This document shows, piece after piece, positions 1 to 64,000 of a DNA stretch of 64,000 nt. The first letter of the stretch is position 1; every line of letters begins with the position of its first letter. The stretch is from NCBI GenBank assembly GCA_019931185.1, contig JAINDK010000050.1:1-64000 (forward strand), in the 5' to 3' direction. The notes beneath the pieces were generated by a model. That model was not told where the DNA came from, did not search any database, and saw only the letters and a list, made by a program, of their open reading frames with translations. Made by a program: the position numbers and the translations under genes. Source of the DNA: Bryobacter sp. CoA8 C33 (GTDB taxonomy: Bacteria; Acidobacteriota; Terriglobia; Bryobacterales; Bryobacteraceae).

Positions 1-183
1 ACCCCCTTGCCCCCCGCGCCCCGCCGCCGCGAACTAACACCCCCAAACAACCTGGCCGAACAAACGAAGCCAACCGCTCCTTGACATCCGCATAGCCCCA
101 AACCGCTCGGACGCCCGTAGTGTCTCCGCGCCAAGCCGCCCACCCGGGCGGCCGCGCGCCCGGGTGAATTCCCTGCCTCTCAC
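1..183. other. Left edge, non-coding
   Basis: No convincing gene is seen between the window edge and the end of the GntP-type permease. The segment holds one clear perfect inverted repeat (141-166, listed separately). It may be the 3' flank of the leftward permease operon or an upstream region of a gene that lies outside the window. Confidence 0.5.
141..166. terminator. GC-rich inverted repeat downstream of GntP gene
   Basis: CACCCGGGC at 141-149 and GCCCGGGTG at 158-166 form a perfect 9-bp inverted repeat with an 8-base loop. It lies about 18 bases past the stop codon of the leftward permease gene. That position suggests a transcription end or mRNA-stabilising hairpin. No T-run follows on the minus strand, so a canonical intrinsic terminator is not shown. 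Confidence 0.4.
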
Positions 184-1509
184 TCAACGCTGCAGGGCGT
201 CCGCCGCCAACAAGATCGCGATTCCCACCACCGACGTGATCACCTTCATGACGGTCCACGTTCGCAGCGTCTCCGGCACCGTCAACCCGAAATACTGGTT
301 CACGATCCAAAAGCCCGCATCGTTTACATGCGATAAGATCGTTCCCCCCGCGCACAGCGCCAATACCAGCAACTCCGCACTCTGCCCCGGGATCCCCTGC
401 ACCAGCGGCGCCACGATCCCGGCCGCCGTGATGATTGCCACCGTTGCCGAACCCTGCGCCACCCGCAAACCCGTCGCCACCAGATACGCCACCAGGATCG
501 GTGGCACCGCCGAGGACGCCAGCATCTGCCCCAGATACGGGCCCACGCCCGAATCCACAATCACCTGCTTGAACGCCCCACCCCCGCCCATGATCGCCAG
601 CAACGAACCCACCGGCGCCAAAGCCTCGTTCGCCAAACTCCCTATCTTGCTCCGGCTCAGCCCGCGCCAGGTCCCCAGGATCACCAACGTCAGCAACGTC
701 GTCACCAGCAGCGCCACAAACGGATGCCCCACCAGCGTCCACACATTATCCGCTTTCGCCTCCCCGTAGTTGGCAAACGTCGCCGCGAAAATCATCCCCA
801 CCGGCAGCAGCAACAACAACAACACCAAGCCCACCGCCGGCGGATTCTCCACCTTCTGCGGCGTACTCGCCATCTCCGGCACCGGCACATACATCCGCTT
901 CGCAATCCACAACCCGTACCCCATCCCTCCCGTCAGCGCCATCGGGATCGAGATCGCGATCCCCCACAGGATCGTCTTCCCCAAATCCGCCTGAAACAGT
1001 TGCGCCGCCGCCGCCGGCGCCGGATGCGGCGGCACCATCGCATGCACCACCGTCAGCGCGCACGCCATCGGTAAACCGTAATAAAGTAGACTCTTCTTCG
1101 ATTCCCGCGCCAGGCTCCAAACCAGCGGTGCCAGAATGATAAACCCCACTTCAAAGAAAATCGGCAATCCCACCAGAAACGCCGCCGTCAACAGCGCCAG
1201 CGGCGTATGCTTTTCACCAAACTTCTCCAGCAGCCAGTCCGCCAGATGCCGCCCGCCCCCTGAGTGCTCGAGCAATTGCCCCATCATCGCCCCCAGCGCC
1301 ACCACCACCGCGATGAAACCCAGCGCTTCGCCAAACCCCGTCTGCACGCTCTTCAGCAGCTTCGCCGGGCCCATACCCGTAAAAAAGCCCAAGGCAAAGC
1401 TCGTCACCAGCAGCGCGAGAAACGCATGCAGCCGCAAATACAGTATCTGAAACAACAACAACGCCACTGCCGCAAGCGTGGCCAGCAACAGTGGCGTTCC
1501 ACTCATCAT
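184..1509 (-). CDS. GntP-family permease (gluconate/organic acid:H+ symporter)
   Basis: This 441-residue protein is almost entirely hydrophobic, with roughly a dozen membrane segments, and has the usual GntP length (about 440). Family-like stretches include FFEVGFIILAPLVWSLA around residues 119-135, MVPPHPAPAAAAQLF around 158-172, and a C-terminal GGTILSHVNDAGFW segment. GntP proteins take up gluconate or related sugar acids with protons across the inner membrane; the exact substrate cannot be read from sequence. The start is an ATG-ATG pair preceded by AGGA. The gene begins 9 bases after the HpaI-type aldolase on the same strand, so the two are probably co-transcribed. This suggests import and retro-aldol cleavage of a sugar-acid-like substrate. 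Confidence 0.88.
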   Translation of the reverse strand: MMSGTPLLLATLAAVALLLFQILYLRLHAFLALLVTSFALGFFTGMGPAKLLKSVQTGFGEALGFIAVVVALGAMMGQLLEHSGGGRHLADWLLEKFGEKHTPLALLTAAFLVGLPIFFEVGFIILAPLVWSLARESKKSLLYYGLPMACALTVVHAMVPPHPAPAAAAQLFQADLGKTILWGIAISIPMALTGGMGYGLWIAKRMYVPVPEMASTPQKVENPPAVGLVLLLLLLPVGMIFAATFANYGEAKADNVWTLVGHPFVALLVTTLLTLVILGTWRGLSRSKIGSLANEALAPVGSLLAIMGGGGAFKQVIVDSGVGPYLGQMLASSAVPPILVAYLVATGLRVAQGSATVAIITAAGIVAPLVQGIPGQSAELLVLALCAGGTILSHVNDAGFWIVNQYFGLTVPETLRTWTVMKVITSVVGIAILLAADALQR

Positions 1510-1518
1510 GCCTGGGTC

Positions 1519-2358
1519 CTAGAGCAGCGCCGTCGCCCGCCGCTTCCACGGCTTTCCTTTTTCCGCGCCGATGCCCTCCAGCGCCGCCACATGCGCCCCC
1601 GCTTGCGTCAACACATGGTGCAGATCATTGCCGATCGAAATGAACGAAAAGCCCTTGTCGAGAAACTCTCCCACCCGCGCCGTGCCAAACAGGAACAAAC
1701 CAAGAATTACGTTGTTCTTCTTCGCCTCCGCAATCAGCGTGTTCGTCGCCTCCAACAACTCCGGGCTCGTATACATCTCCGGAAACACATACTGCTCAAA
1801 CAAACCCATCGACATGCACAGATCGTTCTGGCCCAGAAACAGAATGTCCACTCCCGGCACCGCCGCGATCTCCGCCATGTTCTTGATACAGTCCGCCGTC
1901 TCCACCTGCAGCGCCACGATCACATGCTTGTTCGCATTCGGCACATAGCCGAGCAGCCCTCCTTTATTCGTCGCCCGCTGCGGAAAATACACGCTGCGCG
2001 TGCCCGCCGTCGGGTACAAAGCGCAACTCACCGCCTGCCGCGCCTCTTCCGCATTGTTGATGTATGGCACCAACACCCCGTCGGCCCCCAGATCAAGCGC
2101 CTGCTGGATCCCCGCCCGGTCTTGGTATCCCGAAACACGCACCATCGCCTTCGCGCCTCCGCTCTGGATCGCGCACAGCATCGTGCCCAGGGTTTCGTAG
2201 CCCATCGGCCCATGCTGCGCGTCCACCAGCAGCCAGTCATAGCCCGAATGCGCTAACTGCTCCGCCACCGTCGGCGAGGCCGAATTCACAAACAAACCCA
2301 TCTTGGGGGTTCCCTGTCGAAGTTGCTCCTTGAACTCCGCCCCACTTAATGTCGACAT
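1519..2358 (-). CDS. HpcH/HpaI-family aldolase
   Basis: The 279-residue protein belongs to the HpcH/HpaI aldolase family: class II enzymes that cleave 2-keto-3-deoxy acids to pyruvate or a related keto acid plus an aldehyde. Visible signatures are LLVDAQHGPMGYETL near the N-terminus (the family's D-x-(E/Q)-H segment), an ALDLGADGVLVPYINNAEEA segment, and VETADCIKNM plus FLGQNDLCMS, which carry the expected metal-binding Glu and Asp. The ATG at 2358 is chosen because GGAG lies just upstream (GGAGTGACTC-ATG). Longer in-frame extensions start in low-complexity sequence. It is the first gene of a pair with the GntP permease. Substrate is unknown; 4-hydroxy-2-oxoheptanedioate-type or sugar-acid-derived substrates are possible. 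Confidence 0.88.
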   Translation of the reverse strand: MSTLSGAEFKEQLRQGTPKMGLFVNSASPTVAEQLAHSGYDWLLVDAQHGPMGYETLGTMLCAIQSGGAKAMVRVSGYQDRAGIQQALDLGADGVLVPYINNAEEARQAVSCALYPTAGTRSVYFPQRATNKGGLLGYVPNANKHVIVALQVETADCIKNMAEIAAVPGVDILFLGQNDLCMSMGLFEQYVFPEMYTSPELLEATNTLIAEAKKNNVILGLFLFGTARVGEFLDKGFSFISIGNDLHHVLTQAGAHVAALEGIGAEKGKPWKRRATALL

Positions 2359-2414
2359 TGAGTCACTCCTTTGTCTTAGCAGCATATCAGCCCCGGCTGT
2401 GTACGATAGGAAGC

Positions 2415-2831
2415 ATGAAAAATTTCGTTCCTTACGCTCTCGGCCTCGCCGCCGTCTTCGCCCTCGGCTACACAACCGGTGCCGGCGCCGCCCCCAAGAA
2501 CCATGTCTATGAACTCCGCACCTACGTCGCCGCCCCCGGCAAACTCGGCGACCTCAATGCCCGCTTCCGCAACCACACCACCAAGATCTTCGAAAAGCAC
2601 GGCATGAAGAACGTCGTCTACGGCGTTCCCATGGATGCCCCCGCCAACTCCAACACCCTTATCTACCTCCTCCAGCACGACTCCCGCGAAGCTGCGAAAG
2701 CCTCCTGGGATAAGTTCCGCCAGGACCCCGATTGGACCAAGGCCCGCGCCGAAAGCGAAAAAAACGGCAAACTCACCGACAAAGTCGAGTCCGTCTTCCT
2801 CGAACCCACCGACTATAGCCCTATGAAGTAA
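2415..2831 (+). CDS. NIPSNAP-family secreted protein
   Basis: This 138-residue protein starts with a signal peptide (MKNFVPYALGLAAVFALGY, then a GAGAAP cleavage region). The mature part begins VYELRTYVAAPGKLGDLNARF, the hallmark opening of NIPSNAP ferredoxin-like alpha/beta-barrel domains. NIPSNAP proteins in soil bacteria are small and poorly understood. The start at 2415 is preceded by AGGA; an earlier in-frame ATG lies in the divergent promoter region and lacks the signal-peptide logic. It is transcribed divergently from the aldolase (56-bp gap), and its last 11 bases overlap the end of the convergent antiporter gene. Molecular function is unknown. Confidence 0.85.
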   Translation: MKNFVPYALGLAAVFALGYTTGAGAAPKNHVYELRTYVAAPGKLGDLNARFRNHTTKIFEKHGMKNVVYGVPMDAPANSNTLIYLLQHDSREAAKASWDKFRQDPDWTKARAESEKNGKLTDKVESVFLEPTDYSPMK

Positions 2832-4434
2832 GCGCCCGCCGCGCCAGCGCCACGCCACCTTCCCGCTCCGGCTGTACAACGGCGTCCGCGCCCATCTCCG
2901 ACAACTGCATGGCATGCGGGCCGTCCACGGCCCGCACCAGCACCTTCAAGCTCCCATTCATCCGCCGCGCCTCCTCCATCGCCCTTCTCACCACTGCTTC
3001 ATTCGGCATCGTCAGAATCAATGCCCGCGCCTTTTCCACCCCCGCCGCCATCAGTATCTCCGGACTGCCCACATCCCCCCAAATCGCCTCCAATCCCTGC
3101 TCCGCCACATCCCCAAACCGCGGATAATCGCTCTCCACCACCAGCACCGCAGCCCCCTCGGCCACCAATTCCTCCGCCGCCCCGGTCCCGCTCCGCCCAT
3201 AGCCACCAACGATGACGTGACCGCCCTTCGTCGTCGCTCGCAACTCCGCGTCCGCCTTCACCGGCCCGCCTCCAAATCGCGCCTTCCACAGCCGCCCCAG
3301 CTTCGGCCCCAATCCCGCTACCATCGGCGATAACGCCATGGTCACCACCGTCGCCGTCAACGCCAGATCATAGCTGCTCTTCGTTAGCGCCCCTTGGCTC
3401 AGCCCCGCCCGCGCCAACACAAAGGAGAATTCCCCCACCTGGCTCAACCCCAGCCCCACGATCCACGGCGCCAGGTTCACATAACCAAAGGCCCGCGCCA
3501 GCAACCCGATCACCAGCGCCTTGCCCACCAGGATCATTCCCACCACCACCGTGATCTTGCCCGCATTCGCCATCACAAAAGCCGGATCGAACAACATCCC
3601 TACCGTTACGAAAAAAAGCAACCCAAATATGTCCCGCAGCGGCACAATGTCGCTTAAGGCTTGGTGACTGAATTCGCTCTCGCTCAAAATGATCCCCGCT
3701 AGAAATGCCCCCAGCGCAAACGATAAACCCGCCGCGTGCATCGCATACCCAGCCCCAATCCCCACGGCCACCACCGTCACCAGGAACAGTTCCCGCGACC
3801 CCAAAGCAATCACTCGCTTCAACAGCAAAGGAAATACCCTCGTCCCCACCACATAAACACCAACCAACATGCCCGCCGCAATCCCCACGGCCTTCACCAG
3901 TTCGCCCCCGGCGCTCTCGATTGCCCCCAGCTTCGGCAGAATCACCAGCAGAGGAATCACCGCCAGATCCTGCAATACCAGCATCCCCACCATCACCCGG
4001 CTCGCCAGTGTCGCCGTCATCCCCGTCGCCGAAAGCGTCTTCAACACCACCATCGTGCTCGATAACGCCGCCATCGCCCCCAACCAGGCCCCCTCACCCC
4101 AACTCACCCCCAATCCTGCCTGCGCCCCCATCGCCGTTGCCCCCATCACGAACAACACCTCGATCGTGCCACCCAACAGCGCCACCTTCTTCACCGGCCC
4201 CAAATCCCGGAACGAGATCTCCAGCCCCAAGGAAAACAACAGCAACGCTACCCCAATCTCCGCCAGCAGTTCAATGTCCTGAATCTGACTCACCGTCGGC
4301 CCTGCCGTGTTCGGCCCCACCACCACCCCAGCTGCCACATAACCCACCAATAACGGCAGGCCTAAGGCCCTCGCCGCCATCGCCCCCACCAGGCCCGACA
4401 AAACGATCAATACAAAGTCTGCTGCGATTCCCAA
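2821..4434 (-). CDS. Kef-type cation:proton antiporter with TrkA-N domain
   Basis: At 537 residues this matches the CPA2 monovalent cation:proton antiporter family (KefB/YbaL-like). Residues 1 to about 390 form a multi-span Na+/H+-exchanger domain, with conserved text such as VGYVAAGVVVGPNT, ALLLFSLGLEISFRDL and FALGAFLAGIILSES. Residues from about 405 form a TrkA-N nucleotide-binding domain starting GHVIVGGYGRSGTG, the Rossmann GxGxxG-type loop. These proteins export K+ or Na+ in exchange for protons, gated by nucleotide or ligand binding. The gene is divergent from the PSD1 gene across a 51-bp AT-rich gap, and converges on the NIPSNAP gene with an 11-bp overlap. Confidence 0.9.
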   Translation of the reverse strand: MGIAADFVLIVLSGLVGAMAARALGLPLLVGYVAAGVVVGPNTAGPTVSQIQDIELLAEIGVALLLFSLGLEISFRDLGPVKKVALLGGTIEVLFVMGATAMGAQAGLGVSWGEGAWLGAMAALSSTMVVLKTLSATGMTATLASRVMVGMLVLQDLAVIPLLVILPKLGAIESAGGELVKAVGIAAGMLVGVYVVGTRVFPLLLKRVIALGSRELFLVTVVAVGIGAGYAMHAAGLSFALGAFLAGIILSESEFSHQALSDIVPLRDIFGLLFFVTVGMLFDPAFVMANAGKITVVVGMILVGKALVIGLLARAFGYVNLAPWIVGLGLSQVGEFSFVLARAGLSQGALTKSSYDLALTATVVTMALSPMVAGLGPKLGRLWKARFGGGPVKADAELRATTKGGHVIVGGYGRSGTGAAEELVAEGAAVLVVESDYPRFGDVAEQGLEAIWGDVGSPEILMAAGVEKARALILTMPNEAVVRRAMEEARRMNGSLKVLVRAVDGPHAMQLSEMGADAVVQPEREGGVALARRALTS

Positions 4435-4485
4435 ATTTTTCTCTTAATTTATGTTAACCAACTCAACCAGCATTAGAATGAGGAC

Positions 4486-6936
4486 ATGGAATTGGTCCTG
4501 CTGGCAGCAAGCCTCTCTCTTGCCGTGGACTTTCACTCAGAAGTCCAACCCGTCCTCGCCAAACGTTGCATCCTCTGCCATGGCGCAGCCCAGCAGATCT
4601 CCGGTCTGCGCCTCGACAATGGCCCCGACGCCCTCAAGGGCGGCTACTCCGGCCCGGTGATCGTCCCCGGCAACCCCGCTGCCTCCAAGATCATCGAGCG
4701 CGTATCCTCAACCAAGGACGGCTTCCGCATGCCCCCCATGGGCCCGCCGCTCACCGCCGCCGAACAGGCTGCCCTCAAGTCTTGGGTCGAGGCCGGCGCC
4801 ACTTGGCCCACTGGCCTCACCCTCGGTAAGGCCACCACGAAGAAATCCACTCACTGGGCCTTCCAACCTCTGGCCGATCCGCAACCCCCAGCCGTGAAGA
4901 ATACCGCCTGGCCCCGCAACGGCATCGACCGCTTCATCCTCGCCCAACTTGAGGCCAAGAACATCCAGCCCGCCCCGGAAGCCCCGAAAGCCACCCTTCT
5001 GCGCCGCGTCAGCCTCGACCTCACCGGCCTGCCGCCCCGCCCCGAACAACTGCGCGCCTTCCTCGCCGACACCCGCCCGGATGCCTATGAGCGCGCCGTC
5101 GACGAGCTGCTCAAGAGCCCTCACTACGGCGAGCGCTGGGCCCGCCACTGGCTTGACCTCGCCCGCTACGCCGATACCGACGGCTTTGAAAAAGATCTCC
5201 CCCGGCCCCACTCCTGGCGCTGGCGCAACTACGTCATCGATAGCTTCAACGCCGACAAGCCGTTTAACCAGTTCACCGTCGAACAACTCGCCGGCGACCT
5301 CCTGCCTAACCCCACCCTCGAGCAGCGCATCGCCACCGGCTTTCACCGCAACTCCCTCATCAATCGCGAAGCCGGCGTCTCCCGCCAGGAAGACCGCTTC
5401 GAAACCCTCATTAACCGCGTGAATACCACCTCCACCACCTGGCTCGGCCTCACCATGGGCTGCTCCCAATGCCACGACCATAAGTACGACCCCATCTCGC
5501 AAAAAGAGTATTACGCCGCCATGGCCGTCTTCTCGCGCTCGCTCGACACCGACATGGATGCCCCCATGCCTGGTGAGCTAGGCCCCTGGCTCGCCTCCCG
5601 CGCCGCCTACACCAAAAAGCGCGACGAGATCCTCGCCAGCGCCCCTGTTCAAAAGTGGTTTGAAACCTGGCAGTCCAAAATGCGTGCCGCCGTGCTCAAC
5701 CCCGGCAAGGACATCGAATGGGACTTCTCCGTCACCAGCTTCCGCGTCATGTTCGACCACGCCGAAAAAGTTCTCATGATGCCCGCCGAACAACGCTCGG
5801 CCCGCGACCAGTGGCGCCTTCTGCTCTACTTCATGAGCAGCCCGAGCCATACCCTCCGCGACGACAAGCCGAGCGCGGACAAGCTCAAGGAAATCCGCGA
5901 TCAGATCCGCAAGCTCGAAGAAGAAACACCCAAGCTCACTCAGGCCTATGTCGTCACCGATGACCCCCAAGCCCCGCCGCAGCGCCTCGCCGTGCGCGGC
6001 GACTGGAAGACACCCGGCATCGAAGTACAGCCCGGCACGCTCGCCATCCTGCCCGAATTTCAACCCGGCGCCGAACCGGCCCGCCTCGCCTATGCCCGCT
6101 GGCTGGTCAGCGACGCCAACTTCCTCACCCCGCGCGTCATCGCCAACCGCTACTGGCAGGAATTCTTCGGCCGCGGTCTCGTCAAGACCAGCGAGGACTT
6201 TGGCCTGCAGGGGGAAAAGCCTTCTCACCCTGATCTGCTCGATTACCTCGCCCGGCAGTTGCGCGCCAACAACTGGTCGGTCAAACAACTGCACCGGGCC
6301 ATCGTCCTGAGCGCCACCTACCGGCAGAGTTCCAAAGCCCGTCCGGAGGTCGCCGAGATTGACCCCGACAACGCCCTGCTCGCCCGGCAAGCGCGCCTGC
6401 GTCTGCCAGCGGAATCCATCCGCGACTCGGCCCTGCTCGCCTCGGGCCTGCTAAACACCAACATCGGCGGGCCGAGTGTCCGTCCTCCGCAACCGAAGGG
6501 TGTCTCCGAGCTCGTCTATGGCAACAGCGCCAAGTGGATCGAAAGCACGGGCCCGGACAAGTACCGCCGCGGCCTTTACACCTTCTTCCAGCGCACTGCC
6601 CCCTATCCGATGCTGGCCAACTTCGACGCCCCCGACATGGCCGTTGCCTGCAGCCGCCGCCGCACCTCGAATACCGCCCTGCAGGCGCTGAATCTGCTCA
6701 ACGATCCCGTCTTTTACGAAGCCGCCCAGGCGCTGGCCTGGCGGCTGCGGAATGACGGCGCCGCCGATCCGGAAAGTCGCATCCGCCAAGGCTTCGAGCT
6801 GGCCCTCGCCCGCACTCCGAGTGCCCGTGAGCTCGCCCGGCTCAAGAAGTTTCTCGACGAACAACCCCCAGCCACGGCCTGGACCAGTCTCGCCCGTGTC
6901 ATCCTCAATACCGACGAATTCATTGTCAGAGAGTAG
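4486..6936 (+). CDS. PSD1/PSCyt cytochrome protein (DUF1549-DUF1553), module 1
   Basis: The 816-residue protein has a short signal peptide (MELVLLAASLSLAVDF) and a first haem motif C28-I-L-C-H32 in a planctomycete-cytochrome-C (PSCyt1) domain. A DUF1549 domain follows (about 145-340) with a second CxxCH at 326-330 (CSQCH), then a DUF1553 domain (about 545-790) containing FLTPRVIANRYWQEFFGRG. Such proteins are exported and abundant in Planctomycetes and Acidobacteria; their substrate is unknown. Five bases separate its stop from the DUF1501 gene, the usual partner, so the two form an operon. The start has GAGGA very close upstream. The coding strand here is C-rich, unlike the G-rich homologues further right. 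Confidence 0.9.
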   Translation: MELVLLAASLSLAVDFHSEVQPVLAKRCILCHGAAQQISGLRLDNGPDALKGGYSGPVIVPGNPAASKIIERVSSTKDGFRMPPMGPPLTAAEQAALKSWVEAGATWPTGLTLGKATTKKSTHWAFQPLADPQPPAVKNTAWPRNGIDRFILAQLEAKNIQPAPEAPKATLLRRVSLDLTGLPPRPEQLRAFLADTRPDAYERAVDELLKSPHYGERWARHWLDLARYADTDGFEKDLPRPHSWRWRNYVIDSFNADKPFNQFTVEQLAGDLLPNPTLEQRIATGFHRNSLINREAGVSRQEDRFETLINRVNTTSTTWLGLTMGCSQCHDHKYDPISQKEYYAAMAVFSRSLDTDMDAPMPGELGPWLASRAAYTKKRDEILASAPVQKWFETWQSKMRAAVLNPGKDIEWDFSVTSFRVMFDHAEKVLMMPAEQRSARDQWRLLLYFMSSPSHTLRDDKPSADKLKEIRDQIRKLEEETPKLTQAYVVTDDPQAPPQRLAVRGDWKTPGIEVQPGTLAILPEFQPGAEPARLAYARWLVSDANFLTPRVIANRYWQEFFGRGLVKTSEDFGLQGEKPSHPDLLDYLARQLRANNWSVKQLHRAIVLSATYRQSSKARPEVAEIDPDNALLARQARLRLPAESIRDSALLASGLLNTNIGGPSVRPPQPKGVSELVYGNSAKWIESTGPDKYRRGLYTFFQRTAPYPMLANFDAPDMAVACSRRRTSNTALQALNLLNDPVFYEAAQALAWRLRNDGAADPESRIRQGFELALARTPSARELARLKKFLDEQPPATAWTSLARVILNTDEFIVRE

Positions 6937-6941
6937 CCCCC

Positions 6942-8345
6942 ATGTTCCACCGCAGACAGTTCCTCAACACCTTCGCCGGCGGCTTTGGCTCGATTGCCCT
7001 CGCAGACCTGCTGCAGCGTGACGGCTATGCCGCCGCCGTCAACCCGCTGGCCCCGAAGAAGCCCCACTTCCCCGGCAAGGCCAAACGCGTCATCTACATG
7101 TTCATGGAAGGCGGCCCGAGCCAGATGGATCTCTTCGATCCCAAGCCCGCGCTCGCCAAGTGGCACGGCAAGAGCCTGCCGGAAAGCTATACGAAGGACC
7201 TGAAGCTGGCCTTCATTAAACCCTCGGCCGCCGTGCTCGGCAGCCCCCGCGTCTTTCAGCCGCACGGGCAGTGCGGCATGGAGCTGAGCGACTACATCCC
7301 TCACATCGCCAAGCAGGCCGACAATATCTGCCTTGTGCGCAGCATGCATACCGAGGCTTTCAACCATCACCCTGGCCAGTTGCTGATGTTCACCGGCTTC
7401 ACCGTTCCCGGCCGGCCCACGCTCGGCGCCTGGACCGTATACGGTCTCGGCAGCGAGAGTGAAAACCTGCCTGGCTTCGTCGTCCTCAGCTCCGGGGTCG
7501 GCACCTCCGGCGGGGCTTCGAACTTCTCCTCCGGCTTCATGCCTTCCAGCTACCAGGGCACGCAGTTCCGCTCCGGCGGCGACCCGATTCTCTACATGTC
7601 CAGCCCCGAGGGGATGGACCCGCGCACCCAGCGCTCCACCATCGACGCCATCGGCGACCTCAACCGCGAGCGCCTCGCCGAGACCGGCGATGACGAGATC
7701 GCTTCCCGCATCGCCGCCTACGAACTCGCCTACCGCATGCAGGTCGCCGGGCCCGAACTTGTCGATTTCTCGAACGAGTCCCAGGCTACGCTCGACCTCT
7801 ACGGCATCGGCAAAGAGCCAACCAACCAGTTCTCCACCAACTGTCTGCTCGCCCGGAGGCTGATCGAGCGCGGCACCCGCTTTGTGCTCATGATGCACGC
7901 CTCCTGGGATCAGCACACCAACCTCAACAAGGCGCTCAAGACGAATTGCGAAAAGACCGACCAAGGCACCGCGGCCCTGATTCAGGACCTCAAGCAGCGC
8001 GGCCTGCTCGAGGACACGCTGATCGTCTGGGGCGGCGAGTTCGGCCGCACGCCCATGCAGGAAGTCCGCAACGTGCTGGACCCGGAGAACGCTGGCCGCG
8101 ACCATCATCCCGCTGCCTACTCGATGTTCCTCGCTGGCGGCGGCATCAAGCCCGGCACGGTTATCGGCGAGACCGACGAACTCGGCTTCACGATCACGAA
8201 GGACCCCGTGGGCGTGCATGACCTGCAGGCCACGATCCTGCACAGCCTCGGCTTCGACCACACCCGGCTCACCTACCGCTTCATGGGCCGCGACTTCCGC
8301 CTCACCGACATCCAAGGCGAGGTCATGAAGAATATGCTCGTCTAG
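6942..8345 (+). CDS. DUF1501 Tat-exported protein, module 1
   Basis: The 467-residue protein is a DUF1501 member, an alkaline-phosphatase/sulfatase-fold family. It opens with a twin-arginine-like leader (FHRRQFLNTFAGGFGSIALA). Typical family text includes RVIYMFMEGGPSQMDLFDPKP, VWGGEFGRTP and GRDHHP, the last two matching the metal-site region of DUF1501 proteins. It almost always follows a PSD1 gene, as here, and the two are thought to act together outside the cytoplasm; the reaction is not established. The stop codon TAG falls inside the CTAG that borders a 159-bp inverted-repeat element, so the element abuts the gene without changing its reading frame. Confidence 0.9.
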   Translation: MFHRRQFLNTFAGGFGSIALADLLQRDGYAAAVNPLAPKKPHFPGKAKRVIYMFMEGGPSQMDLFDPKPALAKWHGKSLPESYTKDLKLAFIKPSAAVLGSPRVFQPHGQCGMELSDYIPHIAKQADNICLVRSMHTEAFNHHPGQLLMFTGFTVPGRPTLGAWTVYGLGSESENLPGFVVLSSGVGTSGGASNFSSGFMPSSYQGTQFRSGGDPILYMSSPEGMDPRTQRSTIDAIGDLNRERLAETGDDEIASRIAAYELAYRMQVAGPELVDFSNESQATLDLYGIGKEPTNQFSTNCLLARRLIERGTRFVLMMHASWDQHTNLNKALKTNCEKTDQGTAALIQDLKQRGLLEDTLIVWGGEFGRTPMQEVRNVLDPENAGRDHHPAAYSMFLAGGGIKPGTVIGETDELGFTITKDPVGVHDLQATILHSLGFDHTRLTYRFMGRDFRLTDIQGEVMKNMLV

Positions 8346-8504
8346 GAGCCTGTTGAAAAAATCCCCTCTTGCCGATTTCAACCCTTTCACGGGGGTCAGC
8401 AAACCATTGCCAGCCCGCTGCCGATCGATTCTGGGCCGTTTGTGGGCCAAGAATTTTCAACTCGTGAGGCTGCTTTTCGAAACAGCGAGTTTTTCAACAA
8501 GTTC
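8346..8504. mobile_element. 159-bp inverted-repeat (MITE-like) element
   Basis: The left end GAGCCTGTTGAAAAA (8346-8360) and right end TTTTTCAACAAGTTC (8490-8504) are inverted repeats of 15 bases with two mismatches. Both ends are flanked directly by CTAG (8342-8345 and 8505-8508), as expected for a 4-bp target duplication. The interior is too short for a transposase. The GTTGAAAAA-type end resembles termini of several IS families (IS1182- or IS5-like), an inference from memory. The element interrupts the 3' end of the amidohydrolase pseudogene right after its AVLWDTPR text. It could be a non-autonomous MITE or the fused ends of a deleted IS. Confidence 0.65.
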
Positions 8505-9233
8505 CTAGGGGTATCCCATAGCACGGCCCGCTTGACGCCGTCGCTGACCGGCAGGCTGACAATCTCGCCAAGCTCCACCTCGGCGCTCTCCGGCGGATCC
8601 GAGCGGGCCATCACCCGTTCAGCCGGCACATGACGCAGAACCTCGAGCACTTGGTGCGGCATCAGGCTCGATACATCGAGCAGCAAGTTGGGACAGAGGC
8701 GGGCGGGGACAATAGCCTCGAGGTAACAAGTCGGGCCCCCGCGGTGGGCGACGCTCACGGGCGGCTCCGGGTATTGCCGCGCCACCGGGATCAGCAGCGA
8801 GGGCAGCGCGAACGTCGCACCAGAACCGGTATGGAACACGACCGGCAGCCGGTAATCGTTGGCGATGCCGAAGACCCACTCAGCCCGCTTGCCCATCGGG
8901 TTGAGCCCGGAGAACTGCGGCTGTATCTTGAGGGCGCGCAGCCCCCGCGTTTCCACGCACCGCCGGACCTCATCGCGAAAGCAGTCATCGGGCTGGTAAA
9001 GGTGTGGGGACATCGCGCCGGTGAAACGGTCGGGCCAGGCCCGGACCGCCGCGACAATGACATCGTGCTCGCGCCGCTCGTCCCCGACAACCGGGATAGG
9101 GGATCCGCAACTGGCGGTCGATGCCCGTGCGATCCATGTGGCGCAGCTTGTCCCCGGCAGTGGCTTCGCGGCCGCTGTGGCGAGCCCGCCCGAGATTGTT
9201 ATTTGAATCGAAAACAGAAAAGCCGCCGATCAT
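8396..9233 (-). pseudogene. Amidohydrolase (amidohydrolase_2-like), frameshifted and 3'-interrupted
   Basis: The N-terminal part (from ATG at 9233) reads GRARHSGREATAGDKL, then HMDRTGIDRQLRIPYPG. The family-like continuation (VVGDERREHDVIVAAVRAW, then PDRFTGAMSPHLYQPDD) lies in another frame. The switch falls at a GGG run at 9093-9095 (CCC in the sense strand); removing one base restores a continuous protein. The middle keeps LKIQPQFSGLNP and the C-terminal part ends VKRAVLWDTPR, where an inverted-repeat element takes over and adds about 35 unrelated residues. The start overlaps the stop of the upstream dehydrogenase by four bases (ATGA), showing former translational coupling. The gene is probably dead, unless the frameshift is a sequencing error. 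Confidence 0.75.
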
Positions 9234-10261
9234 AGCGCCGCGAGGATCTTTTCGGTCATCCGCGGGGTGCTGAGGTTGCCGCCCAGGTCGGCGGTGGCGT
9301 TGAGCGGGTCGGCCAGCACGGACTCGACGGCGCGGCGGATGCGCACCGCCGCGGCGAGGGAGTCCGGATCGGCGAACCACTCGAGCATCATCGCCACCGA
9401 GAGGATGGTAGCCACGGGATTGGCCTTGCCCTGCCCGGCGATGTCGGGGGCGGAACCGTGCGCGGGCTGGAAGACGGCCTGCGCATCGCCAATGTCGGCC
9501 GAAGGCGCCATGCCCATGCCGCCGACCGTGGCCGCCGCCAGGTCGGAGAGGATGTCGCCGAACATGTTCTCCGTCACGAGTACGTCGAAGCACTGGGGCC
9601 GTTGGACCAGGTACAGAGCCATGGCATCGACATAGATGCGCTCGGTCTCGACGCCGGGATAAGCGGCGGCAACCTCGTCGAAGACTTGGCGGAAGAAGGC
9701 CATCGACGGCAGCACGTTGGCCTTGTCGACAAGAGTCAATTTGTTACGCCGGCTTTGGGCGAGGCGGAAGGCGAAATGAAAGAGCCGCTCGGAGCCCGCG
9801 CGGGAAATGAGCATCTCGTCGCGCACGGCATCGGCGCCGGCGGCGCGCGGGCGCAGGCGGGTCGAGAACAAGCCCTCGGTCGACTCGCGGACCAGGACGT
9901 AGTCGATGACCGGGTTCTTGAGCGGGGAGTGAGCGGGATTGTAGATGCGGGTGGGGCGAACCCCGGCATAGAGACCGAAGATCTCGCGGATATCGATCTG
10001 CGGGGCCATCTCGCGGCCATCGGCCCAGCGCACATTGGGCAGGCCGGCGGCGCCCAGGAGAACAGCGTCGGCCTGACGGCAGATCTCAATGGTCTGTTGG
10101 GGAAGCGGATCGCCCTGGCGCAGGTACTCGCCGGCGCCGCAGGGCATCTCGAGGAATTCGAAGTCGAGCTCCGGCAGGGCGCGCAGGACGGCGAGCCCGG
10201 ATTCGATCACTTCGGGCCCGATACCGTCTCCCGGCAGGACCGCGATCTGCTTTTTCACCAT
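9230..10261 (-). CDS. Isocitrate/isopropylmalate dehydrogenase-family protein
   Basis: This 343-residue enzyme belongs to the beta-decarboxylating NAD(P)-dependent dehydrogenases (isopropylmalate, isocitrate, tartrate/malate). Motifs in order: GDGIGPEV (11-18), VRESTEGLFSTR (substrate loop), LVDKANVLPSM with the catalytic Lys, ENMFGDILSDLAA with the metal-binding Asp residues, and HGSAPDIAGQGKANP (cofactor loop). Length fits LeuB or tartrate dehydrogenase. Linkage to an amidohydrolase instead of leu genes suggests a catabolic oxidative decarboxylase, not leucine synthesis; this is inference. The ATG is preceded only by a weak AAGTG. Just 20 bp separate it from the divergent helicase gene, so both promoters must lie largely inside the coding regions. 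Confidence 0.85.
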   Translation of the reverse strand: MVKKQIAVLPGDGIGPEVIESGLAVLRALPELDFEFLEMPCGAGEYLRQGDPLPQQTIEICRQADAVLLGAAGLPNVRWADGREMAPQIDIREIFGLYAGVRPTRIYNPAHSPLKNPVIDYVLVRESTEGLFSTRLRPRAAGADAVRDEMLISRAGSERLFHFAFRLAQSRRNKLTLVDKANVLPSMAFFRQVFDEVAAAYPGVETERIYVDAMALYLVQRPQCFDVLVTENMFGDILSDLAAATVGGMGMAPSADIGDAQAVFQPAHGSAPDIAGQGKANPVATILSVAMMLEWFADPDSLAAAVRIRRAVESVLADPLNATADLGGNLSTPRMTEKILAAL

Positions 10262-10281
10262 AAGTCACTTAGTCTAACGGT

Positions 10282-12711
10282 ATGCGCCTCAACCCGCTGC
10301 AACAGCATGTCGTCGAGAACTGGAACAAGCCGCTGCTGGTGATGGCACCGGTCGGAACGGGCAAGACGATGGCGCTGGCGGCGCGGGCCGCGGCGGCGAT
10401 TGCGGGAGGCTTGGACCCGGCGCGGATGCTCTGTCTGAGCTTTACCAACCGGGCGGCGCGCGAGGTGGCGTCGCGAATTGGCGACCATGTGGAATGCTCC
10501 ACGTTTCATGCGCTGTGCGCGCTGATACTGCGGGCCGAAGCGCGGGTGCTGGGCCTGCCCTCGGACTTTGTGATCTATGACGAGGAGGACTGCGTCGAGG
10601 CGTGCTCGCGGCTGGCGCAGAAGTATCAGATCGAGTTTTCCGGGTCCTGGCCGAAGCTTTGCTACACGCTTTGGACAGCGATCAGTGACGGGCGGCTGGC
10701 GCGATATGAGTCGAGCGAGAAGCCGCGCGAGGTCTTCGAGCGGCGCATCCGGGAAAGCGGTTTGTGGGCAGCCTACCGCCAGCCGGAGCTTCACTTCCCA
10801 TCCCTGGCGGCCGACTACGTAGCGATGCTGCGGGACTCGCATGCGCTCGACTTCCCGGACCTGATCCTCGGGGTGGCAACGCTGTTCGAGGAGAACCCGG
10901 ACCGCTTGGCGTGGTGGCGCTGCCGCTACGACTGGATCCAGGTGGACGAAGTGCAGGACACCTCGCGGGCCGAGTACCGCATTCTCGACAGCCTGGCGCG
11001 GGAGCACCGGCAGTTGAGCTTCTTTGGCGACGTGGACCAGACGATCTATGAGTGGCGCGGCTCGGCGCCGCAGGAGATCTTATCGCGCTACAAGCACGAC
11101 TACCGGCCGGAGGTAATCCACTTTGAGGAGAACTTCCGCTCGACGAGGCGGATCCTCGAGGCGTGCGAGAAGGTAATCGTCTCGCACCCGCAGGCGCTGA
11201 CCAAGCGCATCATCGCCAAGGTGCAGCGGGAGGGCGAGCCCGTGCTGGTGAGGCCCTTTGTGACGGCGCGCGAGGAGTATGACTGGATTGCCGGGCAGAT
11301 CCGGGCCGACCACGAGGAGCACAAACTGGACTGGAGGGACATTGCCGTGCTGGTGCGGACGAACCATACGGCGCGGGACATCTCCGAGGCGCTCGAGCGG
11401 GCGGGCGTACCGCATGTGAGGGTGGAGGAGGAGAAGTTCTTTCAGCGGGCCGAGATCAAGGCGGCGATCGCGCATCTGCGGATCCTGCGCAGCAATCAGG
11501 AGTCGAGTGGGCTGTTGCGGTTCTTGCAGGTACCGCCGAAGGGGATTGGCGAGGCGACGCTGGCGAAGGTGAGTTCGCTGCCGCGGGAAGTGGGGCTGCG
11601 GCTGGGGGACATGTTGTTGCCGGGGACGCACGAGCAGGGCGAGCCCTTCGCGGCACTTCTGACGAAGCCGGCGGTGGTGGCCGATTGCGAGACGACGGGA
11701 TTGGATCTGAGTGTGGACGAAGTGGTGGAGTTGGCGGCGCTGAAAGGGGAGGAGGAGTTCCACCGGATCCTGAGGCCAACGAGGCCTGAGACGTGGGCCC
11801 GGGTCGAGGATGCGGCGAGCATTCATGGGGTGACGCGGGAGAGGATCGAGGCCGAGGGGGTGGAGCCGGAGCAGGCCTTCGCCGAATTTGCCGAGTTTGT
11901 GCGCGGGCACGTCGTGGTGGGGCACAACCTGGAAACCTATGACTGGCCGCTGATCCGGAGGCAGAGCCAGCGGGAGTTTGCCATCGCGGGGACGGGGGAC
12001 ACGCTCGAGATCAGCCGAAGGCTGCTCAAGCTGCCGCGCTACCGGTTGGAGAACGTCGTCGGAGCGCTGGGCCTGCCACTGCGCACAGCGCATCAGGCGA
12101 TGGAAGACGTCCGGATGACGGCCGATGTACTGGGGAAACTGCGGGAGATGCTAGCCCGGCACAGCGAGGAGCGGCGGCGGGTGGTGGCGCAGGCGGGCAA
12201 GCGCTTCGTGGAGCTGGCCGGGCAGGTAGCGGACTGGCGGGAGCGGAGCCGGAAGCAGAGCCCGGCCGAGACGCTGGACATGGTGCTTTATGAAGGTCTG
12301 TTGCTCGAATACTTCGGGCGGGACGAGGATGGCGAGGCGCGGCTCGAGCATCTCGAGGAGTTGCGGCGCATTGTGGGAAGGATGTCGTCGCTCGATGAAG
12401 CCCTCGAGGTGGCTTCGCTCGGGTTGGACCTCGAGCGGCAGTTGGGGGAAGAGGACCGGGTGAGGATCTTGACGGTGCATCAGTCGAAGGGGCTTGAGTT
12501 TGACACGGTTTTCGTGGCGCGGGCAGTGGAAGGAGAGTTTCCTTCGTGGCGGAGCTTGAAGGAAAACCGGCTGGATGAAGAGCACCGGCTATTCTATGTA
12601 GCAATCAGCCGGGCGCGGGAGCGGCTCTACGTGACATGGCAGCAGCGAGATGGCCGGGGGCGGAGCCAAGTGGCAAGCCGGTATTTGAAGGCCCTGCGGG
12701 TGGACAACTGA
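10282..12711 (+). CDS. UvrD/Rep-type helicase with embedded DEDDh 3'-5' exonuclease domain
   Basis: All SF1A helicase motifs are present in 809 residues: Walker A APVGTGKT (about 22-29), LSFTNRAAREVASRI (Ia), VDEVQDTSRAEY (II), GDVDQTIYEWRG (III), NFRSTRRIL (IV), LTVHQSKGLEFDTVFV (V) and FYVAISRARERLYV (VI). Between IV and V, at about 465-620, sits a full DnaQ/epsilon-like exonuclease: DCETTG (Exo I), GHNLETYDW (Exo II) and HQAMEDVRMT (Exo III), with all D-E-D-H-D catalytic residues. The protein can therefore be expected to unwind DNA and degrade 3' ends, probably in repair or recombination; the pathway is unknown. No adjacent nuclease, RecB or Gam-like gene was seen. A strong hairpin terminator follows. 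Confidence 0.85.
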   Translation: MRLNPLQQHVVENWNKPLLVMAPVGTGKTMALAARAAAAIAGGLDPARMLCLSFTNRAAREVASRIGDHVECSTFHALCALILRAEARVLGLPSDFVIYDEEDCVEACSRLAQKYQIEFSGSWPKLCYTLWTAISDGRLARYESSEKPREVFERRIRESGLWAAYRQPELHFPSLAADYVAMLRDSHALDFPDLILGVATLFEENPDRLAWWRCRYDWIQVDEVQDTSRAEYRILDSLAREHRQLSFFGDVDQTIYEWRGSAPQEILSRYKHDYRPEVIHFEENFRSTRRILEACEKVIVSHPQALTKRIIAKVQREGEPVLVRPFVTAREEYDWIAGQIRADHEEHKLDWRDIAVLVRTNHTARDISEALERAGVPHVRVEEEKFFQRAEIKAAIAHLRILRSNQESSGLLRFLQVPPKGIGEATLAKVSSLPREVGLRLGDMLLPGTHEQGEPFAALLTKPAVVADCETTGLDLSVDEVVELAALKGEEEFHRILRPTRPETWARVEDAASIHGVTRERIEAEGVEPEQAFAEFAEFVRGHVVVGHNLETYDWPLIRRQSQREFAIAGTGDTLEISRRLLKLPRYRLENVVGALGLPLRTAHQAMEDVRMTADVLGKLREMLARHSEERRRVVAQAGKRFVELAGQVADWRERSRKQSPAETLDMVLYEGLLLEYFGRDEDGEARLEHLEELRRIVGRMSSLDEALEVASLGLDLERQLGEEDRVRILTVHQSKGLEFDTVFVARAVEGEFPSWRSLKENRLDEEHRLFYVAISRARERLYVTWQQRDGRGRSQVASRYLKALRVDN

Positions 12712-12720
12712 ATCAGCAAG

Positions 12721-12752
12721 CAGAACCCCCGCCGGAGGGGGCGGGGGTTCTG
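12721..12752. terminator. Strong hairpin between convergent genes
   Basis: CAGAACCCCCGCC (12721-12733) and GGCGGGGGTTCTG (12740-12752) form a perfect 13-bp stem with a 6-base loop (GGAGGG). It lies 10 bases after the helicase stop and 26 bases before the end of the leftward receptor gene. It probably stops transcription from both sides, although neither side shows a long T-run. Confidence 0.75.
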
Positions 12753-12777
12753 GTTGGTGTTTGGATCGAGGGGATGA

Positions 12778-15700
12778 TCAGAAGATGATCTTGAGGGCAA
12801 ACTGAATCTGCCGCATTGGGGAGACGAGCGAGGTGATTGCACCCGGACCGCGGACCTGGTTGGCCTGGCTGGGGAAATCGATACCGCCGGAGGCGTTGCG
12901 CACGGGCAGGAAGCTGCCGCCGGTGTTGAGCGAGCCGTTGGGACGGGCGAACTGCGGGGTATTGAAGAGGTTGTAGAACTCGCTGCGGAACTGGAGCTTC
13001 ACGGTTTCGGTGATGGCGAAGTTCTTGAAGAGCGAGAAGTCGATGATCTTGGCGCCGGGGCCTTCGAGGATGCCGACACCGGCGTTGCCGTAGCGGCAAA
13101 GCTCGGGGGTGGCGGTGTTCTGGCAGCTGACCAGACGGAAGGCATTGGGGTCGAACCACTGGTTGACAGTGGGGTTGGCCAAGCTGCCATTGGCGATGCG
13201 GTCGGGGCGGATCGTGACGTTGGCGGTATTGGTGATGGCGCCCTGGGTAACGGTCATGGGGAAGCCGGTACGGAATGTCAGAACACCATTGGTCTGCCAG
13301 CCGCCGAGGACATTCTTGGCAAGGGCGTTGCTGCTCTTGAGGAAGAAGGGGAGCTCGTAGACGAAGTTGGAGACGACGTTGTGGGTGACGTCGTAGCCGA
13401 CGCGGGCACGGTCGGCGCGGCGGTTACGAGGGTTCTGGTAGGTATTGGGGTTGTAGCCGTCGCCTTCGTTGCGGCCGTAGCCTTCCATGATGGACTTGGA
13501 GAAGGTATGGGCGATTGAGAAGGACAAACCATTATCAAAGCGCTTCTGCAGGGTCATTTGCAGGCCATGATAGGAGGCATTGGCGCCGGAGTCGAGGAAG
13601 CGGAGGCGGGTGAGGGGGCGGAGGACGCCGTCATCGCTGATGAACTGGAAGGGGCGGCGGCCCTGGAGGGTGGAGGTGGGGGTGTTGAAGGCCGGGTCGG
13701 GCGAGTTCGCCTCGACGGTGTTGTCGAGGTGGGTTGTCTTCGAGCCGACATAGCCGACGTTCAAAGCCATGGACCAGGGGAGGCGGCGCTGGATGTCGAA
13801 GCTCCACTGGTGGACCTGCGGCTGATAGTTATCCTTGTTGAGGACGTTGGCGCTGGTGGGGGTCTGGCGGTTGATGGCGCCAAAGGGGTTGGCGAAGGTG
13901 AAGGGATTGTTCACGTTGACCAAGGTGTTGTTGCGGGCGTCATTCGAGAAGTTGGAGCTGCCCGAGAGGGGCGGGTTGAGGTTGAGGATGGTGTAGTTGT
14001 TCAACTGGTGAACGTTGTAGTAGATGCCGTAGCCGGTGCGAACGACCCAGTTTTCCGAGGGACGGTAAGCGATACCGAGCCGGGGCATGATGAGGGTCCT
14101 TTGCGGGGTATAGAAGTCGTAGGTGGTGCGGATCTTGTCGGGAACGAAGGTCCAGTTGGCGCCGCGGAGTTCGGCGCTACGCCAGAGGCCTTGGACGTCG
14201 GAGGCCATGGTGTTGTATTCCCAGCGCAGACCGATGTTCATGGTCAACTTGCGGCTGACCTTCCAGTCATCGGTGACGTAGAAGCCGAAGCGGTTCTGGC
14301 GGACGTCGGTGACGGGGAGGCCTTCGGGAGTGTCGGTGGAGCTGGGAAGGCCGAGGAGAAACTGGGAGAAGCTATGGCCGGTGAGATTACCGGCGAAGGT
14401 GAAGGCACCGCGGGGGACATTGGCGGCACCGCGGAAGAGGGAGACGCGGCGCATTTCGCCACCGATTTTGATGTTGTGGTTGGCGATGCTGAGGTTGAGG
14501 TTGGAGCCGATTTGATGGAGCTGGTTGTCATCAAAGCCATTGCCGCCATCGCGCTCGGAAAGGCCTTGGAGGCCATTGGCGAGGTTGATGGAAGGCAGGC
14601 CGGTTTCGCGGCGGGTGAGAGCGCGGTTGCCATCGTTGACGACGCGGAAGCCATCCATGCCAATGGCGGCGAGGCTGAAGTCGGTGTTGGCGCGGGGGTT
14701 GAAGCTATCGCTCTTTGAGCGGGTGTAGCCATAGCGGGTCTCGAGAACGGCAGTGGGGGAGAAGACGTGAATCCACTGGGTGGCGACGTTGTCGTTGCGG
14801 CCGGCGACGAGATAGCTGAACTGGGGTGAGGTACCGGCGTAGGTGAGCCAGTTCAATTTGTTGGTGGCATAGCGGCCCATGATCTTGTCCTTGGTGGAGA
14901 TCGAATGGTCGATTTTCAGGTAGTACTGGTTGTCGTCCATGGAATCGATGCCGGTGCCGGTGTAGTTGAAGCCGGCCTGAGGATTGGCGACGGCGACTTG
15001 GGGTTGTTCCCAGAAGGGCAGCAGGGAGCGGGCGGTGCTGGTAATGCGGGAGGCAGGGATGACGTTATTCGCGAAGGGGTTGCCGGTGATGGGATCCACG
15101 ATCTGGACGGGGGTGGGGATGCGGAGCAACTGACCGAAATCACCATTGCGGAACTCGGCGGTGGGCACAAGGGCGGAGGCAGCGGCGCCAGGGAGGCGGC
15201 GGCGGCGGCCTTCGTAGTCGAACATGAAGAAGGTCTTGTCCTTGCCGTTGTAGAGCTTGGGCAGGACGACGGGGCCGTTGAGCACGGCGCCGAACTGGTT
15301 CTGGCGGATGCCCTGTTTGGGGAGACGGGTGGGGGAAGTATTGAAATAGTTCTGGAAGAAGTTTTCCGCGTCGAACCTATCGTTGCGGAGGAACTCGAAG
15401 GCGGAGCCATGGAGAGCGTTGGTGCCGGAGCGCATGACCATGATGAGCTGGGCGCCGGAGTTGAAGCCGTACTCGGCGGAGTAGGTGCCGGTGAAGACCT
15501 TCACTTCTTCGATGGCCTCGGGCGAGGGGGAGAAGGGGACGGTATTGACGCGGGCTTCGGTGGCGACGACGCCATCGAGGGTGGCATGCTGGCTGACTTC
15601 GCGCTGGCCGTTGGCGACGATGGCGATGGTCTGACCGGGGACGGGGATGCCGCCGCCGCCACCGCTCTGACCGTCGAGACCGCCGCGGGAGCCGAACATC

Positions 15701-16179
15701 ACACCCGCCTGGAGCACGGCCAAATTACCGACGTTGCGGCCATTGACGGGGAGTTCGACAATGCGGCGCTGTTCGATAACTTCACCGATGGAGGCCTCGT
15801 CGGTCTTGAGGGCAGCGATGGCGCCGGTTACCTCGACGCGTTCTGAGACCTGGCCGACTTGGAGGGCGAAGTCAACGCGCAGCTTTTCGTTGATCTGGAG
15901 GAGAACATTGGCGCGGGAGGCGCTCTTGAAGCCGGGAGCTTCGACGGTGACGATGTATTCGCCGATGTCGAGCAGGGGGAAGGAGTAGTCACCGGTGGAG
16001 GTGGTGACGTCCTCACGCTTGACCTGAGTACGGGCATTGGTCGCGGTGACCTTGGCGCCGGCGACGGCGGAACCGCTGGGGTCGGTTATCGTACCGAGGA
16101 TGGTTGTGGATGTAGTTTGAGCAAACCCTGAAAATGCGAGTAAGAGCGGGAATAGTGTTGTGAGAAGCAACCGCTGCAC
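12778..16179 (-). CDS. TonB-receptor-like outer-membrane protein, carboxypeptidase-regulatory domain
   Basis: The 1133-residue protein has a signal peptide (VQRLLLTTLFPLLLAF, ending SGFAQ), a carboxypeptidase-regulatory-like domain (about 25-105; GTITDPSGSAVAGAKVTATN), a plug domain (VTGAIAALKTD, LPVNGRNVGNLAVLQAG) and a long beta-barrel ending in Phe (QIQFALKIIF), like other Oar/CirA-type proteins. These import or bind large substrates at the outer membrane. The start is taken as GTG at 16179 because AAGGAG lies 6 bases upstream and the signal peptide begins there. Longer in-frame extensions upstream look untranslated. It lies downstream of a leftward set with a Gfo/Idh/MocA oxidoreductase and LigI-like hydrolase, but across a 233-bp gap that carries its own candidate promoter. 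Confidence 0.85.
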   Translation of the reverse strand: MQRLLLTTLFPLLLAFSGFAQTTSTTILGTITDPSGSAVAGAKVTATNARTQVKREDVTTSTGDYSFPLLDIGEYIVTVEAPGFKSASRANVLLQINEKLRVDFALQVGQVSERVEVTGAIAALKTDEASIGEVIEQRRIVELPVNGRNVGNLAVLQAGVMFGSRGGLDGQSGGGGGIPVPGQTIAIVANGQREVSQHATLDGVVATEARVNTVPFSPSPEAIEEVKVFTGTYSAEYGFNSGAQLIMVMRSGTNALHGSAFEFLRNDRFDAENFFQNYFNTSPTRLPKQGIRQNQFGAVLNGPVVLPKLYNGKDKTFFMFDYEGRRRRLPGAAASALVPTAEFRNGDFGQLLRIPTPVQIVDPITGNPFANNVIPASRITSTARSLLPFWEQPQVAVANPQAGFNYTGTGIDSMDDNQYYLKIDHSISTKDKIMGRYATNKLNWLTYAGTSPQFSYLVAGRNDNVATQWIHVFSPTAVLETRYGYTRSKSDSFNPRANTDFSLAAIGMDGFRVVNDGNRALTRRETGLPSINLANGLQGLSERDGGNGFDDNQLHQIGSNLNLSIANHNIKIGGEMRRVSLFRGAANVPRGAFTFAGNLTGHSFSQFLLGLPSSTDTPEGLPVTDVRQNRFGFYVTDDWKVSRKLTMNIGLRWEYNTMASDVQGLWRSAELRGANWTFVPDKIRTTYDFYTPQRTLIMPRLGIAYRPSENWVVRTGYGIYYNVHQLNNYTILNLNPPLSGSSNFSNDARNNTLVNVNNPFTFANPFGAINRQTPTSANVLNKDNYQPQVHQWSFDIQRRLPWSMALNVGYVGSKTTHLDNTVEANSPDPAFNTPTSTLQGRRPFQFISDDGVLRPLTRLRFLDSGANASYHGLQMTLQKRFDNGLSFSIAHTFSKSIMEGYGRNEGDGYNPNTYQNPRNRRADRARVGYDVTHNVVSNFVYELPFFLKSSNALAKNVLGGWQTNGVLTFRTGFPMTVTQGAITNTANVTIRPDRIANGSLANPTVNQWFDPNAFRLVSCQNTATPELCRYGNAGVGILEGPGAKIIDFSLFKNFAITETVKLQFRSEFYNLFNTPQFARPNGSLNTGGSFLPVRNASGGIDFPSQANQVRGPGAITSLVSPMRQIQFALKIIF

Positions 16180-16346
16180 ATGAGACTCCTTGGAGAATTT
16201 TATTGGATGATATCGCACATACACCATGGGCGGAGCGGAAGTGGGGGTTGCGAAAGGGTTGATTTTCAAACTGACTGCGATTGAAGGGGTAAGAAATTCA
16301 GAGATTATGATGATTTTCGAAGGACAAGACAGTTGGCCTCATTAAC

Positions 16347-16376
16347 ATTAAAATCTTTAAACTATGGTGAATGCAA
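16347..16376 (-). promoter_or_regulatory. Candidate sigma-70 promoter for receptor gene
   Basis: On the minus strand, TTGCAT (16371-16376) and TTTAAT (16347-16352) are separated by 18 bases, in the only AT-rich part of the 233-bp gap 16180-16412. Transcription would start about 160 bases upstream of the receptor's GTG, leaving a long leader. The match is moderate; nothing else coding is seen in the gap. Confidence 0.35.
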
Positions 16377-16412
16377 ACTAAGTGGGGGAGGGGACGACGG
16401 GTCGGGACTGAG

Positions 16413-17705
16413 TTAGTTGAGTTCGAGAGACCAGGGTGAGCGCAGGGGACGGCGGAGCATGGAATTGGCCGAATCGTCATTGAGGAAGCGTTCGGTGTTG
16501 GGGTCCCAGGCGAGGTCGCGGCCGAGGCGGAGACTGATGTTGCCGAGGTGGGAGACGGTGATGGAGCGGTGGGCTTGCTCGATGGGGGCGATGGGTTGTT
16601 GGCGGGAGCGGACGCAATCGATGAAGTTACGGAAGTGGTTCTGGGAGCGAGGGAGGCGGATTTCGTTTTCGGCGGGCTCGTAGTCGAGCAGGGAGGCGGG
16701 GCTCGATTCAATTGCGCCGCGGTTGACCCAGACCCAGCCGTCGGAGCCTTCGAAGGTAACGCCGCCGCGGAGGCGGCTGGAGACGATCATGCGGACGCCG
16801 GAGGCGTAATTGGCTTCGAAGTAGAAGTCGGTGGCGGTATTCCAGATTTTCTCCTTGGCCCAAGTGGCCTGGCCGTTGCGGATGGAGGTGGGGCCGGAGA
16901 GTTCGGCTCCCATGCCCCAGTGAGCGATGTCGGGATGGTGGCCACCCCAATCGGTGATCTGGCCGCCAGAGTAATCGAGGATCCAGCGGAAGTTGACGTG
17001 GCAGCGGGCGGGAGAATAGGGAGCGGCGGGAGCGGGGCCGAGCCAGAAGTCGTAGTTGAAGCCGTCGGGGATGGGTTCGGGGTCCTGGCGGTCCTGGGTG
17101 CGGCCGTAGTCAGGAGTGCCACCGGGGAGGCCGACGCGGACGGTATGGAGTTTGCCGATGCGGCCATTGCGAACGATCTCGCAGGCTTTGCGGAAGCGGG
17201 GGTCGGAGCGTTGCTGGCTGCCGCACTGGAAGACGCGATTGTATTTTTTGACGGCGTCGGCCATGAGGCGGCCTTCGTGGACGGTGAGGGAGAGGGGTTT
17301 TTCGCCGTAGATATCCTTGCCGGCGCGGGCGGCCATGATGACGGGGATAGAGTGCCAGTGGTCGGGGAGGGCGATGAGGACGGCGTCGATGTCCTTGCGG
17401 GCGAGCAGTTGGCGGAAGTCTTCGTAGGTGTCGCAACCTTTGAAGGAGCCGCTTTTTTTGTCGCGGGCGTAGTGCCATTCGACGAAGCTGCGAGCGGGTT
17501 CGCGGCCGGCTAGGCCGCCATCCCAATAGCCGGGGGATTGGCGGTTGACGTCACAGACGGCGACGACCTGAACGCGCTCGTCGCGGAGGAAGCCGCGCAT
17601 GTCGCCGATGCCCTGATTGCCGCAACCGATGACGCCGAGGGTGATGCGTTCATTGGCGGGGACGAAGGCAGCGGAGGCGGTGGCGAGGAAATGGCGGCGC
17701 AGCAT
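16413..17705 (-). CDS. Gfo/Idh/MocA-family oxidoreductase, Tat-type leader
   Basis: The 430-residue protein starts with a Tat-like leader (MLRRHFLATASAAFVPA). A Rossmann domain follows with GVIGCGNQGIGDMRGFL as nucleotide-binding loop, then DAVLIALPDHWHSIPVIMAA and GKDIYGEKPLS, where EKP is the family hallmark. The C-terminal half is the alpha/beta substrate domain. Exported members of this family in Acidobacteria, Planctomycetes and Bacteroidetes act on sugars or inositols using tightly bound NAD(P); the substrate here is unknown. The start has no clear ribosome-binding site. It is 17 bases downstream of the LigI-like hydrolase gene on the same strand, so they are probably one transcript. 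Confidence 0.88.
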   Translation of the reverse strand: MLRRHFLATASAAFVPANERITLGVIGCGNQGIGDMRGFLRDERVQVVAVCDVNRQSPGYWDGGLAGREPARSFVEWHYARDKKSGSFKGCDTYEDFRQLLARKDIDAVLIALPDHWHSIPVIMAARAGKDIYGEKPLSLTVHEGRLMADAVKKYNRVFQCGSQQRSDPRFRKACEIVRNGRIGKLHTVRVGLPGGTPDYGRTQDRQDPEPIPDGFNYDFWLGPAPAAPYSPARCHVNFRWILDYSGGQITDWGGHHPDIAHWGMGAELSGPTSIRNGQATWAKEKIWNTATDFYFEANYASGVRMIVSSRLRGGVTFEGSDGWVWVNRGAIESSPASLLDYEPAENEIRLPRSQNHFRNFIDCVRSRQQPIAPIEQAHRSITVSHLGNISLRLGRDLAWDPNTERFLNDDSANSMLRRPLRSPWSLELN

Positions 17706-17722
17706 ATGGGTGGGAGTTTATC

Positions 17723-18607
17723 TCAGAAGCCGTAGAGAGTGGCGGGGTTGGCGACGAGGGTGCGGGCGGGGTCGTTGGTGAGGGCGAGGAAGCGCTCGAG
17801 CCAGAGGAGATCATCGAGGGGTTCGAAGGGGCTGAGGTCGGTGGGTTTGCGGCCGGGGAGAGAGCGGTTGTCGGGGTGGGGCCAGTCGGTGCCCCAGAGG
17901 ATGCGGTTGGGGTTGGCCTGGTGGAGGGCGGCGACCATGGCGGCGGTGGCCTGGGGCTGGCCGGAGGGGAGGAAGCGGTTGGTGATCTTGACGTAGGTTT
18001 TGCCGGAGGCGAGGAGACGGAGGAGGGCGTCGAAGCCGGGCTGGAAGAGGCCGAGATCAGGGAGGGCGCCGGCGACATGATCGATGCAGACAGGGATGGG
18101 GGCGCGGGCGAGAAGGTCTTCGAGAGCGGCGACGACTTTGAGGCCGGCGAAGAGTTGGAGGTGCCAGCGGAGGCCGGAAACACGGTCGAAGAGGCGTTCG
18201 ACGGAACGGCGGGCGGATTCGGGGCCGGAGGCAGCCGCGCCGAGATTGAGACGGGCGCCACAGAAGCGGGAGCGGGCGAGCTGGTTGAGGGTAGAGGTGG
18301 GGGTGGTGTCGTCAATGACGGCGATGCCGCGGGCGGAGGAGCCACGGGCGCGGAGGCCGAAGAGAGTGGCGGAGTTGTCCGTGCCGTAGACGGAGGGAGT
18401 GACGATGACGACGCGGTCGATGCCGAGGCGGCGGTGGAGGGCGGACATCTCGTGGGGGAGGGCGGTGGGGGGAGTGTAGGCGCGGCCGGGGAAGAAGGGG
18501 AAGCGGCGGGGGTCGCCGAAGATGTGGGTGTGGGTGTCGCAGGCGTGCTTGGGGAGGCGATGGGGGGGAGCGAGGAAGGCGGCGAGGGCGAGGCGGCGGG
18601 AGATCAC
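17723..18607 (-). CDS. Amidohydrolase (2-pyrone-4,6-dicarboxylate hydrolase/LigI-like)
   Basis: The 294-residue TIM-barrel protein has a Tat-like start (MISRRLALAAFLAP), then DTHTHIFGDPRRFPF, the HxH metal or substrate motif of LigI-type lactonases. Further family text is IDRVVIVTPSVYGTDN, CIDHVAG and WGTDWPHPD, the last carrying the catalytic Asp region. LigI hydrolyses pyrone dicarboxylate in lignin-derived aromatic degradation; relatives act on other lactones. The start is read as GTG at 18607 with only weak upstream purines. It sits 18 bases after the small secreted gene and 17 before the oxidoreductase gene. No other aromatic-degradation gene is seen, so the substrate stays open. Confidence 0.8.
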   Translation of the reverse strand: MISRRLALAAFLAPPHRLPKHACDTHTHIFGDPRRFPFFPGRAYTPPTALPHEMSALHRRLGIDRVVIVTPSVYGTDNSATLFGLRARGSSARGIAVIDDTTPTSTLNQLARSRFCGARLNLGAAASGPESARRSVERLFDRVSGLRWHLQLFAGLKVVAALEDLLARAPIPVCIDHVAGALPDLGLFQPGFDALLRLLASGKTYVKITNRFLPSGQPQATAAMVAALHQANPNRILWGTDWPHPDNRSLPGRKPTDLSPFEPLDDLLWLERFLALTNDPARTLVANPATLYGF

Positions 18608-18625
18608 CCCGACGAGCTTATCGGA

Positions 18626-19150
18626 TCAGGGAAGTTGGAACCAGGAGGGGGGTGGGACTTCGCCGTGGCGGAGGCCGGTGAGCTCGATGATGGTGAGGTA
18701 GGGCTGGCTGTCGATGGGGAGGGAGCTTTCTGAGTGGAGGGTGAGGCCGCCGTATTCCTGGGAGATGCAAGTGAAGCTGTTGTCGCGGGTGAGCCGGAGG
18801 CAGGGGATGCCGTTGATGGAGTCAGAACCGGAGGCCTTGACGTCGGGGAGGACGCCGGGGGCATGGGGTTGTGTGCCAAGGAGTTGTTTGGATTGCCGGG
18901 CGGGATGGATGAGGTAGAGCTCGCCCGAAGCTTTCAGCCAGAGGGTGATGCTTTCGCGCGTGCCGTTGGACTGTTTGCGGTAACGGTTGCCAGAGGCGTC
19001 GCGAGCGTCAATGGTCTGGGAGGTGGAGACGAGTTCGCGAGAGCCGTCGGGGAGGAGCTTGAACATTCGGATGCGGCCCGTAGCTACGTAGGGAAGTTCC
19101 GCCGCGGCCATGGTGAGGACGGTGAGGCAGGCAAGGAGCAAGGGTCTCAT
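18626..19150 (-). CDS. Small secreted protein of unknown function
   Basis: Starting at MRPLLLACLTVLTMAAAELP (a clear signal peptide), the mature part is about 155 residues with repeated beta-strand-like text: ATGRIRMFKLLPDG, TIDARDASGNRYRKQ, SITLWLKASGELYLIHP, GIPCLRLTRDNSFTC and LPIDSQPYLTIIEL. The alternating pattern suggests a small beta-sandwich or lipocalin-like periplasmic protein. I do not recognise a named family. Two Cys residues (PCLRL and FTCIS) could form a disulfide. An in-frame upstream Met would give a 193-residue form, but 19150 gives the natural leader. It is first in the leftward set with the LigI-like and Gfo/Idh/MocA genes, and divergent from the next receptor. Confidence 0.7.
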   Translation of the reverse strand: MRPLLLACLTVLTMAAAELPYVATGRIRMFKLLPDGSRELVSTSQTIDARDASGNRYRKQSNGTRESITLWLKASGELYLIHPARQSKQLLGTQPHAPGVLPDVKASGSDSINGIPCLRLTRDNSFTCISQEYGGLTLHSESSLPIDSQPYLTIIELTGLRHGEVPPPSWFQLP

Positions 19151-19223
19151 GGCTCGGATGTAGCACGAAGCGGGGATCGAGAGAAGGGTGGCTTTGACGA
19201 TATTCATCTATCATTAGCATTAG

Positions 19224-22200
19224 ATGCGTATCTTTTCGTTGTTGCTTGTTGTGGGTGTGATGTGGGGTCAGAGCAGTTCGCAGGTGGCGGGGGTGGTGCT
19301 GGGACCGGAGGACAAGGCCGTTGCGACCGCAACGATTGAGATTCGGGATGAGCGGCGGGGGCAGGTGTGGAGCGTGAAGACGGATGCGGCGGGGCGGTAC
19401 CGGCTGGGGGGATTGGAGCCGGGAGAGTACCGGGCGACGGCGACGGCGAGCGGACTGGAGCCGGAGGTAGTAGAGCGAGTGGTGGTGCGGGTGGCGGGGA
19501 CGACGACGGTGGACTTTCGGCTGTCGGCGGCGGGGGCGCGGTTCAGCGCGACAGCGGAGGGGTTGCCGGTGTTGAGCGAGAAAGAATCGGCGAGCGTGGG
19601 AATGGTGGTAGACCGGAGCTTCGTGGGGAATCTGCCGTTGAACGGGCGGAGTTTTCAGTCGTTGATCGAGTTGACGCCGGGGGTGGTACTGACGAATTCG
19701 ACGACGGTATCGGCGGGGCAATTTTCAGCGAACGGACAAAGGACGAATGCGAATTACTTTGTTGTGGATGGGGTAGGAGGGAATGTGGGGGCGTCGGCGG
19801 TGGCGACGTTCAGCCAGCAGGCGGCGGGGACGTTGCCGGGGTTGACCGTGCTGGGGGGCACGAACAGTCTGGTGACGGTGGATGCGCTCGAGGAGTTTCG
19901 CATACAGACATCGACGTTTGCGCCGGAGTTTGGACGGACGCCGGGGGCGCAGATATCGCTGGCGACGCGGTCGGGGGCGAATGCGTATCACGGGTCGCTG
20001 TTTTATGAATTGCGGAATGAGAAGTTGGACGCGAATGACTGGTTTGCGAACGCGGCGGGACAGGGGAGGTCGCCGTTCCGGCTGAACCAGTTTGGGGGAA
20101 CGTTTTCAGGCCCGGTGAAGCGGAACCGGATTTTCTTTTTTGCAGCGTATGAGGGGCTGCGGTTGAGGCAGCCGCGCTTCCAGCAGGTGCAGGTGCCGAC
20201 GGAGAGCGCGCGGCGGCGGGCGAGCGGGGCGGTGCAGCAGTTGCTGAATGCGTTCCCGATGCCGAATTCGCCGAGCCCGTTTGCGAGCCCGGATGAGGGT
20301 TTGTTCCGTGCGGCGTTTTCCGACCCGGCGACGACGAATATCGGGTCGTTGCGCGTGGACCAGCAGGTGAAGGGGGGGATGAAGCTGTTCGGGCGTGTGA
20401 GTATGTCGCCGACGGAGCGGACGGAACGGGTGTTTGCCAATCAGATCACGACGACGCGGAACAATCTGTACACATACACGGTGGGTTGGAATGGCGCGTA
20501 TACGCCGCGGTTGTTGCATGAGTTTCGCTTCAACTACTCGGAGGCAGACGCGGGCTTCAACTGGGATGCGGGCGAGTTTGCCGGGGCGGTGAGGCCGCCG
20601 GACGGGATATTGTTCCCGTCGTACACAGACCGGAGCCGGGCGAGCGCGGGATTCTTTTTGGGGGTGTTTTTGCCGGGGATATCGCCGCCGAATCTGACGC
20701 AGGGAAGATCGATCGGCAACGGGCAGAGGCAGTTGAACTTTACGGGGAATGTGGCTTACACGCGGGGCGGGCACCAGTGGAAGGTGGGCTACGATGTGCG
20801 GCCGATGTTGCCGGAGGCGGCATTCCGGGAGTTTGGAGCGAGCTACAACTTCGGTTCGATCACGAATGCGATCGACCGGGGTACGGCGACGGTGAGCCTG
20901 CAGGCGCTGGCGCCGGTGGCGGGGATGCAGTTTCCGACGTATTCATTTTTTGCGCAGGACAATTGGCGGATCGGAAGGCGGTTGACGTTGAACTATGGAT
21001 TGCGCTGGGAAGTGGTGCCGCCGCCACGCGGGAGGGGTGTGAGGCCGATCTTCGGGCCGACGCAGGCGAAGGATCCCATGACATTGGGCATTGCGCCGGC
21101 GGGGACGCCGCTGTGGGAAACGCGCTGGAACAACGTGGGTCCGCGGCTGGGGTTGGCGTATGAATTGAAGGGAGGTTACACGGTGCGGGGCGGAGTGGGT
21201 CTGTTCCATGACCTCGGGACGGGACAAGCGAGCCGGGGTTTTAACAGCTGGCCGTACAACACGGTGCGGACGACGTTGAATGCGCCGTTTCCCGCGCCAG
21301 CGGCGGCGCTGGAACCAATCGCCTTCGGGGCGCCGCCACCGTATTCAGCGGAGTTTTTTCTGACGGACCCGATGCTGCGGCAACCGTGGACGATGCATTG
21401 GAGCGTGGGAGTGGAAAAAGAATGGACCAGAGTGGGGGTGCTTGATGTGCGGTATGTGGCGAACCGGGCGGGAGATCTGCTGTTCAACGAACTGCTGCGA
21501 AACCGGCCGGGGAACACGGTGGTGAATCTGGGGCTGTTTGGATTGAACAGCACGGTGAACGTGTCGCGGAATGCGGCGCAATCGAACTATCAGTCGATGC
21601 AAGTGCAGTTTCGGCGGCGGGCGCTGAAGCACTGGCAGGGGCAGGTGAGCTATACGTGGGCGAAGGCGATCGATAACTTTTCCGATGAGACGACGCAAGC
21701 ACCGGCCATTGGGCGGTATGAGAGGAATTTGGACCGGGGTGTGGCAGACTTTGATGTGAGGCATAACCTGGTGGCGGCGGCGACAGCGGAGTGGAAGGGA
21801 TTTGCGGTGGACTCGATCGGGAGATTGCGGACGGCGACACCGGTGAATGTGTTTACGGGCTTGGATGATTTGAATCTGGGAATCACGACGGCAGTGAGGC
21901 CGGACCTGATAGAGGGCGTGCCGCTTTATTTGGAAGATGCGGGGAGGCCGGGGGGGAGGGTGATCAACCGAGCAGCATTTCGCGGGGTGGGGGCGGCCAG
22001 GCAGGGGACGCTGGGGCGGAATGCACTGCGGGGCCTGGCGGTGGGGCAGGTGGATGTGGCGGTACGGCGGACGTTGTGGCGGAGAGAGAAGTGGCGGGTG
22101 GAGTTGCGAACGGATTTCTTCAATGTGCTGAACCGGGCGAACTTCGCGAATCCGCCGGGAGCGCTGAACAATGCAGGGTTTGGGGCAGCGCAGACGATGT

Positions 22201-22298
22201 TGGGGCGGGGATTGTCGCCGGGGGCGGGAGCGTTGAATCCACTGTTTCAGATCGGCGGGCCGCGATCGGTGCAATTCTCAATGAAGGTGGCATGGTGA
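19224..22298 (+). CDS. TonB-receptor-like outer-membrane protein with regulatory-like domain
   Basis: The 1024-residue protein has a signal peptide (MRIFSLLLVVGVMWGQ), a carboxypeptidase-regulatory domain (about 20-100; VAGVVLGPEDKAVATATIEI, GRYRLGGLEPGEYRAT), a plug (GNLPLNGRSFQSLIELTPGV, NYFVVDGVGGNVG) and a long barrel. The final residue is Trp (VQFSMKVAW), an aromatic terminus used for outer-membrane insertion. No obvious Shine-Dalgarno lies before the ATG (CATTAG). The 73-bp gap to the divergent small secreted gene contains TTGACG at 19194-19199. The stop codon shares one base with the next ATG, so the orphan gene that follows is translationally coupled. Substrate unknown. Confidence 0.85.
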   Translation: MRIFSLLLVVGVMWGQSSSQVAGVVLGPEDKAVATATIEIRDERRGQVWSVKTDAAGRYRLGGLEPGEYRATATASGLEPEVVERVVVRVAGTTTVDFRLSAAGARFSATAEGLPVLSEKESASVGMVVDRSFVGNLPLNGRSFQSLIELTPGVVLTNSTTVSAGQFSANGQRTNANYFVVDGVGGNVGASAVATFSQQAAGTLPGLTVLGGTNSLVTVDALEEFRIQTSTFAPEFGRTPGAQISLATRSGANAYHGSLFYELRNEKLDANDWFANAAGQGRSPFRLNQFGGTFSGPVKRNRIFFFAAYEGLRLRQPRFQQVQVPTESARRRASGAVQQLLNAFPMPNSPSPFASPDEGLFRAAFSDPATTNIGSLRVDQQVKGGMKLFGRVSMSPTERTERVFANQITTTRNNLYTYTVGWNGAYTPRLLHEFRFNYSEADAGFNWDAGEFAGAVRPPDGILFPSYTDRSRASAGFFLGVFLPGISPPNLTQGRSIGNGQRQLNFTGNVAYTRGGHQWKVGYDVRPMLPEAAFREFGASYNFGSITNAIDRGTATVSLQALAPVAGMQFPTYSFFAQDNWRIGRRLTLNYGLRWEVVPPPRGRGVRPIFGPTQAKDPMTLGIAPAGTPLWETRWNNVGPRLGLAYELKGGYTVRGGVGLFHDLGTGQASRGFNSWPYNTVRTTLNAPFPAPAAALEPIAFGAPPPYSAEFFLTDPMLRQPWTMHWSVGVEKEWTRVGVLDVRYVANRAGDLLFNELLRNRPGNTVVNLGLFGLNSTVNVSRNAAQSNYQSMQVQFRRRALKHWQGQVSYTWAKAIDNFSDETTQAPAIGRYERNLDRGVADFDVRHNLVAAATAEWKGFAVDSIGRLRTATPVNVFTGLDDLNLGITTAVRPDLIEGVPLYLEDAGRPGGRVINRAAFRGVGAARQGTLGRNALRGLAVGQVDVAVRRTLWRREKWRVELRTDFFNVLNRANFANPPGALNNAGFGAAQTMLGRGLSPGAGALNPLFQIGGPRSVQFSMKVAW

Positions 22299-23143
22299 TG
22301 CGTATCTATTTCGTGTTTTTGGCGGTGGTGGCCTGGGGCGAGGGAGTGCGGCGGGAGGAGTGCTTTCCGGTGGAGCGGTTGCCGGCCGAGGAGAGGGCAG
22401 CGGCGGAGAAGTTGTATTTGCAGTTGATGGACAGCGAGGCGCTGTATACGGTGGTGGGGGGAGTGAAGCCGATGTCGGGAGGGTTTGTGACGTTCCGGAT
22501 GGTGGCGGGGGCGCTGGAGGCCAAAGAGGTGGATGCGGCGCGGAGGATGCTGGCGGAGTTCCGCTGTGGGGACGAGCTGGTGGCGACGGTGCATCACTTC
22601 GGGAGGTTGTTTGCCGACAAGGAGAAGAAGGGGATGGAGCGGTATTTTGAGGGAGTGGTGCTGCACCGGGGAGGGCTGAAGAGGATGGTGGAGGGGCATC
22701 GGGAATTCTTTTGTGGATTGGGGCTGACGGAGGCGGCGCATGCGCTGGAGACGGTGATGACGGTGGAGTATCAGGAGAGCGGCGCGCGGTTTCGGGGCTT
22801 GGGGTATCTGTATGGGTACCCCGATTATGCAGTGGACTTTTTCGTGGGAGCGGCGCGGGAGCAGGGGTTGACGGGGGAGTTTGTGAAGCGGGATTTCATT
22901 GGGATGCCAACGTTTGCGCGAGCGGAGCGGGGGGTGGTTTACGCGGTGGCGAAGGGGGCGAGTGAAAGAGAGGAAGACCGGAGACTGCGGGAGCGGTTGG
23001 CGGGGATTCTGGAGGAGTACCGGAGGAGGAGGGGGGAATGGGTGGGAGAGGGAAAGGCGGGGATTGTGGGTTTGTTGCGGGATTGGTTTTGCGGTCAGGA
23101 GGCAGTGTGCCGGGGGATCAGCGGGGTTCCGGGGGGGCTTTGA
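22298..23143 (+). CDS. Orphan secreted protein coupled to receptor
   Basis: The 281-residue protein starts MRIYFVFLAVVAWGEG, a signal peptide. The body is charged and mostly helical (LPAEERAAAEKLYLQLMDSE, KEVDAARRMLAEFRCGDE, RRLRERLAGILEEYRRRRGE) with a more hydrophobic aromatic middle (FRGLGYLYGYPDYAVDFFVG). There are five Cys residues. No family is recognised. The ATG at 22298 overlaps the receptor's TGA by one base and has AAGGTGG 7 bases upstream; an in-frame ATG at 22292 is possible but badly spaced. The last 26 bases overlap the convergent TPR gene. Tight coupling suggests it helps the receptor, perhaps as a periplasmic binding or maturation partner. Confidence 0.75.
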   Translation: MRIYFVFLAVVAWGEGVRREECFPVERLPAEERAAAEKLYLQLMDSEALYTVVGGVKPMSGGFVTFRMVAGALEAKEVDAARRMLAEFRCGDELVATVHHFGRLFADKEKKGMERYFEGVVLHRGGLKRMVEGHREFFCGLGLTEAAHALETVMTVEYQESGARFRGLGYLYGYPDYAVDFFVGAAREQGLTGEFVKRDFIGMPTFARAERGVVYAVAKGASEREEDRRLRERLAGILEEYRRRRGEWVGEGKAGIVGLLRDWFCGQEAVCRGISGVPGGL

Positions 23144-23891
23144 GGCGTTGGTAATGGGAGAGGTGGAAGCGGGTTTTGGCGGCATTGCCGAGGGAGCGGT
23201 AGAGGGCGGAGAGGCGGTAGTGGGCCATGGCGAGGGAGGGATCGCGGGCGAGGGCCTGTTCGAAGGCGCGGATGGCGTCGGGAAGTTGTTGGCGGGCGGC
23301 GTGGAGGCGGCCGAGCTCGAGCAGGGCGCGGGTGGATTTGGGCTCGAGGGAGGCGGCGCGGCGGAGGTGGGGGAGAGCGGCGGCGGAGCGATCGGGGGAT
23401 TGCGCGAGGAGGGCGCGGGCCCAGTAGAATTCGGCATCGGCCCGGTTGGGATGGGAGGGGGCGAGAGTTTCGATGTGGGCGAGAATGCGGGGGGCCCAGG
23501 CGGGGGTGGCGGCGATGATTTCGCCGAGCAGGGGGAGGACGCGGTGGTGTGGGAGGCGGCAGAGGATTTCGGCGCTGGCATCGGGCTGGCCGGTGAGGAA
23601 GAGGATAACGGCGAGGCCTTCGGGGGGGCCGCTTTCGCGGAAGAGGGTTTCGGCTTGATCGAGAAGGCGGTTGTCGATGAGTTTGAGGCCGGGGGCGGCT
23701 TGGGGGATGGCGCGGAGGAGTTGAACGAGGGTTTGGTTGATTTGAGCGCGTTCGGCGGCGACATGAGAGGAGCCATCGAGGGGAGCGGCGGCGGAAGGGG
23801 AGTGGAAGGCGGCGGGGGGCTGGAACTCGGGGGGAGCAGTGATTTGCGCCAGGAGGAGCGCGGGCAGGGCGAGAAGGCCGGCGAAGCGCAT
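23118..23891 (-). CDS. TPR-repeat exported protein
   Basis: The 257-residue protein has a signal peptide (MRFAGLLALPALLLAQIT) and tetratricopeptide repeats in its second half. These include ADAEFYWARALLAQSPD, LPHLRRAASLEPKSTRALLE, LGRLHAARQQLPDAIRAFEQA and SLAMAHYRLSALYRSLGNA. TPRs mediate protein contacts; the role is otherwise unknown. A near-identical final sequence style (AHYRL...G...LEEY/LSHYQRL) occurs at the end of the TPR partner at 26986-28035, suggesting related proteins. It is divergent from the FG-GAP/UnbV gene across 138 bp and overlaps the orphan gene end by 26 bases on the opposite strand. Confidence 0.8.
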   Translation of the reverse strand: MRFAGLLALPALLLAQITAPPEFQPPAAFHSPSAAAPLDGSSHVAAERAQINQTLVQLLRAIPQAAPGLKLIDNRLLDQAETLFRESGPPEGLAVILFLTGQPDASAEILCRLPHHRVLPLLGEIIAATPAWAPRILAHIETLAPSHPNRADAEFYWARALLAQSPDRSAAALPHLRRAASLEPKSTRALLELGRLHAARQQLPDAIRAFEQALARDPSLAMAHYRLSALYRSLGNAAKTRFHLSHYQRLKAPPEPR

Positions 23892-24029
23892 TGCATGGAC
23901 AGGCTAACATGAGGCCGGGGGCCGATTGGGGGAGCCATGGGGTATTGTGAGGGGAGCGGGTTTGTTGCGCATGGATTTATTCGCCATTGATGCGGTAGTG
24001 GCGGCTCGGGCCGCAAGGGGAGCGGCGCG
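23892..24029. promoter_or_regulatory. Divergent intergenic region with possible leader peptide
   Basis: This 138-bp gap separates the leftward TPR gene from the rightward UnbV/TPR gene. It contains a short frame starting ATG at 23971 that encodes MDLFAIDAVVAARAARGAAR and ends in a TGA sharing two bases with the downstream GTG start (GTGA). The peptide could be a coupled leader or chance. No convincing promoter pair was found. Confidence 0.3.
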
Positions 24030-26999
24030 GTGACGCGACGGGAGTGGCTGGCGTTATCGGTGCTGGCGCCGCTTGTGCGGGCCGAGGAGGTGGTGTACCG
24101 GAACAACCCGCCGTATCTGGCCTACCGGGAGTGGATCGAGGGGGGGCATGACGAGTTTGGGCAAGACCCGGTGATGCCGGCGCCGCCGCCGCGGCGGGAT
24201 GGACGGTTTGCGGATGTGACGGGAACGGTGCTGCGGGATGAGCAATTGGAGCGGGGGATACCGTACTGGATTGCGCGGCTGGATGCGGGGAGCGGGATTG
24301 ACATTTATGGGAATAACGGGATTGCGGTGGGGGATGTGGACGGGGATGGACGGGACGAGATTTATGTGTGCCAGCCGGCGGGGCTGCCGAACCGGTTGTT
24401 CGGATGGAGCGGGGGGAAGCTGGTGGAGCGCGAGGCGGGAGTGGAATTGCTCGAGGATACGTCAGCGGCGCTGTTGCTCGATTTGAGGAATGTGGGGAGG
24501 CAGGATCTGATCGTGCTGCGGGGGGCGGGGCCGCTGCTGTATTTGAACGATGGGAAGGGGCAGTTTGAATTGGCGCCGGATGCGTTTCGCTTCGCCAAGC
24601 CGCCACAGGGAGCGTTTACGGGGATGGCGGCGGCGGACTTTGACCGGGACGGCAAGCTCGACTTATACCTTTGCACTTACAGTTTCTTTCAGAGTGAGGC
24701 GCAGTTCCGGTATCCGGTACCTTACTTTGACGCGCAGAACGGGCCGGCGAATTTTCTGTTCCGGAACCGGCTGCGGGCGGATGGGACGGGTTATTTTGAG
24801 GATGTAACGCGGGAAAGCGGGATGGATGAGAACAACAACCGGTACAGTTTCGCACCGGCGTGGGGGGACGTGGATGGGTCTGGGTGGCCGAGCCTGTATG
24901 TGGCGAACGATTTTGGGCGGAACAATTTTTACCGGAATGAGGGTGGGAAGTTCCGGGATGTGGCGGCGGAGGCGGGGGTGGAAGATATTGGGCCGGGGAT
25001 GAGCGCGTGCTGGTTTGATGAGGCTGGAACGGGGCGGCCGGACCTATATGTGGCGAATATGTGGACGGAGGCGGGACAGAAGGTGGTGCGGCATGAGAAG
25101 TTTCCTTATCCATTCGATAGTAAGTGGGAGGGACATACAAAGGGGAATAGTTTTTACCGGAATGGGGGTGAGGGGAAGTTTCGGGCGGAGGATTTGGGGA
25201 TTGCGATGGGGCGGTGGGGCTGGGGAGCGGATGCGGCGGATTTTGACAACGACGGGGAGGCGGAGTTGTTTTTGACGTGCGGGATGATGACGGGGCCGAA
25301 GCAGCCGGATCTGATGGGATTCTTCTGGCGGCAAGTGGTGGCGAAGACGCCGGCGACGGCGGTGGCTTCGGGGCCGTATGAGAATGGCTGGAACGCTCTC
25401 AATCAGTTCATCCGGGAGGGGTATAGCTGGAACGGGAACGAACCCAATGTTTTTTATGTGAAGGAAGGGGGTCGGTACCGGGATGCGTCGGCGGAGTCGG
25501 GATTGGCGTATGTGGGGGATTCGCGGGCGTTCGCGGTGACGGATATCGACGGGGATGGATGCCTTGATGTGGTGGTGAAGAACCGGCTGGGGCCGCAGGT
25601 GAGAGTGTTTCAGAACCGGGTGGGGCAGGGGCGGGAGCGGATTGGATTGCGGTTGCGGGGGACGCGATCGAACCGGGATGGGATTGGAGCGCGGGCGGTG
25701 GTGGAGGGGCGGGCGAAGTGGGTGACGGCGGGATCAGGGTATTTATCGCAACACACGAAGACGATCTACTTTGGGCTGGGAGAGAAGAAGAAGGCGCGAG
25801 TGAGGATCGTGTGGCCGAGCGGGCTCGAGCAGGAATTGGGGGAGTTGGAGGCGGGGGCGTTGTATGAGGTGACAGAAGGCGAGGGGGCGGTGGGGCGGAG
25901 ATTTGCGGCGGCGGAGGCAATCGAGGCAAGGGAGGCGCGGGGAGACAACCGGCCGCGGCTCGAGGATACCTGGTTGCTTGAGCCGGTACCGTTGCCGGAG
26001 GCGCAGAAGGGGCCGGGACTGTTTGTGCTCGAGGAGGCTACGGGGGACCGGCTGGCGACGTATACGCTGTTCCGGCGGTATTTGTTTGAGTACCGGGCGC
26101 CGCTCGAGTTGCCGCTCTCGCTGTTGTTGAACGCCGAGGGGCATGCGGTGAAGATTTATGCGAAGCGGCCGGGGAAGGGCGAGGTGGCGGCGGATCTGGC
26201 GAGTATGGGGAAAGGGGAACAGCCGCGGGGGCCGGGGCGGCGGGACTATTTCAAACTGGGGGCTTCGTTGTTGTGGTGCGGGTATCCGGAGCAGGCGTTA
26301 CCTTATCTGGAGGCAGTATTGCGCAAGCAGCCGGGGAATGTGCGGACGCTGACGCTGGTGGCGCAGATACACCGGGAGGGGGGACGGCTGGAGAAGGCGG
26401 CGGGATTGCTTGAGGAGGCGTTGCGGGTGGACGGGGCGTCGGCGGAGGTCTGGAATGAGATGGGCGGGGTGGCGATGGCGCGGGGGGATCATCGGATGGC
26501 GCTCGGGCATTTTGAGCAGGCGCTGGCGGCCAAGAGCGGATTGGGATATGTGTTGCTGAACGCGGCGCAGGCGTGCGACAAGTTGGGAAAGCTGGGGGAA
26601 GCGGAGCGGTATTACCGGCAGGCGCTCGCAGTGGAGAAAGGGAACGCGGAGGGTGAGCAGGGACTGGGGCTGACGCTGGCCAAGCGGGGGCAGAGGGGAG
26701 AGGCGGCGCAGCATCTGGAGGAAGCAGTGCGGCTGCGACCGGGGTTTTCGGCGGCGTGGAACAACCTGGGGGTGATTTATCTGCAGCAGCGGGAAGTGGC
26801 AAAGGCGATCGGGGCGTTTGAGCAGGGGATTGCGGCGGCGCCGGCCGATGAGATGTTGTATCTGAACCTGGGGCGGGTGTATGTACAGACGAAGCGTATA
26901 GCGGAAGCGAGGGCGACGATGGAGCGCTTGTTGCGGGCTAAGCCGGATAGCCGGGTGGCGCGGAAGGCGCTGGAGGATTTAGCGAATGCGCAGCCGTAG
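24030..26999 (+). CDS. FG-GAP/VCBS repeat, ASPIC/UnbV and TPR exported protein (CRTAC1-like)
   Basis: The 989-residue protein begins with a short twin-Arg-like leader (MTRREWLALSVLAPLVRA). Residues about 90-530 carry FG-GAP/VCBS repeats with calcium-loop cores: GDVDGDGRDEI, ADFDRDGKLDLY, GDVDGSGWPSLY, ADFDNDGEAELF and TDIDGDGCLDVV. An ASPIC/UnbV domain spans about 540-617 (GIGARAVVEGRAKWV...SGYLSQ and VRIVWPSGLEQELGELEAG). From about 737 to the end are TPRs (EVWNEMGGVAMARGDHRMAL, NLGVIYLQQREVAKAIGAFE). Such CRTAC1-like proteins are secreted beta-propellers, often beside receptors; function is unclear. GTG at 24030 has AAGGGGAG upstream. The stop overlaps the TPR gene by 14 bases. Confidence 0.88.
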   Translation: MTRREWLALSVLAPLVRAEEVVYRNNPPYLAYREWIEGGHDEFGQDPVMPAPPPRRDGRFADVTGTVLRDEQLERGIPYWIARLDAGSGIDIYGNNGIAVGDVDGDGRDEIYVCQPAGLPNRLFGWSGGKLVEREAGVELLEDTSAALLLDLRNVGRQDLIVLRGAGPLLYLNDGKGQFELAPDAFRFAKPPQGAFTGMAAADFDRDGKLDLYLCTYSFFQSEAQFRYPVPYFDAQNGPANFLFRNRLRADGTGYFEDVTRESGMDENNNRYSFAPAWGDVDGSGWPSLYVANDFGRNNFYRNEGGKFRDVAAEAGVEDIGPGMSACWFDEAGTGRPDLYVANMWTEAGQKVVRHEKFPYPFDSKWEGHTKGNSFYRNGGEGKFRAEDLGIAMGRWGWGADAADFDNDGEAELFLTCGMMTGPKQPDLMGFFWRQVVAKTPATAVASGPYENGWNALNQFIREGYSWNGNEPNVFYVKEGGRYRDASAESGLAYVGDSRAFAVTDIDGDGCLDVVVKNRLGPQVRVFQNRVGQGRERIGLRLRGTRSNRDGIGARAVVEGRAKWVTAGSGYLSQHTKTIYFGLGEKKKARVRIVWPSGLEQELGELEAGALYEVTEGEGAVGRRFAAAEAIEAREARGDNRPRLEDTWLLEPVPLPEAQKGPGLFVLEEATGDRLATYTLFRRYLFEYRAPLELPLSLLLNAEGHAVKIYAKRPGKGEVAADLASMGKGEQPRGPGRRDYFKLGASLLWCGYPEQALPYLEAVLRKQPGNVRTLTLVAQIHREGGRLEKAAGLLEEALRVDGASAEVWNEMGGVAMARGDHRMALGHFEQALAAKSGLGYVLLNAAQACDKLGKLGEAERYYRQALAVEKGNAEGEQGLGLTLAKRGQRGEAAQHLEEAVRLRPGFSAAWNNLGVIYLQQREVAKAIGAFEQGIAAAPADEMLYLNLGRVYVQTKRIAEARATMERLLRAKPDSRVARKALEDLANAQP

Positions 27000-28035
27000 G
27001 GGGGGATGGGGGAGGTGGGAGCGGAATTTACTGGTGGCGGTGTTGGGGGTAGCGATTGCGGGCTACGGACAAGCGGGGGAGGAGGAGTTGCGGCGCAAGC
27101 AGCGGGCGCAACCGCGGGAGTTTGGGGCGAATCTGGCGTTAGGACAGTTTTTGCTGGAGGCGGGCAAGGCCGGGGAGGCGGCGGCATTTCTGGCGGCGGC
27201 CGTGGCGGCGAGGCCGGCGGATACAGCGGCGCGATCGGATTTGGCAGTGGCTTATATCGAGACGGGGCGGCTGGGGGAGGCGAGAAAGATCTTGGACGGG
27301 ATGCCGCGGACGGCGGCGGTGGACCATCTTGAGGGGCAGTGGTTGGCGGCAGCGGGGCAACCGGGGCCGGCGGCGGAGCGGTACCAGCGGGCGGCAGAGA
27401 CCGAGCCGAGCGAGCGGCATTTGTTTGATTGGGGGAATCATCTGCAGAGCCATGGGGCGGTGGAGGCGGCGCTGAAGGTGTTCCGGTATGCGGGGGAGCG
27501 GTTTCCGAAGTCGGCGAGGCTGAAGGTGGGTGAGGGAGTCGCGCTCTATGCGCTGCGGGAGTACGATGCAGCGGCGGGGGCGGTGTGCGCGGGGGTGGAT
27601 TTGAATCCGGAGGACTTGCGGCCGCTGGTGTTTTTGGGGCTGATGATTGAGCTGACACCGGAGTCGGGGCCACTGGTGCGGGCGCGGCTGGAGGGTTTTG
27701 CGCGGCGGTATCCGCGGAATGCGCAAGCGCAGTATCTGTATGGATTGAGCCTGAGCAAGACGGCGAAGGCGGGGGAGGGGGAGCCGTTTTTGAAGAGGGC
27801 GGCGGCACTGGCGCCGCGGATGCACGAGCCGCGGCTGGAGTTGGGAAAGCTGTATGCGGATGCGAACCGGACGGAGGAGGCGATTGTGGAGTTGAAGGCG
27901 GCGCTGCGGCTGGCGCCGGGGGTGGAGGCGGCGCATTACCGGCTGGGGCAGTTGTACCAAAAGGCGGGGCAGGCGGAGTTAGCGAGGAAGCATTTGGAGG
28001 AGTACCGGAGGTTGCGGGCGGGCAAGGCGAAGTAG
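26986..28035 (+). CDS. TPR-repeat protein, partner of UnbV protein
   Basis: The 349-residue protein has an N-terminal signal anchor or leader (NLLVAVLGVAIAGYGQA after a basic start). TPR units follow: FGANLALGQFLLEAGKAGEA, ARSDLAVAYIETGRLGEARK, FDWGNHLQSHGAVEAALKVF, RLKVGEGVALYALREYDAAA, EPRLELGKLYADANRTEEAI and AHYRLGQLYQKAGQAELARK. GGAGGA precedes the ATG at 26986, and the start overlaps the UnbV gene by 14 bases, so they are one operon. TPR scaffolds usually assemble complexes, so this protein may anchor the propeller protein in the periplasm. A 15-bp tandem repeat overlaps its stop codon. No enzyme domain is seen. Confidence 0.85.
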   Translation: MRSRRGGWGRWERNLLVAVLGVAIAGYGQAGEEELRRKQRAQPREFGANLALGQFLLEAGKAGEAAAFLAAAVAARPADTAARSDLAVAYIETGRLGEARKILDGMPRTAAVDHLEGQWLAAAGQPGPAAERYQRAAETEPSERHLFDWGNHLQSHGAVEAALKVFRYAGERFPKSARLKVGEGVALYALREYDAAAGAVCAGVDLNPEDLRPLVFLGLMIELTPESGPLVRARLEGFARRYPRNAQAQYLYGLSLSKTAKAGEGEPFLKRAAALAPRMHEPRLELGKLYADANRTEEAIVELKAALRLAPGVEAAHYRLGQLYQKAGQAELARKHLEEYRRLRAGKAK

Positions 28036-28053
28036 ACACAAGGCGAAGTAGAC
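28023..28053. repeat. Tandem 16-bp repeat across stop codon
   Basis: CAAGGCGAAGTAGAC occurs at 28023-28037 and again at 28039-28053 (period 16). The first copy holds the TAG stop of the TPR gene. The duplication is recent-looking and lies just before a TTGACA hexamer (28055-28060). Confidence 0.8.
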
Positions 28054-28054
28054 G

Positions 28055-28081
28055 TTGACAACCTGTAGACAGTTGTATAGA
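28055..28081 (+). promoter_or_regulatory. Possible promoter upstream of receptor at 28.1 kb
   Basis: TTGACA (28055-28060) is a perfect -35 hexamer, and TATAGA (28076-28081) could be a -10, but the spacer is only 15 bases. A second TTGACA at 28083-28088 has no good -10 downstream. It could separate transcription of the receptor from the preceding TPR operon. Confidence 0.4.
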
Positions 28082-28119
28082 GTTGACAAAAATTAAGTTT
28101 GGCTGAGGAGAGAGTCCGT

Positions 28120-31100
28120 ATGTCGCTGTTGCGCTCTGGAAGCATTGCGTTTTTGGCTTTTGCGGTGGTGATGAGTCCGTTGATGGCTCAGGTGGATACC
28201 GGCTCGGTGATGGGTTTGATTCGCGATGCCAGTGGGGGGACGATTGTGGGGGCGAAGGTGACGTTGCTGAACGAAGGGACGGGTTTTCAGCAGAACGTGA
28301 CCACATCGGGGGAAGGGCGATACCTGTTCACGCCGGTGAAGATCGGATCGTACACGGTGGAGGTGGAGTTTGCCGGCTTTCAAAAGACGCGACGGCAAGG
28401 GGTGCAAGTAAACATCCAACAGCAGAGCGTGGTGGATTTCAGTCTGAAGCCGGGTGAAGTGACGACGACGGTGGACGTATCGGACACGCTGCCCGTGCTG
28501 CAGACGCAGAGCGGATCGGTGGGTGAGACGATCAGCGCGAAGACGATCAATGACTTGCCATTGAGCGGACGGAACTACAACTTTCTGGCGCGGCTGACGG
28601 CCGGGGTGACGCATCCGCAGCCGGAGGGGCGAGGGTTGAATGCGACGGGCTGGTTCACGGCGAACGGAACGAGACCGGCGCAGAATAACTTTCTGCTGGA
28701 TGGGATCGACAACAACTCGAACAATGTGGACTTTTTGAGTGGGGCGGCGTTTGTGCTGCGGCCGCCGGTGGATGCCATCGGGGAATTCAAGATCCAGACG
28801 AATGCGTTCAGCGCGGAGTTTGGGCGCGCGGGCGGGGCGGTGTTGAACGCGTCGCTGAAATCGGGGACGAATCAGATTCGCGGAAGCGCATGGGAGTTTC
28901 TGCGGAATGACAAGTTTGATGCGACGGATTTCTTTTTGAACCAGCGGGGAGTGAGGAAGGGAGCATACCGGCAGAATCAGTTTGGTGGAGCGGTAGGGGG
29001 GCCGATCAAGCGGAACAAGACCTTCTTTTTCGCGGATTATGAAGGGACGCGGATCCGGCAGGCGGTACCGATCACGGCGAACGTGCCGACGGCGGTGCAG
29101 CGTACGAGCGGGCACACGAACTTTTCGGAGCTGATCGCGTTTCAGAGCGGCAGCCGGCGTGATGTTTTGGGACGGGAATTTGCATCGGGCACGATATTTG
29201 ATCCGGCGACGACGCGGTTTGTGAACGGGGCACCGGTGCGGGATCCATTTATGAACAATGCGATTCCGGCGAGCCGGCTGAACGCGAATGCGGTGAAGTT
29301 AATGAACCTGTATCCGTCGCCGACGAACGCGGGGATTTTCAACAATTTCAACGTGACACGGGGCAACATTGACGATACGAATGCGTTCGACGTGCGTATC
29401 GATCACAACTTCAGCGAGCGGGACCAGATTTTTGGCCGCTATAGTTTCGCGGATGTGACCCGGTTCAAGCCGGGGCCGTTTGAAGGGTTTGCCGATGGGG
29501 GTGGATTCAACAATGGCGATGAGACGGTGAGGACGCAGGGGGCGGCGCTGAGCTACACGCACACGTTTGCGCCGACCTTGATCAACGAAATGCGGGCGGG
29601 CTTCAACCGGGAGCATTCAGTGAGGGCGCAACCGTTCGCCAACGATACGACGAACATCCCATCGCAGTTTGGCATACAGGGTATTTTGCAGGCGCCGGGC
29701 AATGGAGGCTTGCCAGGGTTGAGCATCGGGGGGTTGGCGAATCTGGGCCCGTCGGACTGGATTATTTCGGAGCGTTATTCGAACACGGTGCAGTTGTCGA
29801 ACAACCTGACGAAGGTTTATAAGAACCATACGATGAAGGCGGGCTGGGAGGGACAGCTGATTGACTTTCCGTGGCTGGCGCCGCCGACCTCGCGGGGACG
29901 GTTTAGCTTCAATGGCATCTACACGTCGATCCCGAACCTGAACGATACATCGACGGGGCGGGCGCAGTTTTTGCTGAACCCGACGGACGCGGCGGGCACG
30001 GGCGGGGCGGGGGCGAGTTCGGTGGCGGCTTCGAATTTCGGTGGTGTAGCCAACCGCAAGTATTACACGGGCCTTTACTTCCAGGACGATTGGAAGGTGA
30101 GCCGCAAGTTGACATTGAATCTGGGGCTGCGCTGGGATTTATTCAGCTTGGTGGGAGAGCGCTATGGAGCGCAGGCGAACTTCATTCCTTCGCTGACGGA
30201 CCCGCAATTCATCATTCCGGGGAACCGGCGCGATCAACCGGTGCTGTCGACGACATTCCTATCGTTACTGCAAGCGAATGGGATCAAGTTGAACTACTCG
30301 GATGAATTTGGTTCGGGTTTGGGGCGGGCCGAGAAGCATAACTTAGCGCCGCGCTTCGGATTTGCTTACGCGGCGACGAGCAAGCTGGTGATCCGCGGCG
30401 GCTATGGGATTTATTATGGGGCGTTCGAGAACCGCGGTGGGGCGCCGAATCTGGGCTACAACTATCCGTTCCAATTCGACTTCAACTTCCAGCCGGCGAA
30501 TGCCTGGACGCCGGTGCAATTTGCGGACGGCAACATTGCCACGCTGGAGCGGGGATTGTCGAGCGTACCGATGGATCCGCGGCGGGTGAATGGGCGTTTT
30601 CTCTCGCTGCGCGGGATTGAGTTCAACTACAAGACGCCGTACATGCAGGGTTACAACGTGACGTTGCAATACGAGTTGATGAAGAACATGAGCATTGAAT
30701 CGGGTTACGTGGCGAGCTTGGGGCGGAATATCGAGACGTTCATGGGATCGAATCATGTGATGCAGATCCTGACGCCGAGCGCGAATCCGCAGCTATTCAT
30801 TCCGTGGCCGGACTTTGCGCGCGGGGCGTCGTATGCGAGCACGAACGGGAACAGCCACTACCACTCGATGCAGAACAAATTCATGAAGCGATTTGATAAC
30901 GGATTGAATTTTCTGATGACGTATACGTGGGCGAAAACGATGACAAACGCGGGGGACCTGTTGAATGGCGGAAACGTGGGGGGCTTCCGTGGACCGATGA
31001 TCCCTGGTATGGGAATCAAGGCGGACATGGCGCTGGCTTCGTTCCATATCAACCACGCGTACACGTTTAACGGGAGCTACGAGTTGCCGTTCGGCAAGGG

Positions 31101-31617
31101 GCGGAAGTTGATGTCGGGGGCGAGAGGGTTCAGCCAGGCGCTGTTTGGCGGCTGGAGCGCGAACTGGATCGCGTCGGTGTATTCGGGACAACCGCAATCG
31201 ATCGGATGCGCGGTGCCCACGACGGCGGGGGCGGGGTGTTTCGCCTTCCAGGCGCCTGGGCAGGAAAAGTACATCGGGAAGGTGGAATCCTGGTACAACG
31301 CGGCGGCATTCCGCAATCCTCCGGTGGCGACGCAGAACGGTCAATCGGATTATTCACCGTTGGGCGGACAAAGGACGCAGGTAACGGGGCCGGGCTTTGC
31401 GAAGCTGGATTTTTCGATGTTCAAGGACTTCCAGTTGAACGAGCGGTTCCGGATGCAGTTCCGGCTGGAGACCTTCAACCTGACGAACACGCCGGCGTTT
31501 GCGAATCCGGCGTTTACGAACTTCATCGACACGCGGAACTTCGGGCGGGTGACGGCGACGCGGAACTCGCCGAATGATGCGCGCCAAGTGCAGCTGGCGT
31601 TGAAGATGTATTTCTGA
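28120..31617 (+). CDS. TonB-receptor-like outer-membrane protein with regulatory-like domain
   Basis: The 1165-residue protein has a signal peptide (MSLLRSGSIAFLAFAVVMSP, ending MAQ), a carboxypeptidase-regulatory domain (about 25-105; GSVMGLIRDASGGTIVGAKV, GRYLFTPVKIGSYTVEVEF), a plug (NDLPLSGRNYNFLARLTAG, NNFLLDGIDNNSNNVDF) and a barrel ending RQVQLALKMYF. The ATG at 28120 has GGAG 8-11 bases upstream; a TTG further upstream is less likely. 27 bases after its stop begins a phosphatase-superfamily gene on the same strand, followed by an orphan cytosolic gene, so the three probably form one operon. The receptor may import or export the product of that enzyme. Substrate unknown. Confidence 0.87.
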   Translation: MSLLRSGSIAFLAFAVVMSPLMAQVDTGSVMGLIRDASGGTIVGAKVTLLNEGTGFQQNVTTSGEGRYLFTPVKIGSYTVEVEFAGFQKTRRQGVQVNIQQQSVVDFSLKPGEVTTTVDVSDTLPVLQTQSGSVGETISAKTINDLPLSGRNYNFLARLTAGVTHPQPEGRGLNATGWFTANGTRPAQNNFLLDGIDNNSNNVDFLSGAAFVLRPPVDAIGEFKIQTNAFSAEFGRAGGAVLNASLKSGTNQIRGSAWEFLRNDKFDATDFFLNQRGVRKGAYRQNQFGGAVGGPIKRNKTFFFADYEGTRIRQAVPITANVPTAVQRTSGHTNFSELIAFQSGSRRDVLGREFASGTIFDPATTRFVNGAPVRDPFMNNAIPASRLNANAVKLMNLYPSPTNAGIFNNFNVTRGNIDDTNAFDVRIDHNFSERDQIFGRYSFADVTRFKPGPFEGFADGGGFNNGDETVRTQGAALSYTHTFAPTLINEMRAGFNREHSVRAQPFANDTTNIPSQFGIQGILQAPGNGGLPGLSIGGLANLGPSDWIISERYSNTVQLSNNLTKVYKNHTMKAGWEGQLIDFPWLAPPTSRGRFSFNGIYTSIPNLNDTSTGRAQFLLNPTDAAGTGGAGASSVAASNFGGVANRKYYTGLYFQDDWKVSRKLTLNLGLRWDLFSLVGERYGAQANFIPSLTDPQFIIPGNRRDQPVLSTTFLSLLQANGIKLNYSDEFGSGLGRAEKHNLAPRFGFAYAATSKLVIRGGYGIYYGAFENRGGAPNLGYNYPFQFDFNFQPANAWTPVQFADGNIATLERGLSSVPMDPRRVNGRFLSLRGIEFNYKTPYMQGYNVTLQYELMKNMSIESGYVASLGRNIETFMGSNHVMQILTPSANPQLFIPWPDFARGASYASTNGNSHYHSMQNKFMKRFDNGLNFLMTYTWAKTMTNAGDLLNGGNVGGFRGPMIPGMGIKADMALASFHINHAYTFNGSYELPFGKGRKLMSGARGFSQALFGGWSANWIASVYSGQPQSIGCAVPTTAGAGCFAFQAPGQEKYIGKVESWYNAAAFRNPPVATQNGQSDYSPLGGQRTQVTGPGFAKLDFSMFKDFQLNERFRMQFRLETFNLTNTPAFANPAFTNFIDTRNFGRVTATRNSPNDARQVQLALKMYF

Positions 31618-31644
31618 AATCGTGATGAAATAGGGGTCGGCGAG

Positions 31645-32802
31645 ATGCTTACCCGAGATTTTCTAAAACTGGCAGGACTGACGATAGCGCAGCGGATTCT
31701 GCCGCCGGGCCTATTGAACATATGGGCGGAGGCGGCGGAAGCGCAAGCGCGTGGGCGGAAGGTGATCCTAGTGACCTTTGGGGGAGGGGTGCGGACGGCG
31801 GAGACATTTTCGCCGGCTGGGTTGCGGAACATTCCGCGGCTGGCGGGGCTGCAGAAGGAAGGATATTTCTATCAGAACTGCTGGAATCAGGGGGTGCTAT
31901 CGCACTTCAACTCGACGGCGAGCATCGTCACGGGGAACTGGCAGAGGGTGGATGATTTTGGATTTCAGGCGCCGGCATCGGCGACGCTATTCGAGCAGTA
32001 CCGGAAGGCGCGCAAGGCGGGGCCGCTTGATGCGTGGGTGATCGCGACGAACAAGAGTTTCGCGGCGATGGGGGCGAGTACGGAGCGGGATTACGGTTTG
32101 GCGCATGGGGCCAATGTCGTACTGCCGAAGCAGTTATTGTTGGACGCGGTGAGCGACATCGTGAAGAAGCCGAACGGGGGGGATGTGGCGGACCGGGAGG
32201 CGGTGCACCGGCGGCTGGAGACGATTCTGCAGGAAGGCTATGAAGGCGTGGGCTGGACGATCTTCAAGGGTGGGCGGCAGATGGACCAGCATGTAAGAAA
32301 CACATTAACGCGGGCATTGGGAGAATTCATCAACGGGCCCGAGGCGCCGACTTCGGGGGACGAGTTGACGTTTTTCATCACGCGGGAAGTGATGCGGGAG
32401 TTTGGGCCGAGGCTGATTCTGGTGAATTTCTGGGATATGGATGTGGCGCACTGGGGAAGTTACTCACTGTACTTACAGGCGGTGACGAAGACGGACCGGC
32501 TGACGGGGATGCTGTGGGATGAGGTGCAGGCGAACCCGAAGTACAAGGACCAGACGACGCTGTTGATCTTGCCGGAGTTGGGCCGGGACGGGGACATGGA
32601 TACGGCGAATGGTTTTCTGAATCACCGTTCCGGGGACGCGAGTTGCCGGAACACGTGGCTGCTGGCATTGGGAGCGGGGGTGAAGAAGGGGGCGACGGAT
32701 AAACCGATCCGGCACATTGATGTGGCGGCGACGGCGGCGGCGATGCTGGGGTTGAAGGCAGAGGGGATGACGGGAGTGGCGGCGCCCGAGATTTTGGTGT
32801 GA
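31645..32802 (+). CDS. Alkaline-phosphatase-superfamily protein (DUF1501/sulfatase-like)
   Basis: The 385-residue protein opens MLTRDFLKLAGLTIAQ, a leader without a clear twin arginine. A core follows with RKVILVTFGGGVRTAETFSP, a sulfatase/DUF1501-type first strand and metal loop, then FNSTASIVTGNWQ, ILVNFWDMDVAHWGSY, TLLILPELGRDGDMD and HIDVAATAAAMLGL, the usual C-terminal strand. It resembles DUF1501 proteins but lacks their PSD1 partner and the canonical GGEFGRTP. It probably cleaves a phosphate or sulfate ester outside the cytoplasm, or has lost catalysis. The stop overlaps the next ATG by one base, so the orphan is translationally coupled. Confidence 0.65.
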   Translation: MLTRDFLKLAGLTIAQRILPPGLLNIWAEAAEAQARGRKVILVTFGGGVRTAETFSPAGLRNIPRLAGLQKEGYFYQNCWNQGVLSHFNSTASIVTGNWQRVDDFGFQAPASATLFEQYRKARKAGPLDAWVIATNKSFAAMGASTERDYGLAHGANVVLPKQLLLDAVSDIVKKPNGGDVADREAVHRRLETILQEGYEGVGWTIFKGGRQMDQHVRNTLTRALGEFINGPEAPTSGDELTFFITREVMREFGPRLILVNFWDMDVAHWGSYSLYLQAVTKTDRLTGMLWDEVQANPKYKDQTTLLILPELGRDGDMDTANGFLNHRSGDASCRNTWLLALGAGVKKGATDKPIRHIDVAATAAAMLGLKAEGMTGVAAPEILV

Positions 32803-33992
32803 TGAGTTCCCCGCCCCGGTTGGACTTTGATCATGTTCCGGTGACGTTCGCGGCGTATTTCGTGGAGCAATTGCGGGGATGGGATAGGCTGTTTCCGGCG
32901 GAGCAAGATTATTACGCACGGCTGGGAGCGTATCTGGAGAAGGCACCGGCGGGTTTGTTCGCGCGGGTGTCCGAGTTGGAGCCGCGGATGGGGGTAACGG
33001 AGAGGACGTGGCCGCGGGGGCGGTTTACGCTCGAGCAGGTGGATTTTCTGAATCGCAATCCGTTGTATGCGGAGTGGCGGAGGGAGATTGCGGCGATATT
33101 CAACGAGATCGGCCCGGCGCTAGATGGAGCGGTAAAGGGGCAGAGGCGGTTAGTGATTGTGATGGCGCCGGGGGAGTTGCCGGTGGGACCGGACCGGATG
33201 TGGACGCGGCTGCCGGCGGGGCGGAGGGTGCGGCTGGCGGTACCGGAGGAATCGGCACAGTACGCGCCACTGCTGTTGACGGGAAAGGGGAAGCCGGCGT
33301 TGGCGGCGAGTCTATTGGATTTGTGCGCGGGGGCGCGGGGGCCACACACGGCGTGGACGATCGAGACGGGCACGGCGTTGCTGGCTTGCTCGGAGCGGGC
33401 GACGCGGCTGAGCTACGAGCAGTTGCAGAATTACCGGACGAGACTGATGGGCGAGGTGCAAAAGATTGCCGAGGAGGGGGAAGTGCGGGGGCCGCGGCAG
33501 TTGGGTGAGAAATTGAAAACGCTGCAGCCGCGGGACAGCGAGTACGCGGGGGATCCGCTGGTGGCGGAGTTTATCCGGGCGACACTACTGGCGGGCAACG
33601 GGACGCTACTGTTAAACAACACATTCGTGCAGTGGGCGAGCGTGCAGGCCCTGCGGCGGGCGCGGCCATCGTGCCTGGTGGCGGGATTTGGGATCCGGAA
33701 CAAGGTGAAGCCGTTCAGCGGGTTGTTGATTTTCACGGATCAGGAGAAGGCGACGGCGATCCCGACGCAGGCGGACATGTTGGGATCGTATGTGGATCTG
33801 GAGGTGTTCTATCAGTACATCTGGCAGGAGGCGGGCAAGTACGTGGAGTATCGCAGGGAGACAGTGTTTTTGTTTGTAGCCGAGGGGATGGACGAGATGT
33901 TGGTGCTGGGGCCGCCGGAGTTTCGTTTACCGGAGGGGGAGTTGAGGCTGGAGGCGGTGCACGGGGCCTGCCGGGAGTGGTTGTCGGTGTAG
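32802..33992 (+). CDS. Uncharacterised cytosolic protein coupled to phosphatase-like gene
   Basis: This 396-residue protein has no signal peptide and no membrane segment. It is hydrophilic with aromatic patches. Distinct text includes DFDHVPVTFAAYFVEQLRGW near the N-terminus, LVIVMAPGELPVGPDRMW in the first half and GFGIRNKVKPFSGLLIFTDQ in the second. A strand followed by MAPGELP could be part of a nucleotide-binding or Rossmann-like core, but no standard P-loop is seen. The start overlaps the upstream TGA by one base (TGATG). I recognise no family. Its partner is probably exported while this one looks cytosolic, so it may act in regulation or in processing of the imported product. Confidence 0.7.
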   Translation: MSSPPRLDFDHVPVTFAAYFVEQLRGWDRLFPAEQDYYARLGAYLEKAPAGLFARVSELEPRMGVTERTWPRGRFTLEQVDFLNRNPLYAEWRREIAAIFNEIGPALDGAVKGQRRLVIVMAPGELPVGPDRMWTRLPAGRRVRLAVPEESAQYAPLLLTGKGKPALAASLLDLCAGARGPHTAWTIETGTALLACSERATRLSYEQLQNYRTRLMGEVQKIAEEGEVRGPRQLGEKLKTLQPRDSEYAGDPLVAEFIRATLLAGNGTLLLNNTFVQWASVQALRRARPSCLVAGFGIRNKVKPFSGLLIFTDQEKATAIPTQADMLGSYVDLEVFYQYIWQEAGKYVEYRRETVFLFVAEGMDEMLVLGPPEFRLPEGELRLEAVHGACREWLSV

Positions 33993-34005
33993 GGGGGGGG
34001 TTGGG

Positions 34006-35367
34006 TTAAGCGAGGATTTGCCGGACCACGCGGCCATGGACATCGGTGAGGCGTTGTTCGCGGCCGCTGAAGCGGTAAGTGAGGCGCTCGTGGTCGAGGC
34101 CGAGGAGGTGGAGGATGGTGGCGTGGAGGTCGTGGATGGAGACGGGGTCGCGAACGATCCTGTCGCCGACTTCATCGGTTTCACCGAAGGTAACGCCGCC
34201 CTGGATGCCGGCGCCGGCCATCCAGATGGTGAAGGCGAAGGGATGGTGGTCGCGGCCATCGCCATTGCCGGTATCGGGAGTACGGCCGAACTCACCGGCC
34301 CAGATGACGAGGGTATCCTGCCAGAGGCCGCGCTGTTTCAGGTCGGTGAGCAAGCCGGCGACGGCCTGATCGGTGACGAAGGCATTGCGTTCATGGTCGC
34401 GCTTGAGGTGATCGTGCTGATCCCAGGTGCCATTCATACCGACGAGGTTGGGGCAGGTGACCTCGACGAAGCGGACGCCGCTTTCGATGAGGCGTCTGGC
34501 GCGGAGGCATTGCAGGCCGTAGAGGCGTTTAGGCTTGTCGGCGGCATCGAGGCCGTAGAGTTTCTTGGTGGCTTCGCTTTCCTTGGCGAGGTCGAGGACA
34601 TCGGGCACGAGGGACTGCATGCGGTAGGCGAGTTCGGTATTGGCGATGGCGGATTCGATGGCATCGCCGCCGCCCTGGATGCGAAGGAACTCGCGGTCCT
34701 GAGCGAGGAGGGCATCGAGCTTGGCGCGCTGGATGCGGTTATCGGGATCGGCGGGGGTGAGGTTGCGCACGGGGACGCCTTCGTCCTTGACGTGAGTGGC
34801 CTGGTGGGCGGCGGGGAGGAAGCCGCTGGCGAAGTTCTCCATGCCGCCGGGCGGCACATAGGCATCGCGGAGGAGGACGTAGCCGGGGAGGTTCTGGTTA
34901 ACAAGGCCGAGGCCATAGGTGATCCAGGAGCCGAGGCTGGGATAACCGCCGACGTTGCGGCCAGTATGGAGGAAGACATTACCGCGAGCATGGAGGGGGA
35001 ACTCGGAATGCATGGAGCGGATGATGGCGAGGGAATCGACGTGCTGGGCAGTGTGAGGGAAGAGTTCGCTGACCGGGGCGCCGCATTGGCCGTGGCGTTG
35101 AAACTTCCACAGACCGCGGAGCCATTTGCGTTTGGGGCCGGCGACGTAGCTGTCGAGTTTAGCGGGCTGGCCGTCGAGCTGGTCGAGTTTTGGCTTAGGG
35201 TCGAAGCTCTCCACGTGGGAAACGCCACCGGGCATGAAGAGGAATATGACTTTCTTGGCGGGGGCGGGGTGGTGAGTGCCGGCGGCGAGGAGGCCTTGCA
35301 GGGAGAGGAGGGGAAAGCCGTTGGAGGCGAGTTTGAGGGTATCCCGGCGCGACCAGTTAGGGGACAT
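34006..35367 (-). CDS. DUF1501 Tat-exported protein, module 2
   Basis: The 453-residue protein opens MSPNWSRRDTLKLASNGFP, with SRRDTLK being a strong twin-arginine motif, and continues KKVIFLFMPGGVSHVESFDP. Further text includes DTLVIWAGEFGRTPDT and GRDHHPFAFTIWMAG, the DUF1501 metal-site landmarks, and VTCPNLVGMNGTWDQHDHL. It follows the PSD1 gene on the same strand with an 11-bp overlap. The ATG at 35367 has AAGGAG 8 bases upstream; longer in-frame readings run antisense into the PSD1 gene and are rejected. The pair is inverted relative to modules 1 and 3. Reaction unknown. Confidence 0.9.
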   Translation of the reverse strand: MSPNWSRRDTLKLASNGFPLLSLQGLLAAGTHHPAPAKKVIFLFMPGGVSHVESFDPKPKLDQLDGQPAKLDSYVAGPKRKWLRGLWKFQRHGQCGAPVSELFPHTAQHVDSLAIIRSMHSEFPLHARGNVFLHTGRNVGGYPSLGSWITYGLGLVNQNLPGYVLLRDAYVPPGGMENFASGFLPAAHQATHVKDEGVPVRNLTPADPDNRIQRAKLDALLAQDREFLRIQGGGDAIESAIANTELAYRMQSLVPDVLDLAKESEATKKLYGLDAADKPKRLYGLQCLRARRLIESGVRFVEVTCPNLVGMNGTWDQHDHLKRDHERNAFVTDQAVAGLLTDLKQRGLWQDTLVIWAGEFGRTPDTGNGDGRDHHPFAFTIWMAGAGIQGGVTFGETDEVGDRIVRDPVSIHDLHATILHLLGLDHERLTYRFSGREQRLTDVHGRVVRQILA

Positions 35368-38300
35368 AGAGAAACTCCTTGAGGTTGAAGACAGCGTGGG
35401 CGACATCCTTCCAGACGGCTTCACTGGTGAGGATGCTGGCTTTGTGAAGGGTGGCCAGTTCGGCGGCGAGGCCGCGGAAGCGCTGTTTTTCGGCGGGGGA
35501 GGCGGGGCGGGAGAGGGCGCGGCGGAACATGCTATCGATGCGCTGATCAGGCGTGGCGGAGTCGGCGGCGAGTTTGGCGCCCCAGCGGCGGGCGATTTCG
35601 ATGACGAAGGGGTCGTTGAGGAGAGTGAGAGCCTGGGCGGGGACGTTGGTGACGTCGCGGCGGCCGCGGCCGGCCAGGGGGAGCGGGAAATCGAAGGTTT
35701 CGAGGAAAGCGGGGCCTTCCATGCGGGTGACCTTGGTGTAGATGCTTCTGCGGCCGGCGCCATCGAGAGGGCCGGCGAGGAGTTTTCGGTAGGCTTCGGG
35801 GGCGGTGCGATGGGGGGAGATGCTTTCGCCGTAAAGACTAGGTTTGAGTTCACCGGCGGCGGCGAGGATGGCATCGCGGAGTTCCTCGGCGGAGAGGCGG
35901 CGGAGGGGCCAGGCGGCTTCGCGGAACTTGGCGCTGGTGAGCAGGAGGCGCATCATTTTCTTGATGCTCCAGCCGTCGGCGATGAAGCGGGCGGCCAAGG
36001 CATCGAGGAGTTCCGGGTGTTCAGGCTTATCGCCGAGGGCGCCGAAGTTATCGACGCTGCGGACAAGGCCTTGGCCGAAGACGGCCTGCCAAATGCGGTT
36101 GACGATGACGCGGGGGGTGAGGGGATTTTGGGGGCTGGCGATTTGTTCGGCCAACTCTCTTCTACCGCTGCCGGGGCCGGTGATGACCGGGCCGGCGAGA
36201 ATCCCGGCGAGCAGGCGGCGGGGGGCAATTTCGCCGAAGCTGGTGGGGCTGCCGGCGATGAGGACGGGGTAATCGCGCCCGGTGGCGGCGTCGGCAAGGC
36301 CTTCGACCATGGGGGCGGAGCCGAGTTGGGATTGGGTATCGCGGTATTCGTTGAGGAGGGAGGGGAGAAGGGGAGAGGCTTCCGCGCGGTTTTCAAGCAG
36401 ACCTTGGCGGAGGGCCCAATCGAGCCAGCGAGCATCCTCGTCACTCGACTGAGCGTCGGCCCAACGGCGCACGGCGGCGGCGATGGCCTGGGAGAAAGCA
36501 GCGGCGCGGCCCTCTGGGGTGGTGAGGGTCTGGCCGTCGAGATCCAGGATATGAGACAGGGGTTCGCGCGGGCTCTCTTCGACGTCGTGGGTGACGGCTC
36601 CGGCCCAGCCGAAGTAGGATTCCTGGGCGGAGAGCAGTTTTTCCTGATCGGGCTTGAGAACGCCGGGACGGTCGGGATAGCGGGGATTGGCCCAACGGGT
36701 GACGAGTTCGAGAAAGACGGGAAGGCGCTGTTGCTGGGAGTAGGTCTCGGACTTGGTCCAGGAGGGCCAGCGGCCTTCGAGCAGTTTGTTTTGCTCGCCG
36801 ATGGCGCAGTTATCAATGACGGTGCGGCGGGCGGCGAGGGAGCCGCCGTAAGCGCGAACGCTGATGAATTTGCGGTTCTTGGGCAGGAGGGGGGAACGCA
36901 AGGCGCCCTGGAGTTTGGGGGAGATGACGCCGCTGTAGACGCCAGCGGGCAAGATAGCTTCGACCACGGCGGCACCAGTGGGGGTGAGGACGAATTCACC
37001 GGGACCGGTTTTTTCAATGCCACTGCCGTCGGCGAGCCAGCCGGTATCGAAGGGCTCGTAGTTGTTGCGGGCGTCATCCTGACGCCGGCGGGCTTCGGTG
37101 AGATAGCGTTGCCAGCCGGCAGCACCTTCCGATTCGAGAGAGCTCCAGAGAGTCTCGAGGTCGGCCATCTCCTTGGTGGGAGTGAAATGCCGCGAGGCGA
37201 GACGAGCGGAGAGGAGGGGAACTTCACGGGTCCAAAGGCGAGCGAGTTCGGAGCGTATGCGGCCGCGCAGGTTGAGGAGTTGATCGAGAAGCTTTTGATT
37301 GGCGGCGGGGCTGGCGAGGGAGCGGAGGACGGGACGGCTGCTGTTGAGGATGCCATAGAGGCCGTAGTAATCCTGGGTGGGGATGGGATCGAGCTTGTGG
37401 TCGTGACAGCGGGCGCAGGCGACGGTGAGGGCGAGGAAGCCTTTGGTGAGGGTGTCGATCTGGTTGTCGATGACGTCGAGGGCAATTTCGCGGAACTGGA
37501 TGCAGTCGTCGTGACCGGCTTCACCGAGGCGAAAGAAAGCAGTGCCGATGACGGACTCATTGATGCCGGCGCGGTGGTCGATGCGGGGTGATTCGAGGAG
37601 GTCGCCGGCGAGGTGTTCGCGGATGAGTTGGGAGTAGGGGAGATCGGCGTTAAAGGCGCGGATGAGATAGTCGCGATAGCGCCAGGCGCCGGCGATTTCG
37701 TAGTTCCATTCGTAGCCGCGGGTTTCGGCAAAGCGCATGAGGTCCATCCAGCGGCGAGCCCACTGTTCGCCGTAGTGGGGGGAGGCGAGGAGCCGGTCGA
37801 CGCTTTGTTCGAAGCTTTCGTTGCGGGCTAAGTCTTCAGGGGTGGGGGGAAGGCCGGTGAGGACGAAGCTGAGGCGGCGCAGGAGCGTGGGGGCGGAGGC
37901 GGGAGGATTGGCGGGAAGCCAGGCGTCAACGAGGTGGCCGGACCGGGGAGGCTTGGTTGCTTTGACGGGCTGAAAGGCCCAGTGATCGCGGAGGAGTTTC
38001 TGGTAGCGGGAGTGGGCTGGGGAGGGGGAGGGGGCATTGGGCCAGAGGGCGCCACGCTCGATCCATTCGGCGAGAGCGGCGATATCGGTTGGCTGGAGTT
38101 GGCCGCCGAGGGGCATGGGAATTTCCTGATGGCGGACAGCACGAAGGAGCAAGCTTTGGCCGGCATTGCCGGGAGTGAGAGCGGGGCCGCGTTTGCCACC
38201 GCGCAGCAGAGCCTCGCGGGAATCAACGCGCAGACCGCTGAATTGCTTGTCAGGCCCATGGCAGGAGTAACAGTTGCGGGCCAGAACGGGGCGCACTTTG

Positions 38301-38383
38301 GTTTCAAAGAATTCGAATTGCTGGGCGGAGGATTTTCCAAAGAGCCCGATGATGAGTACCCAGAGCGGCAGCCGTCCACGCAT
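35357..38383 (-). CDS. PSD1/PSCyt cytochrome protein (DUF1549-DUF1553), module 2
   Basis: The 1008-residue protein has a signal peptide (MRGRLPLWVLIIGLFGKSSA), haem motif CYSCH at 38-42, a DUF1549 domain with a second CxxCH (CARCHDHKLDP), and a C-terminal DUF1553 domain (LTPRVIVNRIWQAVFGQG). It is about 190 residues longer than module 1 because of an extra beta-rich block between the domains (VLTPTGAAVVEAILPAGVYS). The ATG at 38383 has AAGGGG just upstream. The next gene, DUF1501, overlaps its end by 11 bases. The promoter must lie in the 62-bp gap shared with the divergent beta-helix gene. An exported c-type haem redox role is likely. Confidence 0.9.
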   Translation of the reverse strand: MRGRLPLWVLIIGLFGKSSAQQFEFFETKVRPVLARNCYSCHGPDKQFSGLRVDSREALLRGGKRGPALTPGNAGQSLLLRAVRHQEIPMPLGGQLQPTDIAALAEWIERGALWPNAPSPSPAHSRYQKLLRDHWAFQPVKATKPPRSGHLVDAWLPANPPASAPTLLRRLSFVLTGLPPTPEDLARNESFEQSVDRLLASPHYGEQWARRWMDLMRFAETRGYEWNYEIAGAWRYRDYLIRAFNADLPYSQLIREHLAGDLLESPRIDHRAGINESVIGTAFFRLGEAGHDDCIQFREIALDVIDNQIDTLTKGFLALTVACARCHDHKLDPIPTQDYYGLYGILNSSRPVLRSLASPAANQKLLDQLLNLRGRIRSELARLWTREVPLLSARLASRHFTPTKEMADLETLWSSLESEGAAGWQRYLTEARRRQDDARNNYEPFDTGWLADGSGIEKTGPGEFVLTPTGAAVVEAILPAGVYSGVISPKLQGALRSPLLPKNRKFISVRAYGGSLAARRTVIDNCAIGEQNKLLEGRWPSWTKSETYSQQQRLPVFLELVTRWANPRYPDRPGVLKPDQEKLLSAQESYFGWAGAVTHDVEESPREPLSHILDLDGQTLTTPEGRAAAFSQAIAAAVRRWADAQSSDEDARWLDWALRQGLLENRAEASPLLPSLLNEYRDTQSQLGSAPMVEGLADAATGRDYPVLIAGSPTSFGEIAPRRLLAGILAGPVITGPGSGRRELAEQIASPQNPLTPRVIVNRIWQAVFGQGLVRSVDNFGALGDKPEHPELLDALAARFIADGWSIKKMMRLLLTSAKFREAAWPLRRLSAEELRDAILAAAGELKPSLYGESISPHRTAPEAYRKLLAGPLDGAGRRSIYTKVTRMEGPAFLETFDFPLPLAGRGRRDVTNVPAQALTLLNDPFVIEIARRWGAKLAADSATPDQRIDSMFRRALSRPASPAEKQRFRGLAAELATLHKASILTSEAVWKDVAHAVFNLKEFLYVP

Positions 38384-38445
38384 TGCCCCTTCATGATATC
38401 GCCGCTGAAGGCGCGGCGCGTTCAATCCCGGGGCATAATCGGATC

Positions 38446-40368
38446 ATGAGAATCGCGATTCTGACCGGGTTGGTGGCGGGTGCGTTGAGCGGCGAAGTGC
38501 GGGTGACGGCCAAGCAGGGAGTTGGCGGCATTGAGCGGGCGCGGGACGCGCTGCGGGCCGGCGGAAAGGCGGAGACGGTGCGGATCGAGGCGGGGGACTA
38601 TTTGCTGGAGCGGTCGCTCGAATTCGGGCCGCGCGATCCGGAGGGGTCGGTTTACATTGCGGAAGCGGGGGTGCGTTTGATTGGGGGAGAGCGGGTGCGA
38701 GGGTGGAGGCCGGTGAAGGATCGATCGCTGCTGGCGCGGTTGCCGGAGCGGGCGCGGGGGAAGGTGAGAATGGCAACGATGGCGGGGCTTGGGGGGATGA
38801 GCGCGCGGGGCTTCGGGCGGGAACATATGCCGGCGCACTCGGAACTATTTTTCAATGGGAAGCGGATGACGGTGGCGAGGTGGCCGAACGGGGAGTTCGC
38901 GCGGATTGCCGAGCCGTTGGACCGCGAGCCACAAGACGATGGGCATGGCCGAAAGATCGGGCGGCTGGAATTCGGATTCCGCTATGAGGGGGAGCGGCCA
39001 GCGGGATGGAAGAAGGATGAAAACATTTGGGTGCATGGGTATTGGTCGTGGGACTGGGCGGATACCTATGAGCGGGTCGCGTCGATCGATGCCGGGACGA
39101 AGTCGGTGCTGACGGCGGCGCCCCATGGAATCTACGGCTTTAGAAAGGATCAGCGATATTACTATCTCAACGTGCTCGAGGAGTTAGATGAGCCGGGAGA
39201 GTACTGGCTGGATTACGCGGCAAAGCGGATTTATTTTTGGCCGCCGTCGGAAATAGGGAAAGGCGAGGTATTTGTCTCCCAACTGGATCAACCGCTGGTG
39301 AAGATTGATGGGGCACGGGGCTTGCGGCTGGAGGGATTTTCCTTGGAAGGTGGGCGCGGGGATGGCGTGCGGATCGAAGGCGGGGCAGGGGTGACGCTGA
39401 GGAGGTGGCGGATACGCAACCTGGGCAACGTAGGGGTGATCGTGTTGGGGGGCGAGAGGCACGCCATCGAGCACTGCGAGATTTCGCACACGGGGGACAG
39501 CGCGGTGGAGATCACCGGGGGGGATCGAGGGAGTTTGACTCCGGCGGGCCATCGGGTGGAGGACTGCGATATCCATGATATGGGACAGTGGGTGCGGACT
39601 TACAATCCGGCGGTGAAGGTAAATGGGGTGGGCAATCGTGTCGCGCATAATGAGATTCATGATGCGCCGCACGCGGGGATTTTGCTGACCGGCAATGACC
39701 ATGTGATTGAGTACAACAACATACATCATCTGGCGCTTGAAACGGGCGATGTTGGAGCGATTTACATAGGACGGGATTATACGGAGCGGGGCACGGTGAT
39801 CCGGTATAACTACATACATGAGTTGGGTGGCGTGGGGTTTGGGTCGATGGCGGTGTATCTGGACGACTGCGCCTCCGGCATTACGATATATGGCAATATC
39901 TTCTATCAGCTAAAATTTGGAGCGTTTGTGGGAGGGGGCCGGGATAACCGGGTGGAAAATAACGTGTTTGTGGATTGTAATCCGGCGATCCACGTGGATG
40001 CGCGAGGAATGGATAAGCGCAAGGTTTGGCAGGACATGGTGTATGTGAATATGAAACCGGCGGTGGAGGCGATGAAGGTGATGGATCCGCCCTATGCGCG
40101 GAGGTATCCGGAGATTGGCAGTGTGCTGCCGTATCTGGCGCGGGGGGGCGGGGTGCCGCCGGAGGGGAATGTAATCCGGCGCAACCTGATTCAAGGACCG
40201 GGACTTGCGGTGCGAGAGCCGGCGCGGCCCTGGGTCGTCGATGTGGGCGAGAATCTGGAGGTGAAGGATGCCTCTTTTTTCACGCCGGCAACGGGAGGGC
40301 ACCGGGTTCCAGCGGGATTTCCGTTCGAGGTGATCGCGGTGGAGAAGATAGGGCGGCGGGGAAGATAG
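38446..40368 (+). CDS. Right-handed beta-helix protein (GH141-like)
   Basis: The 640-residue protein has a short leader (MRIAILTGLVAGALSGEV). An opening module of IERARDALRAGGKAETVRI and GDYLLERSLEFGP is followed by SELFFNGKRMTVARWPNGEF, typical of GH141-like beta-helix enzymes. The region from about 285 to 560 holds parallel beta-helix coils (GLRLEGFSLEGGRGDGVRI, GVIVLGGERHAIEHCEIS, NRVAHNEIHDAPHAGILLTG, NGTIYG-like coil ITIYGNIFYQLKFGAFVGG). Such proteins cleave plant or exopolysaccharides; the fit to GH141 is from memory. It is divergent from a PSD1/DUF1501 pair and may share regulation with it. Confidence 0.75.
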   Translation: MRIAILTGLVAGALSGEVRVTAKQGVGGIERARDALRAGGKAETVRIEAGDYLLERSLEFGPRDPEGSVYIAEAGVRLIGGERVRGWRPVKDRSLLARLPERARGKVRMATMAGLGGMSARGFGREHMPAHSELFFNGKRMTVARWPNGEFARIAEPLDREPQDDGHGRKIGRLEFGFRYEGERPAGWKKDENIWVHGYWSWDWADTYERVASIDAGTKSVLTAAPHGIYGFRKDQRYYYLNVLEELDEPGEYWLDYAAKRIYFWPPSEIGKGEVFVSQLDQPLVKIDGARGLRLEGFSLEGGRGDGVRIEGGAGVTLRRWRIRNLGNVGVIVLGGERHAIEHCEISHTGDSAVEITGGDRGSLTPAGHRVEDCDIHDMGQWVRTYNPAVKVNGVGNRVAHNEIHDAPHAGILLTGNDHVIEYNNIHHLALETGDVGAIYIGRDYTERGTVIRYNYIHELGGVGFGSMAVYLDDCASGITIYGNIFYQLKFGAFVGGGRDNRVENNVFVDCNPAIHVDARGMDKRKVWQDMVYVNMKPAVEAMKVMDPPYARRYPEIGSVLPYLARGGGVPPEGNVIRRNLIQGPGLAVREPARPWVVDVGENLEVKDASFFTPATGGHRVPAGFPFEVIAVEKIGRRGR

Positions 40369-40509
40369 GCGCGCCGGATGCTCGATGCCCGGCTGGAGGG
40401 CGGCAGCGCCTGCCTTTGGGATAGAAGGCAGCCGGGGAAGAACTGGAGATTTTCTGGCGGGCCGGCCAATTGATTGGCGGAAGAGAGAGCGAAGCGGCGC
40501 CGGGGGTGC
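40369..40509. other. Convergent intergenic region with short hairpins
   Basis: This 141-bp gap lies between the beta-helix gene and the leftward aminotransferase gene. CTGCCTT at 40410-40416 pairs with AAGGCAG at 40425-40431 (8-base loop), and GCCAAT at 40465-40470 pairs with ATTGGC at 40473-40478. Either may end transcription, but no T-run supports it. Nothing else is seen. Confidence 0.4.
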
Positions 40510-41982
40510 TCAGGCGCTGTCGCGAATCACGCGGCAGGTGTCATCGGACACGCTGACCTGGCCGATGGCAGCGCGCGGCTGATCGAGCAGGGGGCGGAGG
40601 AAATCGACGAGGCGGGCGACGTCGGTGAAATTCGAGGCGAGCCCGATCGAGGCGCGGATGGCTCCCGAGCCGCGGCCGAGGCGGTTGGCCTCAAGCAGGC
40701 GCACGAAGTTCGGCAGATTCCAGTCATTGCCGAGGGTTTGGCCGAGGGCGATGTCTTCGTCGGTCAGCCCCTCGGCGGCCTCATTGGCGCCCGGGTTGCA
40801 GAAGCAGCCGGTACGGAGGGAAATCCCGGTGAGTCCGGCGAGTTCCTCGATGCGGCGGTAATCGATCCGGGCGCCGAAAGGATCGTAGAGATTGAAGGTA
40901 ATCGTGCCGCCGCGGGCCTCGGTTGTGGCGGGGCCATGGAGCTTTACGAAGGGCTTGCCGTTGGCATGTTTGAGCTGGTGCAGATCTTCGAGCAGCCAAC
41001 CGGACAGACAGCGAACGCGGGTCCCGATCGTTTCCATTCCGATGGCGGCGAGGTGCTCGAGGCCGATGCGGACGGCGGGAATCGAGAGGTAGTTGACTGT
41101 GCCGTCTTCAAAGGCCGCCTCGCCAGCGGAGAGCACATGCGAGAGGCGCTTGACCGTGGTGAAGTTGACGGTGCCGCCGGCAAACCAGGGGCGGTCGAGA
41201 AGGCTCAAAGTCTCCTTGCGCACGAGCAAGGCGCCCACCCCGGCGGGATAGCCGAACATTTTGTAAAAGGAGATGCTCAGGAAATCAGGGGCGACGCGTT
41301 GCAGGTCGAGCCGGTTGGTGGGAACAAAAGCGGCGGCATCGAGGAGCACGCGCCAACCGCGGCGGCGGGCGGTGGTGACCCAAGTGAGATCGTGTTTGAC
41401 GCCGGAATAATTCGACTGGGCGGGCAGGGCGAAGAGGCTTTCGGCCGCGGCGGGGCGGCGGTCGAGCTCGGCTGAGAGCCATAGCGGATCGAGGCGCAGT
41501 TCGCTCTCAGTCAGCGGGCAATAGGTGATCCCAGCCCCGGCCCGGCGAGCGAATTCGCGAATGCCATTGACCGAGTTGTGGTTATCGCTGGTGGCGAGAA
41601 AGCGGCTGGCGGGGGAAAACGGGAAGGACTCACCGACGAGCTTGAGGGCGCCGGTGGCATTGGGAGTAAAGACGAGAAGGTAGTCATCGCCGGCGCCGAA
41701 GAAATCGAGAACGGCCCGCCGGGTGGATTCAACGTGTCCGGTCATCGAGAGTGAAGCCGGGTTGGCGGAGTGGGGATTGCCGAAGACGCCTTGCTCGAGG
41801 AGGGCGAGGTGTTGGCGGACCTGGGATTCGCCGTAAAGAGCAGCGCCAGTGTAATCGAGGTAGATCTGGCCGGCATGATCGAGGCGGGCGTAATCACGGC
41901 GGCGCAGTTCATCGAGATGACCGGTGGCGGCATAGTCTGGAAAGCGATCGAGAAAGCGGGAAAAGCGCGCGTCAGCACTCAC
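40510..41982 (-). CDS. Class V aminotransferase, Moco-sulfurase N-domain-like
   Basis: The 490-residue protein is a PLP-dependent class V aminotransferase (NifS fold). Visible text matches the N-terminal domain of Moco sulfurase (MOCOS): IYLDYTGAALYGESQV, FGNPHSANPASLSMTGHV, VFTPNATGALKLVGESFPF and NHNSVNGIREFARRAG. The PLP lysine is in ISFYKMFGYPAGVGALLV. The candidate persulfide Cys is in LRTGCFCNPGANEAA. It may transfer sulfur from cysteine to a metal cofactor or protein. There is no MOSC domain, which full MOCOS proteins carry. Start is uncertain: GTG at 41982 has no properly spaced ribosome-binding site. It is divergent from a PSD1 gene over 60 bp. Confidence 0.78.
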   Translation of the reverse strand: MSADARFSRFLDRFPDYAATGHLDELRRRDYARLDHAGQIYLDYTGAALYGESQVRQHLALLEQGVFGNPHSANPASLSMTGHVESTRRAVLDFFGAGDDYLLVFTPNATGALKLVGESFPFSPASRFLATSDNHNSVNGIREFARRAGAGITYCPLTESELRLDPLWLSAELDRRPAAAESLFALPAQSNYSGVKHDLTWVTTARRRGWRVLLDAAAFVPTNRLDLQRVAPDFLSISFYKMFGYPAGVGALLVRKETLSLLDRPWFAGGTVNFTTVKRLSHVLSAGEAAFEDGTVNYLSIPAVRIGLEHLAAIGMETIGTRVRCLSGWLLEDLHQLKHANGKPFVKLHGPATTEARGGTITFNLYDPFGARIDYRRIEELAGLTGISLRTGCFCNPGANEAAEGLTDEDIALGQTLGNDWNLPNFVRLLEANRLGRGSGAIRASIGLASNFTDVARLVDFLRPLLDQPRAAIGQVSVSDDTCRVIRDSA

Positions 41983-42042
41983 TCCTTGATTATGAGCGAG
42001 CCTTGTTCGGATCGTTTGAAAGTGATAGAAATCATAGGAGCG

Positions 42043-44568
42043 ATGTGGGTTTTTCTCTTGTTTCTGGCGGCGGGCATTCTGGCCGGACAGCGTGCGCCGC
42101 TGTTCAAGGATGAGATATTGCCTGTGTTTGAGAAGAATTGTGTGTCCTGTCACAATGCGGGGCGGAAGATGGGGGGCCTCGACCTAAGCAGCTTCGCGGG
42201 TCTGATGGCGGGGGGCGCCAGCGGGCCGGTGATCGCCCCTGGGAAAGGGGAGCGGAGTTTGTTGTGGATGATGATCGAATCGGGGCGGATGCCGTTGGGG
42301 GGGCGGATGACGGGGGCGAGCAAACAATTGATCCGCAGCTATCTGGAGCACGGGCGATTTCCGCAGGAAGAGTTGGATCAGGCCGAGGCCGAGCGCGCGG
42401 CGCGGCGGATCACGCCCGAGGCGCGGCAGTGGTGGAGTTTTGTGAAGCCGAGGGACTTCCCCGCCCCGGCGGTCAGCAAGAGCCCACTGGTGCGCTCGAA
42501 AATAGACGCCTTCATCGAGGCGCGGCTGGAGGCACGCGGCTGGTCCATGCAGGGGGAGGCGGACCGTGTCACGCTGCTGCGCCGGGCCTCGTTCGCGCTG
42601 ACGGGACTGGCGCCGACGGAGGCGGAAGCGCGGGGCTTTCTTGCCGACACGAGCGCAGACGCTTATGAAAAGCTGGTGGACCGTCTGCTTGAGAGCACGC
42701 ACTTTGGGGAGCACTGGGCGCGCCACTGGCTTGACGTGGCCGGCTATTCGGACACGCGGGGTGACGCGGGCGATGGGGAGCGGGAGGCCTTGTGGAAGTA
42801 CCGCGATTGGGTGATCCGCGCGCTGAATGCGAACAAGCGGATCGACCGCTTTCTGACCGAGCAGTTCGCGGGGGATCAATTGATCAACTACAAGCCGGGC
42901 GCGAGCCCGACGCCGGAGGAGGCCGAGATGCTGACGGCGACGGGATATCTGCGCACGATCGCCGACATTACCGACAATCAGACGATTTACGAAGTGGACA
43001 AGTATTTCGACGCCTTGCAGAAGACGGTGGAGACGAGCCTGGGGAATGTGCTGGGGCTGACGGTTGGGTGCGTGCGCTGTCACGATCACAAGTTTGACCC
43101 GCTGTTGCAGCGGGACTACTTTCGGCTGACGGCGGCATTTCAGGCTACTTGGGATCCGGAGAACTGGCTGGCGGCGAATCTCGGGTTTGGTCCGTGGCCG
43201 AGCCGGATGGTGCTGGACATGCCGAAGGCGGCGCGGGAAGCCTGGATTGCCGATGTGACGAGCAATGACGCCAAGACAATTCGCCGTCTCGAGGATCTGC
43301 TTGAGGCCACCTATGAGGGCTTCCGCGCGGAGTTGCGGCGGGGCCGGCCGCTTGAGCCCGCCCGGCGGCTGGAGATTCGCAAGCTGATCGAGGACGACCC
43401 CGACCTCGAAATCGATCGCAGCGCGCCCAAGGATTTGATGAGCGACGGCGAGATGGAGGAGAAGTACCCGGAACTGAAGCGGTGGAAGGAAGAGTTGATA
43501 GAAAAGAAGGCTTCGCGGCGGAAGAAGCAAAGCGCGATTGAACCGAGTTTCATTGAAGCGGCCTGGGATGTGTCGAAGACACCGTCGCCGACCTACATCC
43601 TGACGCGGGGCAACTATCTGGCGCCTGGGGCGAAGGTGGAGCCGGGAATTCCGCTGGTGCTGGACAATCCGGAGAAGCCCTTTCGGTTCCCCGATCCCGC
43701 GGCGCATCGGGAATGGCACCACACGGGGCGGCGCCTGGCGCTGGCCGAGTGGCTGGTGGGGGCCGATCATCCGCTGACGGCGAGAGTGTTTGTGAATCGG
43801 GTATGGCAGTTTCTCTTCGGGGAAGGGATCGTGCGATCGGTGGACGATTTTGGCCGGCAGGGGGAGAAGCCGACGCATCCTGAGTTGCTTGACCACCTGG
43901 CGGTGCGATTCCAGCAGCAGGGGTGGAATCTGAAGCAATTGATCCGGGAAATTGTTATGAGCCAGGTCTTCCGGCAGGGTTCGGCGGAATGCGCGGCCTG
44001 TCTGGCGGCCGATCCGGGGAATCATCTGTTGTGGCGGAAAGGGCCGCTGCGGCTGGAGGCGGAGACGATCCGCGATTCCATGCTGAGGTTGAGCGGGTTG
44101 TTGGACACGCGTCAATTCGGCAAGCCGGAGCCGTTGCGGCGGGGGCCGGACGGGCAGTGGATGGAGGAGGAAAAGAAGGGCAATCCGAACCGGCGCGGGA
44201 TTTATCTCAAACAATCGCGTACGCGGCCGGTGGCGTTTTTGCATGCCTTTGATGCGCCGTCGATGACGCAAGACCATGAGACGCAGCGCTTCCGGTCGTC
44301 GCTTCCCTCGCAGTCGCTGGCGCTGCTGAATTCTCCGTTTCTCGAAAGGATCACGAAAGCGCTGGGGGAGCAACTGCTTGAGCAGAGCTCGGGGCACGCC
44401 GAGGAGGCGGCGCGCCGGGCCTTTTTCCTGCTGTATTCGCGGGAGGCTCGACCCGGGGAGTGGGGGGTGGCGGGAAACTTACTGGAAGGGGCGGAGGATC
44501 CGCCTTCGGGTCTGCGCCTGCTATTGCAGGCTCTGCTGGCCGCCAATGACTTTTTGTACAGCAATTGA
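42043..44568 (+). CDS. PSD1/PSCyt cytochrome protein (DUF1549-DUF1553), module 3
   Basis: The 841-residue protein has a leader (MWVFLLFLAAGILAG), haem motif CVSCH at 33-37, a DUF1549 domain with CVRCHDHKFDP (second haem-type motif), and a C-terminal DUF1553 domain (LTARVFVNRVWQFLFGEG). ATAGGAG just precedes the ATG at 42043; an earlier ATG at 41992 exists, but the leader favours 42043. The DUF1501 gene begins 8 bases after its stop, and a sugar-isomerase-like gene follows, so an exported redox enzyme could be tied to a carbohydrate-type substrate. The coding strand is less G-biased than module 2. Confidence 0.9.
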   Translation: MWVFLLFLAAGILAGQRAPLFKDEILPVFEKNCVSCHNAGRKMGGLDLSSFAGLMAGGASGPVIAPGKGERSLLWMMIESGRMPLGGRMTGASKQLIRSYLEHGRFPQEELDQAEAERAARRITPEARQWWSFVKPRDFPAPAVSKSPLVRSKIDAFIEARLEARGWSMQGEADRVTLLRRASFALTGLAPTEAEARGFLADTSADAYEKLVDRLLESTHFGEHWARHWLDVAGYSDTRGDAGDGEREALWKYRDWVIRALNANKRIDRFLTEQFAGDQLINYKPGASPTPEEAEMLTATGYLRTIADITDNQTIYEVDKYFDALQKTVETSLGNVLGLTVGCVRCHDHKFDPLLQRDYFRLTAAFQATWDPENWLAANLGFGPWPSRMVLDMPKAAREAWIADVTSNDAKTIRRLEDLLEATYEGFRAELRRGRPLEPARRLEIRKLIEDDPDLEIDRSAPKDLMSDGEMEEKYPELKRWKEELIEKKASRRKKQSAIEPSFIEAAWDVSKTPSPTYILTRGNYLAPGAKVEPGIPLVLDNPEKPFRFPDPAAHREWHHTGRRLALAEWLVGADHPLTARVFVNRVWQFLFGEGIVRSVDDFGRQGEKPTHPELLDHLAVRFQQQGWNLKQLIREIVMSQVFRQGSAECAACLAADPGNHLLWRKGPLRLEAETIRDSMLRLSGLLDTRQFGKPEPLRRGPDGQWMEEEKKGNPNRRGIYLKQSRTRPVAFLHAFDAPSMTQDHETQRFRSSLPSQSLALLNSPFLERITKALGEQLLEQSSGHAEEAARRAFFLLYSREARPGEWGVAGNLLEGAEDPPSGLRLLLQALLAANDFLYSN

Positions 44569-44576
44569 GGACCGCC

Positions 44577-45956
44577 ATGATTCGAACACGCCGAGAAGTA
44601 CTCCAAGAAGCCGCCCTAGGATTTGGCGGACTCGCGCTGAGCGCGATGATGAGCAAAGCAGCGGGGCTGGGAGCGCGGGATCCGCATTTTGCTCCGCGCG
44701 CCAAGCGGGTGATTTTTCTCTACATCGGGGGCGGACCGAGCACGATCGACATGTTCGATCCGAAGCCGGTGCTGCGCCGCTTTGACGGCAAGCCGGCGCC
44801 GTTTGAAATCAAGGGCCGGGCGCTCAACGGTTCGCAACAGATCATGGCGAGCCCATGGGAATTCACCCGGTGCGGGGAGAGCGGGCGGGAGATCTCGAAT
44901 CTGTTGCCGCACTTTCAGAGGGTGGTCGACCGGGTGAGTTTCGTGCGCTCGATGACGACGGACCGCATCGACCATTCGACGGCGCAGTTCACGTTCGTGA
45001 CCGGGCGCGGGTTTACGGGTTTTCCGGCGATTGGCGCGTGGGTGAGCTATGCGCTGGGGACGGAAAACGAGAACCTGCCCGCCTACATCGCGCTGGGGGA
45101 AGGGGCGAGCATTGGGGGGCGGGCGCACTCCTCGGCGTGGTTGCCGCCGGTTTACAACGGAACGGCGATGCGCGCGGACGCGAAGGCGCCGATTTACAAC
45201 ATCAGCCGGCCGGAGGGGATGAGCGAGGAAAAACAGCGGCGGCTGATTTCGGCGATCCAACAATTGAACCGCGAGCAGAAGGCTGATCGTCCGCTCGATA
45301 CGGATTTGGAAGCGCGGATCGCCAATTATGAACTGGCGGCACGGATGCAGATGGCGGCGACCGGGGTGGCGGATCTGGGGCGCGAAAGCGAGGCGACGCG
45401 CAAGCTGTATGGCGTCGATCACCCGGTATCGGGCGGTTATGGACGCCTCTGCCTGATGGCGCGGCGGCTGGTGGAAAGCGGTGTGCGTTTTGTTCAGGTG
45501 TATGGGGGGGGAGGCGGCAACTGGGACACGCACTCGAATATCAAAGGCCAACTGCCCGGTTTGTGCCAGTACATCGACCAGGGAACGGCGGCGCTGCTGA
45601 CGGACCTCGACCAGCGGGGACTGCTTGAGGATACGCTCGTTGTTTGGTCGGGGGAGTTTGGCCGGCTGCCGACGATCGAAGCGAATACGGCGACGCCGGG
45701 GCGCGACCACAACCCATATGGCTTTAGCATGTGGATGGCGGGAGGTGGTGTCAAGCGGGGCTTCGACCTGGGAGCAACCGATGAGCTGGGTTATGGCGCG
45801 GTGGCTGAGCATCGCGCGGGGCACAGCGACATACACGCGACGATCCAGCACCTGCTTGGAATCGACTATCAAAAGAACACTTACCCCTATGAGGGCCGCG
45901 AGGAAAGCCTGGTTGGGGTCAACCCGGCTCGTGTCCTGAGGGAAATCCTCGTCTAG
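44577..45956 (+). CDS. DUF1501 Tat-exported protein, module 3
   Basis: The 459-residue protein starts MIRTRREVLQEAALGFGGL, a twin-arginine-type leader. Family text is KRVIFLYIGGGPSTIDMFDP, DTLVVWSGEFGRLPTIEANT and GRDHNPYGFSMWMAGGGV. In module 3 the site reads GEFGRLP and GRDHNP, where modules 1 and 2 have GEFGRTP and GRDHHP, so one metal-site His is Asn here. GAGGA lies 5 bases before the ATG. It follows the PSD1 gene and precedes the sugar-isomerase-like gene by 9 bases. The altered residue may change metal binding or substrate. Confidence 0.9.
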   Translation: MIRTRREVLQEAALGFGGLALSAMMSKAAGLGARDPHFAPRAKRVIFLYIGGGPSTIDMFDPKPVLRRFDGKPAPFEIKGRALNGSQQIMASPWEFTRCGESGREISNLLPHFQRVVDRVSFVRSMTTDRIDHSTAQFTFVTGRGFTGFPAIGAWVSYALGTENENLPAYIALGEGASIGGRAHSSAWLPPVYNGTAMRADAKAPIYNISRPEGMSEEKQRRLISAIQQLNREQKADRPLDTDLEARIANYELAARMQMAATGVADLGRESEATRKLYGVDHPVSGGYGRLCLMARRLVESGVRFVQVYGGGGGNWDTHSNIKGQLPGLCQYIDQGTAALLTDLDQRGLLEDTLVVWSGEFGRLPTIEANTATPGRDHNPYGFSMWMAGGGVKRGFDLGATDELGYGAVAEHRAGHSDIHATIQHLLGIDYQKNTYPYEGREESLVGVNPARVLREILV

Positions 45957-45965
45957 GAGATGATC

Positions 45966-46838
45966 ATGATGCAACGGAGAACGATGCTGGCGGGCCTTGC
46001 CGCCGGGCCCTTGCTGGGAGCGGGCGAAGTGAAGCGGCCGAAGGGGAGCCATGTGCGAATCGGGCTGAATGCGTATTCGTTCAACCGCCCACTGATGGCC
46101 GGGGAAATGAAGCTCGAGGATGTGTTGGACTTCTGCGCGGAGAACAACATAGACGGTGTCGATCTCACCGGCTATTACTTTCCTGGATATCCGAAGGCGC
46201 CGGCGGATGAGTACCTGCACGCGATCAAGCGGCGCGCCTGGATGAACGGCGTTACGATCGGCGGCACGGGGGTGCGCAATGATTTCGCGCTGGCCGACGG
46301 GGCGGCCCGGGCGGCGCAGATGAAGCTGGTGAAGGATTGGATCGACGTTTGCGCGAAGCTGGGCGGCTCGATGGTGCGCGTATTTTCGGGCTTGAAGGCG
46401 CCGGAGGGCAAGAGCTTTGAGCAGGTGCTCGAGTACATGGTGCCGGCCTTTCAAGAATGTTCAGAATATGCGGGGTCGCGGGGCGTGCTGCTGGGCATGC
46501 AGCAGCATGATGACTTTCTGAAGACGGCCGCGGAAACGATTCGCCTGGTGGAGGCGGTGAGATCGGAGTGGTTCACGGTGATACTCGACGTGGGGAGCCT
46601 GCGCCAGGGCGACCCTTATGGGGAGATTGAGAAGCTGCTGCCCTGGGCGAGCAACTGGCAGGTGAAGGAGCATGTCTGGTACGGCACGAAGAAGGTGGAA
46701 ATCGATCTGGCGCGGCTGCGCCGCATCGTGGACAAGGTTGGCTACCGCGGCTTCATGCCGATCGAGGCGCTGGGGCAAGGTGACCAGCGGGTGATCGTGC
46801 GGCAATTCCTCGAGCGGGTGCGGGCGGCGTTCGCTTAA
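45966..46838 (+). CDS. Sugar phosphate isomerase/epimerase (xylose-isomerase-like TIM barrel)
   Basis: The 290-residue protein begins [18 protein letters not shown], an export leader with twin Arg, then a TIM-barrel with [58 protein letters not shown] and [18 protein letters not shown]. In this fold the acidic residues in such segments bind the metal. An exported member suggests action on a free sugar or derivative. AGGAG at 45955-45959 lies 6 bases before the ATG at 45966; other in-frame ATGs at 45960 and 45969 are alternatives. It follows the DUF1501 gene in one operon. The end overlaps the convergent esterase gene by 4 bases. Confidence 0.85.
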
Positions 46839-47797
46839 TTGCTGGTACGGAAGCTGCGTTCGATTTTGTCGTTCGGGTCAGTGGAAGCGGGCATATCGCG
46901 CCACAACCAGCGCATCATATCGGGGAAGATCGCGCCACCATGCTTTTGGCTGTGGCGGCCGATGCCGAAAGTGTAGTTAAGATCGTAGCCCTTGGCGGTA
47001 AGAGCGTCTTTGAGGCGAACGTTCTGCAGGAACCAGTCCCAGGTGGGATCGTATTCGCCATTGCGCCGGACGCCGCGATTGTCGTTACGCCCGTCCTGCA
47101 AGTAGATGCGAAGCGGTTTCTTTTCGCTTTTCGCGACGATGTCGGCGTACTGGTGGCCACCGCGGATGTTGGTGAAACTGCCGATTAGGCTCAGCACCTT
47201 GCGGAAGTGATTGGGCCTTTGCCAAGCCACGGTGAATGCGGCGATGGCGCCGGAGCTGGCGCCGCCGATGCCATGGTCGTTCGGATTGTCAGATAGAGAA
47301 AACTCTTTTTTGAGGGCCGGCAGAAGTTCATCGACAATGACGCGGGCGTATTTGTCGTCGAGTGCGTTGTATTCCCGCGGCCGGTTCGTGGTGCGGTCTC
47401 CCCACTCCTTGGCGTTCGGCTCGGGCTGCTCGGACGTACGGCCAGGGTTGATGAAGACGGAGACCATGATGGGGATTTCGCGGCGGAAAGTGAGGTTGTC
47501 GATCACATGAGTGGCCCGGACATCGCCTTCCGGGTTGAGGAAGGCATGTCCATCCTGGAAGACCATGAGCGCGGCAGGTTTGCTCGGATCGTATTGTGCG
47601 GGTGTGTAGACCCAATAAGTGTGCTGGGTGCCGGGATAGGCTTCGCTGGGCAGAGTGTAAGGCCCATGGAGCTTGCCGGTGGGGACTCCATGCTGGGGGA
47701 GGGAGTCTGGCCCGAGCTTGTAGAAAGCGTCTGGCGAGGGCTCCGGGGTTTGGCCGAGGAGGGGTGCAACGAGCAAGGCAAGGAGGAGGGTCTTCAT
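46835..47797 (-). CDS. Exported esterase (PF00756-like)
   Basis: The 320-residue protein has a leader ([18 protein letters not shown]) and an alpha/beta-hydrolase fold of the esterase D/Fes type. Text includes [33 protein letters not shown], and the nucleophile elbow G-A-S-S-G at 179-183 (Ser181 nucleophile). A candidate catalytic His is in [11 protein letters not shown] near the C-terminus. Such enzymes cleave feruloyl, acetyl or siderophore esters. AAGGACGG precedes the ATG at 47797. It lies downstream of the fabH-like gene on the same strand (55-bp gap) and overlaps the end of the convergent isomerase by 4 bases. Confidence 0.83.
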
Positions 47798-47852
47798 ATC
47801 CGTCCTTGCATCATATTGAAGGAGCGGGCGGGGAACAAGTGGAGGCGGGGTG

Positions 47853-48848
47853 CTACCACTGCATGAGGAAGCCGGCCCAGGTAAGGCCAGCGCCGAAGCC
47901 GAGCACGAGGACGCGATGGCCTTGCTGGAAGTGACCTTTATCCATGCCTTCGGCCAGGGCGAGGGGAATGGAGGCAGCGACGGTATTGCCGACTCCGCCA
48001 ATGTTCGAGATCCAGCGGTCGGCTCCGATGCCGCTACGGTCGATGAGGGCCTGAATGATGCGCTGATTGGCCTGGTGGACGATGACCCAGTCGACCTCGC
48101 CGACGGTGAGGCGGGCCTGATCAATGAGAGAACTGATGGCTTCGGAGCCTTTTTCGACGGCGAAGCGGAAGAGGCTGCGGCCATCCATGACGACGGTCAA
48201 TTCGTTTTCCGGATCGGTCACCGAGGAAGGGGGCAGAGCGCTGCCACCGCCGGGGACATGGAACATTTCCTTGCCGGCGCCATCGGAGCCCCACAACCAA
48301 CTGAGGATGCGCGACTGGCAGTGATCGTTGGTTTCGAGCACCATGGCGGCGGCGCCATCGCCCATGAGGATGCGGGTGTTGCGGTCGGTCTGCTTGAGGT
48401 ATTTAGTCGGGGTGTCGCTACAGACGAGCAGCAGGCGGCGGGAGAAACCGGTGGCGAGAAAGTTGATGGCGGTGAGGAAGCCGACTGCTGCTCCAGAGCA
48501 GGCGGCATTGATGTCGAAGGCGCCGATGGCGGGTAGGGCCAGTTCGCGGGCAATCGCCGGAGCGGTCGGGCACAGCAGGAACTGGGGCGTGAAGGTGGCG
48601 CACAGGAGAAGATCGGGATTGGGTTGAGGATCAAAAGCGAGGGCCCGGCGGGAAGCTTCAACGGCGAGCGACAGGGTGGTTTCCTCGAGGTTGGACTGGT
48701 AGCGCTGTTCGATGCCACAGCGGGCCATGATCCAGCCTTCTTCAACACCGAGTTGGCCGGCCAAGGCTTCGTTGGTGAGCGCGAAGCTGGGTAGGGAGGC
48801 TCCGCAACCGGCGATACGGAAGCGGAAGTGGGTTAGGGCTTCAGACAT
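47853..48848 (-). CDS. Beta-ketoacyl-ACP synthase III (FabH-like)
   Basis: The 331-residue protein has the FabH triad: Cys117 in NAACSGA, His258 in VIVHQANQR and Asn288 in [14 protein letters not shown]. It starts two-carbon condensation of fatty acids by joining an acyl-CoA to malonyl-ACP. Length and motifs are canonical. It is the third gene of a leftward set with pyrE and truA (9 bases after truA), instead of lying in a fab cluster. No acyl carrier protein or fabD gene is seen nearby, so it could also make a specialised acyl product. The gene name is not assigned because paralogues are common. Confidence 0.9.
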
Positions 48849-48857
48849 CTTGCACCT

Positions 48858-49607
48858 TTAGGGTAGCGGATATTCCACGCTGATCTGAGTGAGGCCTTGG
48901 GCGGGGGCGGATTGGGGGGCTTTGGCGGGGGGGCCGGCGAGGAGAATTGTCAGGTCCGCGGGCGATTGATTGCCTTTGCCGACCTCGATAAGGAAGCCCA
49001 TCATATGGCGGACCATGTGCTTTAGGAAGCCGCTGCCGCGGACGCGGAAATTGAGGAGTTCGTCCTGGCGCCACAACTTGCTGGCGAAAATGGAGCGGAC
49101 CTTCGAACGGCCGAGGACATCGGAGTCGTCGGCGCTGGCGAAGGCGGAAAAATCGTGTTGGCCGGCGAAGAGCGTGGCGGCGGCGGCCATGGCGAGTTCA
49201 TCGAGGGGGTAGGGGTGATGGTGGACATAGCGGCGCAGGAAGGGGGGACAGACTTCCTCGCGCCAGATTCGGTATTCATAGGTTTTGGCGATAGCGTCAT
49301 AGCGAGGATGGAAGGTGGCGGGGCGCTCAGCGGCGGACAGGACGCGGATCGCGGGGGGAAGCAGGCGGTTCAAGGCGCGGCGCAGATTGTCGACGGGCAT
49401 CGGGTTGAGGAGATTGAATGCGGCGCAGACGCCGAGGGCGTGGACACCGGCGTCCGTGCGGCCGCTGCCGTGAACGGGGACGGGGCTACCTTCGAGTTTT
49501 TCCAGTGCGGCTTGCAACTCGCCTTGGATGGTTGCGAGGCCGGGCTGCACTTGCCAGCCGTGATAATCCGTGCCGTCGTAGGTGAGGAGGATGCTGATCC
49601 GCCGCAT
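48858..49607 (-). CDS. truA: tRNA pseudouridine(38-40) synthase TruA
   Basis: The 249-residue protein is TruA, which converts U38-40 in the tRNA anticodon stem to pseudouridine. It opens RRISILLTYDGTDYHGWQVQ, and the catalytic Asp52 lies in GSGRTDAGVHALG. Later text (FLKHMVRHMMGFLIEVGKG) fits the family's conserved C-terminal helix. It lies 3 bases after pyrE and 9 before fabH-like, all leftward, implying one transcript. Confidence 0.94.
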   Translation of the reverse strand: MRRISILLTYDGTDYHGWQVQPGLATIQGELQAALEKLEGSPVPVHGSGRTDAGVHALGVCAAFNLLNPMPVDNLRRALNRLLPPAIRVLSAAERPATFHPRYDAIAKTYEYRIWREEVCPPFLRRYVHHHPYPLDELAMAAAATLFAGQHDFSAFASADDSDVLGRSKVRSIFASKLWRQDELLNFRVRGSGFLKHMVRHMMGFLIEVGKGNQSPADLTILLAGPPAKAPQSAPAQGLTQISVEYPLP

Positions 49608-49610
49608 GCC

Positions 49611-50192
49611 TTAGGTGGGCCGGGAACCGGGCTTGATGAGGGGGAGGCCGTCGAGGCAGAGCGGGCAGAAATCGGGCTCCCATGCCGTTACCTCGAGGGT
49701 AGCCAGAGCGCGGCGCGGGACGCCGACGTCGGCCTTGCCCGCGCTGCGGTCGATAATTGAGGCCGCCCCAACAACGACAGCGCCGGCGGCCTGTAACAGG
49801 TCCACCACCTCACGGGTGCTGCCGCCGGTGGTGATCACGTCCTCCACGATCAGTACGCGCTCTCCGGGGCTTACGGCGAATCCGCGGCGCAGAGTCATCT
49901 TGCCATCGCTGTCACGCTCGGTGAAGATGAAGCGAACCCCGAAGGCGCGAGCTACCTCATGGCCGATGATGAGGCCGCCCATGGCGGGCGAGCAAACCAA
50001 GTCGACGGCCAAGCCGGCCCATGCCGCGCGGATCCCGCGGCCGAAGGCTTCGGCGTGGTTGGGGTACTGAAGAACTTTGGCGCATTGCAAATATTCGGGG
50101 CTGTGCAGGCCGCTCGTCAACCGGAAATGTCCGCTCAAATAGGCCCCGGTTTCGCGGAATGCGGCCAGGGTTTGGGCTGTGGTTTCACTCAT
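49611..50192 (-). CDS. pyrE: Orotate phosphoribosyltransferase PyrE
   Basis: The 193-residue enzyme forms OMP from orotate and PRPP in pyrimidine synthesis. It shows FRLTSGLHSPEYLQCAKVL near the N-terminus, FIFTERDSDGKMTLRRGF in the middle, and the PRPP motif VLIVEDVITTGGST. An ATG at 50192 (MSETTAQTL) is preferred over one seven residues upstream; upstream AAAG is a weak ribosome site. It leads the pyrE-truA-fabH set and is divergent from the TolC gene over 119 bp. The C-terminal CPLC motif (FCPLCLDG) is a small additional feature that could bind metal. Confidence 0.92.
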   Translation of the reverse strand: MSETTAQTLAAFRETGAYLSGHFRLTSGLHSPEYLQCAKVLQYPNHAEAFGRGIRAAWAGLAVDLVCSPAMGGLIIGHEVARAFGVRFIFTERDSDGKMTLRRGFAVSPGERVLIVEDVITTGGSTREVVDLLQAAGAVVVGAASIIDRSAGKADVGVPRRALATLEVTAWEPDFCPLCLDGLPLIKPGSRPT

Positions 50193-50311
50193 CTTTACAT
50201 CAAAGAATACCGCTCTCGGGTTAGGATGGATAGAGTTCGAACAATCGCTGGGAACAAAACACTGCGTTGTGCCGTTTCCAGTCATCAGTACAATATCCCC
50301 GGAACGTATTC

Positions 50312-52222
50312 ATGAAAACACTTCGCGAGAGTCTTGCCATGATCTGTCTGGCATTGACCGTGTCGGCGACGAGCGGCCAAGCGCAACAGGCCCCCAGCTT
50401 CAAGAACAGCTTTGACAAGAACACATATTGGATGACGAAGTACTATCGTCCACTTGAGTTCGACAGTGTGCGACTCGGAAACTCGAACCGGCTCGAGCAA
50501 CTTTTGCGCGCCGGCAAACTGTACCTTTCCCTGTCGGACGCCATCGCACTGACCCTTGAGAACAACATCGATATCGAGATCCAACGCTACGGCCCGGAAT
50601 TGGCGCGTGTGGATTATCGCCGCGCGGAAGCCGGCGGGCAGATTCGCGGAGTTTCGACGCAGGTGACGCAGGGGGCGCAGTCGGCGGTGAATCTCGTCAC
50701 GGGCGGCTTCGGCGCGGCGGGCGGTGGAGCAGGAGGCGCGGGAGGAGGGGCTGGGAACGCGGGCAGCAATACGGGGACAGTATTCACGGTTACGGGATCC
50801 TCGATACCCAACCTCGATCCCATTCTGACGACGAGTTATTTCCACTCGAAGAACTCCAACCCGCAGACGAACTCATTCGTAACGGGCATTTCGGCTCTGG
50901 TAATCAGCTCGGACTCCTTCAACACAGGGATCCAGAAGCAGTTCATCACCGGCACGACGTTACAGGGTACATACGGCAGCCAGGCGATCACCTCGAACTC
51001 GCCGAACAACGACCTCAACCCGTTCACCCGCTCCAACGTGCAGATGAGCATTACGCAGCGTCTGCTGCAAGGTTTTGGTATCGCCATCAACAACCGGAAT
51101 ATCCGCGTGGCGAAGAACAATCTGAAAGTATCCGACCTCACCTTCAAGCAACAGGTGATCACGACGGTGAGCTCGACCATCAATCTTTACTGGGATCTGG
51201 TGAGCTTCAACCAGGACGTCGCCGTGAAGCAAAAGGCGGTGGATCTGGCGCAGAAGTTGTATGAGGACAACAAGAAGCAGGTGGAGATCGGAACACTGGC
51301 GCCCATTGAAATCGTGCGCGCGGAAGCCGAGGTGGCGCGGACGCAGCAGGACCTGACGGTGAGTCAGACGCAGTTGCTGCAACAGGAGGCGATTATCAAG
51401 AACGCTCTGAGCCGCAATGGGATCGCGAGTCCGGCCATTGCCGATGCGCGTATCATTCCGACCGATCAGATCCGGGTGCCGGTGGGGGATGAAACGATGG
51501 ATGTGAAGTCGCTGGTGGACGAAGCGTTGAACAAGCGTCCCGAGTTGGAGCAGACTCGCATCAACATCCAGAACACGAAGATCGGGATCGCGGGATCGAA
51601 GAGCGCATTGCTGCCGTCGCTTGATGCCACGGCCAGCTTTACGAATAACGGACTAGCCGGGAACATCAACGGGCTGCCGGCGCCCGGGGGGCGCCTCCGA
51701 TTTGTCGATCCGTTTTTCGTTGGCGGCTATGGCGGGGCCTTTGCACAGCTCTTGCGGCGCAACTTCCCGGATTACTCGGTGGGCTTCAACCTGAACGTGC
51801 CGATTCGCAACCGTGCCGCAAATGCCGATTATGCTAACGACAGCCTGCGGCTGCGGCAGCAGGAACTGCAGGAACAGCGGCAGTTGAACTCGGTCCGTCT
51901 GGAGATCGCCAATGCGGTGATCGGTTTGCAGCAGGCGCGTGCCCGGCATGAATCCGCCCTGAAGAGCCGGCGGCTGCAGGAGCAAACGTTGGAGGCGGAA
52001 CAGAAGAAGTATGCACTGGGCAGCTCCACGATCTTTCTGGTCATTCAGGCACAGCGGGACCTGGCGACGGCGCAAGGCACCGAGGTGACGGCGCTGGCAA
52101 ACTACAGCCGAGCGAAGAATACGCTGGATGTGGCGACGGGGCGAGTGCTCGAAGTGAACTCGGTGAGCTTGGAGGAAGCGTTGAAAGGTGTTGTAGGCAA
52201 GGGGCCGACGGCGCTTCCCTAG
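50312..52222 (+). CDS. TolC-family outer-membrane efflux protein
   Basis: The 636-residue protein starts MKTLRESLAMICLALTVSA, a leader ending near QAQQA. Outer-membrane factor repeats follow: LSLSDAIALTLENNIDIEIQ, ERQ-like heptads RVDYRRAEAGGQIRG, AVDLAQKLYEDNKKQVEIGT, VRAEAEVARTQQDLTVSQTQ, and later DSLRLRQQELQEQRQLNSVR. These form the long periplasmic helical tunnel. A Gly-rich insertion occurs at about residues 130-150 (GGGAGGAGGGAGNAGS). It is longer than E. coli TolC (about 490). GGAA precedes the ATG. No RND or membrane-fusion partner adjoins it, so its pump is elsewhere. It converges on the next gene with a 4-base overlap. Confidence 0.87.
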   Translation: MKTLRESLAMICLALTVSATSGQAQQAPSFKNSFDKNTYWMTKYYRPLEFDSVRLGNSNRLEQLLRAGKLYLSLSDAIALTLENNIDIEIQRYGPELARVDYRRAEAGGQIRGVSTQVTQGAQSAVNLVTGGFGAAGGGAGGAGGGAGNAGSNTGTVFTVTGSSIPNLDPILTTSYFHSKNSNPQTNSFVTGISALVISSDSFNTGIQKQFITGTTLQGTYGSQAITSNSPNNDLNPFTRSNVQMSITQRLLQGFGIAINNRNIRVAKNNLKVSDLTFKQQVITTVSSTINLYWDLVSFNQDVAVKQKAVDLAQKLYEDNKKQVEIGTLAPIEIVRAEAEVARTQQDLTVSQTQLLQQEAIIKNALSRNGIASPAIADARIIPTDQIRVPVGDETMDVKSLVDEALNKRPELEQTRINIQNTKIGIAGSKSALLPSLDATASFTNNGLAGNINGLPAPGGRLRFVDPFFVGGYGGAFAQLLRRNFPDYSVGFNLNVPIRNRAANADYANDSLRLRQQELQEQRQLNSVRLEIANAVIGLQQARARHESALKSRRLQEQTLEAEQKKYALGSSTIFLVIQAQRDLATAQGTEVTALANYSRAKNTLDVATGRVLEVNSVSLEEALKGVVGKGPTALP

Positions 52223-54063
52223 AAGATAAAGCTGAGACCGCCCCGCACCTGTTTAGGGGTGGGAAGCAGCCACATGGTGCGTCCATCGGGCATGACAATG
52301 GGTACGTAGCCCTGAGCAAGCATATTTCGCATTTCAGCGGAGAACTCGAGGCGTCCGCGCAAACCGGGAAAACCGCGGATTGGCTGGCGGAAGCCGAAGT
52401 TAAGGCCAGCTTCGGCGAGGCCGGTTGTGGTCAAGGAAGTATGAAATGGCGTGAGCGCGCGGTAATCGGTCCACAAGTAGCTTGAGTAGAAGCGAGTGCC
52501 CGAGAGAGGAACTATTCCGCTCAACTTCATGCTGGCAAAATGCTTCTGAGAGCGGTGGATGCCGGCCCGGATGGCGTTGGCCTCCCCGAGCGGGGAGTCG
52601 GTGCCGGGGAGGCTGCGCTGGTCTGTACGGAGAATTCCGCCCAGGCCGTAGGCGGTGGAGAAGCGCCAGTTGCCGGGCAGATTTTGGGTCCAGCCCGCCA
52701 GAAAGCCATTTCGGTTGAAGTTCCCGATGTTAAAAAGGCTGGTATTGGTCGACAAATCCGGTACCAGATCCTGCCCAAGCAGGCTCGCGGAAGCACCAAT
52801 GGTGGCCAAGCCGGCATTGGAGACGGCTTCGCGGTAAACGGAGGCGAAGACTTCTCCGAGGTTCAAGTTGCGCGAGTAGCCGATCTCCATGTTTTCGACT
52901 CGTTGCGCCTGGGTGGTGCCGCCGCGGCGGGTAATGCGAGGAAACAAAGCGAGACCCGAGAGTTCCCGTTGAATGTCGGCCGCCGGGCCCGTGCCGCGTA
53001 TCAAGAGATCGACGGGCGGCAGGCCACTCGAGTAAGCTGCCTTGATCGTGCCGAGCAACTGTCCATCCCAGCTCATGCGGCCAAAGGGGCTGAGGTAGTT
53101 GATGCGCTCAAAGAACTGCACGGAATCGAGGGCCGCCCCATATTCGAGCAGGACCCGGTCGGAGAGTTGCCAGCGGTCAATGAAGGTCGAGGTAATGGAC
53201 CGGAGTACCGGGGCCCGGCTGGCGGTGTTATTCGGCAGGTTCGGGCCCAGCATCGACGGCAGGTAAAGCTGGCGAACCGTGAGACTGAAGAGGGGATTTG
53301 GGCTATCGAAACCATTCGGAGAATCCATCGCCCGTTGATAAGTGGTGCGGAATCCGGCCGAGGGGATGCCGTTTTGCAAGCCATAGGCGAGATTGCCGCT
53401 GAAGTGGACCTGGTTGCGGCCCCATACGCTGGTGCCGACGGCGAAGGCAGTGCCGAGATCAGGCTGCGAGCCCATGGAGAAATTTGTGGTTGTATCACCG
53501 CTGGCCAACTGCACGACGGCGCGGGTGTCACTTAGAAGCCGTGGACCGGGTTGGCGCCGGGAAGGCGCATTGGGGTCCCAACCGGGCAAAGCCCGCAACA
53601 CAGGGCGCGTACTGAGGGAGGATCGCAGGGCGGCCCGCCAATCCTCGCTCATCAGAAAGGCGCCAGGGGGAGGGGAGTAGAATATCTCGACGGAGCTGAA
53701 CAGGCTGGCCATCTGAATAGCGAGAAAGCGCTCGATGCCCGGGCCCACTTGAATGTTCATGCGGGTAACGGGCATGAAACTGGTCATGGACACGCGAACG
53801 CCATACGAATCCGGGCCCAAGGCATCGAAGACAAAAGCTCCGCGCTCGTCGGTAATCGCCCGCAGAATCGGCTTTTCAAATCGATTGAGCAGTTGGACGG
53901 TGGCGCCCATTTGAGCGACGCCACTGGCACCCTTGACCATGCCGATGATTTTGCCGGAGAATCGCGCCGGGGCAGCAGCCTGCAACGGAGAACACAGGAG
54001 GAATAGCCCTGTGATCAGGGCCGGAGCGAGAAGCGCGGCGGGACGATCGAATCTTGGCCGCAT
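52219..54063 (-). CDS. Short outer-membrane barrel with regulatory-like domain
   Basis: The 614-residue protein has a leader (PALITGLFLLCSPLQAAAP), a carboxypeptidase-regulatory-like domain at about 35-110 (GKIIGMVKGASGVAQMGATV, RGAFVFDALGPDSYGVRVS) and a beta-barrel-type C-terminus ending GGLSFIF. It lacks the usual plug text and is about half the length of the receptors in this window, so it may be a short barrel without gating. It starts 11 bases after the GWxTD gene stop, so the two are co-transcribed. GGAG lies rather far upstream of the start. Its job is unknown; a structural or secretion role with the GWxTD protein is possible. Confidence 0.72.
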   Translation of the reverse strand: MRPRFDRPAALLAPALITGLFLLCSPLQAAAPARFSGKIIGMVKGASGVAQMGATVQLLNRFEKPILRAITDERGAFVFDALGPDSYGVRVSMTSFMPVTRMNIQVGPGIERFLAIQMASLFSSVEIFYSPPPGAFLMSEDWRAALRSSLSTRPVLRALPGWDPNAPSRRQPGPRLLSDTRAVVQLASGDTTTNFSMGSQPDLGTAFAVGTSVWGRNQVHFSGNLAYGLQNGIPSAGFRTTYQRAMDSPNGFDSPNPLFSLTVRQLYLPSMLGPNLPNNTASRAPVLRSITSTFIDRWQLSDRVLLEYGAALDSVQFFERINYLSPFGRMSWDGQLLGTIKAAYSSGLPPVDLLIRGTGPAADIQRELSGLALFPRITRRGGTTQAQRVENMEIGYSRNLNLGEVFASVYREAVSNAGLATIGASASLLGQDLVPDLSTNTSLFNIGNFNRNGFLAGWTQNLPGNWRFSTAYGLGGILRTDQRSLPGTDSPLGEANAIRAGIHRSQKHFASMKLSGIVPLSGTRFYSSYLWTDYRALTPFHTSLTTTGLAEAGLNFGFRQPIRGFPGLRGRLEFSAEMRNMLAQGYVPIVMPDGRTMWLLPTPKQVRGGLSFIF

Positions 54064-54074
54064 GGCGGCGTGAG

Positions 54075-55793
<1,719 letters not shown>

Positions 55794-55833
55794 ACTGAGT
55801 TCCCCTACCAAACAGAGTTCGGGTGACACCTAA

Positions 55834-55862
55834 ATGATAGACCCGGCGGTTAGTTGCGTCAA
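55834..55862 (-). promoter_or_regulatory. Sigma-70 promoter for GWxTD operon
   Basis: On the minus strand TTGACG (55857-55862) and TATCAT (55834-55839) are separated by exactly 17 bases. Transcription would start near 55827, about 34 bases before the ATG at 55793. This is the best promoter match in the window. Confidence 0.7.
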
Positions 55863-55904
55863 TGATACCCCGGGGCGGGCACGAGGGGGGCCCGGCGGCG
55901 CCTG

Positions 55905-58847
55905 TCAGAAACTAAAGCGCAGACTCAACTGGATCCGGCGGTTGGCCGAGGATCCGGCGCCACCGCCGGGGCCGAAGAATCCAACCGCGGTCGAGTTCGA
56001 GATGCCGAACAAGGGAGAGGTCATCGTACCGACGGGAGCACCGAGGTTGACGTTGTTGGTGACGTTCTGCGCCTGGATGCTAAAAGTCAGGTTGTACTTG
56101 TTGTTTTGATCGCCGAAGATTCCGGGAGGGGGACCGCCGCCGCCCCGCATGCCGCCGCCCATCATGCCGCCCATGGGGGGACCGCCGCCGCTGCCGCCGC
56201 GCATGCCGCCACCGCCACCGGCTCGCATCATCATCCCCATGGGATCCTGGGCGGCGCCTTTCGGTTCGCCGCCGAAACCCCAGGTCCGGCTCAAGCGGAG
56301 ATTGAGAGAAAAGGCACCCGGGGCTTGGCCTGCGTTGCGGGCGAGGATCACTTGGCCTGGCTTCGGATTCGGATCGAGGTAGCGCCCGTCATAGAGGAGT
56401 AGGCCCGGCCCGGGTCCGTTTGCGATTCCTGGGCGGTGGATGTTCAGTTGATTGTCGCCATAGAGGTCGCGGCCCGTGTTGATGTTGAAAGGCCCACCGG
56501 TATTAGCCACCAAGAACGGATTCAGGCTGAGTTTGAGGGGCAGGCGTAGCGAGCCGCCGACGAAGACACGGTGGCGGATATCGAAGCTGTTGCGGCCCCA
56601 TTCCTGGGAGAGGTCGTAGGTGTTGTTCGGGAAAGTACCGGCGCGGTCTGTATCGCCGCGGCTCTTGCCGAAGGTGTAGAAGCTGAAAAGCTGTATTCGC
56701 GCATTGATCGCCGCGCGCAAGTTTAGGACGAGTTGATCCTGAACGAAGCGGCCAGTCGACTCGTAGAGGTAGAGGTTGCCGGCGGCGGCGCCGAAGGGGA
56801 ATACGGCGGCCGTGGGGTTGGCGGGATTGTAGGTGCCGGCGAGCGGAGTGTTGATGTTGCGGCTGCGCAACTGGTTCATGCCCACCGTATGGTTGAAATT
56901 GACGCCGAGGGTGATGTTGCGCGGGAGGGATCGCTCGACGCCGAGGTTGGTCTGAAACAGGGTCGGGTTCTTTACGTTCTGGTCGATCACACGGGTGATG
57001 CCGGCGCGGGAAAAGCGCTGCAGTTCGGCCACTGGAGGAATGTTTGGGAAGAAGGCCGGGAAACTGACAACAAATTGTTGTTGCACGATACCATTGAGGC
57101 GGCGCGCCTCCAGGGACAAGTCTTCGCCAAACCGGTCATAAAACAAACCGCCGCCGGCCCGGATGACGGTCTTGGGGGGACGGCCATTCTGGCTCTTGCC
57201 GACGCCCCAGGCCAGGCCGATACGTGGGGCAAAATTGAGGTTATTGCTGATGTTGTTCTGAGATTCAAAACGCAGCCCGGTCGACAGGCTGATATTCGGC
57301 TTGAGCCGCCATTCATCCTGGATGAACAAGCCGGCGTCGATCTGACTGATGTTCTGCGTCGGGATGCCGGCCGAGAGCGTGAACTGTTGCGCGCCGCCGC
57401 CCTGAGCGCGGATCTGATCGATCGGCAGGCCCTGGGCCAGTCCCCGCATGGTGATGGCATAGGAGTTCAGATTGAGAAAGGTAAAGTTGCCATTGTAGCC
57501 GGAGGTGTTCTGATCGCTTTGCTGGACGCCGCGCAGGCGGCCGCCGAACTTGATCAGATGGGTCTTGATGGTAAGGGAGCTGATATTGGAATACTCATAG
57601 CGGCGCTCGTTGGTGTAGTTGCCGCGGATTGGGGCGCCGCCGCCGTTGAAGGCATCGATGACATTGATCGAAGGGGTGGTTGAATTGCCGGTTGTATCGA
57701 AACGGCTGTCGATGAACTGAAAGCGGTCTTCGTTGACCAGCCTGGAACTGGCCAGCCAGGTGTGGGTCAACTGGACGTTCTGGTTGCGTCCCTCGTTGTT
57801 CAGCGCCCGCTCGGGCAGCGTGAAGGTGCTGATGCCGGCGTTGGTGGCAGTATTGCGGGAAAACGTGTAACGGCTGGTGAGGGTATGCTTCTGGCTTAGC
57901 TGGAAGTCCGCCCGCGGACTGATGGTGAGAAAGCGCGTGGGATTTCCGACGTTCTGGACGAACGGCACGGGTTGAAAGCCAGAGTCGAGGGTGACCGCGT
58001 TGATCAGATTTGCTTCGTCGTTGATGCGTCCATCGACGTCGAGGGCGAAACTCGACTTCTTGGACAGTGGCCCGGAGATACTGCCGCTGATCGAGTTCTG
58101 GTAAGCGCTCGGACGCTTGGCGGCGAAGGCATTTCTCGAGTTGAGGATGTTGTTGCCGGCATTATAGAAAAACTGTCCGCGAAACTTGTCGGATCCCGGT
58201 TTGGTGAAGATTTCGATCCGGCCGAAGCCGATGCGGTCATACTCGGCGGAGAAGGGGTTGGAGTTGACGCGGATTTCGCGGATGGAAGCTTTGGGCGGCA
58301 GCCTGCCGCCGGAGAAGCCGTCAATGAAGAGCTGCGCGCCGTTTGGCCCCGCCGCCGGGCCTGCGAGCGCGTTCAACTCGTTCTGCAGGTCGTCGGGGTT
58401 ATCGGACAACATTGCCAGATCCTCTCCCTTGAGCACGAGGGCGCCGACGTTATTGGACGGGTCGACGTCGATTGCGACCGTATCGGTAACGGTGATCTCC
58501 TGCCGGGCAGCTTCAATATTCAGCTTGGCGTTGATCGTGATCTGCTTGCCGGGGGCGATCTCGAAGTTCGCCTGCTCAAACAGGCTGAAGCCGACGCTAG
58601 AAACGCGGATGGTGTAGCGGCCGCCGGGAATTCCGGACAGGGTGAACTTGCCGTCGGCGTCCGAGTTGACGAGCTTGACAAAGCCTCCCTGGGCGGAGAC
58701 CGTGACGGTGGCCCCGGGGATGGCTGCCCCGGATGGGTCCGACACAACTCCTTTGAGAACCGACTGGGTACTTGCCTGGCCCCAGAGGGCGCAGGTAAAC
58801 ACAACGAGATGCAAAATCAAACACAGTATTCGACTGTGGGAGTTCAT
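55905..58847 (-). CDS. TonB-receptor-like outer-membrane protein with Gly/Met-rich insert
   Basis: The 980-residue protein has a leader (CLILHLVVFTCALWGQA), a regulatory-like domain at about 28-115 (LKGVVSDPSGAAIPGATVTV, GKFTLSGIPGGRYTIRV), a plug-like region (DNPDDLQNELNALAGPA, NGAQLFIDGFSGGRLPPKAS) and a barrel ending IQLSLRFSF. Near the C-terminus, about residues 870-915 carry a low-complexity block of Gly, Met, Pro and Arg (MGMMMRAGGGGGMRGG...GGMMGGGMRGGGG), probably a surface loop. AGGAG precedes the start. It follows the DUF5666-like gene, whose protein has a similar Gly/Pro-rich block, and precedes the GWxTD gene, which has its own promoter. Function unknown. Confidence 0.83.
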   Translation of the reverse strand: MNSHSRILCLILHLVVFTCALWGQASTQSVLKGVVSDPSGAAIPGATVTVSAQGGFVKLVNSDADGKFTLSGIPGGRYTIRVSSVGFSLFEQANFEIAPGKQITINAKLNIEAARQEITVTDTVAIDVDPSNNVGALVLKGEDLAMLSDNPDDLQNELNALAGPAAGPNGAQLFIDGFSGGRLPPKASIREIRVNSNPFSAEYDRIGFGRIEIFTKPGSDKFRGQFFYNAGNNILNSRNAFAAKRPSAYQNSISGSISGPLSKKSSFALDVDGRINDEANLINAVTLDSGFQPVPFVQNVGNPTRFLTISPRADFQLSQKHTLTSRYTFSRNTATNAGISTFTLPERALNNEGRNQNVQLTHTWLASSRLVNEDRFQFIDSRFDTTGNSTTPSINVIDAFNGGGAPIRGNYTNERRYEYSNISSLTIKTHLIKFGGRLRGVQQSDQNTSGYNGNFTFLNLNSYAITMRGLAQGLPIDQIRAQGGGAQQFTLSAGIPTQNISQIDAGLFIQDEWRLKPNISLSTGLRFESQNNISNNLNFAPRIGLAWGVGKSQNGRPPKTVIRAGGGLFYDRFGEDLSLEARRLNGIVQQQFVVSFPAFFPNIPPVAELQRFSRAGITRVIDQNVKNPTLFQTNLGVERSLPRNITLGVNFNHTVGMNQLRSRNINTPLAGTYNPANPTAAVFPFGAAAGNLYLYESTGRFVQDQLVLNLRAAINARIQLFSFYTFGKSRGDTDRAGTFPNNTYDLSQEWGRNSFDIRHRVFVGGSLRLPLKLSLNPFLVANTGGPFNINTGRDLYGDNQLNIHRPGIANGPGPGLLLYDGRYLDPNPKPGQVILARNAGQAPGAFSLNLRLSRTWGFGGEPKGAAQDPMGMMMRAGGGGGMRGGSGGGPPMGGMMGGGMRGGGGPPPGIFGDQNNKYNLTFSIQAQNVTNNVNLGAPVGTMTSPLFGISNSTAVGFFGPGGGAGSSANRRIQLSLRFSF

Positions 58848-58912
58848 AGATGCTCCTGAAGCAAGTTTCTAAATTTCTGTTTTGGGGTGAAGGGAAGGGC
58901 TGCGAAGCGTAT

Positions 58913-60118
58913 CTACTGAGGACCGCCGCCCATGCCGCCGCCCATCATGCCGGCGCCGCCATCGAGGTTCCAGGTGCCGAGCTGCATGGCGCGAGACCCG
59001 TTTGCGGGAGCAGCCAGAATGGGCTCGACTCCCGCAAGCACTGTGATTGCCACGACCCGGTTTGCTTCCTTCGTCTTGCTGACGGAGAGAATCAGGGGGT
59101 CGTCTTTCTTGAGATCAGAGAGTTGGATGGCGGGGGAGCGGTCGATGACCATGCCGATCATGTCGCCGCCACGGCGCGAGCCACCGGGAGCACCGCCACT
59201 GGGGGCACCGCCACTGGGGGCACCGCCGGGACGCATACCCATGCCGCCCGGACCAGCCGAGCCCGGACCAGCCGCTCCGCCGATGCCCCGCATGGCGGCG
59301 AATCCGCCATTCATGGCCATTGCCATCATTTGCGCCGCCATGTCAGGCAGTTTCTTCAAATTCGTTTCCTTGGACAGGCGGACCACAACGGGCTTCTTGG
59401 TATCGAGGTCGGTGACCTCCAACCAGCCTTCGGCGGCATTGATGCTGCGCACGGTCACGGCTAGATTGCGGAAGGCGCCGCTGATCAATTGCTCGGCGCC
59501 ATAGCTGAGGCCATCCTGACCGCGGTTACCCAGAGCCCGGACCTGATCATTGACTTCGATTTCGTCGAGGGAACTGAGTTTGGCATCGGAGTATTTGACA
59601 CTGCCTTCGGCATAACGCTTGATGGAAGCTTTCTCGCTAAGAGTGATTTTGATGCTTTTGACGCCCTCGATGCCGCGGGAGTTGACCGTCACGGCGCGGC
59701 CGGCCTTGTCAATGGCCGTCACGATTCCCGAGATGCCCTTGGTTGCCCAGAGCATTTGTTCTTGTTGTTGTTTTTTGGCGATATCGGTTTTGCTCATCAG
59801 CACGAGGAGATTCGCCGTCAGCAAGTTGTTCGCCACGGGGCCGCGGGCCAGGACACGGTCTCCGGGCGTGAGGGCGCTGAGTTCCGCCGGTTTGGCGTTC
59901 TGCAGGCTCGTCTCGCCGGGAGGAATCTGGGCCACGCGCGCGCCTTCGGCCACGGCGACTTTCGTCTCCGTGCCATCATCGGCTTTCACCGTGAGCGAGC
60001 GCGCCACGGAGTCGACGGCGGTCACCGTACCAACCACCGGCTTTGGCGTTTGCGCCCAGAGCCCGAGGCTCAACGCCGCTGCGAGCAAGATCCACTGCAT
60101 GAAATAATTCTTTTCCAT
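58913..60118 (-). CDS. DUF5666-like exported protein with Gly/Pro-rich linker
   Basis: The 401-residue protein has a leader (MQWILLAAALSLGLWAQT; an N-terminal MEKNYF extension is possible). It carries three similar beta units: GTVTAVDSVARSLTVKADDG, GIVTAIDKAGRAVTVNSRG and the RSINAAEGWLEVTDLDTKK unit, the DUF5666 pattern of short beta-barrels. A Gly/Pro-rich linker lies at about 280-325 (with GGAPSGGAPSGGAPGG), and the C-terminus ends GGAGMMGGGMGGGPQ. Function is unknown; some relatives may act in metal or envelope stress. The ATG at 60118 lacks a clear ribosome site, while the one at 60100 has GGAAAAG upstream. It may share a transcript with the next gene (65-bp gap). Confidence 0.75.
   Translation of the reverse strand: MEKNYFMQWILLAAALSLGLWAQTPKPVVGTVTAVDSVARSLTVKADDGTETKVAVAEGARVAQIPPGETSLQNAKPAELSALTPGDRVLARGPVANNLLTANLLVLMSKTDIAKKQQQEQMLWATKGISGIVTAIDKAGRAVTVNSRGIEGVKSIKITLSEKASIKRYAEGSVKYSDAKLSSLDEIEVNDQVRALGNRGQDGLSYGAEQLISGAFRNLAVTVRSINAAEGWLEVTDLDTKKPVVVRLSKETNLKKLPDMAAQMMAMAMNGGFAAMRGIGGAAGPGSAGPGGMGMRPGGAPSGGAPSGGAPGGSRRGGDMIGMVIDRSPAIQLSDLKKDDPLILSVSKTKEANRVVAITVLAGVEPILAAPANGSRAMQLGTWNLDGGAGMMGGGMGGGPQ
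59191..59227. repeat. 15-bp direct repeat in DUF5666-like gene
   Basis: CACCGCCACTGGGGG occurs twice from 59191 and 59206, followed by a third partial copy (CACCGCC, 59221-59227). It encodes the SGGAP tandem peptide on the minus strand. In-frame slippage at this repeat could vary the linker length between strains. Confidence 0.75.
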
Positions 60119-60202
60119 TCAAGAAGCATGACGCTATTACTGACGAGTAGGTTAGAGCCTTGATCCAAAATCCGGTGTAAAGTTTTGTGAACTCTTTGGC
60201 CC

Positions 60203-60232
60203 CGCGATCGTGAAATCGCGAACAGATATAAT
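60203..60232 (+). promoter_or_regulatory. Hairpin plus TATAAT upstream of phoH
   Basis: CGCGAT (60203-60208) pairs with ATCGCG (60215-60220) around a 6-base loop; an exact TATAAT follows at 60227-60232. The phoH start codon is at 60241, only 8 bases later. If TATAAT is a -10 element the transcript would be nearly leaderless, and the palindrome could be an operator. No good -35 is seen at the right distance. Confidence 0.4.
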
Positions 60233-60240
60233 AGAGAGAA

Positions 60241-61290
60241 TTGAAAATCAGCGTTCCCGTTAGCAAAGGAATCGAATCGTTCTTCGGCACGCGCGATGAA
60301 AATATCCGTCTGCTTGAGCGCAACCTTGGCATACGAAGTTTTCTTCGCCACGATCACATTGAATTTGAGGGGCAGGAGCGTTCCGTTGAGCGAGCCCGGT
60401 TGATTGTCGAGGATTACCAGACCCTCGTCGAGGAAGGTCATGTGCTGACCAATGCCGACCTCAACAATTTTCTCCGCGTGGTTACATCGGAGGAACAAAC
60501 GACTTTACGCAACCTTTACCTGAGCGGGCGCCAGCGCAGTTTCGGCAAGAAGATTCTTGCCCCCAAAACGCCGAACCAGCGGCGCTATGTAGAGGCTATC
60601 GAAAAACACGACCTGACTTTCGGCATTGGTCCAGCGGGAACGGGCAAGACGTATCTTGCCGTCGCCATGGCGGTGGCGGCGCTGCTGGGAAAGCAGGTAA
60701 GCCGGATTATCCTGACGCGTCCGGCGGTGGAAGCGGGCGAAAAACTCGGTTTTCTGCCCGGCACCTTTCAGGAGAAGGTCGACCCTTACCTGAGGCCGCT
60801 GTACGATGCCTTATACGACATGGTTGAGGCTGAGAAAGTGGAGAAGCTGCTCGAGAAGAACACGATTGAAGTGGCGCCAATTGCCTTCATGCGGGGACGC
60901 ACGCTGAACGACGCCTACATCATAGTCGATGAGAGCCAGAACTGCACACCGGACCAGATGAAGATGATCCTCACGCGTCTCGGCTTCAATTCGAAGATGG
61001 TTGTTACTGGGGACATTACGCAGATCGACCTACCGGGCGGCAAGCGCAGCGGACTGATCGAGGTTTGCGAAGTGCTGAAGAGCGTGGAGGGTGTGGCGTT
61101 TGTACATTTCGATGACAAGGATGTGGTGCGTCACAGCCTCGTGCAGCGGATCGTCCGCGCGTATGAATCGTATTCGGAAAGGACCGGCATTGGCCGTCAG
61201 ATGGTGCTGAGGCTCGACGAGTCCGCGGCGGCGCCGGCCGGGGTGGCCCGGGTTGGCGCCAGCGCGGCGGTCGAAGTGCCGGATGCCTGA
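60241..61290 (+). CDS. phoH: PhoH-family ATPase
   Basis: The 349-residue protein opens MKISVPVSKGIESFFGTRDE, the usual start of the PhoH/YbeZ family. It has Walker A GPAGTGKT at 130-137, conserved RIILTRPAVEAGEKLGFLPG, Walker B AYIIVDESQNCTPDQM and MVVTGDITQIDLP. PhoH proteins are ATPases linked to RNA metabolism and normally sit next to ybeY, as here. Start is read as TTG at 60241 preceded by AGAGAGAA; no better codon is near. The stop shares one base with the ybeY start, indicating coupling. Confidence 0.92.
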   Translation: MKISVPVSKGIESFFGTRDENIRLLERNLGIRSFLRHDHIEFEGQERSVERARLIVEDYQTLVEEGHVLTNADLNNFLRVVTSEEQTTLRNLYLSGRQRSFGKKILAPKTPNQRRYVEAIEKHDLTFGIGPAGTGKTYLAVAMAVAALLGKQVSRIILTRPAVEAGEKLGFLPGTFQEKVDPYLRPLYDALYDMVEAEKVEKLLEKNTIEVAPIAFMRGRTLNDAYIIVDESQNCTPDQMKMILTRLGFNSKMVVTGDITQIDLPGGKRSGLIEVCEVLKSVEGVAFVHFDDKDVVRHSLVQRIVRAYESYSERTGIGRQMVLRLDESAAAPAGVARVGASAAVEVPDA

Positions 61291-61730
61291 TGCGGCCGAG
61301 ACCACAAATGATCTTTCGTAGGCCGCTAGCGCGGGAGCAACGGGCGGAATTACGCGCTTTCGCCGCCGATCTGGCTGAGCAGGTGCTGTGCGGCCGCGGC
61401 TTTGATTGTCTGCTTACGGGGGACCGCCAGTTACGGGATCTGAATCGAGATTTCCTTGGCCAAGACTATGCAACCGATGTGCTGAGCTTCCCGAGCGGAG
61501 CCGAGGACCCGGCCGGGGAGCTAGCGATTTCCTGGGACCGAGCCCGCGAACAAGCCAGCGCGCAGGGCCACGACGCGGTTACCGAAATCCGGATTCTGAT
61601 GCTTCACGGTGTGCTGCATCTGGCTGGGATGGACCATGAGACGGACCGCGGGCGGATGCGCCGAGCCGAGACCAAGTGGCGGCGGCATTTTGGCCTTCCC
61701 TCGGGGCTGATCGAGAGGTCGGGGCGATGA
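61290..61730 (+). CDS. ybeY: Endoribonuclease YbeY
   Basis: The 146-residue protein is YbeY, which matures rRNA and helps ribosome quality control. The zinc motif H106-x3-H110-x5-H116 lies in HGVLHLAGMDHETDRGRM. Other landmarks are LNRDFLGQDYATDVLSFP and a C-terminal RRAETKWRRH. The start overlaps the phoH stop by one base, and the stop overlaps the next ATG by four (ATGA), so this is a coupled set. Length is typical. Confidence 0.92.
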   Translation: MRPRPQMIFRRPLAREQRAELRAFAADLAEQVLCGRGFDCLLTGDRQLRDLNRDFLGQDYATDVLSFPSGAEDPAGELAISWDRAREQASAQGHDAVTEIRILMLHGVLHLAGMDHETDRGRMRRAETKWRRHFGLPSGLIERSGR

Positions 61731-63016
61731 CGCTGGTCTGGATTGGGCTCTATCTGGGAGCCCTAGCGGCGCTGGCCTTGTTCAGCTTCGTGCAATTGCT
61801 TTATCTGGAAAGCCTGCGGCTGCGGGCGCGGGATTTTGACTCGCTCGACTTCTTCAAGGAGGAGATCGCGCCCCGGCTGGAGATGGAAACCGACCAGGCG
61901 GCCCTGATTTTCAGCCTCTACAAGCATGGCTTGCTGGTTTGCATCGGGGTACTTGCCTTCTTTCTGAGCGAAGGTGGGGCGGCTCCGGCGGCGGACCTGC
62001 TTCAGGGCATCGCCGTTGCGCTGGTATCGATGGCCATTTGCAGCTATCTGGTGCCGCAGCTGCTGTACCGGCGCGCGACGGGAGAGATACTGCTGCCGCT
62101 GGTGCCCTTGTTGCGTGGCGCGGCGTTGCTGATGCGGCCCTTTGCCGCCCTGCTTGGTTTCATCGAGACGTTGGCGGAAATCAGCAAACCGTCCGAGAGC
62201 CTGGAGGACGGCGCCAGTCCACAGGAGGAAATCGAAGCTCTCATCGCGGCTGGGGAAGAAGAGGGTCTGATCGAAGAGGGCGACAAGAAGCTGATTCAAT
62301 CCGTCGTCGCCTTCGGCGATAAACGAGTGCGCGAGGTGATGACGCCGCGGCCGAACATCGTCGGCATCGACGGGGGGCGCACGCTTGAGGATTTGCGCCG
62401 GCTCGTCATCCACGAGCAGTTCTCCCGCATTCCCATTTTTGAGGGCGATATTGACAAGATCACGGGATTCGTGCACGTACGGGATCTCTTCGAGGTCGAG
62501 TACGGCCAGCGCCAGGGACTGAAGGCGCAGGATCTGCAGCGGCCCATCGCTTATGTCCCGGAAACAAAGCTGGTGACTGATCTGCTCAAGGAAATGCAGC
62601 GGGACGGCAATCATATGGCGATCGTTGTCGATGAATACGGGTCCACGGCGGGGCTTGCCACCATGGAAGACCTTGTTGAGGAGGTGTTCGGTGAGATCCG
62701 CGATGAGCATGAACCGGGCCACGACGTGGTGACCGAACCGGGCGGCGGCTTCGTCGTTGCGGGCAGCTTCGATGTGGATCATCTGAAGGATCTGGTTGAA
62801 TTCAGCCCCAGTGAGGAGATCGAGGCCACGACGGTGGCTGGCCTGGCCACGGAGTGGTTCGGCCGGGTGCCACGCGCCGGCGAGGCCGTCGAGCGGGATG
62901 GGATCCGCATTGAAATCCTTTCCAGCGACGAGCGCCGCGTTGAACGCGTCCGGCTCAGCCGCTGCGCTTCCCTGGGAGAAGAAAAAGATGCCGAGAAGAA
63001 CGAAGCGGAAAAATAA
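61727..63016 (+). CDS. CorC/HlyC-type CBS-domain membrane protein
   Basis: The 429-residue protein belongs to the hemolysin/CNNM-CorC family. Residues about 1-150 hold membrane helices (TLVWIGLYLGALAALALFSF, HGLLVCIGVLAFFLSEGG), resembling a DUF21 domain. Residues about 195-330 form a CBS pair (REVMTPRPNIVGIDGG, MAIVVDEYGSTAGLATMEDL), and the C-terminus is a transporter-associated domain (VVAGSFDVDHLKDLVEF). Members modulate Mg2+ or other cation export. The start overlaps ybeY by four bases, and the end overlaps era by 29. The DUF21 part is less standard than the rest. Confidence 0.88.
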   Translation: MTLVWIGLYLGALAALALFSFVQLLYLESLRLRARDFDSLDFFKEEIAPRLEMETDQAALIFSLYKHGLLVCIGVLAFFLSEGGAAPAADLLQGIAVALVSMAICSYLVPQLLYRRATGEILLPLVPLLRGAALLMRPFAALLGFIETLAEISKPSESLEDGASPQEEIEALIAAGEEEGLIEEGDKKLIQSVVAFGDKRVREVMTPRPNIVGIDGGRTLEDLRRLVIHEQFSRIPIFEGDIDKITGFVHVRDLFEVEYGQRQGLKAQDLQRPIAYVPETKLVTDLLKEMQRDGNHMAIVVDEYGSTAGLATMEDLVEEVFGEIRDEHEPGHDVVTEPGGGFVVAGSFDVDHLKDLVEFSPSEEIEATTVAGLATEWFGRVPRAGEAVERDGIRIEILSSDERRVERVRLSRCASLGEEKDAEKNEAEK

Positions 63017-63941
63017 AGGCAAGTTTGGCTACGTCGCCATTGCCGGGCGTCCTAACGCCGGCAAGAGCACTTTGCTGAACGCCCTGCTCGGCGCCAAACT
63101 GGCTATTGTTTCAGCCAAAGCGCAAACGACGCGCGGCAGCATCATGGGAGTGCTGACGGAGGAGGCGGGGCAGGCTGTGTTTCTCGACACTCCTGGCATT
63201 CACAAGAGCGACACACTGCTCAACCGCCGCATGATGCAAAGTGTGCGCGCTGCCCTCGAGGGCAAGGACCTGCTGCTTTATGTCGTGGATGCCCGGACCA
63301 TACCGGATAGCGGCGAAATTTGCGCCGAGGAAGGTCAAGCCCTCGATGCGCTGAGGCGGGCGCGGGAGGCTCATGCCTGCCCGGCCTTGCTCGTGCTGAA
63401 CAAGATCGACCTGATCGAGGACAAACGGCTGCTGCTGCCCCGGCTCGAGGCCCTGGCCAAGCTCTACAGCTTTGATGAGTTGATTCCGGTTTCCGCGCGG
63501 TCCGGGGACGGGCTAAGAGGCCTGCGCGAGGCGATTTTCGCCCGGCTGCCGGAGGGCGAAGCACGCTTTGAGGAGGACTTCCTCACCGATATGCCCGAGC
63601 GCCAGATCGTTGCAGAAATCATTCGCGAGCGAATTCTTCACCTCACCGGCGAGGAAGTACCGCACAGCGTGGCCGTGATGATCGATAAGTGGGAGGACAA
63701 AGGGAACCTGGCGCATGTGGCGGCTTCGATCCTCGTCGAGAAGGAGGGCCAAAAGGGGATTTTGATTGGGGCCGGCGGCGCCATGATCAAGCGCATTGGC
63801 TCGGAAGCCCGGCGCGAGATCGAGGAATTTCTCGGGCGCCGCTTCTTTCTGGAGCTATTTGTCAAAGTGAAACCAGGGTGGCGTGAAAATGAAGCCTTCT
63901 TGAACGAGTTGGGATGGCAAAATACCAGTGAGGTGATATGA
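62988..63941 (+). CDS. era: GTPase Era
   Basis: The 317-residue protein is Era, a GTPase needed for 16S rRNA maturation and 30S assembly. G1 is GRPNAGKS (20-27), G2 in AKAQTTRGSIMG, G3 is DTPGIHK, and G4 is NKID. The C-terminal KH-type RNA-binding domain carries KGILIGAGGAMIKRIGSEAR. The ATG at 62988 lies within the corC-like gene (29-base overlap) and is preceded by a GGGAGAAGAAAAAG purine stretch. The TGA stop shares three bases with the following ATG. The basic N-terminus (MPRRTKRKNKGKFG) is a small extra tail. Confidence 0.93.
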   Translation: MPRRTKRKNKGKFGYVAIAGRPNAGKSTLLNALLGAKLAIVSAKAQTTRGSIMGVLTEEAGQAVFLDTPGIHKSDTLLNRRMMQSVRAALEGKDLLLYVVDARTIPDSGEICAEEGQALDALRRAREAHACPALLVLNKIDLIEDKRLLLPRLEALAKLYSFDELIPVSARSGDGLRGLREAIFARLPEGEARFEEDFLTDMPERQIVAEIIRERILHLTGEEVPHSVAVMIDKWEDKGNLAHVAASILVEKEGQKGILIGAGGAMIKRIGSEARREIEEFLGRRFFLELFVKVKPGWRENEAFLNELGWQNTSEVI

Positions 63942-64000
63942 AACAAATTGCGAGTATGGCCTTGGCCGCCGTTTTGCTGCTGCAGTCCGCCGTGGCCCAA
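63938..64000 (+). CDS. Partial secreted protein (window edge)
   Basis: An ATG at 63938, preceded by GAGGTG and overlapping the era TGA (ATGA), opens 21 codons to the window end: MKQIASMALAAVLLLQSAVA then Q. This is a clear signal peptide; the mature protein lies outside the window, so no function can be given. Confidence 0.7.
   Translation, partial: MKQIASMALAAVLLLQSAVAQ

Follow-up and report, generated by a model that had tools for sequence, protein, structure and literature searches.

SF1A helicase cores translocate 3' to 5' on ssDNA, their motors leaving the 3' end of the tracked strand behind them, and DEDDh domains take off 3'-terminal nucleotides. WRN is a helicase-DEDDh fusion, and in AddAB, RecBCD, and AdnAB the nuclease has a PD-(D/E)XK fold. 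For UvrD-type motors, the accessible text of a 2026 review describes (i) contact between subdomain 2B and the duplex as autoinhibitory, with relief by dimerisation or by partner proteins; (ii) a GIG motif that touches duplex DNA in the autoinhibited monomer; (iii) a cysteine of M. tuberculosis UvrD1, C451, that links the two 2B subdomains of the active dimer by a disulfide; and (iv) a swing of 2B by 130-160 degrees between states (PMC13238157).

We analysed a window of 64,000 nucleotides from Bryobacter sp. CoA8 C33 (contig JAINDK010000050.1), in which an ORF with an ATG start (10282..12711, + strand, as are all features below) encodes a protein of 809 aa. Judged by its sequence, this protein is an SF1A (UvrD/PcrA-like) helicase that carries a complete putative DEDDh exonuclease at about residues 464-626. 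Pfam placed UvrD-helicase at residues 3-271 (E 4e-49) and UvrD_C at residues 279-788 (E 6e-83), both above cut-off, the latter as a single stretch that bridges an insert, within which RNase_T (PF00929) covers residues 465-617 (68 bits against a cut-off of 24). The helicase motifs, which we take to be I, Ia, and II-VI, are all detected, and motifs I-VI follow one another in order, with the Walker A and B residues in place. In a 72-row family alignment, motif I (Walker A, APVGTGKT, residues 22-29, 10345..10368) retains K28 and T29 in 72/72 rows, as motif II (Walker B, DEVQD, residues 222-226, 10945..10959) does D222 and E223; motif III (GDVDQTIYEWRG, residues 249-260, 11026..11061), Q253 and R259; motif IV (ENFRST, residues 283-288, 11128..11145), R286; and motif V (TVHQSKGLEFD, residues 731-741, 12472..12504), G737 and E739. 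The last of these ten conserved residues, R777 in motif VI (EEHRLFYVAISRARE, residues 766-780, 12577..12621), is found in 71/72 rows, the remaining row having an unread X.

The DEDDh (RNase_T/DnaQ-like) domain (residues 465-617, 11674..12132) has the PolC proofreading exonuclease domain 2p1j (E 4e-20) as its top sequence match among solved structures. In addition to the profile match, it holds all five residues of the class, namely D468 and E470 in Exo I (DCE, 11683..11691; 72/72 rows), D554 in Exo II (HNLETYD, from H548 and N549 to D554, 11923..11943; 71/72 rows, with V in locus L064), and H604 and D609 in Exo III (HQAMED, 12091..12108; 72/72 rows). Exo II is one residue longer than HNxxFD, a form common to loci L007-L017. 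An earlier note, made from the DNA alone, had claimed a helicase and a nuclease in one 809-residue chain with intact motifs; the Pfam domains, the readable motifs I-VI, and the five DEDDh residues bear this out, and the HMM search that it had suggested gave the coordinates of UvrD-type and RNase_T domains above cut-off. The note had also placed the nuclease inside the helicase, between motifs IV and V, which is correct and can be narrowed by alignment with PcrA to the interior of subdomain 2B.

The PcrA alignment runs through residue 431, breaks within 2B, and resumes at residue 638, which puts the insert past PcrA residue ~431 and ahead of ~457. The whole insert, a helical linker plus the nuclease, occupies about residues 436-632 (11587..12177), a span nearly absent from PcrA-type rows. 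Ahead of it lies the GIG motif of 2B (residues 421-423, 11542..11550), located by the PcrA and UvrD1 alignments, although a GxG in 2B is conserved in just 57/72 rows. Behind it, the second half of 2B extends from residue 638 to ~720 (12193..12441), as placed by the PcrA alignment and the whole-chain fold match. Further, K429, six residues past GIG, is paired with C451, the dimer cysteine of UvrD1, close to where the matched stretch ends and alignment confidence drops. Because the break adjoins both GIG and the C451-equivalent position, the nuclease appears to be joined to the motor at its regulatory face.

An AlphaFold model built with 30 family members (pLDDT 89.4, pTM 0.86) shows the 1A/1B/2A/2B fold of SF1A helicases, with the DNA-bound D. 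radiodurans UvrD 4c30_D as its top fold match (Z 41.0, 607 residues aligned, rmsd 2.9). The extent of this match predicts that 2B retains its fold around the insert. The model aligns with 1pjr, 1qhg, 3lfu, and 1uaa_B, which we take to be open forms, over 444-452 residues only, against 607 for the DNA-bound UvrD; 2B of the window protein is therefore predicted to be closed, as in a DNA-bound form, and to be intact around the insert. A fold search of BFVD gave no clear full-length counterpart among the 50 matches listed (best TM 0.50, rmsd 18.5).

A two-sequence alignment scan of 84,980 species genomes found 489 relatives; the analysis covered the best 80 of them, so that the family size given here is a lower bound. 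By NCBI names, these 80 comprise 27 Cyanobacteriota, 23 Acidobacteriota, 15 Bacillota, 4 Verrucomicrobiota, 3 Planctomycetota, 2 Bacteroidota (Kapaibacterium), 1 Ignavibacteriota, 1 Electryoneota, and 4 without a phylum. The 72-row alignment includes the window protein, omits nine truncated loci (L032, L070, L071, L076, L078, L079, L081, L082, and L083), and has L066 trimmed to 840 residues. All five DEDDh residues are kept in 71 of these 72 near-full-length rows, across eight named phyla, L064 being the sole row with a loss, which rules out a chance fusion or an assembly artefact. The inserted span measures 206-217 residues in the 72 fused rows versus 25-58 in 27 PcrA-type rows (27 of 30 plain-helicase loci, three having been missed by the ORF filter).

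In a tree computed from helicase columns alone (the simple model LG+G4, near-duplicates dropped, 63 rows), 55 fused rows split from 8 PcrA-type rows at 100/100; the outgroup consists solely of PcrA-type proteins from the window's own phylum, L084, L069, and L080 are among the long branches, and L052 and L080 were flagged as joined. Since the fused rows separate without the insert columns, the simplest account is that the DEDDh domain was inserted once in the family's history. The window protein clusters with L007, L008, and L011 at 100/100. The nuclease showed dN/dS values of 0.14-0.40 in the 8 unsaturated pairs among 10 (both saturated pairs contain the window), exceeding the helicase N-half in 5 of the 8. 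A scan of viral contigs gave one weak relative, L087, in which a pattern search found no Exo I motif, and a single-protein scan of genome contigs returned 24 stretches with no relative among them.

We consider it probable that the window gene encodes a single-chain enzyme that unwinds DNA and resects 3' ends, and that this enzyme was recruited in cyanobacteria as the partner of a defence-type reverse transcriptase (RT). We infer both activities of the window enzyme, as well as their polarity, coupling, substrate, and pathway. The SF1A core (1A/2A) would be an ATP-driven motor that travels 3' to 5' along ssDNA, and the DEDDh domain in the regulatory 2B would take nucleotides off 3' ends. The insert comes directly after the helix that trails the duplex-contacting GIG; the UvrD1 counterpart of this helix bears the 2B-2B dimer contact. 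In the likeliest mode of action, rotation of 2B would both control unwinding and bring the nuclease to a 3' end, either at the ss/ds junction or close by. As the nuclease rides on a 2B that swings, coupling of unwinding and trimming through the position of 2B is likely, and the outcome would be unwinding coupled to 3' resection. Because an SF1A motor leaves the 3' end of its own track, the candidate 3' ends are the tail behind the motor, the opposite strand of a fork or gap, or, in RT-bearing loci, the 3' end of the cDNA. In the acidobacterium, the enzyme would work without a dedicated neighbour, alongside a separate PcrA-like paralogue; in cyanobacteria, where it would have been recruited beside a UG35 RT, it plausibly processes RT-made DNA or invading DNA.

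The earlier note knew of no named, characterised family of this arrangement, while allowing for similar fusions in databases. A database profile does exist, RTasHel (PDLC03802), filed by PADLOC-DB under DRT, while the literature accessible to our searches on UG35, RTasHel, and UvrD-DnaQ fusions yielded neither a characterised enzyme nor a description of the layout, and likewise nothing on a domain inserted into SF1A 2B or on the family apart from its RT partner. The window protein matches RTasHel from residue 2 to 803 over model positions 5-668 of 675 (443 bits, a score for which no cut-off is supplied), its isolated nuclease fragment matching positions 382-528. The profile was matched by 30/30 members of a test alignment, and end to end, at 1,094 bits, by the Leptolyngbya protein L037, whose isolated nuclease fragment covers positions 382-545. 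On these profile matches, RTasHel and the fused helicase-nucleases are one and the same family, and the label suggests an RT association.

Consistent with this label, the same kind of protein directly adjoins the helicase gene in 13/28 cyanobacterial loci among the best 80 of the 489 relatives. This protein measures 1,018-1,174 aa in ten unbroken copies, lies upstream by 11-21 bp in six loci and downstream, overlapping by ORF calls, in seven, and in L041 matches RT_UG35 at 1,080 bits as well as Pfam RVT_1. No such gene adjoins in the 52 other loci of the best 80, as far as their flanks (some of them short) extend. A whole-genome search found a UG35 RT in 12/49 fused-gene genomes (L045 left out), namely in 12/25 cyanobacterial genomes and 0/24 others. 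Among 292 cyanobacterial genomes, UG35 is present in 4, the fused gene in 7, and both in 3, counts that include the centre genome G659, picked for having both genes; G877 has UG35 and no fused match at E 1e-135. Searches of the non-coding DNA 5' of the RT or helicase gene in 16 cyanobacterial stretches gave matches between near relatives and others of 44-55 bp at 75-85% identity, with no convincing candidate for an RNA partner.

The tree confines the RT adjacency to a single cyanobacterial clade and requires seven changes to account for it; the adjacency was therefore probably gained late and then lost or moved repeatedly. Moreover, in 3 of the 12 genomes with a UG35 RT, the RT is split or stop-bearing while the helicase-nuclease is intact. 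From this confinement and these broken RTs, the helicase-nuclease appears to be older and wider than its RT partner; this wider spread argues against calling a DRT system from the presence of the helicase-nuclease alone. In the window, there is neither an adjacent RT nor a UG35 RT next to the helicase gene. The earlier claim that no partner gene is visible thus holds for the window's genome and fails for relatives, given the adjoining cyanobacterial RTs. PF00078 has one match over cut-off in this draft genome (601 aa, on another contig) and one below it; we rejected the former as a UG35-type partner encoded elsewhere, since it looks, by eye only, to be of the group II intron type.

The RT link also feeds the strongest rival to our reading, in which the protein is mainly an effector against phages or mobile elements, a helicase-nuclease module plugged into various defence loci, whose solo copy in the window works alone; we rate this as a serious possibility that falls somewhat short of an even chance. 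It draws on the filing of the family under DRT, on the RT adjacency and the restriction of UG35 to cyanobacterial carriers of the fused gene, and on a patchy distribution (the 7/292 cyanobacterial genomes above, chosen G659 included, and 28/250 genomes of the window's order, plus at least one truncated copy). It draws as well on other neighbours: a C5 methyltransferase occurs near L035 and L048, KilA-N proteins lie near L029 and L040 (below cut-off in L057), L086 has an OLD-TOPRIM and UvrD pair as in Gabija, and L064 has DUF4062 and Schlafen AlbA_2 neighbours; further, an AAA ATPase neighbours L031 and a DnaJ-TPR protein L060. These contexts hint at defence, but they come from single or few loci chosen by eye among 28 cyanobacterial and 35 other loci, many of the remaining loci being unremarkable, with no control rate. 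The phage records likewise tell against a chiefly defensive role, in that 51 had matches and none spanned 80% of the protein.

Within the order, full-length fused matches (at least 429 bits over nearly the whole profile) account for the 28 genomes, the truncated copy being in G462, and the next matches listed (393 bits or less) mostly stop near profile position 385, like PcrA-type proteins. Across the phylum sample, 2/396 genomes have a match at E <=1e-120, a threshold that more distant members would escape. In the window's genus, 7/8 genomes carry a full-length match, the exception being G443; L007-L011 are the same contigs as five of these genomes, so the two sets overlap. The seven genes around the window gene encode, by Pfam, PSD1, DUF1501, two amidohydrolases, Iso_dh, an outer-membrane beta-barrel receptor, and an oxidoreductase, with no defence context among them; Iso_dh and the outer-membrane beta-barrel protein directly flank the window gene. 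Iso_dh lies beside the fused gene in G000, G411, G580, G582, and G532, and the outer-membrane protein on its other side in the first four of these and in G577, whose contig ends short of the Iso_dh side. Neither neighbour was found in the genus member G413, and Iso_dh was absent as a neighbour from 14 stretches from other genera; in GC-rich surroundings, however, ORF calls cannot be relied upon, and the flanks of several loci are short. Retention in nearly the whole genus amid metabolic genes, with the Iso_dh neighbour in five genomes, is at odds with a chiefly defensive effector.

The same retention, with its conserved neighbour, speaks for a second rival, slightly less credible to us than the first, that the protein is a housekeeping enzyme of repair or replication restart, like bacterial ExoDinG or WRN, which trims 3' ends during unwinding. 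Trimming of 3' ends is a frequent step in repair. ExoDinG, in the accessible text of its report, is a precedent for a single chain that combines a DEDDh domain with a helicase (PMC11981726). A housekeeping role sits poorly, however, with a full-length copy in only 28/250 sampled genomes of the order and with the links to RT and other defence-type genes outside Acidobacteriota. Identity with the housekeeping PcrA is itself ruled out, as the window genome has its own PcrA-like gene at another place on the contig and the PcrA/UvrD/Rep equivalog of NCBIfam is reached at best with 368.8 bits against a cut-off of 911.2. That the insert serves only a structural or regulatory purpose and catalyses nothing, blocking 2B-2B dimerisation for example, is very improbable in view of the five catalytic residues kept in 71/72 members, even though the insert adjoins the helix aligned with the dimer contact and L064 has lost D554.

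We thus favour the single-chain unwinding and 3'-resecting enzyme. A more elaborate history, in which a once-only DEDDh insertion at the duplex and dimer face of 2B converted an autoinhibited SF1A motor into a self-contained, 2B-gated machine for unwinding and resection that later became an interchangeable module, solo in some bacteria and, in cyanobacteria, paired with a UG35 RT whose DNA product, or else the DNA of an invader, it would process, strikes us as speculative and, taken whole, unlikely. The control of UvrD-type helicases by 2B is debated, and a family with a nuclease at 2B offers a natural, built-in probe of it; the family is also a concrete candidate partner for UG35 reverse transcriptases.

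Among known systems, RTasHel is the same family, its model containing the nuclease stretch, and differs in its setting, since no RT adjoins the gene in the window and the family extends well past RT-bearing cyanobacteria. PcrA, UvrD, and Rep share the motor motifs and the 1A/1B/2A/2B fold (21-36% identity in structural alignments), whereas they have no nuclease, and the tree sets PcrA-type rows apart from the fused ones at 100/100. Like AddAB, RecBCD, and AdnAB, the window protein joins an SF1A motor to a nuclease, and its fold matches include AddA, RecB, and AdnB; those are, however, multi-subunit enzymes with a C-terminal nuclease, whereas the window protein is one chain with an internal DEDDh domain, stops 29 residues past motif VI, and has no PD-(D/E)XK Pfam match at E up to 1. 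GajB of Gabija is also a UvrD-like helicase of a defence system and matches in part (244 bits), but the best stretch of this top match, residues 2-411, ends short of the nuclease, and no GajA-type OLD gene was found by Pfam among the seven scanned neighbours. ExoDinG (B. subtilis DinG type) likewise unites a DEDDh exonuclease and a helicase in a single chain, as its accessible description states (PMC11981726), but with an SF2 XPD-like helicase and an N-terminal nuclease, whereas the window helicase is of the UvrD type (SF1A) and its nuclease is internal, within 2B. Measured against the literature accessible to us, helicase-DEDDh fusions and the uncharacterised RTasHel profile are already known, and what is new is the insertion of such a nuclease into the 2B subdomain of an SF1A helicase.

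In the window, the start codons of the Iso_dh gene (minus strand) and the helicase-nuclease gene (plus strand) face each other at 10261-10282, separated by 20 bp, and the corresponding gaps are 40 bp in L168 (a stretch on the same contig as L007) and 39 bp in L171 (on the same contig as L011). Given such short gaps between facing starts, the promoters of both genes probably overlap coding sequence. The nearby amidohydrolase gene (8396-9235, minus strand) carries an apparent frameshift, since the match to its relative in L008 divides between two frames, with the junction near 9093-9100; this appears to be an assembly error or the mark of a pseudogene.

Among the cyanobacterial reverse transcriptase (RT) partners, the RT is split by about 1.5-1.8 kb in loci L029 and L037 and contains three stops in L036, with the adjoining helicase-nuclease intact in all three. 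In genome G877 (locus L158), the UG35 RT is present, and no match to the fused helicase was found at E 1e-135. Upstream of this RT lies a 272-aa gene (L158:55-873) that matches RNase_H_2 weakly (E 7.5e-4, under the cut-off) and may encode a separate exonuclease partner.

A near-full-length relative from Acetoanaerobium noterae (L188; 32% identity, 98% covered) lies in an unannotated stretch of NZ_CP154629.1, a 2.6-Mb record that, though labelled a plasmid, looks like a chromosome.

DnaJ-domain proteins adjoin the helicase-nuclease in two Bacillota (L060:3138-4601, by Pfam; L050:2-1270, judged by eye), and in G319 the gene divergent from the fused one (L006:2713-5415) resembles a RecB-type nuclease on visual inspection alone. 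DUF4062 and Schlafen AlbA_2/Fic-like genes lie directly downstream in L064 (10400-12609), the sole aligned member without the Exo II aspartate, and in Nostoc spongiaeforme the fused helicase is followed by a Gabija-like pair, comprising an AAA_15/OLD-TOPRIM protein and a UvrD helicase (L086:10590-14091).
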